From Bacteroidia bacterium (GTDB lineage: Bacteria; Bacteroidota; Bacteroidia; Chitinophagales; UBA2359), in NCBI GenBank assembly GCA_030427245.1, contig JAUHXA010000049.1, positions 1 to 56,586 on the forward strand: a stretch of 56,586 nt of DNA, given 5' to 3'. Shown piece after piece: positions 1 through 56,586 of this stretch. The notes beneath the pieces were generated by a model that saw only the letters and a program-made list of their open reading frames with translations, ran no database searches and was not told where the DNA came from. The position numbers and the translations under genes are program-made. Within the stretch, counting starts at the first letter, position 1, and every line of letters starts with the position of its first letter.

Positions 1-1
1 T

Positions 2-97
2 GCCATTGGGATTCACACCAGCAAACTATTGGGTCAAATCGTAAGTGCTACTTTTGGGGCAATTGTGCTGCTGTTTATTGCCAGTAAAATTCGCTGA
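2..97 (+). CDS. GlsB/YeaQ/YmgE family small membrane protein (C-terminal part)
   Basis: An open frame enters from the left edge and stops at TGA 95-97. The 31 visible residues (AIGIHTSKLLGQIVSATFGA and on to FIASKIR) form a hydrophobic helix with a short basic tail. This matches the end of the small three-helix GlsB/YeaQ/YmgE (transglycosylase-associated) stress-response membrane proteins. The function of that family is poorly defined. The start lies outside the window. Confidence 0.6.
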   Translation, partial: AIGIHTSKLLGQIVSATFGAIVLLFIASKIR

Positions 98-107
98 CCA
101 TTCAAAC

Positions 108-296
108 TCACTCTTGATTGTTGCCCAATGTTTCGCCAATTGCAGTTTCTGTGCTTCTCAATTTCTGTTGACAAAACTGTATCAGCTCGGAAGCTCTCTT
201 GACTTTTTCGGATAATTCATCTACTCCAATAACTTCGTTTTCGAGGTCGGACACGATTTGTTGGAGTTCGGTAAGGGATTGTTGGTAGGTTGTCAT
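108..296 (-). CDS. xseB: Exodeoxyribonuclease VII small subunit
   Basis: A 62-residue protein whose first half (YQQSLTELQQIVSDLENEVI, then GVDELSEKVKRASELI) is the classic XseB helical hairpin. XseB packs along the large subunit XseA in exonuclease VII, which degrades single-stranded DNA from both ends. The length is at the short end of the family range. xseA is usually the partner gene but is not in this window; the upstream neighbour is another nuclease subunit gene, sbcD, 81 bp away on the same strand, so both may be on one repair transcript. Confidence 0.9.
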   Translation of the reverse strand: MTTYQQSLTELQQIVSDLENEVIGVDELSEKVKRASELIQFCQQKLRSTETAIGETLGNNQE

Positions 297-377
297 TTTT
301 GTTTGGTTTTCAGTTATTTCGTGTAAGGCTTACAAATGCCCCAAGCTTTGCGTTTTAAGCTTGAGATTGAATTTTGG

Positions 378-1595
378 TCAGTCCTTCTCCCCATCCATCC
401 ATTCCAGCAATTCATTGAAGGTATTCACCAATTCTTTTTGCTGCTCCTCTCCTACATTTCGGCTGTCACAGCGCTTCAAGAATACTTCCATTGGTTTCAA
501 ATCGTCCAAACTCACATCGCCCATTTCTTCGTCTAAGCCTGTGATGCGGTTTTTGTATTCGGTTCTAGTAATCAATACCGTTGCATTTTTATCTGCTACC
601 AATTTTCGCACTCGATGTTCCAAATCCACTTCAAAAGTCTCCAATTCTACTTGCACTTCAAGCCATGTAGTTGGTTTGTCGTCAGAAGTTTCTAAAACCA
701 TCAAACGCTGTGTCACTTTGTCAATATCACCTTTGACTCTTATCAATTTTCGGTAATTCGGAATCGGCAAGATGCGAATATCAGATAATTTTCCTCTTTC
801 AAAATCTACCAAAAGTACTTGTTTGTCGTCTTTGTGTTCGGTGAAGCTCAATGGGATTGGTGAACCACAATAGCGAATATGTTCCAATTTGTTCACCTTT
901 TGCGGTTTGTGAATATGCCCCAATGCCACATAGTCAAACATTTCTGAAAAGGTTTCGGCAGTTACTTTACCTTGATTCCCGATGTGAATGTCTTTTTCGC
1001 TGTCGGAAGTGATGCTTCCTGCTGCAAACAAATGCCCTACTGCAATGATGGGTAGTTTTGAAGTATCGTATTCGGCTGCAATGTGTTCGCCGAGGCTGTG
1101 GTAATGATTGAAAATTCCTTTTTGAGTTCTTTCTACTCGTTCTTCATAACTTTCTCCTGCAACAGCTTTGCGGATGTCTCTTTCCTGCAAAAAAGGAACG
1201 GCTGCTACTACTCCAATTACTTTGTTGTTTTCGTCCTTGACTTCAATCACTTCGTCCTTCAAGTCTTCTGGACAACCTCCTACAACGTGTACTCGCAAAT
1301 ATTCGAGCAGTTCTTTTGGCGCATCCAGGTTTCGAGGAGAATCGTGATTGCCACCTGTGATAATGACGTTGTTGCAGTAACCGATTGCTTTTCGCAAGAA
1401 ATTGTAATACTGCTTTCGGGCATAGTTGGGTGGATTGTGGACATCAAATACATCTCCTGCTACTATCAGGGCATCTACTTTTTCTACCTTCAAAGTCTCC
1501 AACAGCCATTGCAAAAAATGGTCGTGTTCGGCTTGTCTATCAAAGTCGCACAATCGTTGACCTAAATGCCAATCGGCAGTATGGAGGATTTTCAT
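378..1595 (-). CDS. sbcD: Exonuclease SbcCD, nuclease subunit SbcD
   Basis: A 405-residue calcineurin-like phosphoesterase. Metal-binding motifs are in order: D8-x-H10 (ADWHLGQ), GDVFD 47-51, GNHD 82-85, then GHLF near 190 and GHIH near 226. SbcD is the Mre11-type nuclease that opens hairpins and processes blocked DNA ends together with the SMC-like ATPase SbcC. Length is normal. No sbcC gene adjoins it here, although sbcC often follows sbcD, so the partner must be elsewhere in the genome. The start is ATG at 1595, directly before the core fold. Confidence 0.95.
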   Translation of the reverse strand: MKILHTADWHLGQRLCDFDRQAEHDHFLQWLLETLKVEKVDALIVAGDVFDVHNPPNYARKQYYNFLRKAIGYCNNVIITGGNHDSPRNLDAPKELLEYLRVHVVGGCPEDLKDEVIEVKDENNKVIGVVAAVPFLQERDIRKAVAGESYEERVERTQKGIFNHYHSLGEHIAAEYDTSKLPIIAVGHLFAAGSITSDSEKDIHIGNQGKVTAETFSEMFDYVALGHIHKPQKVNKLEHIRYCGSPIPLSFTEHKDDKQVLLVDFERGKLSDIRILPIPNYRKLIRVKGDIDKVTQRLMVLETSDDKPTTWLEVQVELETFEVDLEHRVRKLVADKNATVLITRTEYKNRITGLDEEMGDVSLDDLKPMEVFLKRCDSRNVGEEQQKELVNTFNELLEWMDGEKD

Positions 1596-1654
1596 GTATT
1601 TTATGGTTTTATGGTTTTACTACTTCGCTATCATAGGGTTGCTTTTTCGCAAAA

Positions 1655-2038
1655 CTATATTTTCAATTTATCATTGGTATATTTGATTAAGCTATTTATG
1701 GATTTCGGAAGTTTTTGGAGTTCAGTTGTGATGTATTCTTTTTCTTCTTCGGTAATCAATTTCCTGATGATTGGCTTTCTCGTCCAGTCTAAACTTTCTT
1801 GAAGTGAGCCAGTACTGTAACGATAGAATTTGATTTTGTCTTTTTTGTGGTAGCGACCAAATCCTTCTGCAATGTTTGCAGAGATAGAATCAATTGCAGT
1901 CACGTATTGTTTACCAACCGTCCATTGAGCAAACTTATCCCATTTCATCACTATCTTCCACACATAATTGCTAAGATTGAAGGCTATCATATATGATTCA
2001 ATCTTGTTCAAAGTCAAATACCGCTTTTCATCAAACAT
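1655..2038 (-). CDS. Four-helix-bundle protein (23S rRNA intervening-sequence family)
   Basis: A 127-residue, mostly helical protein. It contains the family signature around FAQWTVGKQYVTAIDSISAN, then IAEGFGRYHKKDKIKFYRYS and a GSLQE segment. This is the four-helix bundle family first found as ORFs in 23S rRNA intervening sequences; the family also includes the Avd accessory protein of diversity-generating retroelements. No reverse transcriptase or rRNA is nearby, so it is a solitary member of unknown role. Simple repeats lie just upstream (2085-2127), and both flanks carry similar TTTTATGGTT tracts. It interrupts an otherwise housekeeping minus-strand run. Confidence 0.85.
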   Translation of the reverse strand: MFDEKRYLTLNKIESYMIAFNLSNYVWKIVMKWDKFAQWTVGKQYVTAIDSISANIAEGFGRYHKKDKIKFYRYSTGSLQESLDWTRKPIIRKLITEEEKEYITTELQKLPKSINSLIKYTNDKLKI

Positions 2039-2042
2039 GGAA

Positions 2043-2136
2043 TATTGTTTTATGGTTGTATTGCTACATGGTTTTCCACTTACTCATTCAGCCATTCAGC
2101 CATTCAGCCATTCAGCCATTCAGCCATAAAACAATA
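2043..2136. repeat. CATTCAGC tandem octamers inside a short inverted repeat
   Basis: Five perfect copies of the 8-mer CATTCAGC run from 2085 to 2124, followed by CAT. They sit between 13-bp inverted arms: TATTGTTTTATGG at 2043-2055 and its exact reverse complement at 2124-2136. The element lies between the four-helix-bundle gene and the DoxX-like gene. Copies are head-to-tail without spacers, so this is not a CRISPR. Confidence 0.8.
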
Positions 2137-2149
2137 TAACCATTAGAAT

Positions 2150-3550
2150 TTATTCAGAATCTTCTCCTTCCATTTCATCCTCCATCATTTCTTCATCCAT
2201 AATTTCCTCCTCCTCTTCTTGAATTAAATCTTGAGGTGGGTCTTGCTTTGTAATACCATGTTTGGCTACAACTTCACTCCAATCAGGCAATGCATTGTAA
2301 TGCCATTTATCCACCACAATACCATCTTTGACAAGCACAACACCAGGATTGGCTCGAATCATGGTTTTGATAGGTACGGCGTCCAAATTATAGAATTTGT
2401 AGATGTTGTCGGTGAATTTTTGGGCATGGTCCAAAGTTGAAGCCGTCAAACCAACGATTGGGATATTGTCTTTTGAAGCCTCTTTCATTACTTGATTCAC
2501 TCTCACGAAACCTTTCTCCACATTTGATTTCTCAACATTGTAAGCTCCTACAAAAATGGTAAATCCTGGACGATTGACAATGGCTTCCGCCACTTCATTG
2601 TCCGCATCATCATAAATCATGAAGTCTTTGATGGTTGCAGGTTTTCCTTCCTTGATGACCTCTTGGTATGTTTTGTCATTATCCAATACCCATGTTTTGT
2701 CTTTCCATATTCCGCTATCGATGTATTCTTTACTCTCTACTTTTTTGATTTCACCTGTTCCTTCTTTTACAAGCGTGTACATAGTTTGGACTTCTGGCGG
2801 AATTCCATCACTTCGTCCGTCTATCAAGTTTGCTCCTATTTTGTAGGCTCTAAAATCTACGATGGGCAAATTATTTACGTTTCGCATACTGAATGCAAAA
2901 GAGGCGGCGGTCAAAACACCCAAAATAATCCACGACAACTTTTTATCTAAAATCAACTTGATATGACTCGATAAGTAGACCATTAGAAAAATCAAGCCCG
3001 TCAAAACCACATCTTTGATGAAGGATTCATAGGGTTTGAGTTTAACGAAATCTCCAAAACACCCACAATCTGTTACCCGCATATTGGAGTCCTTGAAGGC
3101 TTCCCATTGTGCAAACTGAAAAAAGGTGGCATCTTTTGGTACATAACCTGTCAGGTAGGTAAAACCCGTTAAAACAGTGAAAAACAAGGTCAAACCTACA
3201 TATAAAAATAAGGTAGGTTTACGTAATGTGCCTAAAATCAACGAAACACCCAAAACGATTTCCAATACAATCATGAATACCGACAAAGGCAAGGATATAC
3301 TAATGAGAAATTCCCATAAGCCTGTGAATAATGAAAAATGCTCGGTAAAGACATTGAAGTAATCTTCAATTTTGATGGCAGTTCCTGTGGGGTCTATCGC
3401 TTTGACGACTCCAGAGAAGACAAAGAATGTCCCCAAAAAATTGCGTAAATAATGTATGGGCCAATTTTCGGGCTTTTTGAGTAATCCTGTGATGACGGTT
3501 ACACCAACTGCTAAAAGTGCAATCAATCCGACTAATGAAAATATATTCAT
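2150..3550 (-). CDS. BT_3928-type DoxX family membrane protein with thioredoxin-like C-terminal domain
   Basis: A 466-residue protein. The N-terminal 210 residues hold about five membrane helices in a DoxX/MauE-like arrangement, including the cysteine motif DCGCFGDF near residue 165 that is typical of this group. The C-terminal half, from about 300, looks like a thioredoxin/TlpA-type fold (FTIFVGAYNVE, IPIVGLTAS, GVVLVKDG) but shows no CxxC. The last 25 residues are almost all Glu, Asp and Met. In Bacteroidota the BT_3928 family is often next to folP, as here (divergent). The role is probably envelope redox or electron transfer; this is an inference from the fold. Confidence 0.75.
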   Translation of the reverse strand: MNIFSLVGLIALLAVGVTVITGLLKKPENWPIHYLRNFLGTFFVFSGVVKAIDPTGTAIKIEDYFNVFTEHFSLFTGLWEFLISISLPLSVFMIVLEIVLGVSLILGTLRKPTLFLYVGLTLFFTVLTGFTYLTGYVPKDATFFQFAQWEAFKDSNMRVTDCGCFGDFVKLKPYESFIKDVVLTGLIFLMVYLSSHIKLILDKKLSWIILGVLTAASFAFSMRNVNNLPIVDFRAYKIGANLIDGRSDGIPPEVQTMYTLVKEGTGEIKKVESKEYIDSGIWKDKTWVLDNDKTYQEVIKEGKPATIKDFMIYDDADNEVAEAIVNRPGFTIFVGAYNVEKSNVEKGFVRVNQVMKEASKDNIPIVGLTASTLDHAQKFTDNIYKFYNLDAVPIKTMIRANPGVVLVKDGIVVDKWHYNALPDWSEVVAKHGITKQDPPQDLIQEEEEEIMDEEMMEDEMEGEDSE

Positions 3551-3660
3551 AGTAATGTCTGTTTTTGTTTTTTGCTACACAAATATAACACAGATTTTGC
3601 AGATAATAAGGAATGTAATATCTGGCTATTGAATTTCCAATAAACTGTCCTATATTGCTG

Positions 3661-3668
3661 CAAAGGTA
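3661..3668 (-). promoter_or_regulatory. Bacteroidota -7 box (TACCTTTG) for the DoxX-like gene
   Basis: Read on the minus strand, 3668-3661 is TACCTTTG followed by CAGC, matching TAnnTTTG. A T-rich tract sits about 20 bp upstream in place of a clean TTTG -33 box. The start codon of the DoxX-like gene is about 110 bp downstream. Confidence 0.45.
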
Positions 3669-3684
3669 AGCAAATTTGATTATT

Positions 3685-3700
3685 AACTAAAATTTTAGTT
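3685..3700. promoter_or_regulatory. 16-bp perfect palindrome upstream of folP
   Basis: AACTAAAATTTTAGTT is a perfect palindrome ending 12 bp before the folP start codon, in the divergent region between folP and the DoxX-like gene. It could be an operator or a small mRNA hairpin. AT-rich palindromes also arise by chance, so confidence is low. Confidence 0.25.
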
Positions 3701-3712
3701 CAAAGATTTAGA

Positions 3713-4573
3713 ATGACTTCAAAAAACACTGTTTTTGAGACCGATTGGCAATTGAATTGTCGGGGGAAATTGTTAGATTTGAACAGTCCTAAGGTAATGG
3801 GTATATTGAATGTAACTCCTGATTCGTTCTATGATGGAGGAAAATATACACAAGGTTCGTTCATTCTGGAGCAGGTGGAAAAAATGCTGCAAGAAGGGGC
3901 TTCAATCATTGATGTGGGGGGTATGTCCTCAAGACCTGGTGCGGAGATTATTGAAGTAGAGAAAGAACTCAAACGAGTGATTCCTGTTATTGAAGCGATT
4001 GTAAAAGAATTTCCTCAGGCGATTGTTTCTATTGATACGATTCGGGCAAAAGTGGCAAATGAAGCGATTGAGGCTGGAGCGAGGATGGTTAATGATATTT
4101 CGGCAGGTAATTTGGATTCAGATTTATTAGCAACTGTCGGAAAACTAAATGTTCCTTATATCTTGATGCACATACAAGGAACACCTAAAACGATGCAAAT
4201 CAAGCCTACTTACGACAATGTAACACAGGATGTGATTGACTTTTTCATAGCTAAACTTCAAGAGGTCAAACAGGCAGGTATCAAGGATATCATTATTGAT
4301 CCTGGTTTTGGATTCGGTAAAACGCTTGCACAGAACCATCAAATATTGCAGCAGTTTGACAGTTTTCGATTATTTGACTTACCTTTATTGGCAGGAATGT
4401 CTCGCAAATCTATGGTTTGTAAACTATTGAAGGTAAATCCTTCGAAGGCATTGAACGGCACTACTGCGGTGAATGTTATTGCTTTGCAAAAAGGGGCAAA
4501 TATTTTGCGGGTGCATGATGTGAGGGAGGCAATGGAGGCGATACAAATTGTGGAATACATTAACAATCTATAA
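3713..4573 (+). CDS. folP: Dihydropteroate synthase
   Basis: A 286-residue TIM-barrel enzyme of folate synthesis joining 6-hydroxymethyl-dihydropterin diphosphate to p-aminobenzoate. Visible family motifs are NVTPDSF at 33-39, IIDVGGMSSRPGAE near 66-79 (normally DIGGxSTRPGA), SIDT, NDIS, and the C-terminal GTTAVN and RVHDV segments. Length is normal. The ATG at 3713 leaves about 20 residues before the core, typical of the family. The 3' end overlaps the annotated cdaA start by 26 bp, suggesting translational coupling. Confidence 0.95.
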   Translation: MTSKNTVFETDWQLNCRGKLLDLNSPKVMGILNVTPDSFYDGGKYTQGSFILEQVEKMLQEGASIIDVGGMSSRPGAEIIEVEKELKRVIPVIEAIVKEFPQAIVSIDTIRAKVANEAIEAGARMVNDISAGNLDSDLLATVGKLNVPYILMHIQGTPKTMQIKPTYDNVTQDVIDFFIAKLQEVKQAGIKDIIIDPGFGFGKTLAQNHQILQQFDSFRLFDLPLLAGMSRKSMVCKLLKVNPSKALNGTTAVNVIALQKGANILRVHDVREAMEAIQIVEYINNL

Positions 4574-5453
4574 GCCCCCAACAGAACGAGAGATTACGAA
4601 AGTTTTGAAAACTTGTGTAATCTTACTTATAATAACAACAACATATAGTTTGGCACTTTTTTTATTCAAAATAGGTTTTCTCGAAATTGGCTTTGCCGAT
4701 ATATTGGATATATTGGTTTTGACGATTTTGTTTTTCTTTGTCTATCGGTTGCTGAAGGGTAGTCTTGCCTTCAACATTTTTGTGGGTTTATTGGTATTAT
4801 CACTAATTTACTTCATCGTTCAGGCGTTGGAAATGAAGATGATGGAGCGCATTTTGGGGCAGTTTTTGGGAGCAGGTTTAGTGCTATTGGTGATTATTTT
4901 TCAGCCAGAAATTCGCCGATTTTTGTTCTTTTTGGGACGAAATACGGGCATTGGCGACCATCAGTTTTGGAGTCGATTGCTTAAAAAAGGTCGAGATAAT
5001 ACTTCCAATAATGAATATTTGGTCAATTCGATCGCAAGGGCTTTGCAGAATATGGCTCGCACCAAAACGGGGGCATTGATGGTTTTTACGGACATTGGAG
5101 AAGAAAAGTTTTTTGCAAATACAGGTGTTCCCATACATGCAGAAATATCGAGCAAACTGATAGAAACCATTTTTGATAAGCATGCTCCTCTTCATGACGG
5201 TGCAATGGTGATTGCAGATGGAAAAATCTTGGCGGCTGGCTGTGTATTGCCTGTTTCGGAGAATCCCGAACTACCTCCTCGTGTGGGGATGCGCCATAGA
5301 GCTGCAGTTGGAATCACAGAACATATTGAAGCTCATGTTTTTATTGTATCAGAAGAGCGAGGAAAAATTTCTTATGCTTATAGGAGTAATCTCAGAATGA
5401 ATATTCCTGATGCGCTTTTGCGAGAGTTATTAGCTAAGGCATTGGAAGTATAG
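4548..5453 (+). CDS. cdaA: Diadenylate cyclase CdaA (c-di-AMP synthase)
   Basis: A 301-residue membrane enzyme that makes the second messenger c-di-AMP from two ATP. Three N-terminal membrane helices (about 20-100) precede the DAC catalytic domain. The domain carries DGA (LHDGAMVI) and the RHR motif (GMRHRAAVGI), both needed for catalysis. No ATG lies near the expected start. TTG at 4548, inside folP, or TTG at 4605 are the options; the family usually begins close to the first membrane helix, which favours a short N-terminus. The folP-cdaA pair is common in Bacteroidota. No cdaR is adjacent. Confidence 0.93.
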   Translation: MWNTLTIYKPPTEREITKVLKTCVILLIITTTYSLALFLFKIGFLEIGFADILDILVLTILFFFVYRLLKGSLAFNIFVGLLVLSLIYFIVQALEMKMMERILGQFLGAGLVLLVIIFQPEIRRFLFFLGRNTGIGDHQFWSRLLKKGRDNTSNNEYLVNSIARALQNMARTKTGALMVFTDIGEEKFFANTGVPIHAEISSKLIETIFDKHAPLHDGAMVIADGKILAAGCVLPVSENPELPPRVGMRHRAAVGITEHIEAHVFIVSEERGKISYAYRSNLRMNIPDALLRELLAKALEV

Positions 5454-5569
5454 TATTACAACCTCCATTTCAAAACTCGCTGGTTTAAAGTGAATTCAAA
5501 TAATCCTAAAATTGTTTTATCTACTAAAAAACCGACCATTTTTCCCAATGGTTTCCAATAGTATCACCT

Positions 5570-6304
5570 ATGCTTCACACCACCAAAGGAATCGTTTTAA
5601 AAACCTTCAAATATTCTGAAACCAGTGTTATTGCTAAAATATATACGCATCAGTTTGGTATTCAATCTTATATGGTAAATGGTGTTAGGAGCAATGGTAA
5701 AAGCAAACAAAAAGCTGCTCTTCTTCAACCTTTGACCCTCTTAGATATGGTAGTTTATTACCGTAAGAATCGCAACATTCAGAGAATCAAAGAGATGAAA
5801 CCTATCCATACTTTTACCTCCATTCCGTTCAATATTGGTAAAAGTTCGCTTGCTTTGTTTACGACTGAATTGCTTTACAACACATTGAAGGAAGAGGAAC
5901 AAAATGAACGGCAATTTGATTTTATTTTTGAGTTTGTACAAACTTTGGATCAAACTGAAGAATCTATTGCCAATCTACATCTCTATTTTTTGTTACAATT
6001 GAGTGGTTTTTTGGGGTTTTATCCCTTTAATAACTATTCAAGAGAGGCTCACAATATTTTTGATTTACAAGAAGGTATTTTTACTTCCCGAAGACCTTCT
6101 CACCCCTACTATTTACAAGAGCCTCTTTGTCATTATTTTGCAGCATTACTGAGCACCCCATTGAAGGACGTGCATTTGGTAAAGATTGGCAAGACACACC
6201 GCAAGGAATTACTAAGGGCATTGTTGGAGTTCTATAAATTGCATATTGAAGGTTTTAAGCCCTTACAGTCGGTGAAGATTTTGCAGGAGATATTTGGTTT
6301 TTGA
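5570..6304 (+). CDS. recO: DNA repair protein RecO
   Basis: A 244-residue protein. It starts with the RecO OB-fold (GIVLKTFKYSETSVIAKIYT) and continues with the helical C-terminal domain (LLQLSGFLGFYP around residue 145). RecO loads RecA onto SSB-coated single-stranded DNA with RecR. The zinc-finger cysteines of some RecO proteins are absent, as is usual in Bacteroidota. The gene is 116 bp after cdaA on the same strand and is followed by a large inverted repeat, not by a clear terminator of its own. Confidence 0.9.
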   Translation: MLHTTKGIVLKTFKYSETSVIAKIYTHQFGIQSYMVNGVRSNGKSKQKAALLQPLTLLDMVVYYRKNRNIQRIKEMKPIHTFTSIPFNIGKSSLALFTTELLYNTLKEEEQNERQFDFIFEFVQTLDQTEESIANLHLYFLLQLSGFLGFYPFNNYSREAHNIFDLQEGIFTSRRPSHPYYLQEPLCHYFAALLSTPLKDVHLVKIGKTHRKELLRALLEFYKLHIEGFKPLQSVKILQEIFGF

Positions 6305-6347
6305 AAAAAAATCAAAACTATCCTATTATCAAACAATAGCTTACAAA

Positions 6348-6587
6348 ATTAATTAGTGCCTGAACGGAAAGAGATAATTGTCTGTCTATCAAAACATAAC
6401 TAATGGTTAAAACAAACGAACTTTTTCCTTCAATTTTTATATTCTTATAGCAACTTGATGTTAATTTATTAGGAATTTATTGAAGGTATTGATATATGGG
6501 GAAACTTTAAAAAGTTCGTCTGTTTAAGTGTTTAGTTATGTTTTAACACTCAATTAGTTAAGAGTTTCCGTTCAAGCACTAATTAAT
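6348..6587. repeat. 240-bp imperfect inverted repeat between recO and infB
   Basis: Arms 6348-6426 and 6509-6587 are reverse complements in perfect register (coordinates sum to 12935). About 60 of 79 positions match, with no gaps. The best blocks are the termini (ATTAATTAGTGC, then TGAACGGAAA) and the inner AAAACATAACTAA and ACGAACTTTTT. The central 82 nt are unpaired. The shape fits a MITE or a decayed insertion element. AGCTTA occurs near both flanks (6338-6343 and 6590-6595), but not directly abutting, so it is not a convincing target-site duplication. Confidence 0.7.
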
Positions 6588-6599
6588 ACAGCTTATGTC

Positions 6600-6647
6600 A
6601 AAAGAAAAAACCCAAGTTCCACTAAATAAAAGTGGAACTTGGGTTTG
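6600..6647 (-). terminator. Rho-independent terminator of the rimP-nusA-infB unit
   Basis: A 16-bp perfect stem, 6609-6624 paired with 6632-6647, with a 7-nt loop. On the minus strand it is followed by a T-rich run (6600-6610). It sits 23 bp after the infB stop codon. Confidence 0.85.
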
Positions 6648-6669
6648 TATATCGAATTTGAATTTTCGT

Positions 6670-9600
6670 TTAAAGAGTCCGTTTGATTTCGATTTCTTCA
6701 AAACCTTCAATTACATCTCCTACCTTCACGTCGTTGTAATTCTTGATGCGAATACCACATTCTTGACCAGGCAAGACTTCTTTCACATCGTCTTTGTATC
6801 GTTTGAGTGTCTCAATTTCACCTGTAAAGATTACAATTCCATCCCTTAACAAGTGAATTTTGGTGTCTTTGTTCACCTTACCCACCGCTACATAACAACC
6901 TGCAATCGTTCCAACTTTCGTGATTTTGAAGACATCTCGTATCTCAATGTTGCATACAAAACGCTCTTCCACTTTCGGCTCCAACATCCCTTCCATTGCA
7001 GATTTGATTTCTTCAATGGCATCGTAAATGATGGAGTAAGTTCGGATTTCGATGCTTTCTTGTTCCGCATTTCGGCGAGCATTGATGGTCGGACGAACTT
7101 GGAAACCAACGATAATTGCATCAGATGCAGAAGCCAATAGAACATCCGACTCGGTGATTGCACCTACTCCTCGGTGTATGACATTCACTCTGATTTCTTC
7201 TGTAGAAAGCTTTAACAATGAATCGGTCAATGCTTCTACTGAACCGTCCATATCCCCTTTTACAATTAGGTTCAATTCTTTGAATGTACCAATCTTCAAA
7301 CGACGACCGATTTCTTCAAGTGTAATGTGTTTAGAAGCTCTAAATCCTTGTTCTCTAATAATCTGAGCACGTTTGGTTGCAATTGATTTTGCCTCTTGTT
7401 CGTTTTCCATTACTTTTACTCTATCACCAGCTTGTGGTGCGCCATTCAAACCAAGAATAGTAACAGGTGTAGCAGGACCAACTTTCCCTTTCACTCGTTT
7501 CCCTCTCTCATTAAACATTGCCTTTACTTTACCTACATGCTGTCCAGCAAGAACCATATCTCCCACTTTCAAAGAGCCATTCTGAACCAAAATATTGGAG
7601 ACATATCCCCTACCTTTGTCAAGAGATGCTTCTAATACTGTTCCTATTGCTTCTCGATTTGGATTGGCTTTCAATTCCAACAATTCTGCTTCAAGTAATA
7701 TTTTTTCAAGCAAATCATCTACATTCGTCCCGAATTTGGCCGAGATTTCTTGAGATTGGTAAGTTCCTCCCCAATCTTCTACCAATAAATTCATAGCAGC
7801 CAACTGTTCTTTAATCTTCTCTGGTTGTGCGGTAGGTCTATCTATTTTGTTGATAGCAAAAATCATTGGAACACTTGCAGCTTGCGCATGACTAATTGCT
7901 TCTTTTGTTTGGGGCATGATGTCATCATCTGCAGCAATGACAATTACTGCAATATCTGTCACTTTTGCTCCTCTCGCACGCATCGCAGTAAAGGCTTCGT
8001 GACCTGGTGTATCTAAGAAAGTAATTTCTTTTCCGCTTTCTGTAGTCACCTCATACGCTCCAATATGCTGGGTAATTCCTCCCATTTCACCTGCGATTAC
8101 ATTTGCATTACGAATATAATCCAATAAAGAAGTTTTACCATGATCCACATGTCCCATTACAGTAACGACTGGTGCACGAGGCTCTAAATCTTCTTCAGCA
8201 TCATCAAAATAGTCCTCTTCTTCGTCTTGTTCAGTTACATTAATAAATTCCGTTTCAAAACCAAACTCATCTGCCACCAACTCGATAACCTCTGCATCTA
8301 ATCGTTGATTAATAGAGACAATAATACCTAAATTAAAGCATGTTGTGATGACCTTGTTTACTGCAACGTCCATCAATTTTGCGAACTCGTTCACCGAAAT
8401 AAACTCTGTAACGCTCAAGATGTTGGTTACTTTTTCGTCTTCTATTGCCTCTCTCTTAGTTGCTGCTTGTTCTCTCTTTTGTTTTCTAAGTTTAGCACGG
8501 TTACTCTTTCCTTTAGAAGTACCGCTAAGCTTGGCCATTGTAGCCTTGATCTTATCTTGAATTTCCTTTGCAGATACTTCTGTTATCTCATTCCCTTTTC
8601 GATTATTCGTTTGTGGCTTACTTCTTCTTTTCTTTTTAACTCTAAGCGTTTTTTCATTAGGAGTTCTTACACCTCCAGATCGATCTGTTTTTTTAACTGC
8701 TACTTTTTTATCTGAAGACTTAATAATCCTCTTTCTTCTTCTTCTTCTCTTTTTACCATCTGTATCTGTACTCCCATCCTCTTTTTTATCTTGATTTGAA
8801 GATAAATCAATTTTTCCAACTACTTTAGGTCCCTTTAACTGTACGTTAGGCCTTTCTCTTATACTTTTATCCTGGTTTTCGCCTTCTTTTCTTTCATCTT
8901 GAACATTGCTAGTAGTCTTATTAGTTGGAGTTCCGCGTCTCCTTCGTTCTTTCTTCTTCTTTTTCTTGTCTGGTCGAGTTTTCCAGTTAGTCCCACTTAA
9001 ATCTATCTTTCCAATCACTTTAGGACCAGCAAGTTCGATTTCTGGTGGGCTTATCACATTATCTTGATTTTCCACCTTCTTGGTTGATACTTTTTCCTCT
9101 TTCTGTTTCGGCACAGCTTTAGTCTCAGCAGATGGCTCATTGATATTTTCTTTTTTAATATCAACATTTTCAAGTCCTTTGGTAGGAGAATCTTCTTTCT
9201 CAACACTTACGGAGGACTCCTGTGGTTCGTCATTCTTCTTCGAGACGGGTTCTTCTATTTTTTCTATTTTCTTTTCCTCCTTAATAATTTCCGTTTCTTT
9301 CGTTTCAGGATTTTTTACTTTCTCTGAGGCTACTATAGGCTCAGTAATTACTTTATCCTCAGTTTTCTTAACATCTTCAACTCTTGACTCAATAGGTTTT
9401 TCTCTATCTATTTTAACAACAGATTCACTTTCCTTTTCATTTCCTAATGAGGCGTTCGCATCTGATTTCTCTTCCTTCTCTACAATCAATTCAGTCTCTT
9501 TCTCTTTTACCTCTAGCATATCTTTTTCAGAAATGTTCTGTCCAAGATCTGAAGTTTCTGTCTTTTTGAGTTCTTTAACCTCCTTAATATCCTGATTAGT

Positions 9601-10047
9601 AGGTTCTATTTGTTCGGGTTGTTTTTGAGGCAATTCTATCTTAGGAGAGGAGACAACATTATTAGTTTTGTTGGCAGGAATATCAGAAGTTGAAATCGTT
9701 TTCTTGTTTTCAACAACTGTTTCCTTTTTAGATCCAATAGAAGTCTCATTTCGTCTATTTTTTTTAACAGGAGAAGCCGATTTATCTAAAGATCCTAATT
9801 TTACGATGTCTACCTTCTTTGTTTCTCGTTTACTACGCAAGCTAATCTGGCTTGCTTTGTTTTTAAGCGCAATAGATGATTTAAAATCAGTAATGAGTAT
9901 ATCATACATCTCGGGTGATAACTTTGTAGTAGGTTTGCTCTCTACTTCAAAGCCTTTTTTTAAGAGATGTGCTGTAATGGTATCAATACCTACGTTAATT
10001 TCTCTTGCTACCTTAGCCAGTCTTACTGCCTTTTTGGTTTCTGCCAT
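6670..10047 (-). CDS. infB: Translation initiation factor IF-2
   Basis: A 1125-residue GTPase that brings initiator fMet-tRNA to the 30S subunit. An IF2-N-type helical module is at 8-60 and a second one ([20 protein letters not shown]) lies near 545-600. The G domain begins near residue 628 with GHVDHGKT, then DTPGHEAF and NKID, followed by the beta-barrel and C-terminal tRNA-binding domains. Residues of about 90-530 form a Lys/Glu-rich low-complexity linker with three repeats of a motif like [11 protein letters not shown]. The protein is longer than most IF-2s for this reason. It is last gene of the rimP-nusA-infB unit. Confidence 0.97.
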
Positions 10048-10083
10048 GTAAGCTAATAATGTATTATTTATAAAAAAGTAATT

Positions 10084-11358
10084 CTATATTTCTTCATCAT
10101 CAAATTCAGATCTTAAAATATTCCTTATTTCATGAATTGTTTCTTCTTCCAAATCTGTTCTCCTAACCAACTCTTCTACACTCAAATCCAATACGCTTTT
10201 AGCTGTATCACATCCAATATTTTGCAAAACTTTGATGATCCAGTCATCAATCTCATCAGCAAATTCTTCAATGTCGATATCATACTCCTCATTTTCTCCT
10301 TCTGAATCTCTAAATACATCTATCTCGTATTTAGTAAGTTTACTTGCCAATCGAATATTCACTCCTCCTTTACCTATTGCTAGAGAAACTTGATCAGGTT
10401 TTAAATAAACCGATGCTCTTTTTATTTCTTCATCAACTTCCATATACACCACTTTTGCTGGTGTTAATGCTCTTTGAATAAGCAAACGTGTATTAGCTGT
10501 AAAATTTATTATATCAATATTCTCATTTCTCAGTTCTCTGACAATACCATGAATTCGAGAGCCTTTCATTCCTACACATGCTCCAACAGGATCTACTCTA
10601 TCATCAAATGATTCGACTGCAACCTTAGCTCTATCACCAGGCTCCCTAGCAATTCTACGAACGGCTATTAATCCATCAAAGATTTCAGGAACTTCTAATT
10701 CTAATAATTTTGCCAAAAACATATTATCAGTACGGGATAATATAATTCGTGGTTTGTTATTTCGCATCTCTACCTTTTTTACAACCGACCGAACAGTATC
10801 TCCCTTTTTATAAAAATCGCTTCCTATCTGCTCACTTTTAGGTAGAATCAACTCATTCCCATCATCATCTAGAACCAGCATCTCTCGTTTCCAAATCTGA
10901 TAAACCTCACCAGTCACAATTTCGCCAACCCTATCTCCATATTTTTTATAGAGCTCATCATTTTCAAGCTCCAATATACGAGAAATTAATGTTTGACGCG
11001 CTGCAAGAATAGCTCTTCTCCCAAAGTGTAATAAGGTAATCTCTTCGTAAAGTTCCTCTCCAATCTCGTAATCTTCCTCAATTTGTATAGCCTCTGAAAA
11101 AGCAACTTCCTTATTTGGATCAATCACTTCTCCATCGGTTACAATTTCTCTTCTTCTCCAAATCTCAAGGTCTCCTTTTTCAGTATTTACGATAATATCG
11201 AAGTTTTCATCACTTCCATATTTCTTACGCAACAATGTCCTGAATACATCATCCAACACACGCATCATTGTTGGACGATCAATATTTTTAAATTCCTTAA
11301 AATCTGCAAAGGATTCAACCAAATCAATATTTTTAGCCTTTCTCCTTGTCTTCGCCAT
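10084..11358 (-). CDS. nusA: Transcription termination/antitermination factor NusA
   Basis: About 424 residues. The N-terminal RNA-polymerase-binding domain contains the family segment NIDRPTMMRVLDDVF. It is followed by an S1 domain (GEIVTGEVYQIWKREM, about 145-210) and two KH domains with DPVGACVGMKGSRI and SLAIGKGGVNIRLA. The end has a single short helical region rich in Asp and Glu instead of the two AR repeats of E. coli. NusA binds RNA polymerase and controls pausing, termination and antitermination. ATG 11358 is chosen over an in-frame TTG at 11367. It lies between rimP and infB, the usual order. Confidence 0.96.
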   Translation of the reverse strand: MAKTRRKAKNIDLVESFADFKEFKNIDRPTMMRVLDDVFRTLLRKKYGSDENFDIIVNTEKGDLEIWRRREIVTDGEVIDPNKEVAFSEAIQIEEDYEIGEELYEEITLLHFGRRAILAARQTLISRILELENDELYKKYGDRVGEIVTGEVYQIWKREMLVLDDDGNELILPKSEQIGSDFYKKGDTVRSVVKKVEMRNNKPRIILSRTDNMFLAKLLELEVPEIFDGLIAVRRIAREPGDRAKVAVESFDDRVDPVGACVGMKGSRIHGIVRELRNENIDIINFTANTRLLIQRALTPAKVVYMEVDEEIKRASVYLKPDQVSLAIGKGGVNIRLASKLTKYEIDVFRDSEGENEEYDIDIEEFADEIDDWIIKVLQNIGCDTAKSVLDLSVEELVRRTDLEEETIHEIRNILRSEFDDEEI

Positions 11359-11379
11359 CTCAAACAATTTTGAATGAAT

Positions 11380-11844
11380 CTAAAATGTTACCTTTTTCTT
11401 CACACTTTTAATAGAGTCAAAAGGTATCGTTGTTTCTTTAACAATTGGCTTTTTCTTTCTCTTCTGTTGTATGTGTTCGTCAATTACAATTCCAGATTCT
11501 GTAACGACTTTTAATAAACCTTCTTTTTTATTCCCATCTAAGTCTTGAACAATAATATGTCTTCCTACATTTTTCTTAAATTGTCTTTTCACCTTAAAAG
11601 GTTTAGACATTCCAGGTGAAGAAACTTCTAAAAGCAAGTTTTCATTCCACTCACCTGCTTCTTCTAAGTTTAGTTTCAAGTACTTAAATATTTTCACGCA
11701 ATCTCCACTCGTAATGTTTTCATCTTTATCAACAAATATCTGAATCTTATTTGAAGGTGTTGGTTTTAATTCTACAATAAAAAATGAGGAACCTTCAAAC
11801 CTAACCTCCAACAATTCTCTAATTCTTTCCGTGATGGTTGTCAT
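11380..11844 (-). CDS. rimP: Ribosome maturation factor RimP
   Basis: A 154-residue protein needed for assembly of the 30S subunit. It has the family landmarks SGDCVKIFKYL, LLLEVSSPGMSKPFKVKRQF and a C-terminal SH3-like domain ending in TIPFDSIKSVKKK. It is the first gene of the rimP-nusA-infB unit and lies 21 bp upstream of nusA. The 5' leader contains a strong hairpin (11865-11886). Confidence 0.93.
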   Translation of the reverse strand: MTTITERIRELLEVRFEGSSFFIVELKPTPSNKIQIFVDKDENITSGDCVKIFKYLKLNLEEAGEWNENLLLEVSSPGMSKPFKVKRQFKKNVGRHIIVQDLDGNKKEGLLKVVTESGIVIDEHIQQKRKKKPIVKETTIPFDSIKSVKKKVTF

Positions 11845-11864
11845 ATATCGATTTAATAACTAAA

Positions 11865-11886
11865 AGAGGGGACATATAAGTCCCCT
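11865..11886 (-). terminator. GC-rich hairpin plus T-run in the rimP leader
   Basis: GAGGGGAC at 11865-11872 pairs perfectly with GTCCCCTC at 11879-11886 around a 6-nt loop. On the minus strand the stem is followed by TTTT, and rimP starts 20 bp after the stem. It could be a second terminator for rplQ transcripts, an attenuator, or a 5'-end structure of the rimP mRNA. Confidence 0.55.
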
Positions 11887-11901
11887 CAACATTTTTCTAC
11901 T

Positions 11902-11909
11902 ACAAAAAT
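11902..11909 (-). promoter_or_regulatory. Candidate -7 box (TATTTTTG) for rimP-nusA-infB
   Basis: Minus strand TATTTTTG fits TAnnTTTG and lies between the rplQ terminator and rimP. Initiation about 6 nt downstream would put the hairpin 11865-11886 at the very 5' end of the transcript. No clean -33 TTTG box is visible. Confidence 0.45.
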
Positions 11910-11997
11910 ACATTTATTTTTTTGTCTCTAAGAAATATGTTGATGTAAACTAGGCCATTTCTCATTTTTTATTAAATGATACAACAAATTTACATAA

Positions 11998-12036
11998 AAA
12001 AAGGGTAAATGCCTCTAATAGACCCTTACCCTTTTT
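11998..12036 (-). terminator. Terminator after rplQ
   Basis: AAAAAGGGTAA (11998-12008) pairs with TTACCCTTTTT (12026-12036) around a 17-nt loop, 20 bp after the rplQ stop. A- and T-runs on both sides make it potentially bidirectional. Confidence 0.7.
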
Positions 12037-12056
12037 ATAATAATATTAAACTCGTT

Positions 12057-12539
12057 CTACTCTTCAGTAGAGTTTTCATTATTAGTCACGTTATCAGCAC
12101 TATTATCTTGTGCTTTTTTACGCCCACCTCTACGAGTTCTTCTTCGTTTTCCAGATTTAGAATCTGACTTTAATAGATTTTCGTTATAATCTACTAATTC
12201 AATCATTGCCATTTCAGCACCATCTCCAAATCTAAAACCAAGTTTGAGTATTCTAGTATAGCCACCGGGTCTAGTTGCTATTTTATCACTTACTTCATCA
12301 AAAAGCTCTCTGACTGAGTCTTTATCTTGAAGATACCCAAAAACCGTTCTTCTTGAATGGGTTGTATTGTTCTTAGCCTTTGTTAGTAAAGGCTCTATAT
12401 ATTTCCTCAGAGCTTTAGCCTTTGCCAAAGTTGTTTGAATACGTTTGTGCTTAATCAAAGAACAAGCCATATTTGCAAGCAGGGCCTTTCTATGTCCAAC
12501 TTTTCTACCAAGATGATTAAACTTTTTTCCGTGTCTCAT
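12057..12539 (-). CDS. rplQ: 50S ribosomal protein L17
   Basis: A 160-residue protein starting [20 protein letters not shown], the L17 signature. The core ends near residue 118. The remaining 40 residues are a basic then Asn/Asp-rich tail ([15 protein letters not shown]) beyond the E. coli length, a common Bacteroidota extension. L17 sits by the peptide exit tunnel. It is last in the infA-rpmJ-rpsM-rpsK-rpsD-rpoA-rplQ group and is followed by a terminator. Confidence 0.97.
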
Positions 12540-12610
12540 TACTAAAGCAATATTTCGATATTATTATTACAAATTTTATTCGATAGTTAGGTAGATATAT
12601 TACTAACAAA

Positions 12611-13609
12611 CTATTCCTCATCAAGTTTATACTTACTTAAATCCATTCCGAAAGAAAGTCCTTTTTCTTGGATTAAATGCTCAATTTCCATCAAAGATTT
12701 TTTACCAAAATTTCTAAATTTTATCAACGAGTTGGTATCATAAGTTACCAATTCTTGCAAAGTATTAATTTTAGCTGCTTTCAAACAATTATAAGCTCTT
12801 ACTGATAAATCTAAATCTTCTAATGGCGTTTTCAACAATTTACGCATATGTAAGATGTGTTCATCTACGATATCGTCTTCTTCACCAGGCTTTTCATCAA
12901 AAGTAATTTTTTCATCTGTAATCAACATTAAGTGTTGAATAAGAATTCTCGCTGATTCTTTTATTGCATCTTCAGGATGAATTGTTCCATCTGTTTTGAT
13001 TTCTATAATCAATTTTTCATAATCTGTTCTTTGTTCAACACGAGTATTTTCCACATTGTATCGAACATTTTTGATTGGAGTAAAGATAGCATCAATGGGT
13101 ATTAAACCGTGAACCATATCTTTTGGCTTATTTTCTTCTGCAGGAACATACCCTCTACCTTTTTGAATCGTCAGTTCAATATCCAAATTTACAAAAGCCT
13201 CCATGTGACATACAACTAAATTGGGATTAGTTATCTTAAAGGTAGCAGTATGTTTTTCTATATCCCCAGCCTCAAACTTATCATCACCACTTATAGAGAT
13301 AAATATTTTTTCTGATGTAAGATCATCGTCTTTAACAATTTTCTTAAATCTGACTTGCTTAAGATTAAGAATTATTTCTGTAACATCCTCAATGACACCA
13401 GTTATAGTAGAGAATTCATGATCTACGCCACTAATTTTTATAGCGGTTATAGCATAGCCTTCCAAAGAAGATAATAGCACTCGGCGAATTGAATTTCCTA
13501 CTGTAACACCAAATCCAGGCTCCAATGGCTTAAATTCAAATAGCCCTTCATTATCAGTAATCTTCTGTGCTACAATTTTATCCGGCTGATGAAATGTTAA
13601 AAGTCCCAT
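12611..13609 (-). CDS. rpoA: RNA polymerase alpha subunit
   Basis: A 332-residue protein. Residues 1 to about 230 form the dimerisation and assembly domain ([20 protein letters not shown]). The C-terminal domain ([20 protein letters not shown], about 265-325) binds promoter DNA and activators. Length is normal. It lies between rpsD (25 bp upstream) and rplQ, as in most bacteria. Confidence 0.98.
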
Positions 13610-13634
13610 AAATGAATTTAAAAATTACTAAAAA

Positions 13635-14240
13635 TTATTTGGAGTAAAGTTCCACAATTAATTGTTCTTCAATATTCTCAGGTATTTGCTCACGTTCGGG
13701 AACTCCAATGAATTTACCCTCCATTTTTTCATCATTCCAATCAAGCCAAGGAAATTTCTTCCCTTTTCTGGCGAGGGATGTAGTGATAAATTCTAGCTCC
13801 TTAGATTTTGTCCTAATACTTACCGTATCGCCTACTGTTAATCTACGGGAAGGGATATTACATTTTTCACCATTAACTAACAAGTGACAATGAGTAACAA
13901 GCTGTCGTGCAGCAGGACGAGTAGGAGCTAGCCCCATTCGATAAACAACATTATCTAACCGAGACTCCAATAACTGTAATAATATTGTACCAGTAATCCC
14001 TTGTTTTCTATTTGCCTCTTTAAATAGGTTTCGGAACTGCCTTTCCAGAACACCATATGTGTATTTTGCCTTTTGCTTCGCTTTTAGTTGAATACCATAT
14101 TCAGAAACGACTTTACGTCTTTTAGATGTTCCATGTTGTCCTGGTGGATGTCCTTTCTTTTCAAAGGATTTATCATATCCAAATATTGCCTCACCAAATT
14201 TACGTGAAATTTTGGTTTTTGGACCTATATAACGTGCCAT
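13635..14240 (-). CDS. rpsD: 30S ribosomal protein S4
   Basis: A 201-residue primary 16S rRNA binder and, in other bacteria, translational repressor of the alpha operon. It starts [20 protein letters not shown] and has the S4 RNA-binding domain ([20 protein letters not shown], then [14 protein letters not shown]). The N-terminal zinc-binding cysteines are absent, so this is the C-minus form. Confidence 0.98.
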
Positions 14241-14290
14241 ACTTTGTTACTATTTCTTTTCTACTTTGAAACGGATATTAATACTTTGCT

Positions 14291-14686
14291 TTATACTCTA
14301 CGCCGCTTAGGAGGGCGACAGCCATTATGTGGTAGAGGCGTAACATCTCTAATGATAGTCACTTCTATCCCCATAGTGTGTATTTCACGTATAGCAGCTT
14401 CCCTTCCAGAACCTGGACCTCTTACTAATACTTCTACACGTTTCAGCCCAGCATCCATAGCTTTTTTAGCTGCATCTCTTGCTGCTACTTGTGCAGCATA
14501 AGGGGTATTTTTTTTAGACCCTTTAAATCCCGCTTTACCTGCGGAAGCCCAAGATATAACTTGTCCTCCCAAATTTGTAAACGAAATGATAATATTGTTG
14601 AAGCTCGCTTTAATATAAACTTTACCTTCAGATTCTACTCTAACGATACGTTTTTTGACCTTCGTAACTCGTCTTTTCTTTGCCAT
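14291..14686 (-). CDS. rpsK: 30S ribosomal protein S11
   Basis: A 131-residue protein of the 30S platform near the mRNA exit. Conserved segments include [32 protein letters not shown] and the C-terminal [16 protein letters not shown]. Position between rpsM and rpsD is standard. Confidence 0.98.
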
Positions 14687-14719
14687 ATTACTTACAGATA
14701 GTTAGCAATTTGATAAACA

Positions 14720-15097
14720 CTATTTCCTTGGAGCCTTCTTCTTTCCTGCAACCGTTTTCTTTCTACCTTTCCTCGTCCTCGCATTTGTACTCGTTCGTTG
14801 ACCTCGCAAAGGCAATCCCTTACGATGTCGAATACCTCTATAACATCCAATATCCATTAAACGCTTAATATTGAGCTGCACTTCAGAACGAAGTTCTCCT
14901 TCTACGGTGAATTCACTCACCGTAGCACGCAAACGAGTTATTTCATCGTCTGTTAAATCTTTAATTTTCTTAGTTGGTTCAATCTCGGCTTTATCAAGTA
15001 TTTGCAAAGCACGAGTGCGACCTATCCCATAAATATAGGTAAGTGCTATTGAACATTTTTTATATTTGGGCAAATCTACCCCAGCTATACGTGCCAT
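14720..15097 (-). CDS. rpsM: 30S ribosomal protein S13
   Basis: A 125-residue protein of the 30S head that contacts the P-site tRNA and 50S bridges. It starts [20 protein letters not shown] and has IYGIGRTRA and the conserved [15 protein letters not shown] segment. It is directly after rpmJ (3-bp spacing). Confidence 0.98.
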
Positions 15098-15100
15098 ATT

Positions 15101-15217
15101 TTATCCTTGTCTTTGTTTAAACTTTGGATTCTTTTTATTGATTACGTAGAGTTTACCTTTCCGTCGAACTATTTTACAGTCGCTGCTACGTTTCTTAATT
15201 GATGCTCGAACTTTCAA
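15101..15217 (-). CDS. rpmJ: 50S ribosomal protein L36 (TTG start)
   Basis: A 38-codon gene read directly from the minus strand. It encodes (M)[18 protein letters not shown], then [19 protein letters not shown] and TAA. It starts with TTG at 15217, and no ATG is available. Only one of the usual zinc ligands (a single Cys) remains, so it is the C-minus form. Position between infA and rpsM is the canonical one. Confidence 0.95.
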
Positions 15218-15259
15218 GAGAATATATTTTTTATAAGGTTAATCTGGTGAAGAAATTAA

Positions 15260-15478
15260 TTACTTGTATCTGTAAATAATCCTCCCTCTGTTTAAATCAT
15301 AAGGAGACATTTCCAAAGCAACTTTATCTCCTGGCAAAATGCGAATATAATTCATTCTCATTTTACCAGATATCGTAGCCACTACAATATGTTCATTTTC
15401 TAACTGTACTCTGAACATTGCATTAGATAATGCTTCTGTAACTATTCCATCCTGTTTAATGAGTTCTTGCTTTGCCAT
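15260..15478 (-). CDS. infA: Translation initiation factor IF-1
   Basis: A 72-residue single OB-fold protein ([20 protein letters not shown], then [16 protein letters not shown], ending GRIIYRYK). IF-1 blocks the ribosomal A site during initiation and helps IF-2. The length is exactly that of the family. It lies between map and rpmJ as is usual in Bacteroidota. Confidence 0.97.
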
Positions 15479-15551
15479 GTATTCTAATAAAATTCTTAAA
15501 TAAAATAGAAGTTGCTGATTTATTGCTTTTTACAACACTTCCTTGAATTCG

Positions 15552-15560
15552 GAGTGCAAA
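15552..15560 (-). promoter_or_regulatory. TTTGCACTC promoter-like motif upstream of infA
   Basis: Minus strand reads GATATTTGCACTCC, close to TAnnTTTG with the first T replaced by G. The identical TTTGCACTC occurs upstream of rpsL (31009-31017) and in the rpsL-rpsG gap (30523-30531). It is a candidate promoter for infA-rpmJ-rpsM onward. No clear -33 box is seen. Confidence 0.3.
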
Positions 15561-15583
15561 TATCGGGTTTTTATTGCTAATTT

Positions 15584-16402
15584 CTAAGTAATTTCACTTA
15601 ATTCTATATTATTTTTAATTGCAGCTTCAATATACTTAAAAGTTGACAAAATATCAGCTTGATTTTTGCTGACGGCTACTGTATGTTCAAAATGTGCAGA
15701 CGGCTTGCCGTCTGCAGTTGAAATAGTCCAGCCGTCAGTGCTACGAATAACATCCTTTTTCCCCATATTAATCATAGGCTCAATAGCTATTACTAAACCT
15801 TCAAGCAGCTTCGGTCCTCTCCCCCTCTTTCCAAAGTTAGGAACTTCGGGAGCTTCATGTAATTGTCTACCTACACCGTGTCCTACCAACTCTCTAACTA
15901 CTCCATACCCACATTTTCGCTCTGTATATTGCTGAATTGCAAAACTAATATCCCCAACCCTTTTTCCTATTACTGCTTGTTCTATTCCTTTATATAGAGA
16001 TTCCTTTGTTACTTCTAATAATTTTTTTACGTCTTCCCTCACTTCTCCTACACAATAAGTATAAGCAGAATCACCATAATACCCATTGGAAAGCACACCA
16101 CAATCAATAGACACTACATCTCCTTCCTTTAACTCATAATTACTAGGCATTCCATGAACAACCTCTTCGTTAATAGAAATACATAGTGTAAAAGGGAAAT
16201 CATATAATCCCTTAAATCCTGGAACAGCATCATTGTCACGAATAAATGTTTCAGCAACTTCGTCTAGTTTACTAGTCTTCACTCCTGGACGAATAAAATC
16301 TACTACGGCAGCATGAGTTTTACCGACTAAGGTACAACTGTGCCGAATCAATTCAATTTCCTCCTTCGTTTTGTAGAAAATCTTTTTCGATTTTTTTCGC
16401 AA
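15584..16402 (-). CDS. map: Methionine aminopeptidase, type I
   Basis: A 272-residue enzyme that removes the initiator Met from new proteins. The dinuclear metal site is visible: the two Asp in SIDCGVLSNGYYGDSAYTY, His in GHGVGRQLHEAPEVPNFG, Glu in AIEPMINMG and Glu in HFEHTVAV. The start codon is TTG at 16402; no ATG occurs before the catalytic core. It lies between secY, with a strong terminator in the gap, and infA. Confidence 0.95.
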   Translation of the reverse strand: MRKKSKKIFYKTKEEIELIRHSCTLVGKTHAAVVDFIRPGVKTSKLDEVAETFIRDNDAVPGFKGLYDFPFTLCISINEEVVHGMPSNYELKEGDVVSIDCGVLSNGYYGDSAYTYCVGEVREDVKKLLEVTKESLYKGIEQAVIGKRVGDISFAIQQYTERKCGYGVVRELVGHGVGRQLHEAPEVPNFGKRGRGPKLLEGLVIAIEPMINMGKKDVIRSTDGWTISTADGKPSAHFEHTVAVSKNQADILSTFKYIEAAIKNNIELSEIT

Positions 16403-16483
16403 CTTAATTACTTCTTTTAAATTTCAAGAAACAAAATCATGAGGCCAAGAATTAATTTAATTATCAACACACGATTTTAGACA

Positions 16484-16521
16484 AAAAAGTTTCTAACCAT
16501 AGTTATGGTTAGAAACTTTTT
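16484..16521 (-). terminator. Terminator after secY
   Basis: A 17-bp perfect stem (16484-16500 with 16505-16521) closes a 4-nt loop AGTT, flanked by A and T runs. It is 41 bp after the secY stop. It should separate secY from map and the alpha-operon genes. Confidence 0.85.
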
Positions 16522-16562
16522 CTATACAACTGAAATATTATAGACTTTGATTTCAAAAAATC

Positions 16563-17912
16563 TTATACGCTTGCTCCAACTGCTCCACGGCTTCTAACCC
16601 GAGCATTTCCCTTCATTAGTCCATCATAATGCCTCATTAATAGATGGCTTTCTATCTGCTGTAAAGTGTCTAACATTACTGCAACCAGAATCAATAAAGA
16701 TGTTCCTCCATAAAAATCTGCAAACTGACTATTTATACCAATCAAATTTGCGAATGCGGGCATAATTGCTACTAAGCCTAAGAACATTGAACCTGGCAAT
16801 GTAATTCTTGACATTACTGTATCTATGAATTCGGCAGTCTTTTTTCCAGGTTTTACCCCAGGAATGTATCCACCATTTCTTTTCATATCATCCGCCATTT
16901 GAGTAGGATTGATAATTAAGGCTGTATAAAAATACGTAAACAAAACAACCATTAAGAAGAAAAAGAAATTATACCAAAATGAAAGGTAAAATGTTCCTTG
17001 CTGAATGCTCTGCATCAATCCCGAATCAGGGAAAAATTGTGCCGCAAAAGAAGGAATAAACATTAGAGCTTGTGCAAAAATAATTGGCATTACACCAGCA
17101 GCATTAACACGTAATGGAATATACTGACGAGCTCCTCCATACTGCTTGTTGCCTACGATTCTTCTTGCATATTGAACAGGAATTCTACGAGTACCTTGTA
17201 CTAGAAGGATAGTAGCAATTATAATAGCAATCCAAAAGGCAATCTCTACTACAAAGAAAACCAAACCTCCTCCTGTACTTGATGCGAGTTTCGATTGCAG
17301 TTCTGCTGCAAGTCCAAACGGTAATCTTGCAATAATTCCAATCATAATTAAAATAGAAATACCATTTCCAATTCCTTTATCTGTAATTTTTTCTCCTAAC
17401 CACATACAGAATACTGTACCCGCAGTTAAGCAAAACATTGTAGAAATAATGAATAGTCCTCTTGGAATAACTATGGCATCTTGCCCTGCAATAGAATAAA
17501 GGAAAGTAACATACCCAACAGCTTGTACAGCAGTAACTGCTACAGTTAAATATCTTGTAATCCTTGTTATCTTACTCCTACCAGATTCACCTTCTTTCTG
17601 CATCTTCTGAAAATAAGGTACTGCTAAGGTAAGTAATTGCATTGCAATAGAAGCAGAAATATACGGCATGATGCCAAGTGCAAAAATGGATGCTCTTGTG
17701 AAAGAACCTCCAACAAACATATTCAGCAATGCAATTAAACCGCCTCTCGAACCTTGACTCGCTAATTCATCCAAAGCTCCTACATCCACACCAGGTAGCA
17801 CTATAAAAGAACCTATTCTATAAACTAAGATAAGTCCTAAGGTGAAAAGAATCTTATTTCTAAGTTCTTCTATTTTGTAAATATTCTTTATAGTTTCAAT
17901 CAGCTTGTTCAT
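16563..17912 (-). CDS. secY: Preprotein translocase subunit SecY
   Basis: A 449-residue channel protein with ten membrane helices. Family landmarks include FVLPGVDVGALDEL, GIMPYISASIAMQLL with the plug helix before it, RRIPVQYARR, and the C-terminal LLMRHYDGLMKG. It forms the SecYEG translocon in the inner membrane. It follows rplO by 79 bp as in other bacteria and ends at a strong terminator. Confidence 0.98.
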   Translation of the reverse strand: MNKLIETIKNIYKIEELRNKILFTLGLILVYRIGSFIVLPGVDVGALDELASQGSRGGLIALLNMFVGGSFTRASIFALGIMPYISASIAMQLLTLAVPYFQKMQKEGESGRSKITRITRYLTVAVTAVQAVGYVTFLYSIAGQDAIVIPRGLFIISTMFCLTAGTVFCMWLGEKITDKGIGNGISILIMIGIIARLPFGLAAELQSKLASSTGGGLVFFVVEIAFWIAIIIATILLVQGTRRIPVQYARRIVGNKQYGGARQYIPLRVNAAGVMPIIFAQALMFIPSFAAQFFPDSGLMQSIQQGTFYLSFWYNFFFFLMVVLFTYFYTALIINPTQMADDMKRNGGYIPGVKPGKKTAEFIDTVMSRITLPGSMFLGLVAIMPAFANLIGINSQFADFYGGTSLLILVAVMLDTLQQIESHLLMRHYDGLMKGNARVRSRGAVGASV

Positions 17913-17991
17913 GAGAATGAATATTATTGAAGGTAACTCATCATTTTAATAGTTATCCTCTATAATGTTATTATTAAATGATATACTCGAC

Positions 17992-18441
17992 TTAAATAAT
18001 AGATGCACTTCCACCACTGGCCTCAATGGCATTTTTAGCAGTTGCGCTAAAAGCATGTAAGTTAATGGTCAATGCTTTATCAACAATTCCATTACCTAAA
18101 ACCTTAACTTTTTCTGTTTTTTTAACCATTCCCAATTTTCGCAATAAATCGAAATCAATAACGGTGACATTATGCTTTTCAGCAATATAACTCAAATCAG
18201 ATAAATTAAGCGGCTTATAAGTAAGCTTATTAATATTATTAAAGCCTCTTTTTGGAACACGCATTTGAAGTGGAGTTTGTCCACCCTCATGATGCCTTTT
18301 TCTAGAGTATCCAGATCGAGACTGTTGCCCTTTGTGTCCTCTTGTTGCAGTACCTCCATGACCAGAACCTTGTCCCCTAGCTATACGTTTTTGCCTATGA
18401 ACAGCCCCTTTAGCAGGTTTTAAATTACTTAAATTACTCAT
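17992..18441 (-). CDS. rplO: 50S ribosomal protein L15
   Basis: A 149-residue protein. The N-terminal basic, Gly-rich extension (GAVHRQKRIARGQGSGHGGT) and the GGQTPLQMRVPKRGFNN segment are diagnostic. L15 is a late-assembly 23S rRNA binder. It is 2 bp from the end of rpmD. Confidence 0.98.
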   Translation of the reverse strand: MSNLSNLKPAKGAVHRQKRIARGQGSGHGGTATRGHKGQQSRSGYSRKRHHEGGQTPLQMRVPKRGFNNINKLTYKPLNLSDLSYIAEKHNVTVIDFDLLRKLGMVKKTEKVKVLGNGIVDKALTINLHAFSATAKNAIEASGGSASII

Positions 18442-18443
18442 TG

Positions 18444-18623
18444 TTATTGATATTCTACTTTTACCAAATGCTTTACCTTTTCAATCATCCCCAAAATTTG
18501 AGGGGTTGTTTCATGCTCAACCGTCCTATTCATCTTACGCAACCCTAATGCAATCATAGTTGCTTTTTGTCTTTTAGGACATCCTATTACACTTCGCACC
18601 TGTGTTACTTTAACTCTTGCCAT
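18444..18623 (-). CDS. rpmD: 50S ribosomal protein L30
   Basis: A 59-residue gene read directly from the minus strand: [20 protein letters not shown], then [20 protein letters not shown] and a C-terminal [19 protein letters not shown]. This matches L30 over its full length. It has an ATG at 18623 and TAA at 18444-18446 and occupies the standard place between rpsE and rplO. Confidence 0.96.
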
Positions 18624-18655
18624 TATTCTTGTCTTTACAAATGAATTTTAATTAC

Positions 18656-19174
18656 TTATCCATTAAAAACTTTATCAAGAGTAATACCTCTTTGCTTTGC
18701 CACTTCCATAGGTCCTCTTAATCTAGAAAGAGCATTTATAGTTGCTTTGACCACATTATGAGGATTAGATGACCCTATTGATTTCGCAATAACATCTTTT
18801 ATACCTGCACTTTCTAGAACAGCTCGCATGGCACCTCCCGCAATTACTCCTGTCCCCTTTGCTGCAGGTCTTACAACTACTTTTGCTGCACCATATTTAC
18901 CTTTTTGCTCATGCGGTATCGTCCCTTTATGTATAGGAACTCTGATTAAGTTTTTATTAGCATCATCACGTCCTTTATCAATAGAAGCAGCAACTTCCCG
19001 AGCCTTTCCTAAACCATGCCCTACTATACCATTACCATCTCCAACTACAACAATAACAGAAAAACTGAACGTACGCCCTCCTTTCGTTACTTTTGCAACT
19101 CTATTAATCTCTACAACCTTATGATTCAGCTCTATATTTGAAGCTGTAATTTGCTTAAAATTTATCTTTGACAT
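18656..19174 (-). CDS. rpsE: 30S ribosomal protein S5
   Basis: 172 residues from ATG 19174 (an in-frame TTG sits one codon before). The double-stranded RNA-binding-like N-domain has [20 protein letters not shown] and [11 protein letters not shown]. The C-domain has [17 protein letters not shown]5 takes part in decoding accuracy and mRNA unwinding. It lies between rplR and rpmD. Confidence 0.98.
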
Positions 19175-19185
19175 CAATAAGAAAT

Positions 19186-19533
19186 TTAAAAATTAAGACC
19201 TGCCTCCCTAGCCCCTTCTGCTAAAGATTTCACTCTACCATGATACAAATACCCGCTTCTATCAAATACAACTGTATCAATTCCAAGGGCTAAAGCTCTT
19301 TCTGCAATAAGTTTACCTACTCTATTAGCATCACCTGTCTTGTTTAAAGGTTCAGATAATTCTTTGGAGGATGCAGAAACTAAAGTATGACCACCTATAT
19401 CATCAATCAATTGAGCATAAATGAATTTATTACTTCTAAAAATTGATAGTCTAGGCCGCATCTTTACTCCAGAAATTTTCTTTCTGATTTTATATCTGAT
19501 TCTTTGCCTTCTTGCTGCTTTATTAAATGCCAT
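19186..19533 (-). CDS. rplR: 50S ribosomal protein L18
   Basis: A 115-residue 5S rRNA-binding protein. It has [20 protein letters not shown] and the C-terminal [20 protein letters not shown], both diagnostic. Position between rplF and rpsE is standard. Confidence 0.98.
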
Positions 19534-19580
19534 TGCTCGTTTAGCTTAAAATTATTTTAAATGTATTAAAAACAGCTTAC

Positions 19581-20138
19581 TTATTTGCCTGCTGCTTTAC
19601 CAGCTTTTCTTCTAATTTCCTCTCCTACAAACCTAATACCTTTACCCTTATAAGGTTCAGGCTTTCTAAATGCGCGTATCTTTGCACAAATTTGCCCCAA
19701 AAGCTGCTTATCATTACTCTCCAAAGTAATAATAGGATTCTTTCCTTTTACGGTTTCTGTTGTAACCTTCACTTCAAAGGGGACAAAAAAGTAAATAGGG
19801 TGAGAAAACCCAACTCCAAGTTCTAATAGTTGCCCGCGGTTTGAAGCACGATACCCAACCCCTACAAGTTCCATTTGTTTTTTATAACCTTCAGAAACAC
19901 CAAGTACCATATTGCTAATTAATGATCGGTACAGACCATGCATAGCTTTATGTCTTTTCTGATCTGTAGGTCTTGTTACTTGTATCGCACCATTTTCTAG
20001 CACTACACCTAAATCTTTATCAACCTTTTGAATCAACTCCCCTCTTGGACCTTTAACAGTCACTATGTTCGTATCTTCATCAACATTAATCTGAACCCCC
20101 GTTGGTAACGGTATGGGTAACTTTCCTATTCGAGACAT
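19581..20138 (-). CDS. rplF: 50S ribosomal protein L6
   Basis: A 185-residue protein with two repeated domains. It starts MSRIGKLPIPLPTGVQI and has VGVGYRASNRGQLLELGVGF and the C-terminal PEPYKGKGIRFVGEEIRRKA. It binds 23S rRNA near the GTPase-associated centre. It lies 19 bp after rpsH. Confidence 0.98.
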   Translation of the reverse strand: MSRIGKLPIPLPTGVQINVDEDTNIVTVKGPRGELIQKVDKDLGVVLENGAIQVTRPTDQKRHKAMHGLYRSLISNMVLGVSEGYKKQMELVGVGYRASNRGQLLELGVGFSHPIYFFVPFEVKVTTETVKGKNPIITLESNDKQLLGQICAKIRAFRKPEPYKGKGIRFVGEEIRRKAGKAAGK

Positions 20139-20157
20139 GGCTATTCACCTTTAAATA

Positions 20158-20565
20158 TTAGTAAACCAAACAGAGAATTTCTCCTCCTATATTTTGACTG
20201 CGAGCTTCCTTATCAGTCATTAACCCTTTAGAAGTGGAAATAATCGCAATACCTAATCCATTTTTTACTCTGGGCAAATCATCAGATCCTGAATATTTTC
20301 GCAATCCAGGTTTACTGTATCTGACAAGTTTACGAATTGCAGGCTCTTTAGAAATAGGGTCATATTTCAGAGCTACTTTTATGATTCCTTGCCCATCAGG
20401 GGTATCTTCAAATTTATATCTAAAAATGTATCCTTGATCATAAAGAATCTCAGTAATCCTTTTCTTTAAGTTAGAAGCAGGTATTTCTACCACTCGATGA
20501 CGCGCCATCATAGCATTTCTAACTCGCGTCAAATAATCTCCAATTGTATCAGTAACTGCTGACAT
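20158..20565 (-). CDS. rpsH: 30S ribosomal protein S8
   Basis: A 135-residue protein. It has [20 protein letters not shown] and the C-terminal [20 protein letters not shown] followed by [10 protein letters not shown]8 is a central organiser of the 30S platform and, in E. coli, represses the spc operon. Here a terminator and a promoter-like box precede it (20629-20682), so it may head its own transcript. Confidence 0.98.
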
Positions 20566-20628
20566 ATACGCAATTCGTCTATTTATAAATATAAAATGTA
20601 TTTCAACGCATTTTCAAAAATCGCTCTG

Positions 20629-20636
20629 CAAAGATA
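20629..20636 (-). promoter_or_regulatory. Candidate -7 box (TATCTTTG) upstream of rpsH
   Basis: Minus strand TATCTTTGCAG matches TAnnTTTG. It lies 17 bp past the T-run of the preceding terminator, and the T-run itself is at the place expected for a -33 box. rpsH starts about 64 bp downstream. Confidence 0.5.
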
Positions 20637-20653
20637 GCAATAATATGCGAGAT

Positions 20654-20682
20654 AAAAAAGAGACGTAGTAATCTACGTCCCT
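20654..20682 (-). terminator. Terminator between rpsN and rpsH
   Basis: On the minus strand a stem of ten pairs (AGGGACGTAG with CTACGTCTCT, one G-U) closes a 4-nt loop and is followed by six T. It is 50 bp after rpsN, inside what is usually an unbroken spc operon. Confidence 0.75.
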
Positions 20683-20732
20683 AAAATATTTGTTAAACTT
20701 TTTTACTAAAAAAGAGCTAACCTGACAGTTAT

Positions 20733-21002
20733 TTACCAGCTCGCTTTTGTAACACCTGGAATTTTACCATTCGATGCTAATTCACGAAACTTCAATCTTG
20801 AAACTCCAAAAAGTCTTATATAAGCTCTTGGTCTTCCTGTTAATCTACACCTATTACGTAATCTAACAGGCGAGGCATTTTTAGGTAATTTATCTAGAGC
20901 TTCATAATCTCCTGCTTCTTTTAGTTGAGCTCTTTTTTCAGCATACTTTTCCACTAACTTTTGCCTCTTTGCTTGACGAGCAACAATTGATTTCTTTGAC
21001 AT
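20733..21002 (-). CDS. rpsN: 30S ribosomal protein S14
   Basis: An 89-residue protein. It starts [20 protein letters not shown] and has [20 protein letters not shown] and [10 protein letters not shown]. It is the long form without the CxxC zinc knuckles (C-minus). It sits directly after rplE (1-bp gap). Confidence 0.98.
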
Positions 21003-21003
21003 A

Positions 21004-21573
21004 CTATTGTTCGAGTTTTACTTGATTCTTAAAAGGCATTCCAAATTCTTTGAGTAATGTAAAAGCCTCCTTGTCTGTATTAGCGGAAGTAACAAAAGTA
21101 ATATCCATTCCATTAATACGAGATATCTTATCTAAATCAATTTCAGGAAAAATGATTTGTTCTGTAATTCCTATTGTATAATTCCCTCTTCCATCAAAGC
21201 TTTTGTCATTCACTCCTCTAAAATCACGTACACGAGGTAATGCTACAGATAACAATCTGTCCAAAAACTCCCACATTATCTCTCCACGGAGAGTTACTCT
21301 AACGCCAATAGGCATCTCCTCTCGTAATTTAAAGTTTGAGATAGCTTTTTTAGCTCGAGTAACAACAGCCTGTTGTCCTGAGATTAAAGTCATTTCTTTT
21401 ACGGCAGTATCTACCAGCTTTTTATCCGCTGTTGCAGAACCAACACCCTGATTAAGACAAATCTTCAATAATCGAGGTACTTGCATTGATGATTTGTAGT
21501 TAAATTCCTCCTTTAATTTAGGAATAACCTCATCTCTGTACTTAATTTGCATTCTTGGAATATACTTACTCAT
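21004..21573 (-). CDS. rplE: 50S ribosomal protein L5
   Basis: A 189-residue 5S rRNA binder. It has [35 protein letters not shown] and [20 protein letters not shown]. Its ATG overlaps the rplX stop codon by one base (TAATG), indicating coupled translation. Confidence 0.98.
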
Positions 21574-21923
21574 TAGCTTATTACCTCCCCTGATTTTTTA
21601 GCGTAACGTACTATTTTTCCTTCCTCTATTCGTCGTCCTACCCGTGTAGCACTTCCTGTTTTCGGGTCGACCAACATAAGATTAGATATTTGAATTAGAG
21701 CTTCTTTTTTAATAAGACCTCCTTCCTGATTTTGATTATTAGGCTTAGTATGCTTAGTAATCATATTTACATCTTCAACAAGAGCCTTACCTTTCTCTGT
21801 ATCTATTGCTAAAACACGACCTTCAGTACCTTTGTCTTCTCCAGTTATCACGACTACTGTATCTCCTTTCTTAATTCGATACTTTGGTTTAAACCGTTTA
21901 CTTTGTTTCTTTTTATTAGCCAT
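21573..21923 (-). CDS. rplX: 50S ribosomal protein L24
   Basis: A 116-residue protein with a KOW motif ([20 protein letters not shown]) and [21 protein letters not shown]24 starts 50S assembly. It overlaps rplE by one base and lies 51 bp after rplN. Confidence 0.97.
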
Positions 21924-21974
21924 TTTCCACTCAATTAATAATGGTTATGAAACTTTTTTTACATTTAAAAGGCA

Positions 21975-22343
21975 CTAAAGTACCTCAGGTGCTAGTGAGA
22001 CAATACGGGTGTATCCTTTATCTCTTAATTCACGAGCAACAGGTCCAAAAATCCTTGTTCCTCTTGGTTCACCAGAAGCATCAATCAAAACAACTGCATT
22101 ATCATCAAAAGAAATATGAGTTCCATCTTTACGACTGATATGCTTTTTTGTTCTGACGATTACGGCTTTAGAGACTGTTCCTTTCTTAACTCCTCCTGAA
22201 GGCATCGCATCTTTGACCGTAATAACAATATTATCTCCTACTGAGGCATAACGCCTCCCTGTACCGCCCAAAACACGGATGCACAAAACCTCTTTGGCAC
22301 CACTATTGTCTGCTACTTTAAGTCTACTTTCTTGTTGAATCAT
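21975..22343 (-). CDS. rplN: 50S ribosomal protein L14
   Basis: A 122-residue protein. It starts [20 protein letters not shown] and has [20 protein letters not shown] and the C-terminal [10 protein letters not shown]. Length is exact for the family. L14 forms an intersubunit bridge with 16S rRNA. Confidence 0.98.
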
Positions 22344-22353
22344 GACAATTTAA

Positions 22354-22614
22354 TTATTTTGCCCGCTCAATAATTTCTACCAAGCGCCATCTTTTACGCT
22401 TACTGAGTGGTCTCGTTTCCATTATTCGTACTACGTCCCCGATGTTACAATCATTTTGTTCATCATGAGCAGTATATTTAGTACTCTTTTTAATAAATTT
22501 ACCATAGATAGGGTGCTGAACCTTACGTTCTACAGTTATAGTGATTGTTTTTTGCATTTTATCACTTACTACCACCCCAACACGTTGCTTTCTAAGGTTT
22601 CTTTCTTGTGACAT
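22354..22614 (-). CDS. rpsQ: 30S ribosomal protein S17
   Basis: An 86-residue OB-fold protein. It has [32 protein letters not shown] and [20 protein letters not shown]. It lies 10 bp upstream of rplN. Confidence 0.98.
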
Positions 22615-22662
22615 TACTTCTGAAATAAATTTTATTAAAAGCTTCTGATTTTATCAGCCCTA

Positions 22663-22875
22663 TTATTTGCTCTCGCTTGACTCAATCTCTCTACGTCTCA
22701 ATTCAGTATTATAGCGAGCAATATCACGGCGAAGATTACGCAATACGTTAGGGTTTTCTAATGCGGCAACTGTATGGTTAAAACGCAATTTACGTAACCG
22801 AACTTTATCCTCGTCAATCCTATCCCAAAGCTCTTCAGTTGATAATTCTCTTAAGTCTATTTTTTTCTTTGCCAT
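22663..22875 (-). CDS. rpmC: 50S ribosomal protein L29
   Basis: 70 residues from ATG 22875. The upstream in-frame codons to 22902 lack family similarity. It starts MAKKKIDLRELSTEELWDRI and continues with the helical hairpin LRKLRFNHTVAALENPNVLR. L29 helps form the nascent-chain exit site where SRP and trigger factor dock. Confidence 0.96.
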   Translation of the reverse strand: MAKKKIDLRELSTEELWDRIDEDKVRLRKLRFNHTVAALENPNVLRNLRRDIARYNTELRRREIESSESK

Positions 22876-22976
22876 GGTACATTTCAAGAAAACTAAATTC
22901 AATTCAAGAAATTAACTCAATGATTTTCCTAAAACTGAACTTAAAATATTTAGTTATTATGCTCTTAAGAATATGC

Positions 22977-23396
22977 TTATGCTACATAATCTCTTCGCGT
23001 TACAAATTTGGTTTTAATAGGGAGTTTCTGAGCGCCTAAGCGCATAGCTTCTACCGCTACATCTAAAGAGACACCTTCAATTTCAAACATAATTCTCCCC
23101 GGCTTAACAACTGCAACCCAATGGTCAGGTGCTCCTTTCCCTTTCCCCATACGAACCTCTAGTGGTTTCTTGGTAATAGGTTTATCAGGAAAAATTCGTA
23201 TCCAAACCTTACCCTCTCTTTTCATATATCGGGTAATAGCCACACGAGCTGATTCAATCTGACGATTGGTAATCCAAGTAGCTTCTAAAGCTTTTAAACC
23301 AAAAGTACCAAAGGATAGTGTGCTTCCTCTTTGAGCATTACCTTTTACACGCCCTTTGTGTCTTTTCCTGAATTTCGTTCGTTTGGGTTGTAACAT
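22977..23396 (-). CDS. rplP: 50S ribosomal protein L16
   Basis: A 139-residue protein. It starts [20 protein letters not shown] and has [20 protein letters not shown] and the C-terminal [14 protein letters not shown]16 positions the A-site tRNA. It lies between rpsC and rpmC. Confidence 0.98.
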
Positions 23397-23442
23397 GATA
23401 TTATCTACTTATTAATTATTTATCAAAAACTGGCTTTGACTT

Positions 23443-24132
23443 TTATTTTCTTCTTCCTCTTCGCTTCTTATCTTTTGGTACGCTCGGAGATAAATCTCTT
23501 TTCCCTAAAACCTCTCCTTTGCATATCCAAACCTTCACTCCAATAATACCATATATGGTCTTCGCTTCTTTCAAAGCATAGTCAATATCTGCTCTAAAGG
23601 TGTGCAGTGGTGTTCGTCCTTGTTTGTTTTCCTCTGTCCGAGCCATCTCCGCTCCCCCAAGCCTTCCAGATACTCTAATCTTTATTCCTTGAGCTTCTGG
23701 TTGTCGCATTGTTGATGCTATTGCCATTCTGACTGCTCTTCTATAGTTAATTCTTGCCTCCAATTGTTTAGCAATTGTTTCTGCAACAATATTAGCATCT
23801 AATTCAGGTCTTCTAATCTCAACAATGTTGATTTGAACCTCCTTCTTAGTCAACTTCTTTAGCTCTTCTCTGATTCTATCAACTTCACTTCCGCCTTTAC
23901 CAATAATGATACCGGGACGAGATGTATGTATTGTAATTGTAATTCGTTTTAAAGTTCGCTCAATAACAATCCTAGCAACTCCACCTTTTACAATCCTAGC
24001 ATTTAGGTACTTGCGAATTTTTACATCCTCGATGAGTTTATCTGCAAAATCTGTTGATGTAGCAAACCAATTTGAATCCCAACCTCTGATGAAGCCCAAT
24101 CTGTTAGCTATTGGATTAACTTTTTGACCCAT
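23443..24132 (-). CDS. rpsC: 30S ribosomal protein S3
   Basis: A 229-residue protein. It has [20 protein letters not shown], the KH-domain GXXG loop in [14 protein letters not shown], and [21 protein letters not shown]3 lines the mRNA entry tunnel. The C-terminal tail is basic (KKRRGRRK). Confidence 0.98.
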
Positions 24133-24227
24133 AACTTTTATTTGAAAGAAATATTAATAAATATTTCCATTTAGTAATTTTTATTTAATCTGAAGATTTA
24201 TAGATACAATCACTAAGAAGTAATTTA

Positions 24228-24584
24228 TTACTCTCCTACTCCTGTCCGACTATCTATGACTATAGTCACATGATTTGTTCTTTTTCTAATTCGGTGCGCT
24301 CTACCATAAGGTGCAGGTCTGAATCTTTTTAAAACTCTTCCTCCATCTACAAAAATCTTCTTAACATACAATTGGCTTGTTGCAGCATCGTATGAAGCAT
24401 TTTTTTGTGTCCAATTTGAAATAGCAGACACCAATAATTTTTCTACAGGTCGAGCAGCATGCTTCTTAGTGTATTTCAACACATTCAATGCTTCTTCTGC
24501 ATCCAATCCTCTTACTAAATCTGCCACCAACCGTGTTTTTCTGGCAGAACCAGAATGATTTCTAAGCCTTGCTACCGCTTCCAT
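24228..24584 (-). CDS. rplV: 50S ribosomal protein L22
   Basis: A 118-residue protein. It has RLRNHSGSARKTRLVADLVR, AISNWTQKNASYDAATSQLY and FRPAPYGRAHRIRKRTNHVT, the hairpin that lines the exit tunnel. It is followed by a 95-bp gap before rpsC in which only AT-rich sequence is seen. Confidence 0.97.
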   Translation of the reverse strand: MEAVARLRNHSGSARKTRLVADLVRGLDAEEALNVLKYTKKHAARPVEKLLVSAISNWTQKNASYDAATSQLYVKKIFVDGGRVLKRFRPAPYGRAHRIRKRTNHVTIVIDSRTGVGE

Positions 24585-24653
24585 TTGCTATATTTATTTT
24601 ACTTTTATTGTTTTAAGTTTATAGCCAAAAGCTAATTAAAAGTTTCTTGGTTA

Positions 24654-24917
24654 TTATTTCTTAGAAGAATGTCCTCTAAAGTTACGTGTTGGTGCAAACT
24701 CTCCAAGCTTATGACCTACCATGTTTTCTGTCACATATACAGGAATAAATTTATTCCCATTATGCACTGCAAAAGTATGTCCAACAAATTCAGGAGTAAT
24801 CATAGATGATCTTGACCAAGTCTTAACAACCGTCTTTCTTCCCTTTTGATTAAGTACATCTACCTTCTTTTGCAGCTTATGATGTATGTAAGGTCCTTTT
24901 TTCAATGATCTTGCCAT
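24654..24917 (-). CDS. rpsS: 30S ribosomal protein S19
   Basis: An 87-residue protein. It starts [20 protein letters not shown] and has [20 protein letters not shown] and the C-terminal [18 protein letters not shown]. It lies in the 30S head next to S13. The gap to rplB is 9 bp. Confidence 0.98.
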
Positions 24918-24926
24918 AATTATAGA

Positions 24927-25757
24927 CTATTTTCTATTCTTCCTTTTGCTAATAATTAATTTAGAAGAAGGTTTATTTTTATTTCTTGTTTTTTGACCTT
25001 TAGCATACACTCCTGTTCTCGAGCGTGGATGTCCTCCTGAAGAACGTCCTTCTCCACCTCCCATTGGGTGATCAACAGGATTCATTGCGACACCTCTTGT
25101 ACGTGGTCTACGTCCCATCCACCTTTTTCTACCTGCCTTCGCAATCACCTGTAGATTGTGGTCAGAATTAGAAACAGTTCCTATCGTAGCCATGCAAGTT
25201 AGCAAAACCATTCTTGTCTCACCTGAAGGCAGTCTAAGAATAGCATATTTGCCATCTTTGGCTGTAAGTTGAGCGTAAGTTCCTGCTCCACGAGCTATTT
25301 TTCCGCCAGTACCTGGTGAAAGCTCAATATTATGAATCAACGTTCCAAAAGGAATATCTTTCAAAAATAAAGTATTCCCCACTTCTGGTTCTATATTCTC
25401 TCCTGATACAATTTTATCTCCAACGCTTATGCCCTGAGGAGCAAGAATGTATCTCTTTTCTCCATCCTCATATTGAACCAATGCGATAAAAGCACTTCTA
25501 TTAGGATCATACTCTACAGTCTGAACCGTTGCAGAAATATTGTACTTATCACGTTTAAAGTCAATAACTCTATATCTCCTCTTATGTCCTCCTCCTCTAT
25601 AACGAACCGTCATTTTCCCTTGGTTATTTCGACCTCCTGAACGTTTCCAAGGAGCCAATAAGGATTTCTCGGGTTTGCTTGTAGTTATTTCTTCAAAAGC
25701 ATTTGAAATCCTAAATCGCGAACCAGGTGTTATAGGTTTATGTTTTTTAAGTGCCAT
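24927..25757 (-). CDS. rplB: 50S ribosomal protein L2
   Basis: A 276-residue protein close to the peptidyl transferase centre. Diagnostic segments are [40 protein letters not shown] and [14 protein letters not shown]. Length is standard. Confidence 0.98.
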
Positions 25758-25806
25758 TTTGCTAGAATATTAGATTTCAGTTATTCCAATTACACAACCA
25801 ACTTCA

Positions 25807-26103
25807 CTATACAGCTTCAAAGAAATCAATAGTATCTTCTGCATCTACTGTTACAATAGCCTTTTTATATGAGGTTGTTCTTCCTTCCATAATACCTTTT
25901 CGAGTGTATCGCGTTTTTTGTTTTGCAGGTACAATAATAGTATTGACTCCCAAAACCGTCACACCATACATTTGCTCTACGGCATTTTTAATTTGAATTT
26001 TATTGGCCCCTTTATCAACAAGAAAGCCGTACTTACTTAACTTTTCGCTCTGAAGCGATACTTTTTCAGTAACAAGTGGCTGTATTAAGATTTCTCTTGC
26101 CAT
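25807..26103 (-). CDS. rplW: 50S ribosomal protein L23
   Basis: A 98-residue protein. It has REILIQPLVTEKVSLQSEKL and the beta hairpin TIIVPAKQKTRYTRKGIMEG. L23 is the docking site for trigger factor and SRP at the exit tunnel. It lies 72 bp after rplD. Confidence 0.97.
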   Translation of the reverse strand: MAREILIQPLVTEKVSLQSEKLSKYGFLVDKGANKIQIKNAVEQMYGVTVLGVNTIIVPAKQKTRYTRKGIMEGRTTSYKKAIVTVDAEDTIDFFEAV

Positions 26104-26175
26104 TATATCTTAACAATTAATGATTACAAAATTAACAACATTTATCGAATATCTATCGATAACGCTTATTTTACT

Positions 26176-26787
26176 TTAAAAACTTTTTGCTGCACTTTCA
26201 CTTAATATAAGTGTTTGAGCATTCATGATTTTATAAGTATTTAAGCTCTCCTTTGTCATTACGCTGGCTTTAGGAATGTTTCTTGAAGATAAATAAACAT
26301 TCTTTTTAAGCTCATTCAAAACCAATAAACTTTTTTGCCCATTTTTGTTAAGATCTTGAAGCATCTTCAAATATGCTTTTGTCTTTGGCACTTCAAAATC
26401 AAAATCTTCAACCACCAATATTTGGCTCTCTTTAGCCTTATAAGACAAGGCAGATTTTCTAGCAAGAGTTTTAACCTTTTTATTCAATTTTTGGCGATAA
26501 TCCCTGGGTTTAGGTCCAAAGATTCTACCACCACCTTTAAATAGAGGGTTTTTAATACTCCCTGCCCGAGCTGTACCTGTTCCTTTTTGTCTTTTAATTT
26601 TTCGAGTAGAACCTGTAATTTCTCCACGTTCTTTAGACTTGTGTGTTCCTTGGCGTTGATTAGCCAAGTATTGTTTCACAGCCAAATATAAGACATGGTC
26701 ATTGGGTTCTATACCAAATACTTCATCAGGTAACTCTATTTCTCTACCTGTTGGTTGTCCTGCGATATTTAAAACTTCTACTTTCAT
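26176..26787 (-). CDS. rplD: 50S ribosomal protein L4
   Basis: A 203-residue protein with the extended loop [20 protein letters not shown] that reaches the exit tunnel. Further segments are [20 protein letters not shown] and [13 protein letters not shown]. In E. coli L4 represses the S10 operon; no equivalent leader is seen here, where rpsJ follows fusA by 5 bp. Confidence 0.97.
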
Positions 26788-26799
26788 TGCTTACTTATA

Positions 26800-27420
26800 T
26801 TAAGCGTTCTCAACAATAACATAAGAACCTTTAGCTCCAGGCACAGCACCTTTCACCAACATCAAATTTTTATCCTGTAAAATTTTGATTACTTCTAAAT
26901 TAAGAGATTTTATGCGTTTTCCTCCTGTTCTACCAGCCATGCGCATTCCTTTGAATACTTTGGATGGGTAAGAAGATGCTCCAATCGAACCGGGTGCTCT
27001 TTGGCGGTTGTGCTGACCATGCGTCGCATCATTTACACCTTTGAAACCATATCTCTTCACGACACCTTGAAAGCCCTTGCCCTTAGAAGTTCCAACTACA
27101 TTAACTCGTTCTCCTTCTCCAAAAATATCTATTGAAACTTCATCGCCTAATGCTACATCAATATCGAAATCAGAAAACTCCACCATTTTTCTCTTAGGAG
27201 ATACTCCTGCTTTCTGAAAGTGTCCTTTCATAGCTTTTGTTACTCCTTTTTCTTTCTTATCGTCATAAGCCAATTGAATGGCATTATAACCGTCAGAGTC
27301 TTCGTCTTTTACTTGTGTAACATAGCATGGACCCAGCTGCACTACTGTACAGGCTATTTGGTGCCCTGCATCATTAAAGATGCTTGTCATGCCAACTTTT
27401 TTGCCTATTAATCCTTTCAT
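26800..27420 (-). CDS. rplC: 50S ribosomal protein L3
   Basis: A 206-residue protein. It starts [20 protein letters not shown] and has [20 protein letters not shown] and [21 protein letters not shown]3 contacts the peptidyl transferase centre. It is followed 12 bp later by rplD. Confidence 0.98.
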
Positions 27421-27430
27421 TACAGCTTAC

Positions 27431-27736
27431 TTATACTTTTATTTCAACATCTACACCACTAGGTAACTCAAGTTTCATCAAAGCGTCAATTGTCTTTGAG
27501 GTTGAGCTGTAAATATCCAATAACCTTTTATAGGTACACAACTGAAACTGCTCTCTTGATGTCTTATTTACATGCGGAGAACGCAATACAGTGAATATCT
27601 TTTTCTTTGTCGGTAAAGGAATAGGTCCTGACACAACTGCTCCTGTAGAGCGAACTGTTTTGACAATCTTTTCAGATGATTTATCTACCAGATTGTGGTC
27701 GTAGGATTTCAATTTAATTCTAATTCTCTGTGTCAT
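27431..27736 (-). CDS. rpsJ: 30S ribosomal protein S10
   Basis: A 101-residue protein. It has [40 protein letters not shown] and [14 protein letters not shown]. It is a 30S head protein and, as NusE, part of antitermination complexes with NusB. It lies 5 bp after fusA. Confidence 0.98.
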
Positions 27737-27741
27737 CTTCT

Positions 27742-29874
27742 TTATACTTCAACGTTAAGTTTGCCTTGTGATTTCGCAATTACTTCTTCTGCAACACTAT
27801 CAGGAGCAGGTGCATAGTGAGAGAACTCCATACTGGATGTTGCTCTACCAGAAGTTATTGTTCTTAAATCGGTTACGTACCCGAACATTAATGACAATGG
27901 GACTTTGGCTTTAATAACCTGTGCATTGCCCTTCATATCCATACCTTCCATGATTCCTCTTCTTCGATTCAAGTCGCCTACTACATTTCCTGTATATTCT
28001 TCAGGTGTAATAATTTCCAGCTTCATAATTGGCTCCAGTATTTTCGCTCCTGCTTCTTTCAATCTTCCTGCTTTGCGGAAAGCCATTTTTGCAGCCAATT
28101 CAAATGAAAGATTATCTGAATCCACAGGGTGAAATCCACCATCATACAATTTAACCTTTAATGCCTCAACTTCATATCCTGCCAAAGGTCCGTTCTTCAT
28201 TGCAATAGAAAATCCTTTCTCTACTGCTGGAATAAATTCCCTAGGAATAGACCCTCCAACAATTGCATTTTCAAACTGCAACCCTGCCTTCACTTCTCCT
28301 GTTTCCTCATCTGGATCTGCTGGGCCAATTTCAAGTTGAATCTTAGCATATTTACCCCGCCCCCCTGATTGTTTCTTGTAAATCTCTGTATAATCGATAG
28401 TTTCTGTAATAGCCTCTCTGTAATTTACTTCAGGAGCACCTTGATTACATTCAACCTTGAACTCTCTCCTCAACCTATCAACAATAATTTCGAGGTGAAG
28501 CTCTCCCATCCCACTGATAACAGTTTGACCAGTTTCTTCGTCAAATCTTACCTTGAAAGTCGGGTCTTCTTCAGCCAATTTAGCCAATCCCATACCCAAT
28601 TTATTAAGGTCTTTCTGAGTCTTAGGCTCAATTGCCAAACTAATAACGGGGTCAGGGAAGGTCATACTTTCAAAAGCGATAGGAGCATTTAAGTCCGTGA
28701 TAGTGTCACCCGTTCGAATATTTTTAAATCCTACACCTGCTGCAATATCACCTGCTTCTACCCTATCAATAGGATTTTGTTTGTTAGAATGCATTTGATA
28801 GATTCTAGAAATACGCTCTTTTTTTCCTGTACGAGTATTCAAAACAGCAGAACCAGAATCCAGTGCACCTGAATAAACTCTAAAGAAACACAAACGCCCT
28901 ACATAAGGATCTGTTGCGATTTTAAAGCAAAGTGCGGCAAACGGCTCATCGGAACTTGGCTTACGAGACTCAACCTCCTGCGTTTCAGGATTAACTCCTT
29001 CAATTGCTTCAACATCTAATGGTGAAGGAAGATAAGTAATAACACCATCCAAGACTGCTTGAACACCTTTATTTTTGAAGGCAGAACCGCAGAACATTGG
29101 TATAATAGACAAGTCAATAGTAGCTTTTCGTATTGCTTCCCGCAATTCATCTTCAGTAATTGACTCTGCATCTTCAAAGAATTTCTCCATGATAGCGTCA
29201 TCATAATCTGCAACCGCTTCTACTAACTTCTCACGGTACTCAGCAACCAAATCAACCATATTTTCGGGAATCGGAATAACTTCGTACTCCATACCCATTG
29301 TGGCATCATCCCAAATAATAGCTTGATTAGTAATCAAATCGACTACGCCTACAAAATCATCCTCAGCACCAATTGGCAATTGTAAAGGAACAGGATTTGC
29401 TCCAAGCATTTCTCTAACTTGTGTTACAACTTCTAAAAAGTTTGCACCAGTTCTATCCATTTTATTTACAAACCCAATACGAGGCACCTTGTATCGGTTG
29501 GCTTGTCTCCAAACTGTTTCGGATTGAGGTTCCACCCCTCCTACTGCACAAAATAAGGCAACAACACCATCTAAAACTCTTAAAGAACGCTCCACTTCTA
29601 CTGTGAAATCAACGTGACCAGGTGTGTCAATAATGTTTATTTGGTATTTCTGGTCTCTATATGTCCAATGGGTTTTGGTAGCTGCAGAGGTAATGGTAAT
29701 ACCTCTTTCTTGCTCTTGTTCCATCCAGTCCATTGTCGCTCCACCATCGTGTACCTCTCCCATCTTATGGGTAATACCCGTATAGTAAAGTACTCGCTCA
29801 GTAGTTGTTGTTTTGCCAGCATCAATATGTGCTGCAATACCAATGTTCCTTGTGAATGTTAAATCCCTTGCCAT
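27742..29874 (-). CDS. fusA: Translation elongation factor G
   Basis: 710 residues from ATG 29874; the upstream in-frame TTG at 29922 lacks homology. G motifs: [15 protein letters not shown] (G1), DTPGHVDF (G3), NKMDRTGA (G4) and GSAFKNKG (G5). Domain IV ([15 protein letters not shown]) and the ends of domains III and V ([19 protein letters not shown]) are intact. EF-G translocates tRNA-mRNA and recycles ribosomes. It lies between rpsG and rpsJ. No tuf gene follows, unlike the E. coli str operon. Confidence 0.98.
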
Positions 29875-29986
29875 TACCTTAGTATCATTATTTTTAATGA
29901 ATAAAAGATTAACTCCTGCCAAAGAGTTTGAAATTACCTTATGCCTTTTAATAGTTGCCTAAAATTTTTATTAGGCTATATTTTAA

Positions 29987-30454
29987 TTACACTCTAAAGT
30001 GTGAGAATGCTTTGTTTGCTTCTGCCATACGGTGCGTATCTTCTTTCTTTTTGACAGCAGCACCTTCATTTTTAGCAGCTGACATAATTTCTGAAGCCAT
30101 TTTTTCTGCCATAGACTTGCCATTACGTTTACGAGCAAAAGTAATCAGCCATTTCATACCTACAGAAACCTTTCTGTCTGGACGAATTTCAGTAGGAATT
30201 TGAAAAGTTGCACCCCCAATTCTCCTACTACGTACCTCTACAAGTGGCATTATATTGTTTAATGCTTTCTTCCACATCTCATAGCCATCACTCTTTGTTT
30301 TTTCCGAAATGATGTCCATCGCATCATAGAAAATTTTGAATGCTACTCCTTTTTTACCACTCCACATCATCATGTTCACAAATCGAGTAACCTGTTGGTC
30401 ATTGAATTTGGGATCTGGTGAGAGTGGCCGTTTTTTTGCTCTTGACTTACGCAT
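29987..30454 (-). CDS. rpsG: 30S ribosomal protein S7
   Basis: A 155-residue primary assembly protein of the 30S head. It has [40 protein letters not shown] and ENEA-like [13 protein letters not shown] at the end. It precedes fusA by 112 bp. Confidence 0.98.
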
Positions 30455-30522
30455 ATCTCTGTTAAACTATTCAATTGTTCAATTCTTACAAAACTGATAG
30501 ATAGAATAAATTATCTATAATT

Positions 30523-30531
30523 GAGTGCAAA
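30523..30531 (-). promoter_or_regulatory. TTTGCACTC promoter-like motif upstream of rpsG
   Basis: Minus strand ATTTTTTGCACTC directly follows the terminator stem at 30536-30584. The 9-mer TTTGCACTC is identical to that in the rpsL promoter (31009-31017). The T-run may do double duty as terminator tail and -7 region. Confidence 0.3.
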
Positions 30532-30584
30532 AAATAAGCTCAGAGGTTATAAAATATAAATAACAAACATCAACCTTTGAGCTT
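30529..30584 (-). terminator. Terminator-like hairpin between rpsL and rpsG
   Basis: AAGCTCAGAGGTT (30536-30548) and AACCTTTGAGCTT (30572-30584) pair at 12 of 13 positions around a 23-nt loop. On the minus strand the stem is followed by ATTTTTTG. It is 22 bp after the rpsL stop codon. Confidence 0.65.
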
Positions 30585-30605
30585 CACACACAAAACCACA
30601 CTAAT

Positions 30606-30980
30606 TTATTTTTTAGGGCGTTTTGTGCCATATTTAGATCTGCTTTGTTTTCGATTTTCCACACCTGCAGTATCGATCGAACCTCTTACAATATGGTACC
30701 TAACTCCAGGCAAATCCTTTACCCTTCCTCCTCTAACCAATACAATAGAGTGCTCTTGAAGATTATGCCCTTCCCCAGGAATATATGCAATCACCTCAAT
30801 TCCATTAGTCAAACGAACTTTTGCTACTTTTCTAAGTGCAGAATTCGGCTTTTTTGGAGTAGTTGTATATACCCTAGTGCAAACGCCACGTTTTTGTGGA
30901 CATTTATCCAATGCTCTCGATTTGCTAACCGATTTTTGAAGGACTCTTCCTTTACGAACTAATTGCTGAATTGTAGGCAT
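30606..30980 (-). CDS. rpsL: 30S ribosomal protein S12
   Basis: A 124-residue decoding-centre protein. It starts [12 protein letters not shown] and has the [20 protein letters not shown] segment, with the lysine of KPNSA as in streptomycin-sensitive bacteria, and [20 protein letters not shown]. It is first gene of the ribosomal block and has a well-formed promoter upstream. Confidence 0.98.
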
Positions 30981-31013
30981 TATCTATTATTAATCTTATT
31001 TTTTTTGGGAGTG

Positions 31014-31045
31014 CAAAGGTAGTAATACTAGCAGTAATAACCAAA
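31014..31045 (-). promoter_or_regulatory. Promoter of rpsL and the ribosomal block
   Basis: On the minus strand a -33 TTTG (31045-31042) is separated by 20 bp from TACCTTTG (31021-31014). This is a full match to the Bacteroidota sigma consensus and spacing. rpsL starts about 34 bp downstream. Confidence 0.75.
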
Positions 31046-31267
31046 TGGAAATGAAAAAAATCTTTTGCAAGACCAAAATGCTATTACTCCTTAGAATTAG
31101 CTTTCTTTCATCTTGTCTCAAAATGAATACTACCCCTCCACTAAAAAGCGGTGCAAAATTAGCACTATTCTATGAGTTAACCAAATGGAATTATCTTTTT
31201 TACCAGAATTTAGAAAACAAAATGATTTCCATGCTTGTTTAATTCTTCTTGTGCCCGCTTGAACAAA

Positions 31268-31861
31268 TTACTTAAAGTAATTCTTAGCCAATTTGCTGAT
31301 ATATTTCCCAATAATATCAAATTCTATGTTGACGATGCTTCCAACCTTATACTGATGAAACAAAGTATGTTGATAAGTATAAGGAATAATGGCGATAGAA
31401 AAGGACGGATGCGAAGCCTCTACAACCGTCAAACTTGTCCCATCAATGCAAACAGAACCTTTATTTACCAAAATAGATTGTTCATCTTCTTCATATTCAA
31501 AGTAAAAATACCAACTTCCCCCTACTTCTTCTATTTTTACACAATGTGCCGTTGTATCTACATGTCCTTGAACAAAGTGTCCATCTATGCGGGTTTCTGC
31601 CGTCATAGAACGTTCCAAATTCACTTTACTTCCTACTACCAGATTTCCCAAACTCGATTTAATCAATGTTTCTTGTACGGCTGTCACTACATGACTGTCA
31701 TCCTCTAAAGCAACGACTGTCAAACATACGCCATTGTGGGACACACTTTGGTCGATTTTTAAGGCCGTGGAAATGGTGGATTGCACAGTGATGTGTAGAT
31801 TACTTCCTTCGTTTTGAAGGTTAGTAACTGTTCCCAATGTTTCGATAATTCCTGTGAACAT
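31268..31861 (-). CDS. ribE: Riboflavin synthase alpha chain
   Basis: 197 residues from ATG 31861; the longer frame to 31942 adds 27 residues without family likeness. Two lumazine-binding repeats are visible: MFTGIIETLGTVTNL with SVSHNGVCLTV, and RIDGHFVQGHVDTTA with VCIDGTSLTVVE. The enzyme dismutates two 6,7-dimethyl-8-ribityllumazines to riboflavin. No FMN riboswitch-like structure was recognised upstream. The 3' end faces the rpsL promoter region. Confidence 0.94.
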   Translation of the reverse strand: MFTGIIETLGTVTNLQNEGSNLHITVQSTISTALKIDQSVSHNGVCLTVVALEDDSHVVTAVQETLIKSSLGNLVVGSKVNLERSMTAETRIDGHFVQGHVDTTAHCVKIEEVGGSWYFYFEYEEDEQSILVNKGSVCIDGTSLTVVEASHPSFSIAIIPYTYQHTLFHQYKVGSIVNIEFDIIGKYISKLAKNYFK

Positions 31862-32022
31862 GTACTTTATTATTATAATTGAAGGATAAAAATTCGACCG
31901 AAAGTAATTAAAGAACCGTAGATTTCTATCTTTTTGAAGCACAAAAATGGAACTATCGCTTTCGTTCAGTAGTTATTACCGTATATAGATTCTACTATTT
32001 AAATAAAACTTATTCCTGCAAA

Positions 32023-32607
32023 ATGAAGATTACCTATAACTCTCCTGTCATTCTCACTTATACTTTGATTGCAACCTCAGTGATGATTCTTTCTGATTTC
32101 ATTTTAGGACAAGGCTTCACCAATACTTTTTTTGCAGTTTCTCCCCAATCCAATTTTTCCAATCCCATTGCGTTTCTCACTTTAGCCAGTCATGCTATTG
32201 GCCATGCCAATTGGCCTCATTTGGTCGGTAACTTCTCTTTTATATTATTGATTGGACCTTTGATTGAAGAAAAATATGGGTCTAAGTTGTTATTGATTAT
32301 GATGTTGATTACTGCATTTGTGACTGGGATTTTGAATGTCACTTTGTTTCCTACGGGATTATTGGGTGCGAGCGGTATTGTGTTTATGCTGATATTGTTG
32401 AGTTCAATGACCAACTTCAAATCGGGAACTATTCCTCTTACCTTTATATTAGTAGTCATTCTATTCTTGGGAAAAGAAGTAATCACCAGCCTGCAAATGG
32501 ATAACATCTCACAGTTTGCCCATATTATTGGAGGTGTTTTTGGAGCTGTTTTTGGTTTTGTTTTTGGTAGAACAGACAAACCTATTGACATTCCTCATCC
32601 GTACTAA
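32023..32607 (+). CDS. Rhomboid family intramembrane serine protease
   Basis: A 194-residue membrane protein with about six helices. The rhomboid catalytic pair is visible: S117 in LLGASGIVF and H167 in FAHIIGG. The helix-2 signature H61-x4-H66-x3-N70 (HANWPHLVGN) is also present. It should cleave substrates within the inner membrane; the substrate is unknown. It is the minimal six-helix form without soluble domains. It is divergent from ribE. Confidence 0.9.
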   Translation: MKITYNSPVILTYTLIATSVMILSDFILGQGFTNTFFAVSPQSNFSNPIAFLTLASHAIGHANWPHLVGNFSFILLIGPLIEEKYGSKLLLIMMLITAFVTGILNVTLFPTGLLGASGIVFMLILLSSMTNFKSGTIPLTFILVVILFLGKEVITSLQMDNISQFAHIIGGVFGAVFGFVFGRTDKPIDIPHPY

Positions 32608-32682
32608 AACTTTGATTCATATCCACATTCACTGTTTTTGAAGTTGCGATTACAATTCTTATTATTTTCTCGACACAAGCAC

Positions 32683-32690
32683 TATCTTTG
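32683..32690 (+). promoter_or_regulatory. -7 box (TATCTTTG) 7 bp before the ion channel start codon
   Basis: TATCTTTG fits TAnnTTTG exactly and ends 8 bp before ATG 32698. Initiation at the usual distance would give an mRNA with almost no leader. No clear TTTG -33 box is seen about 20 bp upstream. Confidence 0.4.
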
Positions 32691-32697
32691 TAGAGAT

Positions 32698-33486
32698 ATG
32701 CTACAAAAAATATTCTTATCCAATAAAGTAACCTACACTGCTATTGTTCTCAATGCAATGGTGATTTTTTTGTTGTCTTTTCCACAAGTAGACAAAGATA
32801 TCAAATGGGTATTGCTTTTATTCGATATGCTTTTTGTAGTGTTTTTTATTTTGGAGGCACTTGTTAAAATTGTTTCTTTCAAGCCCAAATCTTATTTCAG
32901 TGAAAATTGGAACATATTTGACTTCACCATTGTCGTTTTAAGCTTGCCTTCTCTTTTGATGCCCATCATCCCTTCACTTCCCGATTTATCATTTATATTG
33001 CTTTTGAGATTGCTTCGGCTCTTTCGGCTGTTTCGATTCTTTGCGTTTGTGCCCAATTTGCAGCAACTTTTGGAAGGTTTAGGGCGTGCCTTCAAATCCT
33101 CTATTTTTGTCTTGATTGCGCTGGCTTTGTATAATTTTATATTAGCAGTCTTTTCCTGTCAATTGTTTGGAAAATATTCCATAGAACACTTTGGAGACCC
33201 CATTATTTCCTTTTTCACCATTTTCCAAATGTTTACCCTTGAAGGTTGGAACGACATTCCAAACACAATTGCACTCAATTCAAATGGTAGTATTGGTGGT
33301 TGGTGTCGGCTATACTTTGTTTTTGTGGTATTGACAGGTGGTATATTTGGCTTGTCTATAACCAATGCTATTTTTGTAGATGAAATGACGATAGACAATA
33401 CGGTGGTTTTGGAAGAGAAAATAGACCGATTGCAGGAACAAATCAATCAATTGCAGACTTTTTTAGAAGAAAAAAGCACAAACTGA
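32698..33486 (+). CDS. Voltage-gated ion channel of the NaChBac type (ion transporter family)
   Basis: 262 residues from ATG 32698; a longer TTG frame at 32638 overlaps the promoter-like box and is disfavoured. It has six membrane segments. S4 is LLRLLRLFRLFRFF with arginines every third residue. The pore carries the filter TLEGWND in QMFTLEGWNDIP, where NaChBac has TLESWAS. The tail is a predicted coiled coil (VLEEKIDRLQEQINQLQTFL), the usual tetramerisation helix. It forms homotetrameric cation channels. The Glu of the filter is kept; Gly-Trp-x-Asp resembles calcium channel repeats, so ion selectivity cannot be assigned. Confidence 0.88.
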   Translation: MLQKIFLSNKVTYTAIVLNAMVIFLLSFPQVDKDIKWVLLLFDMLFVVFFILEALVKIVSFKPKSYFSENWNIFDFTIVVLSLPSLLMPIIPSLPDLSFILLLRLLRLFRLFRFFAFVPNLQQLLEGLGRAFKSSIFVLIALALYNFILAVFSCQLFGKYSIEHFGDPIISFFTIFQMFTLEGWNDIPNTIALNSNGSIGGWCRLYFVFVVLTGGIFGLSITNAIFVDEMTIDNTVVLEEKIDRLQEQINQLQTFLEEKSTN

Positions 33487-33531
33487 CAAATGGACAACTT
33501 TCCTAACAAACCTTCCTATATAACTTTTTCC

Positions 33532-33539
33532 TAAATTTG
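33532..33539 (+). promoter_or_regulatory. Candidate -7 box (TAAATTTG) upstream of rpiB
   Basis: TAAATTTGCAG matches TAnnTTTG and lies 121 bp before the rpiB start codon, just after the ion channel gene. A -33 TTTG is not evident. Confidence 0.3.
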
Positions 33540-33660
33540 CAGTTTAATCAAATAGAAGTCAGATTAGAGATGCGAGAAGACGGACTTCCATATCTCACCA
33601 GAATCATTCTATCTCTCTGCTCTTACTTTTTGTATCTAATTTTCAAATATTAAGCAAACT

Positions 33661-34098
33661 ATGATTAGAGTGGCTATTGGCGGAGACCATGCAGGTTTTG
33701 AATACAAAACCATCCTAATAAAACACTTAAAAGAAAACGGCTTTGAAGTCAAAGACTTTGGTCCTTATTCATCAGATTCTGCTGATTACCCAGATTATGT
33801 GCATCCTCTCTGCAATGCCATTGAAGCAAAAGAAGCAGACTATGGGGTGCTGATTTGTGGTAGTGCAAATGGTGTGGCAATTACTGCCAATAAACACCAA
33901 AAAATTCGTGCTGCAATTTGTTGGCAGAATGAATTGGCGGCTTTGGCACGACAGCACAACGATGCGAATATAATATGTTTGCCTGCTCGTTTTATCAGTT
34001 CCTACAATGCGCAGAAAATGGTTGATATTTTCTTGACCACCGATTTTGAAGGCGGTCGTCACGCTCGAAGAGTTGGCAAAATTGCTTGCACTGTATAA
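33661..34098 (+). CDS. rpiB: Ribose 5-phosphate isomerase B
   Basis: A 145-residue RpiB/LacAB-type sugar isomerase that interconverts ribose 5-phosphate and ribulose 5-phosphate. It has the N-terminal GGDHAGFEYK, the catalytic cysteine in LICGSANGVAITANK, and the HNDANIICLPAR segment. Length is normal. It acts in the cytosol in the non-oxidative pentose phosphate pathway. It precedes the M28 peptidase by 57 bp and may share its transcript. Confidence 0.94.
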   Translation: MIRVAIGGDHAGFEYKTILIKHLKENGFEVKDFGPYSSDSADYPDYVHPLCNAIEAKEADYGVLICGSANGVAITANKHQKIRAAICWQNELAALARQHNDANIICLPARFISSYNAQKMVDIFLTTDFEGGRHARRVGKIACTV

Positions 34099-34155
34099 AG
34101 GAAAGAAACAAAAGTTACACGTTCGATACTGCAATAATTATTAATCAACAACATC

Positions 34156-35796
34156 ATGAAAAAAATATTTTTAATATTAGCTATATGCTTTTCGATAGGG
34201 GCAAATGCTCAAATGACAGAACCTGAGCTCATAGATTTACCTATTGAGGCCGACGAAGAACTGGTGAAAGTATCAGAAAATACAGAAGAACTAGACGAAA
34301 CTGCCATGAAATATGCGGCAACGATTACCGCAGAGGATATGAAAAGGCACTTAACCATCTTGGCTTCGGATGAATACGGCGGTCGAGGAACAGGTGAACC
34401 GGGACAACAAAAAGCAGCTGAATACATCACCGAATTTTACCAAAAATGGAGTTTACCTACCATTGGGGAAGGAAATGGCTACTACCATCCTGTTCCTTTG
34501 ATTCAACAGGGTTGGAGTGATAATGTCAGCATTGAAGTTAAAAAAAAGAAGTTCAACTTTATGGATGATTTCTACGCTTTTCCTCGCTATACTTCTGATG
34601 CCCATCTGAAAAATGAAAAAATTGTCTTTTTGGGATATGGCATTTCTGACCCATTTTACGATGATTATGAAGGAATGAAAGTAGAGGGCAAAACATTGAT
34701 GGTCTTGTCTGGTGAGCCCGTTAATAAAGAAGGCGTTTTTTATGTTTCTAAAATGGATGTACCTTCTGAATGGAGTACCAATGCTCGAAAAAAAACACAA
34801 GAAGCACGAAATAGAGGAGTAAATACACTTTTGGTGGTCGTGAATGACTACAAAGAAAATGCGGCTTACTACGAGAATTGGATAAAGGGAACGTCTATCA
34901 AACTTCAAAAAGATGTCAAAAAACGAGCTAATAATATGAATACTATTTTCATTAGTCCGCAGATAGCGAATGAATTGTTGAAGAAAAACAATAGCACTAT
35001 TGAAGAATTGGAGGCAAAAATCAGTGAGACGGGCAAACCGTTGAGTTTCAAAGTCAAGAACAAAGCAACAATTAACATTGAACGATATGCTGATTTGATT
35101 GAAGCAAATAATTTGTTGGGTTTCGTGGAAGGAACGGATTTGAAAGAGGAAGTGATTGTGGTGACAGCTCACTACGATCACATTGGCATTATTGGTAAAG
35201 ACATCAACAATGGTGCAGACGACAATGGCTCTGGCACAACTACGGTTCTCGAAATGGTAGAGGCGATGGTGCAGGCGAAAAAAGACGGTCATGGTCCTCG
35301 TCGAAGTATTTTGTTTATGCATGTAACAGCAGAAGAAAAAGGTTTATTGGGTTCGCAATATTATACGGATAACGACCCTATTTTTCCATTAGAAAACACG
35401 GTGGCTTGTATCAACACTGACATGGTGGGTAGAAAAGATGACAAACACGATGATTACAACTATTTGTATGTGATTGGAGCAGATAAAATAAGCACGGAAC
35501 TACACGACATCAACGAGCGTATGAATAGACTGTACACCAAGTTGGATTTGGATTACACCTACAACGATGACAATGACCCAAATCGTTTTTACTATCGCTC
35601 TGACCACTACAATTTTGCAGAAAAAGGCATCCCTTCTATTTTCTTCTTCAACGGGTCTCATGCAGACTACCACAAACCAACTGATACGGTGGAGAAAATC
35701 AATTTTGATGCCATGCAAACTCGTGGCCGATTGATTTTTCATACGCTTTGGCAGTTGTCAAATCAAGACAAACGCATTGAAGCGGATAAGCTTTAG
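34156..35796 (+). CDS. Secreted M28 family zinc peptidase
   Basis: A 546-residue protein with a signal peptide (KKIFLILAICFSIGANA). A PA-like inserted region spans about 130-290 and the M28 catalytic domain about 320-540. Metal and catalytic residues are visible in order: TAHYDHIG (near 338), GADDNGSG (354), AEEKGLLGS (393), NTDMVGR (421) and DYHKPTD (504). M28 enzymes are co-catalytic di-zinc aminopeptidases. No T9SS C-terminal domain is present, so it is probably periplasmic. A strong terminator follows. Confidence 0.92.
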   Translation: MKKIFLILAICFSIGANAQMTEPELIDLPIEADEELVKVSENTEELDETAMKYAATITAEDMKRHLTILASDEYGGRGTGEPGQQKAAEYITEFYQKWSLPTIGEGNGYYHPVPLIQQGWSDNVSIEVKKKKFNFMDDFYAFPRYTSDAHLKNEKIVFLGYGISDPFYDDYEGMKVEGKTLMVLSGEPVNKEGVFYVSKMDVPSEWSTNARKKTQEARNRGVNTLLVVVNDYKENAAYYENWIKGTSIKLQKDVKKRANNMNTIFISPQIANELLKKNNSTIEELEAKISETGKPLSFKVKNKATINIERYADLIEANNLLGFVEGTDLKEEVIVVTAHYDHIGIIGKDINNGADDNGSGTTTVLEMVEAMVQAKKDGHGPRRSILFMHVTAEEKGLLGSQYYTDNDPIFPLENTVACINTDMVGRKDDKHDDYNYLYVIGADKISTELHDINERMNRLYTKLDLDYTYNDDNDPNRFYYRSDHYNFAEKGIPSIFFFNGSHADYHKPTDTVEKINFDAMQTRGRLIFHTLWQLSNQDKRIEADKL

Positions 35797-35825
35797 GGAG
35801 GCTTGCTTCAACTACCATAAAAATG

Positions 35826-35863
35826 AAAGCCCTATTGATTTTGATGTCAATAGGGCTTTTTTT
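35826..35863 (+). terminator. Terminator after the M28 peptidase gene
   Basis: A 13-bp perfect stem (35826-35838 with 35847-35859) closes an 8-nt loop and is followed by a T-run. It is 30 bp past the stop codon. Confidence 0.88.
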
Positions 35864-35974
35864 GTTAAGAAACAGAAATTACCAATAAACATTTAGTATT
35901 TTCACTGAATATATAGGCTTCAATATCGGGCATCCCTATTTTATCTTCAATCACTCTTCAAAAATACGCTGTTT

Positions 35975-37462
35975 ATGAAAGCTCTACTAACCTTTCTTTT
36001 AGTCTCTTTTAGCCTCACAACAACCGCAATCAATTGGGAACCCTTTCCCTACAATCAAAAAAACTATTTCTACTTCGAAACACAAACCGAAAAAATCATT
36101 TCTCCTTATTATGTTGATTTTGAAGAAAGTGATGGCAATTTCACGATACAATATCCTCTCCGAAAAATGATTGAAACCGCAACTGATGGATGTTATGAAG
36201 AAATAGACCTACGGTTGGACTCTTTAAAAAAAGGAGTAGTTGCTTTCAATATCCAAATTCTAAAAAAAGAGGGCTATTTTGGCTATGTTTACCAAACAGA
36301 TGAAGCCACAGATACCATTCATTTTTATCCCGAAGTCAATGTTGGAGAAAGCTGGGAAGTCATTGGAGAAGGTTTTGAAGAAAGTCCTTTTCTTTATACA
36401 CGCTTCAAAATCAAATGTATCAACGCAGAATCAAAATTGGTTTTGTCAGTAATGGACAGTGTCAAAACGTTTGAAATTGAAGCCTATAATGAGGAAATCC
36501 CTGGAAAAAGTGCTTCAAAAAAGTTCTCTATTCAACTCAGCAAAAATCATGGGTTGGTGGAATGGTATGGTTTCAACGAATGGGTATTCTCTGACCTGAC
36601 TACCCAAATTACTTTGGCAGGATGGGAAGATGAAAATGGGAATGTGACGGGTGAAACGCTGCCGAAAGTAAGTGATTTTTTTCCTTATACAGCAGGAAAT
36701 GTATTGAAGTGGAAAGAAATAACTTTGGTCAATGGACAATATCCTACTATTTACCATACCGATTCTATTCTGTCGGTTATGAATACCGCTATGGGCATTC
36801 AGTATAATTATAACCGAATAAGTACAATCATTTTTCCAGATACAACTCTCTACGAATCAAAGTTGAATGAAGAAATCAACTATGAGTTCTTTCCTCAACA
36901 TTTCATAGACCTGCACTACTGGAATTTGGGTATCGATTTTACCTCCTCTTATTTTTATGCCCTCAATCTCAAACGTATAGAAATCGAAAACGCACCTACG
37001 GATTACCTCTTGAACCTTTCTTACCAAAGAACACTCTTCGGCAACTGTAGCACCTTATACTTAGAAGATTTAGGCACTGAAAAGCATACTTTTAGTACAG
37101 CATTTGGGGTAGAGCTGGATAGCGAAACAGGTGGTTTTTTTGATGGTTTCTTTCATTCCATCGAGCTGCAAGAAGCCTTTGTAGGAGAAGATTATTTCAC
37201 TCCTATTGAATACATTGTATCACCGGCGTTGAACCTGACCTTGTCTCCCAACCCCTCAAAAGATTATGTGACCATCCAAAAAAATAGCCCCTTCAATACT
37301 TCTATTCACCTCCAAATCTTCAACTTGCGAGGTCAAGTGATTTTCAAAACTTATTTTGACCACAGCACAGAAGTCAATCTATTGGATTTTCCTAAAGGGG
37401 TCTATTTGGTGAAGGCATCGAATGGCAAACACCAATGGACAGAAAAAATAGTGAAATACTAA
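35975..37462 (+). CDS. T9SS-secreted protein of unknown function
   Basis: A 495-residue protein with a signal peptide (MKALLTFLLVSFSLTTTA). The last 75 residues are a type A T9SS sorting domain: LTLSPNPSKDYVTIQ, then LQIFNLRGQVIF, DFPKGVYLVKAS and QWTEKIVKY. It should therefore cross the outer membrane by type IX secretion and be released or anchored. The 400-residue cargo part is beta-rich, with no recognised catalytic motif. It starts a run of three plus-strand genes, 17 bp before the CPBP protease gene. Confidence 0.8.
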   Translation: MKALLTFLLVSFSLTTTAINWEPFPYNQKNYFYFETQTEKIISPYYVDFEESDGNFTIQYPLRKMIETATDGCYEEIDLRLDSLKKGVVAFNIQILKKEGYFGYVYQTDEATDTIHFYPEVNVGESWEVIGEGFEESPFLYTRFKIKCINAESKLVLSVMDSVKTFEIEAYNEEIPGKSASKKFSIQLSKNHGLVEWYGFNEWVFSDLTTQITLAGWEDENGNVTGETLPKVSDFFPYTAGNVLKWKEITLVNGQYPTIYHTDSILSVMNTAMGIQYNYNRISTIIFPDTTLYESKLNEEINYEFFPQHFIDLHYWNLGIDFTSSYFYALNLKRIEIENAPTDYLLNLSYQRTLFGNCSTLYLEDLGTEKHTFSTAFGVELDSETGGFFDGFFHSIELQEAFVGEDYFTPIEYIVSPALNLTLSPNPSKDYVTIQKNSPFNTSIHLQIFNLRGQVIFKTYFDHSTEVNLLDFPKGVYLVKASNGKHQWTEKIVKY

Positions 37463-37478
37463 GCCAATCTAAAAAACT

Positions 37479-38057
37479 ATGCAAATCAACCGAAAAGTTT
37501 TTGTTCTTTTAGCCATTCTAAGTCTATTGGTGATGTCACCCATAGGCTTACTTTTAGTAGTTTTTCTGCAAGAAGAATCCATTTTCAACCTCTTTTTTTC
37601 GTCCAGTTTTTCGTGGGTTTCTCAAATCTTAATCGGAACTGCTTATGGCATTGCAGGGGCTGCAATCGCTACGACACTATTGAAGATTTCCTTTTTTGCG
37701 CCTGTCAAATCTTTCTTTGCCGAAACCTTCAAAGACATTCAACTCACCATTTTTGACATTTTGTTGATTTCTATTTATGTCGGTATTGGAGAAGAATTAT
37801 TGTTTCGGGCGGGAATTCAGCCATTTTTAGGCGTTTGGATAACCTCTGTCGTTTTTGTATTGGCGCATGGCATGTACCTCGACCCTCGCAGACTGCCGTT
37901 TTTTGTGGTGGGGCTGTTTATGATTCTGCTGAGTTCTGGTTTGGGTTACTTATTTGAATATGTGAGCATTACTTCCGCTATTGTAGCTCACGCCGTTTAC
38001 GATGCCATTAGCTTGGGAGTGATTGTGAAGGAAAACACAACCCAACTTTCTGAATAG
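37479..38057 (+). CDS. CPBP family intramembrane metalloprotease
   Basis: A 192-residue polytopic membrane protein of the CAAX protease / bacteriocin-processing (Abi) family. The three motifs are present: GIGEELLFRAG (EExxxR), VLAHGMYL, and IVAHAVYDAIS. These form the metal site in Rce1-type proteases. The substrate is unknown. It lies 17 bp after the T9SS protein gene and 42 bp before the dikinase-like gene, consistent with one operon. Confidence 0.87.
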   Translation: MQINRKVFVLLAILSLLVMSPIGLLLVVFLQEESIFNLFFSSSFSWVSQILIGTAYGIAGAAIATTLLKISFFAPVKSFFAETFKDIQLTIFDILLISIYVGIGEELLFRAGIQPFLGVWITSVVFVLAHGMYLDPRRLPFFVVGLFMILLSSGLGYLFEYVSITSAIVAHAVYDAISLGVIVKENTTQLSE

Positions 38058-38099
38058 TTTTTTCGTCTTTAGTAGTACATCAATTTTCGATTTACTGCT

Positions 38100-40547
38100 A
38101 TGAAAAACCTTACCCAAAAATTCCTTTTTTTATTTTTTATTCCTCTGATTACAAACGCACAAGCCATCTACAATGGTCACCTTCAAGATGTACTTACCCA
38201 AAAACCCCTTTCCAATGTAAAAATCCAACTGCTCAACAGCGAAATTGAAGCAACAAGTAATGTCTATGGAGATTTCTTGATAAAAAACACCGAAAAAGAC
38301 AGCATCTCCCATCCCTTCAATAGCTATCGTTTCTTCAACAATTCTTTGATTTGGAGTGAAGAAGTATCGGATATTTCTTTGGAGATTTTTTCGATGACGG
38401 GGCAATTGGTAGATGGTCAGCCGAATCTTGGAAACAGTGGCTGTTACCTCTTTCCATATTTTCCTACGGGTGTTTATGTGGTGCGAGTGACGACTGACAA
38501 CAATAGGCAAAGTTTTAGAGCTTTCTCCAATGGGCGGCAAACCATCATTGCAGACCGAGAAGCGATGTTTCACCGTTCTGCTGTTCCTTCAAGATTGGAC
38601 ACTTTGCAGTTCTCCAAAGAAGGCTATTATTCGAGAACGATTCCATTGAAGGGCAGGGATACGCTATTGACAGTTAGTTTGTTGAAAAAAGAAAATACGG
38701 AAGAACTGAACTACTTCAATGAATTGATTGACCCCGTTTCTTTTGAATTGTTGAGCAGTTTGCCTTCAAGGAGTAACGACGGAGGTGTATCTTCTGTGAA
38801 AATCATTTACAATTCGGACAATGGTTTGATGTACTACATGAACACCAAAAAGTATGAATTACACTCCGTTTTTGCGAAGGAACAACTGGGCTTCAAACTA
38901 GGAAACAATGTATTTAATCAAACCCAATACCGAGAACACAAAGACCGCTACCTCTATCCTGCCAACCTCAATTACTATAAAAACTTGGACAAATATGTGC
39001 TGTATCTGGTGACTGCAAATGAGATGCCTTGCGAGAAAATAAAAACCTTACACGACAAAATACTGGCGACTTCTTACTTGAAGGACAAGCTGTTTTTGTA
39101 CGACAATCGTCCAGAATTTGCAGACTGCAATGTGCCGAAAATTACGCCTGAAGAACTCTACAAAGGACAGAATTACCAAGCCTTGAATTTGGCGGAGAAC
39201 TATGGCTATTTGAACAAGGTAGAATTGAAGGACTTAGAAGACACCTATTTGGGGCGGCACGATATTGTTTTGCTCAATGGGATTCCCAATGATGTCTCGG
39301 TTGTTGCAGGGATTATTACTACCGAATTTCAAACGCCTTTGAGTCACATCAATGTATTGAGTCACAATCGGGGAACGCCCAATATGGCTTTGCGGGATGG
39401 ATGGGAAAACGAAAAGGTGAATGCACTTTTGGGGGAATTGGTCTATCTCAAAGTACGGTCTGATTCTTTTGAGATGAGGAAGGCGACATTGCAGGAAGCG
39501 ACTGTTTTCTGGGAGCAGAACGAACCGAATGAGGTGATTGTCTTGGAGAAAAATACGGAAGTGCAAGGTTTGGTGGATTTGGAAGAAGCCGATTATAGTT
39601 ATGTGGACATCATTGGAGGCAAAGCGGCGAATTTTGCGGAAATACTGAATGTTTCCTATCAAGGGAAACCCATTCCTACGCCTGAATCTTCTTTTGCGAT
39701 TCCCTTTTACTACTACGAGCAGCACCTCAAAAGTGCGGGGTTGGAGGTGTTCATTGAGGAAATGCTGCAAGATGCCGATTTCCTTCAATATCCTGCTGTC
39801 CGAAAAGCCCGATTGGAAGACCTGCAAGACCGCATTGAAGACCATCCTTTGAATCCCGAATTGACCGAGTTGGTGCGAACGGAAATCAAAGACTTTGCAG
39901 ATTTCCCTTCTTTTCGTTTTCGCTCTTCAACGAATGCCGAAGACTTGGAAGATTTTTCGGGTGCGGGTCTGTACAGTTCCTATTCTGCCAAGAAAAACGA
40001 CCCCAAAAAAACGATTGACCGAAGAATCAAAAAGGTCTGGGCGAGCTTGTGGAATTGGCGGGCATTTGAGGAACGCAGCTACTACAAAATCGACCATACT
40101 TCTTGTGCAATGGGGATTTTGGTGCATCGCTCGTTTCCCGATGAAGATGCGAATGGTGTATTGATTACCAAAAACTTATACAACTCTAATCCTGGATTTA
40201 TCATCAATGTGCAGTACAAGGAATACAGCATTGTGTTTCCCGAACCTGGGATTTTGCACGACCAAATCATGCTGATGCTTTGGTCAATTGTGCCTGGTCA
40301 AGATTTTATGATTGAATACCTGACTTTCTCCAATGTTCCCGAACTGAATGGCGAAACGGTGATGACGGATGCCGAAATCATGGAATTGGGGGCGTATAGT
40401 TTGGCGGTGAAGCGGCATTTTTTCCGCAATGTTCCGCACAACTGCAATTGTACGGAGCAGAATTTTGGTTTGGATATTGAGTTTAAGGTGGATTCGGATG
40501 TGAGGGATAGGAAGGTTTATTTAAAGCAGGGGAGGTTTTATAGGTGA
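38100..40547 (+). CDS. Secreted glucan-water-dikinase-like protein (phosphohistidine + ATP-grasp domains)
   Basis: An 815-residue protein with a signal peptide (FLFLFFIPLITNAQA). Residues 23-75 resemble a carboxypeptidase regulatory-like beta domain. Residues 90-150 resemble a T9SS sorting domain (LEIFSMTGQLV, FPTGVYVVRVTTDN). A phosphohistidine domain has TPLSHINVLSHNRGTP with the candidate His416. A PPDK-type ATP-grasp domain follows: IGGKAANFAEIL (about 505), RFRSSTNAEDLEDFSGAG (606), KKVWASLWNWRAFEERSY (643) and KVYLKQGRFY at the end. The order His domain then ATP-grasp is that of plant glucan/phosphoglucan water dikinases; PPDK and PEP synthase have the reverse order and a TIM barrel, absent here. 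The substrate is unknown. Confidence 0.75.
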   Translation: MKNLTQKFLFLFFIPLITNAQAIYNGHLQDVLTQKPLSNVKIQLLNSEIEATSNVYGDFLIKNTEKDSISHPFNSYRFFNNSLIWSEEVSDISLEIFSMTGQLVDGQPNLGNSGCYLFPYFPTGVYVVRVTTDNNRQSFRAFSNGRQTIIADREAMFHRSAVPSRLDTLQFSKEGYYSRTIPLKGRDTLLTVSLLKKENTEELNYFNELIDPVSFELLSSLPSRSNDGGVSSVKIIYNSDNGLMYYMNTKKYELHSVFAKEQLGFKLGNNVFNQTQYREHKDRYLYPANLNYYKNLDKYVLYLVTANEMPCEKIKTLHDKILATSYLKDKLFLYDNRPEFADCNVPKITPEELYKGQNYQALNLAENYGYLNKVELKDLEDTYLGRHDIVLLNGIPNDVSVVAGIITTEFQTPLSHINVLSHNRGTPNMALRDGWENEKVNALLGELVYLKVRSDSFEMRKATLQEATVFWEQNEPNEVIVLEKNTEVQGLVDLEEADYSYVDIIGGKAANFAEILNVSYQGKPIPTPESSFAIPFYYYEQHLKSAGLEVFIEEMLQDADFLQYPAVRKARLEDLQDRIEDHPLNPELTELVRTEIKDFADFPSFRFRSSTNAEDLEDFSGAGLYSSYSAKKNDPKKTIDRRIKKVWASLWNWRAFEERSYYKIDHTSCAMGILVHRSFPDEDANGVLITKNLYNSNPGFIINVQYKEYSIVFPEPGILHDQIMLMLWSIVPGQDFMIEYLTFSNVPELNGETVMTDAEIMELGAYSLAVKRHFFRNVPHNCNCTEQNFGLDIEFKVDSDVRDRKVYLKQGRFYR

Positions 40548-40610
40548 GGGTTTGCATTCAATCGTTTAAACATAAAAACTACATAGTAATTGTCAAACTA
40601 AAAAAATATC

Positions 40611-41813
40611 TTATACAAGGTCGTTCCAAATATGTCCTTGTATTAGTCCTCTCAACCTATCAAATAATGAAATAGCAGATAAATTCACATCAACTACCTT
40701 TGAAAAGTCTCTGTCTTTTCCTCGAATGCCAAGTCTATTAAAGGTTTCAGTAAGCAAATTTGCTGTCTCAAGTTGAATATTAAGTCCTTCTCTTGTTGCT
40801 TCATATGAGGCCTTAACTGAATTTTGGGTTTGAATTTTTAAGCATTGTATGTAGTGATTAAAAGAGTTACTTTCTGGATAGTTTACTGTTGAAGGCTGAG
40901 CACCAAGAAATAAAGTGTCTGAGTAAGGTGAATAAAAATCCTTAGTTGTTTCTAATCTTTCTAAAATCCCAACTCTTTTAGCCATGTCTAAAAAAGGAAT
41001 CTGATACTCTGACAAAGCCTGTGGACAATAGTACCATTTTGAACGACGACTATTACTTTCTTCTGAGGCTCTAAATTTTTCCTTATTGAAACTTCTAACA
41101 TTTAACCACTTTCCTGATGCAATAGCATCAATTTTAGCCAAAGCTAAACATAACAACTGGTGATTAGCATAACCTACTATAATCTTTTTATTTTGATGTT
41201 TAAGACCTGCAACTAAATCTAATAAATTAAGTAACCAATTTGGGTCTTCAACAAGATAGTTTTTATTAGGGGGTTCAGGTACAATATAATAACCACTAAC
41301 ATTCCAATTTTCGACATATTCTAGTAAAAGGTGAATTTGCTCTTCAGAACTTAAAACTTCGTGGGAAAGACATAAAGTACAATATAACTCATCGTGAACG
41401 TTTAAACTTAACGCTTCATTAACTACAAGACTATTAAAATTATACCAATCTTCATCTATGCTTGAAGAAAACAGACTAGGTAAAATAAAAAATTTTGATT
41501 CGATATAGTCATTATACTGGTTTTTTAATAAAGTCAGCATATTTCTAACACCTACACTATTAAAAATAGATGTCTGATAATTATCAGGCCAAAACGAGTG
41601 AGAAATTAATCTTTCATGGCTTGCTCGAGGTATATAGAATTGAGGATCTAATACTACATTACCATTTAATTCATTAATCTCAGAAGAAAATCGATAAATT
41701 TGAGTCTGCGTTAAGTCTCGAGGACTTAAAATAACTGTTCCTCCTCCCCATTTTTCTATTAAATGTTTGGACATTTTCATCATCCCATATCCAAATTGCA
41801 AGTATAGTTCCAT
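40611..41813 (-). CDS. Unknown 400-residue protein, third gene of nuclease-kinase operon
   Basis: I do not recognise the family. The N-terminal part alternates strands and helices (GGGTVILSPRDLTQTQIYRF, NVVLDPQFYIPRASHERLIS). Later come a strand with SGYYIVPEPPNK and KKIIVGYANHQLLCLALAK followed by DAIASGKWLNVRSF. This reads like a TIM barrel of the tRNA-guanine transglycosylase type, but only by eye. The C-terminal 100 residues are helical. No signal peptide is seen. The start ATG is 1 bp after the kinase stop codon (TAATATG), so translation is coupled. It is probably the effector or a partner of the kinase and nuclease encoded upstream. Confidence 0.7.
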   Translation of the reverse strand: MELYLQFGYGMMKMSKHLIEKWGGGTVILSPRDLTQTQIYRFSSEINELNGNVVLDPQFYIPRASHERLISHSFWPDNYQTSIFNSVGVRNMLTLLKNQYNDYIESKFFILPSLFSSSIDEDWYNFNSLVVNEALSLNVHDELYCTLCLSHEVLSSEEQIHLLLEYVENWNVSGYYIVPEPPNKNYLVEDPNWLLNLLDLVAGLKHQNKKIIVGYANHQLLCLALAKIDAIASGKWLNVRSFNKEKFRASEESNSRRSKWYYCPQALSEYQIPFLDMAKRVGILERLETTKDFYSPYSDTLFLGAQPSTVNYPESNSFNHYIQCLKIQTQNSVKASYEATREGLNIQLETANLLTETFNRLGIRGKDRDFSKVVDVNLSAISLFDRLRGLIQGHIWNDLV

Positions 41814-41814
41814 A

Positions 41815-42642
41815 TTAATTCAGTGTTAATGTACTTTTCAGTGTTTCAAAAATCAGCATTGCTTGCCTAGCTGTTTTAGGTCTACGATTTCGTCGATGGT
41901 CACCAAGCAAGCTAATAAAAGTTGAAAGTTGATATTGGTTATCCCCTTTAATTCTTAGAGGAGGAACAGAGTTATTCTCCAGTTTTTTTATAATTCTAAA
42001 TACATCATTATTAGTTTCATGTACATAATAATTTATGCCCTTTAACATTTCATAACATACGACTCCAATAGAGAATAGGTCAGCACGAATATCTATTTCA
42101 TTTTTAATATTCCTAAATTGTTCAGAAGATGCATACCCCAAAGTAAAAACTCCATATGGACTATTTGTTTCGGTTATAGATTTTAAATCTAAATGTCTAA
42201 CAATTCCAAAATCAAGCAACCAAAAATCCCCTTCGGTATCAAGAATAATGTTATCAGGCTTGATATCCCGATGTACTAATCTGTTTTTTTCTGATTCTAC
42301 AGCAATTTTCAGCATAATCTCAAGAAAATGGACAATTTCTTTAATTGAAAAAATTCTACCTGTGGATAAAACTGTACGAAGGTCATTTCCTGCTATATAT
42401 TCTTCAAGAATCCATATAAACTGTGGGTTCTTATGTTCGCAATTATGTGCAAATATTTTCGGAATATACTCTGAATTCAAAAGAGAAACAGCCTTTACTT
42501 CTCTTTTGGTGCGCTCAAAACTATCTGACGTTGAAAATATTTTTTTAAAAACGACCTTACCATAATCTGGATGTTCTGCCGTATATACTTCCTTTTGTCC
42601 TCCCTTTTTTAAAAGTCTTTTTTTTATTAATGAGTTAAGCAT
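41815..42642 (-). CDS. Serine/threonine protein kinase (Hanks type)
   Basis: 275 residues from ATG 42642, 7 bp after the preceding stop; an upstream start would overlap the nuclease gene. All kinase landmarks are present: Gly-rich loop KKGGQKEVY (12-20), Lys33 in VVFKK, alpha-C Glu48, HRDIKPDN (124-131), DFG (144-146), and APE-like YASSEQF. The activation segment is short. There is no membrane helix or sensor domain, so it is cytosolic and consists of the kinase domain alone. The middle position in a coupled three-gene operon suggests it phosphorylates or is regulated by its neighbours. Confidence 0.92.
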   Translation of the reverse strand: MLNSLIKKRLLKKGGQKEVYTAEHPDYGKVVFKKIFSTSDSFERTKREVKAVSLLNSEYIPKIFAHNCEHKNPQFIWILEEYIAGNDLRTVLSTGRIFSIKEIVHFLEIMLKIAVESEKNRLVHRDIKPDNIILDTEGDFWLLDFGIVRHLDLKSITETNSPYGVFTLGYASSEQFRNIKNEIDIRADLFSIGVVCYEMLKGINYYVHETNNDVFRIIKKLENNSVPPLRIKGDNQYQLSTFISLLGDHRRNRRPKTARQAMLIFETLKSTLTLN

Positions 42643-42649
42643 ATTAACT

Positions 42650-43339
42650 TTAATTAGTTGTTTTAATAAATGTTTTACCAATATATTCATTTAATATCCA
42701 TGAGAAATAAGATTTAGGAAGTTGCCCTTTACGTGCCCTTTTTTTGAATATAACTTTATTTTTACTATGAGATATTACTCCTATATTACCTTCAAGGAAA
42801 GAAGATTCTATACGGGGAATTGTATTATTAGGTAAGAGTATGTAAGAATGTGAAGAAAAGTTTTCGTTGAGTTTAGCTTGTTTTATAGCTGTTTTCCAAT
42901 TATTAATTTTAGCTTCAATAGTTATAATCTGCCTAATGAAAAATTTTGATTCAAAATCTTTTATGATTACTCTTGATCCCTTTATCATTATAAGATCTGC
43001 TGCCATAAGTTTAATTAGACTTTTTTCAATTAACTTATCTACATATCCTAACTGAACAGATAGCGTGTTCTTCAAAACTCCTCTTTTTTTGAAAGAAGAA
43101 ATATAGTGAATTATTTTAATGTCAATTAAAGTCAAATTTTCTCGTTCAAGACACCATTCACATGAAAGTGATTTATCCCAAGCAATAATTAGAATATCTG
43201 GTATACCTATTTCAGCATACACCTCTCTTAAAATAGTGTACTCTAATTTTTCATTAAATGTGAATTTTTTAAACTGTAGAAAAGACTCAATCAATTCTAA
43301 TTCAGGACCTTCTTTTTGTTTTCTAGTTCGAAGTTTCAT
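42650..43339 (-). CDS. PD-(D/E)XK nuclease-like protein with internal winged helix
   Basis: A 229-residue protein. A restriction-fold signature can be read as E39, then GIPDILIIAW with D48, then IEAKINNWKTAIKQA with E142-x-K144 and Q154. Residues 65-130 between the two parts look like a winged-helix insert (RGVLKNTLSVQLGYVDKLIE). The segment SSHSYILLPNN after the motif is typical of this fold. The family is not one I can name. It is first gene of the three-gene operon. Its sequence is clearly AT-rich. Nuclease activity is inferred from the motif only. Confidence 0.65.
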   Translation of the reverse strand: MKLRTRKQKEGPELELIESFLQFKKFTFNEKLEYTILREVYAEIGIPDILIIAWDKSLSCEWCLERENLTLIDIKIIHYISSFKKRGVLKNTLSVQLGYVDKLIEKSLIKLMAADLIMIKGSRVIIKDFESKFFIRQIITIEAKINNWKTAIKQAKLNENFSSHSYILLPNNTIPRIESSFLEGNIGVISHSKNKVIFKKRARKGQLPKSYFSWILNEYIGKTFIKTTN

Positions 43340-43512
43340 ACAAACATATAAAAATTAAAAAATTAAAAAACGGTCTCTATTAAAATCGCAATATAGAAAA
43401 TTTCAAATAAATTAGTAGTAAACTCAGAAAGTTAATTCTTTTTGTTTAGGTATGCTGATTGAATTTTAATCATTTTTTGGACAAAACTACTTTCAAATAA
43501 CTTCAATAAAAC

Positions 43513-43857
43513 CTAAACCACCCCAAACCCAGTATCTTCTCTCACCATTTCAGGGTGAAAAGCCAATACAATATCCGATTTTTTGACTCCTTTATCGACT
43601 AAAATATTCGCAAGCTCCAATCCTGTACCATCGTGATGCAGCCAAATTTTACCATTTTCTGCAATCTCCAAATGCGCCACCATTCCATAAATTCGACGAG
43701 AAGGTGTTTTCCAACCGTATTTGTGCAACATGTATTGACCATGTTCGTCGTCAAAAAGGTATTGGGTTCTCATGGTAAATCGAGAAATAGTACGCATCTG
43801 CCCGATTTCTTCCAACACCTCTTTCGCTATTTTTTTGTGTTTTTCTATTTTATTCAT
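43513..43857 (-). CDS. XisI family protein
   Basis: A 114-residue protein matching the XisI family over its length: YGWKTPSRRIYGMVAHLEIA, GKIWLHHDGTGLELANILVD, and GVKKSDIVLAFHPEMVREDT followed by GFGVV. XisI was named for control of fdxN element excision in heterocystous cyanobacteria, where XisH, an endonuclease-like protein, is encoded next to it. No xisH is present here. A truncated copy of the 3' part lies at 45859-45908. The function outside cyanobacteria is not established. Confidence 0.85.
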   Translation of the reverse strand: MNKIEKHKKIAKEVLEEIGQMRTISRFTMRTQYLFDDEHGQYMLHKYGWKTPSRRIYGMVAHLEIAENGKIWLHHDGTGLELANILVDKGVKKSDIVLAFHPEMVREDTGFGVV

Positions 43858-43896
43858 TTGACAATTTCTAATAAAAACAAGCCGAAAAATACAAAT

Positions 43897-43985
43897 GTTC
43901 TAAAACAAATCATCCAAAGTCAAAACCTTCTCTACCAAGCCCAAACTATGTTGATTGTGCCTCAAACAGATGTTTTCGGGCGAAA
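43897..43985. repeat. 89-bp direct repeat R, copy A
   Basis: Matches 46512-46600 at 84 of 89 positions in the same orientation, without gaps. On the minus strand both copies can encode the same C-terminal peptide (HNQHSLGLVEKVLTL, then DDLF or HDLF and stop TAG), so they may be remnants of one gene. Copy A lies 40 bp upstream of xisI. Confidence 0.85.
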
Positions 43986-44070
43986 TGTGGATAAAAATAG
44001 TGAGATTTCGCCCGAAAATATTTTTTTTCTGGGCGAAATGTATGTATATGCAAATAGATTTCGCCAAAAT
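43973..44070. promoter_or_regulatory. Four alternating GGGCGAAA sites with a 14-bp inverted repeat
   Basis: TTTTCGGGCGAAAT (43973-43986) and its exact reverse complement (44005-44018) form a stem with an 18-nt loop, followed by a plus-strand T-run. Two further sites, GGGCGAAATG (44031-44040) and ATTTCGCC (44058-44065), alternate in orientation. It could be a binding-site array or a mobile-element end. No plus-strand gene precedes it that needs a terminator. Confidence 0.45.
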
Positions 44071-44104
44071 ACCATTGCAGTGAGCAAGGTTTTATAGGTG
44101 AACC

Positions 44105-44240
44105 TTACCCCTCCATATACCCTTCAAGAAGCTCAATCGCTTCCTTATTTTTTGTTGCTTGTGCTACCGAAAGTGAGGTTTCACCGCCCCAAAACTCTTT
44201 CAGATGAGGATTCGCTCCTTTTTCCAACAACAACGTTGGT
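44105..44240 (-). pseudogene. Ankyrin protein 3' fragment (copy A)
   Basis: On the minus strand the fragment encodes LLLEKGANPHLKEFWGGETS, then LSVAQATKNKEAIELLEGYM-EG and TAA. It is almost identical to the last 42 residues of the ankyrin gene at 45919-46218. DNA similarity spans 44108-44228 against 45922-46042. It has no start codon and begins only about 20 bp behind the fic stop codon, so it is a truncated duplicate. Confidence 0.8.
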
Positions 44241-44259
44241 AAGCCATAAAAAATATTAC

Positions 44260-45750
44260 CTATTCACTTTCAAACACACGAACATAAGCCTCTTCCATTG
44301 TTCTAATTTCTTTATCACTCAGTTCTTTGTATAATTTCCGTTTACGATTCGCAAGCTTTCCTTTATTCTGGTGAAGGAACAAAATCATGCGGTCGACTTT
44401 GTTATCTGGCATATCTACAATACGCTGAATATCGCTTTTGAGTTCATCATAGCGTTGAAGAAAAAGCAACTCTTCTGGAAGCATTACATTCACCGTAGAT
44501 TGCAGTGCTTTTGCCAAAAATACAGTGTGATTGGTCAGGTCTGGAAATCGGTATAAGGCTTCAATTTCGTGTGCATTGTGAACCGTCATTTCTCCAGCAT
44601 CATTGATGGTATATTTCACCTTTCGCCCAATCAACTTAGAAAGCACTTCCAAAGTAGCATCGTATTCTTCCATCTGAATAAGAATTTGAGCAGAAACAGG
44701 AAGTATGGTACTGTTAGGGACAACCTTGTCACGCACCAAAATATCGTGAATCAAAAAACGGTGAATTCTTCCATTTCCATCTTCAAATGGGTGAACATAT
44801 ACATATCCAAATGATGCCATTGTAGCTTTTACAATCGTTTTGGTGGTGATATTTTTTTTGTTCAAATCAACTATTCCCTGCATAAGAGAACCTACAAATT
44901 GTGGAGGTGGGCATACATAATGTATTTTTTGTGTGTAGTCCCTCATCGTTTGACCGACATAGTTTTGGAAGTCTCTAAAACCATTGTCTGCATATCGTGG
45001 GTCAACAATAGCGTTTTGTAAGCGAACCAATTCTGCTTCCGACAATACTTCTTCAAAGGACTTTTGTCCTGCTTCTTCAAGCAAAGAGATGAATCGGTCC
45101 ATTCGGTCTTTAGGCGGCTGTTCTTGCTCTATTTCACTGGATGATTTGGATTCTTTTTGATACAAGTAATAGCTTGCTCTTCTAAAAATTTCTGGAGAAT
45201 ATTCGAGTTTTATATTTTCAATTGCCTCTTCAATGTCCCAATCAAGTAGGTCGTTCAATTCATCCGTTCTTCTTATGATGGGGCAAAATTCTTTTGAACC
45301 CAGAAGGTTATCATTTACTTTCCATTTGGATATTTTTTTTATATCTCCTGTGACATATCGAGAGGAATCCAATACATCTTCATAATTTGTTGTCTTGACG
45401 GCTGCCTCTATTGATTTCCCTCCTGTGAATTCATATAGAAACCCAATGATTCTTGGATATTTTCGATTTGGTTTTGTTTTGATATAGTCCACAATGGTCT
45501 GATGTTCAATAGAGGCGAATACTTCCTTGATAAACGCCAGATTCAAATCATCATACTTCAAACCAAACTCTAAATGAGACATTGGAGTATCAGTACTTAC
45601 ATCGTATTTTGATTTGAAGGTTTGTTCAACAACATTATTGATTGAGCTTAATTCGGTTTTATCCGCTGTTCCAATGTACGACTCGTGCGTTAATCGAAAA
45701 CCTCGAATATTCAATTTTTCTTGAAGCCATGTGAAGCCTACTTTTTTCAT
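44260..45750 (-). CDS. Fic family protein (probable AMP transferase)
   Basis: A 496-residue protein. The Fic motif HPFEDGNGRIHRFL lies near residue 319-332, preceded by the family segment ATMASFGYVYV. Fic enzymes transfer AMP or related groups from nucleotides to hydroxyls of target proteins. An N-terminal inhibitory (S/T)xxxE(G/N) helix was not found. The C-terminal part contains further helices (VDRMILFLHQNKGKLANRKR). Truncated xisI and ankyrin copies flank the gene on both sides, so it looks inserted into, or captured by, a duplicated cassette. Fic proteins are known as toxins and in phage defence. Confidence 0.9.
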   Translation of the reverse strand: MKKVGFTWLQEKLNIRGFRLTHESYIGTADKTELSSINNVVEQTFKSKYDVSTDTPMSHLEFGLKYDDLNLAFIKEVFASIEHQTIVDYIKTKPNRKYPRIIGFLYEFTGGKSIEAAVKTTNYEDVLDSSRYVTGDIKKISKWKVNDNLLGSKEFCPIIRRTDELNDLLDWDIEEAIENIKLEYSPEIFRRASYYLYQKESKSSSEIEQEQPPKDRMDRFISLLEEAGQKSFEEVLSEAELVRLQNAIVDPRYADNGFRDFQNYVGQTMRDYTQKIHYVCPPPQFVGSLMQGIVDLNKKNITTKTIVKATMASFGYVYVHPFEDGNGRIHRFLIHDILVRDKVVPNSTILPVSAQILIQMEEYDATLEVLSKLIGRKVKYTINDAGEMTVHNAHEIEALYRFPDLTNHTVFLAKALQSTVNVMLPEELLFLQRYDELKSDIQRIVDMPDNKVDRMILFLHQNKGKLANRKRKLYKELSDKEIRTMEEAYVRVFESE

Positions 45751-45858
45751 TTATGCTCTGTTTAGAGGGGTAAATTTGGTTTTTCAGGGGTAAAAATAGT
45801 TTATATTCCACAAATGGGGGTAAAATCGGTTTTTCCAAAAAAAAATAACAACAATACC

Positions 45859-45908
45859 ATATCCGATTTTTTGACTCCTTTATCTGCCAAAATATTCACA
45901 AGCTCCAA
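45859..45908 (-). pseudogene. xisI 3' fragment (copy B)
   Basis: 46 of 50 positions match 43571-43620 of the intact xisI. On the minus strand the fragment encodes LELVNILADKGVKKSDMV, then departs from the family. It lies directly behind the ankyrin gene, in the order ankyrin then xisI fragment. Confidence 0.8.
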
Positions 45909-45918
45909 CAGAATAAAT

Positions 45919-46218
45919 CTATCCCTCCAAATACCCTTCAAGAAGCTCAATCGCTTCCTTATTTTTGGCTGCTTGCGCCACAGAAAGGGAGGTTTCACCA
46001 CCCCAAAATTCTTTCAGATGAGGATTCGCTCCTTTTTCCAATAGCAGTTTGGTAATCTCCAAATGATTGAAACGAATACTTTCGACTAAGGGCAAAGCCA
46101 AAAATTCGGGATGCTGATAATTTGGGTCAATCCCCGTTGCAAGATAATATTTGACCAAATTGATGTCACCTGTTTGAATTCCCAAAAACATATCTTTCCA
46201 ATCTCCTCCTGATGGCAT
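45919..46218 (-). CDS. Small ankyrin-repeat protein
   Basis: A 99-residue protein with two to three ankyrin repeats: WKDMFLGIQTGDINLVKYYL with ATGIDPNYQ, then LVESIRFNHLEITKLLLEKG with ANPHLKEFWGGETSLSVAQA. Ankyrin repeats bind proteins; the target is unknown. A start is at ATG 46218 (MPSGGDW). The same C-terminal end is duplicated as a fragment on the other side of fic. It could be an antitoxin-like or immunity partner, but nothing shows this directly. Confidence 0.75.
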   Translation of the reverse strand: MPSGGDWKDMFLGIQTGDINLVKYYLATGIDPNYQHPEFLALPLVESIRFNHLEITKLLLEKGANPHLKEFWGGETSLSVAQAAKNKEAIELLEGYLEG

Positions 46219-46246
46219 ATTTTTATTTTTTTTGATTGTAATAAAC

Positions 46247-46432
46247 TTACTGCCTTGAATAAGAATAAATTATAGAAAGAAACTTCTCAATTGGCGTGGT
46301 TTTACCATTATAATACAAGATTCTTTTTTGTAGTAGATTCCCTGATTGTCGAGGGCTTGAAGTAGTGGAGTAATGTCCTTCAATCGTCTTAAGCCACCCT
46401 TCATCAATCAAGCATTGCTTGACTAAATACAT
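46247..46432 (-). CDS. Possible 61-residue hypothetical protein
   Basis: An ATG-to-stop frame of 61 codons with mixed composition (MYLVKQCLIDEGWLKTIEG, YYNGKTTPIEKFLSIIYSYS). I recognise no family. It lies 28 bp upstream of the ankyrin gene, in a 529-bp stretch (46219-46747) that otherwise holds only repeat copy B and a TTACCTTGTTTTCG box (46498-46485) like one at 53715-53700. It may be a gene remnant. Confidence 0.25.
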   Translation of the reverse strand: MYLVKQCLIDEGWLKTIEGHYSTTSSPRQSGNLLQKRILYYNGKTTPIEKFLSIIYSYSRQ

Positions 46433-46511
46433 GGTATTTGTCTTTTACTATAAATTTTTCCTTTTAACGATAATAAGGCTCTGTTACGAAAACAAGGTAA
46501 GAAATAGAAAA

Positions 46512-46600
46512 GTTCTAAAACAAATCATGCAAAGTCAAAACCTTCTCTACCAAGCCTAAACTATGTTGATTGTGCTTCAAACAAATGTTTTTGGGCGAAA
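46512..46600. repeat. 89-bp direct repeat R, copy B
   Basis: Five mismatches to copy A at 43897-43985, same orientation, 2615 bp away. The minus-strand peptide differs by E to K, R to K and D to H. Together the copies bracket the fragment-fic-ankyrin segment. Confidence 0.85.
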
Positions 46601-46747
46601 GGAGGAATCGAAGTTAGTGTAAAACCTCTTATTATTATTTTACAATACTTTATAAATCGAATCACATTAAGAGTACATGAAAATTTTGTAAAACAGCTTC
46701 TGGAAAATGTTGATAGCAACCAATTTCCAAACATCTCCACATACCCC

Positions 46748-47635
46748 TCACCCAATCTTCACCGAAGTCATCGTCAGCGAACCCGCCAAAGCCTTGTCAT
46801 TGAACAAACTAACTTTTTCATTTTCTTCCTTCAATGCCAAAGCATAGAGCAAAGGCAAATAATGTTCGGGTGTAGGAATCGCAAGGTTGAAAGCTTTGCC
46901 TTGTGATTGGAAGTCAATCAATGTTTTGTGATCGTTGGAGAGGATGGCTTGTTTCATTTTTTCGCTTGCTTCAATCGCCCAGTCATAGCCATATCCACCC
47001 ACCACGTTCATTTTATTCCAAGCCACCATTCGGAGATTGTGAACCATGTTGCCACTGCCAATAATCAGTACACCTCTTTGCCGAAGGGCAGCGAGTTCTT
47101 TTGCCAATTCATAGTGGTACTGTGGTGTTTGGCGACGGTCTAAGCTCATCTGAAAAACAGGAACATCGGCATTGGGATAGAGGTGTTTGACCACCGACCA
47201 AGTTCCATGGTCTAATCCCCATTTGTCATCCAAACCAACCGTGGTTTTGGTGACTAATTTTTTGGTTTCTTGCGCCATTGCAGGGCTGCCAGGTGCGGGA
47301 TATTGCACATCAAATAGGGCTTGTGGAAAACCGCCAAAATCGTGAATCGTTCGGGGTTTTTCCATTGCAGTCACAAAAGTTCCTCTTGTTTCCCAATGAG
47401 CCGAAACGACCAAAATAGCGGTCGGTTTGGGTATGTCTTTGCCCACTTTTCGGAACCCCTGCACAAATTCGTTTTCTTCTATGGCATTCATCGGACTGCC
47501 ATGTCCCATAAACAACACGGGCATTTTGTCGGTGCTGTCGAAGGGTTGGGTGATTTTGTCTAATTCGGTTAGTTTCATAGCTCCTGCTGCTAATGGCAAT
47601 ACTGCCAGTGATTTAAGAAATGTTTTTCGTTTCAT
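46748..47635 (-). CDS. ygiD: Class III extradiol dioxygenase, 4,5-DOPA dioxygenase type
   Basis: A 295-residue LigB-family protein. Candidate metal ligands are His45 in FMGHGSPMNAIEEN, the His in VVSAHWETRG, and the conserved GLDHGTWSVVKHLYP and NMVHNLR segments. YgiD-type enzymes open catechol rings of L-DOPA. An N-terminal segment MKRKTFLKSLAVLPLAAGAM looks like a signal peptide, which is unusual for this mostly cytosolic family and suggests export here. It lies 36 bp behind the cyclase gene on the same strand. Confidence 0.88.
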   Translation of the reverse strand: MKRKTFLKSLAVLPLAAGAMKLTELDKITQPFDSTDKMPVLFMGHGSPMNAIEENEFVQGFRKVGKDIPKPTAILVVSAHWETRGTFVTAMEKPRTIHDFGGFPQALFDVQYPAPGSPAMAQETKKLVTKTTVGLDDKWGLDHGTWSVVKHLYPNADVPVFQMSLDRRQTPQYHYELAKELAALRQRGVLIIGSGNMVHNLRMVAWNKMNVVGGYGYDWAIEASEKMKQAILSNDHKTLIDFQSQGKAFNLAIPTPEHYLPLLYALALKEENEKVSLFNDKALAGSLTMTSVKIG

Positions 47636-47670
47636 GATTCTAAAAAATTAAAAGTTTGTATGATGCTCTT

Positions 47671-49980
47671 TCAAACCAACTCATTCACAAACCACATTTC
47701 CAAATCCCCTTTGCCTTTTGCATGAATTTCACCACGGTTCTCAAATTCTAAATGTGGGTGGTTTTTGATATGTTCGTAAGTAGTTTGACTGATATTGACC
47801 CGCCCTGCTTCGCTATTCGATTCCATTCTACTCGCCGTATTCACCGTATCCCCAAAAATATCGTAGGCAAATTTCTTTTTGCCGACCACACCCGCAACGA
47901 CAGGTCCAGAATGAATGCCGACCCTCATGTTCCATCGAATTTTGTTGGTTTTGTTTCTTTTTTCCAAAAAAGCCACCATTTTATGGGCAGCCTGTACGCA
48001 TTTGAGCGCATGGTCTTCGTTTTCTTTGGGCAAGCCACAAGCTGCTAAATAAGCATCACCAATGGTTTCAATTTTCTCGATTTGAAACTCGTCCATGATG
48101 TCGTCAAAACGGCTGAACATGTCGTTCAATTCTTCTATCAATACCGTAGCTGGCATAGAGGATACCATTTCTGTAAAATCTTGAAAGTCTGTAAAAAGAA
48201 TGGTTACATTGTTGTATTTTCGAGTAATAGCCTTGCCCGTTTCTTTTAGCTCATTTGCTACCTGTGCGGGAAGAATATTCAACAACAAACTATCTGCTTT
48301 TTCTCTTTCTACACTGATTTCTTCTTTCTGTCTCTCTATGGCTCTATTTTTGAAAAAGATAATCAAAATAATTGAAGCCAGCAATAGCCCTAAGCCAGTA
48401 AAAAACTGCAACCTTTGAGCCTGTTTTTGCAGCTCTAGCTCACTGATTTTGCCCTTTCTGAGTAACAACTCTTTTTCGGCTTGTTCTACCAGTAACTGGT
48501 TTTCCTTTTGTTGAAGCTCTAAGGCTCTGCGTTTTGCCTTTTCTTGAAGGATTGCATATTCTTTTTCTTGTTTCGCCACTTTTAAGTTTTGTTCTGCGAG
48601 TTCCAAATCTTTCCTCGCCCGTTCAGCCTGAACGGCTTTGATTTCATTGTCTTTTTGCAGAATTTCATTGTCTTTGTTGAGCAGTTCCTTTTCGTTATTG
48701 AGGATTTCGTTGTTTTTATTCAACAGTTCTTTCTCTTTTTCCAATACCTCTTTCCTCTTCTGTTCAGTCAATAATTCTGCCTCTTTGGCCTTTAAAGCCA
48801 ATTCTTGATTTTCCTTCTCTGCCTTCAATTGGGCGATGGTTAGTTCTTGGACATCTTCATTCATCAAAAAAAGTTTGACCTCCTTTTCTCGGCGTTCTAA
48901 ATCAATCTGCTGGAGCAGGAGTTTTTCTTGTCTGAGTTTGTCTTCTAAGCCGATAGAATCTCTAAGAGTGAGGTGTTTTTGATAATATTCCAATGCCATG
49001 TCGTATTCGTATAACTCAGAATAAATCAGAGCAGAAGTGTAATAAACATCTACCAACAATGGATAGCGTTTGTTTTCTTCCGCCACTTTTTCTGAGAGTT
49101 TCACGGATTCTAAGGCATTGTAGAGGTCGTTTTTTTTGAGGTAAACGGTGGCTAAAAGCTGGTCGATTTCATCCAAATTTGTAGCATCATTTTTCTTTGT
49201 AATGCTTCTGGCAGTCAGCAAGTGGTCAATGCTTGAATCGAATTTTTCCATGTTGTAGTAGGCGACTCCGATATTGGTATTTAAAACCGTTTTTTGAAGG
49301 AAATCGCTTTTGTCTATGAGCTTCAAGGCTTCTTTGAAAAAAGAAATGGATTGGTTGTAATCCTTCATCTGATTGTAATTGTAGCCTATGTTGTTGTAAA
49401 TCTTTACTTTGTCGGCAGTCGGGTAATTGTTTTGCTCCAATAAGCCCTTGATTTTGAGGTTGTACTTCAATGCTTTGTCATACAAATTGTTATCCATGTA
49501 GGTTGCTGCAATATCTCTCAAAGTATTGATTTGACCATTGATATTGTTGGTTTCTTCTTTGGTTTTGAGTAGGATATTGTAGTGAATCAAAGCGCTGTCT
49601 AATTTAGATTGATGGGCATAATTTTTTGCCAATTGTCTGTGTAGTTCTATTGTTCCAATATCTGCGGTTTGACCATTTTGGAGGGCTTCAAGGGCTGATA
49701 AATAATAGGGAAGTGCTTGTTCGTGTAGCTGTTCTTGACTGTAAATGTTGGCGATGGAAATACAGACATTTGGGTATTTAGGATGGTTTTTTTGGTCATC
49801 GATTTCGTTGTAAACTTGAAGCCATTTGGCTAACCTATTGCCTGCAGAAGATGAAGCTGTTTGTTCTGTTTTTAGGGCTTCTTCTAATAAAGACTGAACC
49901 TTGTTGGTCTGTGAATAAGCAGGTTGACAGAGCAAGATTGTCAGTGCAAATAGTAAAATTATTTTGTTTAGGTGATTCAT
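47671..49980 (-). CDS. TPR-containing class III adenylate/guanylate cyclase
   Basis: A 769-residue protein. It has a signal peptide (1-23), about seven TPR repeats (30-350; e.g. YNNIGYNYNQMKDYNQSISF), a long coiled coil (370-515), one membrane helix (LQFFTGLGLLLASIILIIFF, about 523-543) and a C-terminal cyclase domain. The domain has metal-binding TILFTDFQDFTEM (near 597), GDAYLAACGLP and GDTVNTASRMES. The TPR part is predicted periplasmic and the cyclase cytosolic. Substrate (ATP or GTP) is not decided from these motifs. Its start is 3 bp behind the TonB receptor gene, so the two are cotranslated. Confidence 0.93.
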   Translation of the reverse strand: MNHLNKIILLFALTILLCQPAYSQTNKVQSLLEEALKTEQTASSSAGNRLAKWLQVYNEIDDQKNHPKYPNVCISIANIYSQEQLHEQALPYYLSALEALQNGQTADIGTIELHRQLAKNYAHQSKLDSALIHYNILLKTKEETNNINGQINTLRDIAATYMDNNLYDKALKYNLKIKGLLEQNNYPTADKVKIYNNIGYNYNQMKDYNQSISFFKEALKLIDKSDFLQKTVLNTNIGVAYYNMEKFDSSIDHLLTARSITKKNDATNLDEIDQLLATVYLKKNDLYNALESVKLSEKVAEENKRYPLLVDVYYTSALIYSELYEYDMALEYYQKHLTLRDSIGLEDKLRQEKLLLQQIDLERREKEVKLFLMNEDVQELTIAQLKAEKENQELALKAKEAELLTEQKRKEVLEKEKELLNKNNEILNNEKELLNKDNEILQKDNEIKAVQAERARKDLELAEQNLKVAKQEKEYAILQEKAKRRALELQQKENQLLVEQAEKELLLRKGKISELELQKQAQRLQFFTGLGLLLASIILIIFFKNRAIERQKEEISVEREKADSLLLNILPAQVANELKETGKAITRKYNNVTILFTDFQDFTEMVSSMPATVLIEELNDMFSRFDDIMDEFQIEKIETIGDAYLAACGLPKENEDHALKCVQAAHKMVAFLEKRNKTNKIRWNMRVGIHSGPVVAGVVGKKKFAYDIFGDTVNTASRMESNSEAGRVNISQTTYEHIKNHPHLEFENRGEIHAKGKGDLEMWFVNELV

Positions 49981-49983
49981 GTA

Positions 49984-52362
49984 TTATTGAAGTCTATAAT
50001 TCACTCCTATTCTAAAATTTCTCAAGGATTGGGGATTGTAAAACAAGCCATCTAAATTGGTAGAAGAACCTATTCCTGCATATTGTGTATTGAAAAAATT
50101 ATTAATTTTAAGAACGGTTAACAATTGTCGGTTGACTCGATAATTGACGGTGAAATCAAGTGTATAAAAACCAGCATTGTTTACCTGTCTTGCAGGAGTT
50201 GATTCTAAATTTCGGTAATAAAAAGCATTTCGCCTTAGGCTTGAAGTCATTAAAGTATTCTCGAATAAAAAACGAAATTTATCCTTTGGATTGACTTCAA
50301 TATCCAACTGTACTATCCAATCGGGTTGAGAACGAAGGCCATCTAGTTGAATCAACGAAGGATTGATAGAATTAATGTTGTCAAGCGAAAAACTTTTGCG
50401 AGATTCTTGACCTTTGCTATAATTGACATTGAGAATGACATTCAGTCCAAGTGTGGGTAGGATATCTTCGAATACTATTCTGGATTGAATACCATATAGT
50501 TTGGCAAATGAAAATCCCTCATTGAAGTAGCCCAATGTGATGATTGAGCCTCCGCCTGATACCCGAGCATCATAGCCGATAAAATTGCTCGTGCGGGTAT
50601 AATAAGCAGCTATGTCTCCAGACACATTGTTTCCTATTGTCCATCGGCTACCAACTTCTACGCTAAAGGTTTTCTCTGGGCTTAGGTTAGCGCCGGTTAT
50701 CAAGATTCCCAAATCATCGGCATCTATGGTATAAGAATTGGAGGAATAGAAAGGGGAAGGATAGCGGTAAGATTCACTCATTGAAGCTCTTAGACTGAAT
50801 TTATTTGTCCATCTGTATTGAAGCGCAAGTCGGGGATTGAGAAAAGCGGGTTGTGTTCTACTGAAATCCGTTTCTCGTCTAAAAACCTGCGTTCCTATAA
50901 TAGCTTGCCATTTTTTCAAATTAATATAACTCTCTATAAATGCGCTAAAATCAAGATAACCTGCAAAATCACCAATCACACCTCCAATCGGATTAAGACT
51001 GCTAATCTCTTCTAACTCGTCAATAGGGTTGGAGCTAAAACTCACCAAAGGAGAACCTATTCCAAAGCGGGTACTTACTCCTCCAGCCAATTCGATATGT
51101 TGACTAAAAGTATAACCTAACAAAAGTTCTGCCTCTGCTTCAAAAGAACCCGCCGAACTAAAACGAGAACCCGTGTAAAAAGTATTGTCAATCAAATTAT
51201 TTAAACTATCTCTTGCCTCACTATTGTCCATAGTCAATGTATGGGCAATGTTATGTTGAAGGAATCCGATAGCAGGTAATACATAGGTGTTCGAACTGCT
51301 TTCATCTACGCCATAAATCAGAGCGCTAAGACCTGCTTTCAACCTAAAACGATTGGAGTTTTTGCTATAAGTAAGCTGCGTGCTGGTGATGTTTTCTCCA
51401 AAAAAATTGAGTGGATTGGCATAAGAAACTGCCATCGGGCTAAGTCCAATGGCACTATGGTCACGTCTATACATATACAAATAAGAGAACTTCCAGTTTC
51501 GGTACTTCAATTCGACTCCCAGTGAATTGCTGAGGTGAGGCAGTTTGTTTAAAATGGGTGAACCCTCTGTTCCACTATAATTGGGGTGATTGAGATAAGA
51601 GACTTCTTCTGAACGTAAAAAACGTTGGTAAGCTTCTGGATTGTACAAGGAATCCAAATCGTATTTGACATTTCTATCACTAAAACTGGTGTAATTCCCG
51701 AAAACCTTGAAAGAAAGCACTTTTTTGTTTTGCCCTACTTTTCCACCAAATAGGATATCCAAATTGCGGTATCCAAGACCTCCCAAACCCAAATCAGCTT
51801 GAGCATATACGGGACGTTCTGAATCTTTGAGGATGATATTGATGACCCCAGCAGACGCATCTGCTCCGTATAAGGTGGCTACAGGGCCATAAATCACTTC
51901 AATCCTTTCTGCTTCACGTATAGGAATTTGCGCTCCAATCGGCATACCGCTTACCAGAAAAGGCTTGATTGGTACATCGTTGATGAGAATCTTGGTATAG
52001 GTGTTTCCAGAGAGTCCACGCATTAAAAAGGTTTCTCCTTCAATTCCTGACCCTGGCTGTGAAACTCGAATTCCTGGCAATCGCTTCAATGCATCGGTGA
52101 GAGTGAGATAGCCATTTTGTTGGATTTCTTCTTGGGTAATCACAAATATGGCGAAAGGTAGGTCTTCAATCTTTTTTTCGGAGCGACTTCCCGATATGAC
52201 TTTTGTAGAAACAGACAAGCCTTGACTGCTTTTTATATCTTTCCAATTTAATATATCAAAATCCAATTGGAGGCTGTCTTCTTCTTGTGCTGCTGCTTTT
52301 TGACCGATTGATAGCATTAGAAAAACGATAAAAAACCTCCAAAAACTTTGCATTGAGCTCAT
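49984..52362 (-). CDS. TonB-dependent outer-membrane receptor
   Basis: 792 residues from ATG 52362 (an in-frame TTG is five codons earlier). A signal peptide ends near GQKAAAQ. The plug domain (about 50-180) has IEDLPFAIFVITQEEIQQNG, RLPGIRVSQPGSG, and the conserved RIEVIYGPVATLYGADASAG. The rest is a 22-strand barrel ending in FRIGVNYRLQ. It is of the colicin I/vitamin-type receptor shape, not SusC, and no SusD is adjacent. The ligand is unknown. The cyclase gene follows by 3 bp. Confidence 0.93.
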   Translation of the reverse strand: MSSMQSFWRFFIVFLMLSIGQKAAAQEEDSLQLDFDILNWKDIKSSQGLSVSTKVISGSRSEKKIEDLPFAIFVITQEEIQQNGYLTLTDALKRLPGIRVSQPGSGIEGETFLMRGLSGNTYTKILINDVPIKPFLVSGMPIGAQIPIREAERIEVIYGPVATLYGADASAGVINIILKDSERPVYAQADLGLGGLGYRNLDILFGGKVGQNKKVLSFKVFGNYTSFSDRNVKYDLDSLYNPEAYQRFLRSEEVSYLNHPNYSGTEGSPILNKLPHLSNSLGVELKYRNWKFSYLYMYRRDHSAIGLSPMAVSYANPLNFFGENITSTQLTYSKNSNRFRLKAGLSALIYGVDESSSNTYVLPAIGFLQHNIAHTLTMDNSEARDSLNNLIDNTFYTGSRFSSAGSFEAEAELLLGYTFSQHIELAGGVSTRFGIGSPLVSFSSNPIDELEEISSLNPIGGVIGDFAGYLDFSAFIESYINLKKWQAIIGTQVFRRETDFSRTQPAFLNPRLALQYRWTNKFSLRASMSESYRYPSPFYSSNSYTIDADDLGILITGANLSPEKTFSVEVGSRWTIGNNVSGDIAAYYTRTSNFIGYDARVSGGGSIITLGYFNEGFSFAKLYGIQSRIVFEDILPTLGLNVILNVNYSKGQESRKSFSLDNINSINPSLIQLDGLRSQPDWIVQLDIEVNPKDKFRFLFENTLMTSSLRRNAFYYRNLESTPARQVNNAGFYTLDFTVNYRVNRQLLTVLKINNFFNTQYAGIGSSTNLDGLFYNPQSLRNFRIGVNYRLQ

Positions 52363-52422
52363 TCTTTTTTTCTTCAAACATACGGTATTTAGACAAATTA
52401 AAATATTGATTTAGTAAGGGTA

Positions 52423-52525
52423 AAAAAATAACTCCTCGTTTTCTTTTGCTAACATACCCCATCCCCCACCGAGAAATCGGGGCAGGCTTTTCAAAAGGGG
52501 AATATTGGTCGAGGAGTTATTTTTT
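52423..52525. terminator. Inverted repeat between PL7 lyase and TonB receptor genes
   Basis: AAAAAATAACTCCTCG (52423-52438) is the exact reverse complement of 52510-52525. The 71-nt interior has its own small hairpin (CCGA-GAAA-TCGG, 52469-52480) and CCCC/GGGG tracts. T-rich ends on both strands could make it a terminator for the lyase gene (stop at 52535). It may equally be a small repeat element. Confidence 0.5.
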
Positions 52526-52534
52526 CTTTTTTAC

Positions 52535-53656
52535 TTAATCATTCTTAGTAAAATACCCTTCATTAGAAATGGCATCATCACTTACATAGATATTTGCAGC
52601 TTTGAACCAAACTTCGGCGTAGTTTCCAGTTTCATATTGTTTTTGAATATCACCGCCATGTGTTTCGGCACCCGAACACCAGTTCTTGTTTACTTCGGGA
52701 GACTTTCCATTGGTTTGGTTGTAAGAACCTAACTTGAAAAAAAGACCTTCACCAGTATAAGCGTTTTCACGCTCGACCCCGTCTTGACCAATTGGTACAA
52801 ACAAATCCTGGGTTTGCTTGGGAATATCCGCCTTTGTTGGATATTCTGAAACGATTAAGTTTTTGGTAAAGGTTTTGGTTTCATGTCCTTCACTTGTGAA
52901 TTTCAAGCTCATTATACCGTCTTTCACCTCGATTTCATAACTCAATTCTTCCCCTAATTCAATACCGTCGGTAGGTTCTTCTGGGTAAGTGTTTTCGTCT
53001 GTGCCTACAACAGAAAAATCATGTCCCCAAACAGCTGTGGAATAATCCCATCTTCCAGCATTGTCATCTCCTGCTGTATTGATTTCGTAATGCCAAAAAA
53101 CGGAGCCTTTGGTATGACCCGGGAATTTTTTGTAAAATATTTTAAGTGGTTCGTTCTCATGTCCATCGGCGCTGTGAATCTGACCAATGACAACAGAGTA
53201 TGAAGCTGCTACCCGAGCATCGCCCGTCGTTGATACATTCATTACTTTGAGTGTGGCGGTCAATTTAGCATCTGTCAGAGGAAACCATTTTTTTGTTTGA
53301 GCCAATTCGGTTCTCGTATTGTTGGACGTTCCGTGTGTATCTCCAGCATTGGGAGCTTTGAAAACAACCCAATTTCCTGTATCATCCTTTGCAGTGTAAA
53401 AGAAATCTTTCTGCTCAAAATCATTTGGATGACCAGCATTTGAGCCATCTCCTAATATCAAATTCCAATGATTGGAAAACGAAATGATGTCACTTGGGTA
53501 AACGGTTTTTTGTGCTTCTTTTTCGCTTGTGTTAAGCTGGGGCGAAATAGTCGGTTCTTTAGCGGTATTGGAACAGCTATTGAATGTTAGAAAAATACAT
53601 AGGAGTAAGAATATTATCGAGATGCCAGTACAAATTGTAGTAAATTTATTATTCAT
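52535..53656 (-). CDS. PL7 family alginate lyase lipoprotein
   Basis: A 373-residue protein with a lipoprotein signal peptide; the lipobox is FNSC near residue 28. The three polysaccharide lyase family 7 regions are visible: NNTRTELAQ (family R-x-E-L), VVIGQIHSADG (QIH) and GLFFKLGSYNQ (family YFKAGxYNQ). QIH is usually linked to polyguluronate or mixed alginate. It cleaves alginate by beta-elimination, probably on the cell surface. No other polysaccharide-utilisation genes are adjacent except possibly the receptor gene downstream. Confidence 0.9.
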   Translation of the reverse strand: MNNKFTTICTGISIIFLLLCIFLTFNSCSNTAKEPTISPQLNTSEKEAQKTVYPSDIISFSNHWNLILGDGSNAGHPNDFEQKDFFYTAKDDTGNWVVFKAPNAGDTHGTSNNTRTELAQTKKWFPLTDAKLTATLKVMNVSTTGDARVAASYSVVIGQIHSADGHENEPLKIFYKKFPGHTKGSVFWHYEINTAGDDNAGRWDYSTAVWGHDFSVVGTDENTYPEEPTDGIELGEELSYEIEVKDGIMSLKFTSEGHETKTFTKNLIVSEYPTKADIPKQTQDLFVPIGQDGVERENAYTGEGLFFKLGSYNQTNGKSPEVNKNWCSGAETHGGDIQKQYETGNYAEVWFKAANIYVSDDAISNEGYFTKND

Positions 53657-53829
53657 TTTCTTGTTATTTGGTTTGAATATTTTTGTCTAAATTGTTCGCC
53701 CGAAAACAAGGTAAAAGCTGCTTTGTAACGTGCTACTAAGTTCACCAATATGGGAAAGACCATAGATTCAGAGCGGGCTTTTTCGGACTTCCAAGGTACT
53801 AATTTATTCATTCCCAATACTTGCAAAAG

Positions 53830-53837
53830 CAAAGTTA
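53830..53837 (-). promoter_or_regulatory. Candidate -7 box (TAACTTTG) upstream of the lyase gene
   Basis: Minus strand TAACTTTGC fits TAnnTTTG and overlaps the stop codon of the upstream lipoprotein gene. It would give a leader of about 165 nt for the alginate lyase gene. No -33 box is clear. The 178-bp gap also holds TTACCTTGTTTTCG on the minus strand, which recurs upstream of the ankyrin gene. Confidence 0.3.
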
Positions 53838-54647
53838 GTACTCAATATCAGGCACCCATGCACCATAAAATAACCAAGAAGTTGCTTGTCCATTAGCCTC
53901 TTGTAGGATTGTTTTAAGAGTTGAATTGTCTTTAAGACGAAACTGTTTTGTCTTGATTCGACCATAAAAAGGTCTGCTAACATAAATAGTTTCTCCTATT
54001 TTAGCTCTAATCCTCATTTCTGTTTCAACATCCCCTTTGTATTTTCGATACAACAGTATAACAAATTCATTAGGATGAACAATCAAACCCCAACTGCCGT
54101 TTCCACAAAAATCAAATCCTTCGGCTTCAATCGGTTTCCAACGCCCAGTTTCTTCGCTATCTAAAGCTTCTTGAATACCAAAGCCATGACTATCTTTTCC
54201 AAAAAACAACTTATCTGAACGAGTAGTATTTACGAAATAAACAGGGTAATATTGGTAAAGAGTTGAGAGTAAACCATAGTGTTTAGGATAGTTAATAGTG
54301 GTTTCATAATCTACTACCACTTCAAACCCATTCACATCTACACTATCATCTACTTCAGTTCTCCAGTATTCACGAATAAATTCTTTGAGTAAGGTAGTGT
54401 CTCTACGCCTTAAATCTTCATTCAAATCAATTTGGTCTTGAAAAGCGTATTTTCCCGCAAAAATGGGAAATACTTCTGATATAGATTCTGCTTCGTATTG
54501 GATGGAAGGCAGTGTATCTGGGAATTGAGAGTTTACGATAGCGGGTACTCTAAACTCTTGCTTTTCTTGCAAAGCAGTAGGTTCTTTACAGCCATAAATA
54601 AGGACTGCAAGCACAATAACTACGGAGAATGAAATGTTATTCGTCAT
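53835..54647 (-). CDS. Hypothetical lipoprotein
   Basis: 270 residues from ATG 54647. The signal peptide ends with a lipobox (VLIYGCKE), so the mature protein should be lipid-anchored. I do not recognise the family. The mature part is mixed alpha/beta, with segments GFDFCGNGSWGLIVHPNEFV and VSRPFYGRIKTKQF. It ends with Trp-rich ATSWLFYGAWVPDIEY. It lies between the lyase gene (178 bp) and the ABC transporter gene (62 bp), all on the minus strand. Its role is unknown. Confidence 0.75.
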   Translation of the reverse strand: MTNNISFSVVIVLAVLIYGCKEPTALQEKQEFRVPAIVNSQFPDTLPSIQYEAESISEVFPIFAGKYAFQDQIDLNEDLRRRDTTLLKEFIREYWRTEVDDSVDVNGFEVVVDYETTINYPKHYGLLSTLYQYYPVYFVNTTRSDKLFFGKDSHGFGIQEALDSEETGRWKPIEAEGFDFCGNGSWGLIVHPNEFVILLYRKYKGDVETEMRIRAKIGETIYVSRPFYGRIKTKQFRLKDNSTLKTILQEANGQATSWLFYGAWVPDIEY

Positions 54648-54709
54648 ATTCAAATCAAACCATTTTTTTAAACTATATCAATCTCGTAAAGTTTTGAATT
54701 TGAGTTTTC

Positions 54710-56488
54710 TCACCCCATCCTCGCCTCAATATCCTTCAATTCCCCCTTCGGAATAGCCGAAATCAACTTCTGCGTATAAGCACGCTGAGGATTGTTGTAA
54801 ATCTCATCCGCAATGCCCATTTCTTCAATCTTACCCTTGTTCATCACAATCATTCTATCACTCATAAACTTCACCACCGAAAGGTCGTGCGAAATAAAAA
54901 TGTAGGTAAACTGGAATTTTTCACGGAGGTCAATCAAGAGGTTCAATACCTGCGCCTGAACCGACACATCCAAAGCCGACACCGATTCGTCACAAATAAT
55001 AAACTTGGGATTCAAGCCCAAAGCACGAGCCACACAAATGCGCTGACGTTGACCACCCGAAAACTCGTGCGGGTAGCGGTTGAAGTGTTCAGGAAGCATA
55101 TTGCAGGTTTCGAGGAGTTCGATGACTCGGTCTTTGCGTTCAGCATCACTACCGAGAATTCCATGCACTTGCATCGGTTCCATGATGGCGTTTCCGATGG
55201 TCAGACGGGGATTGAGAGAGGAATAGGGGTCTTGAAAAATGATTTGCATTTCCTTTCGCAGGTCTTTCATGTCCGATTGACTCAAATCCAAAACCGAGCG
55301 ACCTTTGTAAATGATTTCACCTTCCTTTGCAGGTGCAAGACGGAGAATCGTACGCCCCAAAGTCGTCTTTCCACAACCCGATTCACCCACTAAACCCAGC
55401 GTTTCGCCAGGATACACATTGAAGGTCACATCGTCCACTGCTTTGACATAATCCAACACTTTCCCAAAAAAGTTTTTCTTTGAAGGAAACCAAGTTTTTA
55501 GGCCTTTGACCTGCAAAATCGGTTCTTGTGCCATCAATTTTTCGTAGCGAGCTTCGGTTTGAGAGGGACTGATTTCGACCGATTTAATCATTTCTTCCAC
55601 CGAAGATACCTTTTCAATCATCTTACCTTCTTCGTCAAAACCCATAAAGTCGTTCACTGTTGGTAACTTGCTCAATCGTTTGCCGAGCGGAGGACGACAA
55701 GCCAAAAGTCCTTTGGTGTAGGGATGTTGTGGGTTGGAGAAAATGTCAAACACGTTGCCTTGCTCTACAATTTTGCCCTTGTACATCACAATCACACGGT
55801 CGGCAATCTCTGCAATCACGCCCAAATCGTGGGTAATGAAAATAACCGAAGAATCAATTTCGCTCTTCAATTTGGACATCATTTCCAAAATCGTCTTTTG
55901 GACAGTCACATCCAAAGCAGTTGTCGGTTCGTCCGCAATCAAGATACTGGGATTGCAGGACATCGCCATCGCAATCATCACCCTCTGCTTTTGTCCACCC
56001 GACAATTGATGCGGATAGGCTTTGAAGATGCGTTCAGGTGTTGGCAATTGTACTTTGTCGAATAGTTCAATTGTCATGGCACGAGCCACGTCTTTGCCGA
56101 CTTTTTGGTGGAGTAGAATCGCTTCCATTACTTGGTCGCCGCAGGTAAAGACGGGATTGAGGGAGGTCATTGGCTCTTGAAAAATCATGGCGATTTCATT
56201 GCCTCGATACTTCCGTATTTCTTTTTCGGGCAGTTTCACCAAGTCCACTTGCTCACCTTTTCGATTGCTAAACAAGATTTCGCCGCCTGCAATGAAGCCT
56301 GGAGGATTGGGAATCAATTGCATAATCGAAAGGGAAGTCACTGATTTGCCCGAACCCGATTCGCCTACAATTCCCAAAGTTTCGCCTCGGTTGAGGGTAA
56401 AACTCACGTCATTGACGGCTTTCACCAATCCTTCGTCTGTCTTAAAATGCGTTTGTAGATTGTTGACCTGTAATAGTAATTGACTCAT
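54710..56488 (-). CDS. Peptide/nickel-type ABC transporter, fused double ATP-binding subunit
   Basis: 592 residues from ATG 56488; an upstream extension to 56536 lacks homology. It holds two complete ATPase domains, DppD-like then DppF-like. Domain 1: Walker A GESGSGKS, signature LSGGQKQR, Walker B ILIADEPT. Domain 2: GESGCGKT, FSGGQRQR and FIICDESV. Each has the oligopeptide-type C-terminal extension (NPQHPYTKGLLACRPPLG; NPQRAYTQKLISAIP). It powers uptake of peptides or similar solutes with permease and binding-protein subunits not encoded in the window. The 98 bp to the right edge show no gene. Confidence 0.93.
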   Translation of the reverse strand: MSQLLLQVNNLQTHFKTDEGLVKAVNDVSFTLNRGETLGIVGESGSGKSVTSLSIMQLIPNPPGFIAGGEILFSNRKGEQVDLVKLPEKEIRKYRGNEIAMIFQEPMTSLNPVFTCGDQVMEAILLHQKVGKDVARAMTIELFDKVQLPTPERIFKAYPHQLSGGQKQRVMIAMAMSCNPSILIADEPTTALDVTVQKTILEMMSKLKSEIDSSVIFITHDLGVIAEIADRVIVMYKGKIVEQGNVFDIFSNPQHPYTKGLLACRPPLGKRLSKLPTVNDFMGFDEEGKMIEKVSSVEEMIKSVEISPSQTEARYEKLMAQEPILQVKGLKTWFPSKKNFFGKVLDYVKAVDDVTFNVYPGETLGLVGESGCGKTTLGRTILRLAPAKEGEIIYKGRSVLDLSQSDMKDLRKEMQIIFQDPYSSLNPRLTIGNAIMEPMQVHGILGSDAERKDRVIELLETCNMLPEHFNRYPHEFSGGQRQRICVARALGLNPKFIICDESVSALDVSVQAQVLNLLIDLREKFQFTYIFISHDLSVVKFMSDRMIVMNKGKIEEMGIADEIYNNPQRAYTQKLISAIPKGELKDIEARMG

Positions 56489-56586
56489 ATAGCTAAAGAA
56501 TAATAATCGAAATGAAATTGGAAGATTGTACTTCAATGCTCTGTATTACATTGAAGGTTATCTACTTCAAATGTTGAAGGATGCTT

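Follow-up and report, generated by a model that had tools for sequence, protein, structure and literature searches.

PEP synthases (PEPS) and PPDK are cytosolic and carry an ATP-grasp domain, a His domain and a TIM barrel, in that order. In glucan water dikinases (GWD), which like phosphoglucan water dikinases (PWD) occur in plants and algae, the His domain lies ahead of the ATP-grasp domain, and GWD and PWD possess starch-binding domains, CBM45 or CBM20. Rifampin phosphotransferase (RPH) shows the order ATP-grasp, RIF-binding and C-terminal His domain. All dikinases familiar to us (PEPS, PPDK, RPH, phenol kinases and GWD) act in the cytosol or the plastid, and ATP is normally intracellular and scarce outside cells. 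HpeHI, CreHI and PpsAB, which function in the catabolism of aromatics, are two-component phenol dikinases: according to PMC12167813, the acceptor domain and the His domain are on one chain and the ATP-grasp domain on the other, an order that, when fused, is that of the protein described here.

The window, i.e., the whole stretch of 56,586 nucleotides that was analysed, contains an 815-aa ORF with a confident structural model. From the N- to the C-terminus, its product consists of a signal-like N-terminus, a phosphohistidine swivel domain with His416 and a PPDK/PEPS-type ATP-grasp domain, right at the end of which the ORF stops. The preliminary description had placed the His domain before a PPDK-type ATP-grasp domain with no TIM barrel following, and both Pfam and fold alignment agree with this layout. 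Two further parts are added here: ahead of the His domain lies a conserved domain of 150 aa, and the N-terminal part holds a carboxypeptidase-regulatory-like domain into which a stretch resembling a T9SS sorting domain is inserted. Judged from the sequence and the model, the protein is probably an exported, catalytically competent dikinase (probability about 0.6). The features are as follows.

38100..40547, + strand: ORF of the dikinase-like, putatively exported protein (815 aa; AF2 model, mean pLDDT 91.1)
38100..38165, + strand: Sec-type signal peptide, about residues 1-22, read by eye from the sequence
38163..38693, + strand: carboxypeptidase-regulatory/transthyretin-like domain, residues 22-198 (Pfam CarbopepD_reg_2, E 1.2e-4, below cut-off)
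38355..38516, + strand: T9SS type A sorting domain-like insert, residues 86-139 (TIGR04183, 26 and 28.6 bits, cut-off 23)
38709..39155, + strand: conserved N-domain, residues 204-352 (His255 and Tyr277 identical in 69/69; modelled alone, pLDDT 95.1)
39030..39128, + strand: Cys311 and Cys343, likely disulfide pair (both in 15, neither in 54, one alone in 0; n = 69)
39156..39545, + strand: phosphohistidine (swivel) domain, residues 353-482 (5fbu, Z 11.4; GWD1_pHisD in 47/69 isolated domains)
39345..39347, + strand: codon of the presumed catalytic His416 (identical in 69/69; aligned to the histidine of PEP synthase TSH/TCH)
39558..40544, + strand: ATP-grasp domain, residues 487-815 (PPDK_N, E 7.8e-24; 5hv1, Z 29.4; 2ols, Z 28.9; 1dik, Z 20.9)
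39621..39623, + strand: Lys508, counterpart of RPH Lys22 (alignment; 69/69)
39921..39923, + strand: Arg608, counterpart of RPH Arg117 (alignment; 69/69)
39978..39980, + strand: Ser627, counterpart of RPH Thr136 (alignment read by eye; Ser in 69/69)
40479..40529, + strand: Glu794 and Gln810 in the strand pair DIEFK...YLKQ (69/69; aligned to DIEW...LYIxQ of two PEP synthases)

Four Pfam families matched the window protein at E ≤ 1, with PPDK_N at residues 503-775; the PEP-binding TIM barrel (PF02896), PEP-utilizers (for the whole protein) and any carbohydrate-binding domain were absent at this threshold. Residues 22-198 match the folds of 5aq0_B (Z 13.2) and the SusC NTE 9hfj (Z 12.7). PADLOC gave 0 matches for the protein.

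The N-terminus, MKNLTQKFLFLFFIPLITNAQA, reads by eye as a Sec signal peptide, as was claimed earlier, and a crude in-house hydrophobicity script found signal- or lipobox-like N-termini in 76 of 80 loci, with one scored as signal-less and three cut sequences not judged. By eye, the signal-less locus (L071) has a lipobox-like LTAGC, and for at least L040 and L047 the lipobox call made by the script was wrong. The relatives that look exported come from Bacteroidota, Myxococcota, Fibrobacterota and other groups. The family also includes an orthologue in Lewinella cohaerens DSM 23179 (L033). The alignment comprised 69 sequences, the window protein and 68 of the 80 loci; those left out had one internal stop each (L097, L098), were cut N-terminally (L048, L070, L103) or C-terminally (L087), were near copies (L057, L062), had unclear or long N-termini (L084, L091, L104), or had been scored signal-less (L071). 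In this alignment, the lipobox column is Cys in 43/69 sequences. Two N-terminal Cys columns are both occupied in 41, singly in 1 and not at all in 27, and Cys782 and Cys784 are both present in 9 and absent from 60. Together with Cys311 and Cys343, such co-occurring pairs form the pattern expected of an oxidising compartment.

The sorting-like stretch of the window protein is internal, with none at the C-terminus, and also matches the NucA sorting domain 8glk_D (Foldseek, E 1.3e-3). The genome encodes SprA and at least 150 sorting domains (150 of 446 candidates scored). Because the known T9SS signal is C-terminal, the reading that T9SS exports the window protein via this insert was rejected, and Sec is the plainer one. 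A T9SS-type C-terminal tail was recognized by eye in all seven fetched proteins of the sister group; of the Pfam matches to Por_Secre_tail, that of L015 passes the cut-off and that of L014 falls short of it, and Pfam found no sorting domain in the sister-group protein L022. The open frame of L140 lacks a signal.

In the swivel domain, the motif LSHINVLSHNRGTP, N-terminal to PPDK_N, holds His416, and residues 355-462 of the model align with residues 753-867 of the RPH swivel domain (5fbu; Z 11.4, rmsd 2.5 over 100 residues). His416, Lys508, Arg608, Ser627, Glu794 and Gln810 are invariant in all 69 aligned sequences, and His416, Lys508, Arg608, Glu794 and Gln810 also occur in 13/13 more distant proteins. 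The ATP-grasp and swivel folds are shared with RPH, as are the key ATP residues, with Ser for Thr; according to PMC4844700, mutation of RPH Lys22, Arg117 or Thr136 abolished resistance. The loss of key ATP-grasp residues, named in the preliminary description as counter-evidence, was seen in none of the 69 sequences, and the ATP site appears intact.

The conserved N-domain matched no Pfam family and no PDB structure convincingly (best Foldseek E 0.34). Its best VIA match was the head of polyphosphate kinase 1 (PPK1; Z 5.4, four PPK1 entries at 4.2-5.4), and human phosphohistidine phosphatase gave a VIA Z of 4.3; all of these values fall below the background of 7-8, and the likeness is only a lead. 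The N-domain profile was found in 2/8 sister-group proteins and in 0/3 of the 980-aa group.

An ATP-grasp tree was built from 30 of the 69 aligned sequences and contained no GWD. In this tree the window protein stands apart from the PEP synthases (family and long forms 99/97, PEPS 99/98), and the placement within PEP synthase-like proteins that had been proposed as a refutation was not seen; the two rows taken as RPH-like, L128 because it exceeds the Rph cut-off and L026 because of its position, fall next to PEPS. Two Streptomyces proteins (WP_142270066.1 and WP_331760287.1; "PEP/pyruvate-binding domain-containing protein") possess the N-domain, His domain and ATP-grasp domain in the same order and the same catalytic residues, but no signal peptide is apparent in them; export is therefore not required for the chemistry. 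Across the 80 loci, the neighbours of the window gene are not conserved at E 1e-8, except for one match of a kinase (41815-42690; 29% to a large protein in L074). In Myxococcota and others, two further protein families adjoin the gene and are lipoprotein-like where N-termini were read. Among phages, four weak matches were obtained, two annotated as ppsA and two unannotated. Plasmids gave 69 matching records, none spanning 80% of the query; among the 20 listed, two Streptomyces records carry relatives, and where the remaining ones name a gene, it is mostly ppsA. Of 17 pattern matches in viral contigs, 0 were confirmed.

The protein is most likely a putative extracytoplasmic dikinase acting on a glycan or a small molecule, with a reaction that we infer from the export-like N-termini, domain order, folds and residues described above. 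The ATP-grasp domain would bind ATP outside the cytosol, and the β-phosphate would be transferred to His416, with release of the γ-phosphate as Pi and with AMP remaining. The His416 swivel domain could then swing to the acceptor site, most likely in the N-domain (residues 204-352), where a surface, periplasmic or external glycan or small molecule would be phosphorylated. Lysed neighbours or prey are one possible source of the extracellular ATP. A glycan is a tentative choice of acceptor, and so is a small molecule.

A small molecule would be the acceptor if the protein were an RPH- or HpeHI-like phosphotransferase whose export would serve to inactivate antibiotics or sequester phenolics or metabolites; this is possible and is put forward with reserve. 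The nearest solved ATP-grasp folds include those of RPH and HpeI, and the order N-domain, His domain and ATP-grasp domain equals HpeH followed by HpeI (PMC12167813). The two Streptomyces relatives are flanked by genes for an ATP-grasp protein and an MFS transporter, which has the look of a small-molecule pathway. However, the N-domain (149 aa) is far smaller than the RIF-binding domain and much shorter than the acceptor domain of HpeHI, CreHI and PpsAB, at most a possible relative; it has no convincing match among solved structures, although the searches do not exclude one. The NCBIfam model Rph (NF041857) scored 49.9 bits against a cut-off of 999.

An extracellular enzyme truly equivalent to GWD, which would phosphorylate polysaccharide for degradation or for modification of the cell's own surface, is likewise possible, with the same reserve. 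The window protein resembles GWD and PWD in its His domain ahead of the ATP-grasp domain, the absence of a TIM barrel and the best Pfam resemblance of its isolated His domain. GWD1_pHisD (PF22973) matched 47/69 isolated His domains at E ≤ 10 (best 3.3e-6) and PEP-utilizers 6/69, as against 0/10 and 10/10 of the control His domains, which were nine from PEPS and one from PPDK, with none from RPH; an earlier whole-protein control scan found a His domain in 5/6, the RPH-like L026 being cut. In contrast, the window's own His domain reached only 14.3 bits (E 0.03) against a cut-off of 27, and among 16 whole cores (three from the 980-aa group), PEP-utilizers matched 3 (best 0.0014) and GWD1_pHisD 2 (best 0.07). 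By Pfam comparison of the sequences, a His domain closer to GWD than to PEP synthase is thus supported for the isolated domain, and whole cores are even. A search with PF22973 that had no positive control gave 0/296 Bacteroidota genomes and 0/14 controls. The lineages that carry the family include known polymer degraders or predators, but no glycan-degradation family was found among the few recurrent neighbours identified, and the window protein has an export signal rather than a plastid location, an N-domain of its own and no carbohydrate-binding domain among its Pfam matches. The domain order from which GWD kinship had been argued is present, but HpeH followed by HpeI gives the same order, and it was rejected as a diagnostic on its own. 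The KKVWAS segment, KKVWASLWNWRAF, was likewise rejected as a GWD mark, since a PEP synthase has VKRCWASLWTARAT at the equivalent place. Given a His-domain score under the Pfam cut-off and the lack of a carbohydrate-binding match, membership in GWD/PWD is unsupported, and the "phosphorylase" of the preliminary description should read kinase.

An ecto-nucleotidase, in which the phosphohistidine is discharged to water and extracellular ATP is converted to AMP and two phosphates for scavenging, is improbable. It would account for an ATP-using enzyme outside the cell, and RPH variants with a blocked second half reaction still cleave ATP (PMC4844700), but plain hydrolysis would require neither a swivel domain nor a conserved N-domain of acceptor-like character. 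A ligand-binding pseudo-enzyme with no catalytic activity, which had also been considered earlier and would suit a site where ATP is scarce, is less probable still because the checked ATP-site residues and His416 are identical in 69/69 sequences; five of these positions are also kept in the more distant proteins. The window protein shares the ATP-grasp fold of PEP synthase and PPDK (Z 28.9 and 20.9, respectively). A misread ordinary PEP synthase or PPDK, suggested by a PPDK_N domain that is the only one found in a genome where no PPDK was found, was rejected on the missing TIM barrel (present in 5/6 comparison proteins, the sixth being L026), the PEP_synth (TIGR01418) score of 78.7 bits against 739.75, and the tree.

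What is new here is a sizeable export-like family across phyla with co-occurring Cys pairs and with T9SS-like tails in a sister group; a description of the family was not found among the open-access literature matches listed, which is not proof of its absence from print. A family that appears exported and whose ATP and phosphohistidine machinery is intact raises the questions of what is phosphorylated outside the cell and where the ATP comes from. As a speculative extension, the family may represent a widespread, hitherto undescribed extracytoplasmic class of phosphohistidine dikinases with three export routes (Sec, lipoprotein and T9SS) that would use ATP to phosphorylate envelope, food-polymer or prey glycans; this would be the bacterial equivalent, outside the cell, of starch phosphorylation, and one that employs a new acceptor domain. 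If the acceptor is indeed a glycan, ATP-driven extracellular glycan phosphorylation would add a new step to the ways in which polymers are used or surfaces modified.

The open reading frame at 38100-40547 (+) encodes 815 residues, and its preliminary description was borne out in its coordinates, its PPDK_N domain, its signal peptide-like start and its want of a TIM barrel: the N-terminal stretch looks like a Sec signal peptide, and Pfam found no PEP-binding TIM barrel C-terminal to PPDK_N.

Domains and domain matches of the 815-residue protein
residues 25-68, CarbopepD_reg_2 (Pfam, below cut-off)
residues 86-137, Por_Secre_tail (Pfam, below cut-off)
residues 204-352, N-domain, 149 residues, between the carboxypeptidase-regulatory-like domain and the His domain
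residues 503-775, PPDK_N (Pfam, E 7.8e-24)

The structure model, for which an alignment of 69 sequences (this protein and 68 relatives, here termed the family) served as input, has a mean pLDDT of 91.1 and a pTM of 0.83. Model comparison delimits a carboxypeptidase-regulatory-like domain at residues 22-198 (5aq0, Z 13.2; SusC NTE 9hfj, Z 12.7) and a swivel phosphohistidine domain at residues 355-462 (5fbu residues 753-867, Z 11.4, rmsd 2.5, 100 aligned). A segment resembling the type A sorting domain of the type IX secretion system (T9SS) lies inside the N-terminal domain, not at the C-terminus (38355-38516, residues 86-139); TIGR04183 scores 26 bits there against a cut-off of 23 (NCBIfam) and matches all ten N-terminal parts scanned (this protein and nine relatives), seven at or over the cut-off. 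The N-domain, modelled separately with a pLDDT of 95.1, matched no Pfam family in more than one of the 69 members, and structure searches of the modelled domain found no convincing PDB match.

In PEP synthases (PEPS) and PPDK, phosphate passes from the ATP-grasp domain to the swivel His and on to a distant acceptor site. An equal scheme is described for rifampin phosphotransferase (RPH; PMC4844700): the ATP-grasp domain binds ATP, the swivel His receives the beta-phosphate with release of the gamma-phosphate, and the swivel domain ferries the phosphate to a distant acceptor site; mutation of Lys22, Arg117 or Thr136 abolishes resistance, and Glu297 is dispensable. His416, Lys508, Arg608, Ser627, Asp792, Glu794, Gln810 and Arg812 are identical in 69/69 family members, and the same holds for His255 and Tyr277 in the N-domain. 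In an alignment with PEPS and RPH, three invariant residues are the counterparts of RPH Lys22, Arg117 and Thr136, so that the residues RPH requires for the first half-reaction are present and invariant, with Ser for Thr. His416, Lys508, Arg608, Glu794 and Gln810 are also kept in 13/13 more distant proteins (two from Streptomyces plasmids, eight of a sister group and three of a 980-aa group, in which position 627 is Thr). Loss of key ATP-grasp residues, a concern of the preliminary description, was thus not seen. In the first half of the predicted reaction, the ATP-grasp domain would bind ATP and His416 would take the beta-phosphate as the gamma-phosphate leaves; the swivel domain may then deliver the phosphate to an acceptor site on the N-domain. 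The N-domain is the natural candidate for the acceptor domain because it is the sole other conserved domain that the protein has in common with the Streptomyces relatives, which its profile matches at E 3.4e-11 and 1.4e-9; the profile finds 2/8 sister-group and 0/3 980-aa group proteins.

Domain order and the KKVWAS segment had been taken as marks of glucan water dikinases (GWD), for which high-resolution structures are missing according to a 2026 review (PMC12892837). However, HpeH (acceptor domain and His) followed by HpeI (ATP-grasp) has the same order (PMC12167813), and KKVWAS is present in PEPS in the alignment; since neither is GWD-specific, filing the protein as GWD was rejected. The interpretation in the preliminary description was upheld in part. 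When His domains were scanned in isolation (Pfam, E <= 10), GWD1_pHisD matched 47/69 family members (best 3.3e-6) and PEP-utilizers 6/69 (best 0.0031), a comparison that somewhat favours the longer GWD model (115 vs 72 positions); ten isolated control His domains of equal length (nine PEPS, one PPDK) all matched PEP-utilizers (7e-24 to 9e-30) and none GWD1_pHisD. In contrast, the 815-residue protein's own GWD1_pHisD match (E 0.03) reaches 14.3 bits against a cut-off of 27, and the 16 whole cores scanned show no GWD excess (GWD1_pHisD 2/16, best 0.07; PEP-utilizers 3/16, best 0.0014), so that the likeness is visible only with the His domain in isolation. Six whole comparison proteins gave 5/6 for PEP-utilizers and 0/6 for GWD1_pHisD, and PF22973 (GWD1_pHisD) was found in 0/296 Bacteroidota and 0/14 control genomes. 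A tree built from 61 ATP-grasp domains, none of them from GWD, joins the family and the sister group (support 99/97) and sets them apart from PEP synthases (99/98), which two RPH-like rows adjoin (94/93); the position within PEP synthases that had been considered was not found. The family by itself is weakly held (75/83), and the Streptomyces and 980-aa rows have no firm placement.

A crude script, whose lipobox calls were wrong for at least two loci, assigned a signal-like N-terminus to 76/80 genome loci, 49 of them carrying a lipobox-like motif and 27 lacking one; of the other four, one was scored as having no signal and three are cut by a contig end. The lipobox column is Cys in 43/69. Paired cysteines lend independent support to the predicted export (two N-terminal columns: both 41, one alone 1, neither 27; Cys311/Cys343: both 15, neither 54, one alone 0; Cys782/Cys784: both 9, neither 60; n=69), with the counts not being independent events because the sequences are related by ancestry. 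Among the sister-group proteins scanned, CARDB occurs in 4/6 (over the cut-off in three) and SprB repeats in 3/6. A sorting-domain-like tail was seen by eye at the end of 7/7 sister-group proteins retrieved at full length (L140 of 695 aa and six others of 1251-1412 aa); these six have a signal-like start, with none apparent in L140; the tail is absent from L022 (660 aa), the tail evidence covering these eight and leaving out L018 and L021. From these tallies and tails, one catalytic core seemingly exits the cytosol by three routes, Sec, lipoprotein or T9SS. The window's genome holds SprA and at least 150 sorting domains.

In that genome, neither a second PPDK_N nor PPDK was found. Among 119 related genomes, 35 have a match at E <= 0.001, PEP synthases counted in, and three have near-full-length relatives (63-68% identity). 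The family is patchy, since 9/395 Bacteroidota genomes (own included) match at E <= 1e-140; 31 match at 1e-20. The best 80 of at least 563 relatives confirmed in genome contigs are labelled Bacteroidota (35), Myxococcota (26), Pseudomonadota (9), Fibrobacterota (6), Planctomycetota (1) and unassigned (3). A close member lies in a record titled Klebsiella pneumoniae MAG (L066), a label that is probably wrong, and the matches in L097 and L098 have one internal stop codon each, from gene decay or sequencing error.

Genes neighbouring the predicted dikinase gene
35975-37462, +, T9SS-cargo gene (495 aa), 16 bases upstream of the CAAX protease gene
37479-38057, +, CAAX-type intramembrane protease gene, 42 bases upstream of the dikinase gene
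40611-41813, -, protein without convincing family, flanking the kinase
41815-42690, -, Ser/Thr kinase (PADLOC PD-T4-6 models, best 1e-37)
42650-43339, -, protein without convincing family, flanking the kinase

The trio at 40611-43339 (-) looks like a possible operon, and the PD-T4-6 match may be generic. Homologues of the CAAX protease and T9SS-cargo genes were found in none of the 80 related loci. Recurring context is found outside Bacteroidota: a Cys-rich family, lipoprotein-like by eye, lies near the dikinase-like gene in 22/80 loci, of which 14 are from Myxococcota; in 16 it is encoded on the same strand no more than 300 bases away (e.g. L071:5333-6343, L093:6265-7332, L105:9421-10395; of three scanned, two have no Pfam family and one has two sub-cut-off matches), and an SMP-30-like propeller family (Pfam, one member scanned) in 13/80, within 300 bases in eight. 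Four Bacteroidota loci (L039, L040, L042, L043) share a nearby protein family, with a T9SS tail in both members scanned. A second exported-looking Bacteroidota group (L023, L024, L025; ~980 aa) likewise has His before ATP-grasp, with the phosphohistidine motif VSHVQLLARN; its N-terminal 500 residues matched no convincing Pfam family in the two scanned. On two Streptomyces linear plasmids (L120:4511-9338, L121:4139-8819), genes for an ATP-grasp protein, a signal-less dikinase relative and an MFS transporter are consecutive, perhaps forming a small-molecule pathway.

The acceptor of the predicted dikinase may be a glycan, a small molecule or water. The sequences support well a branch of exported-looking dikinases that spans several phyla and is more general than was first recognized.
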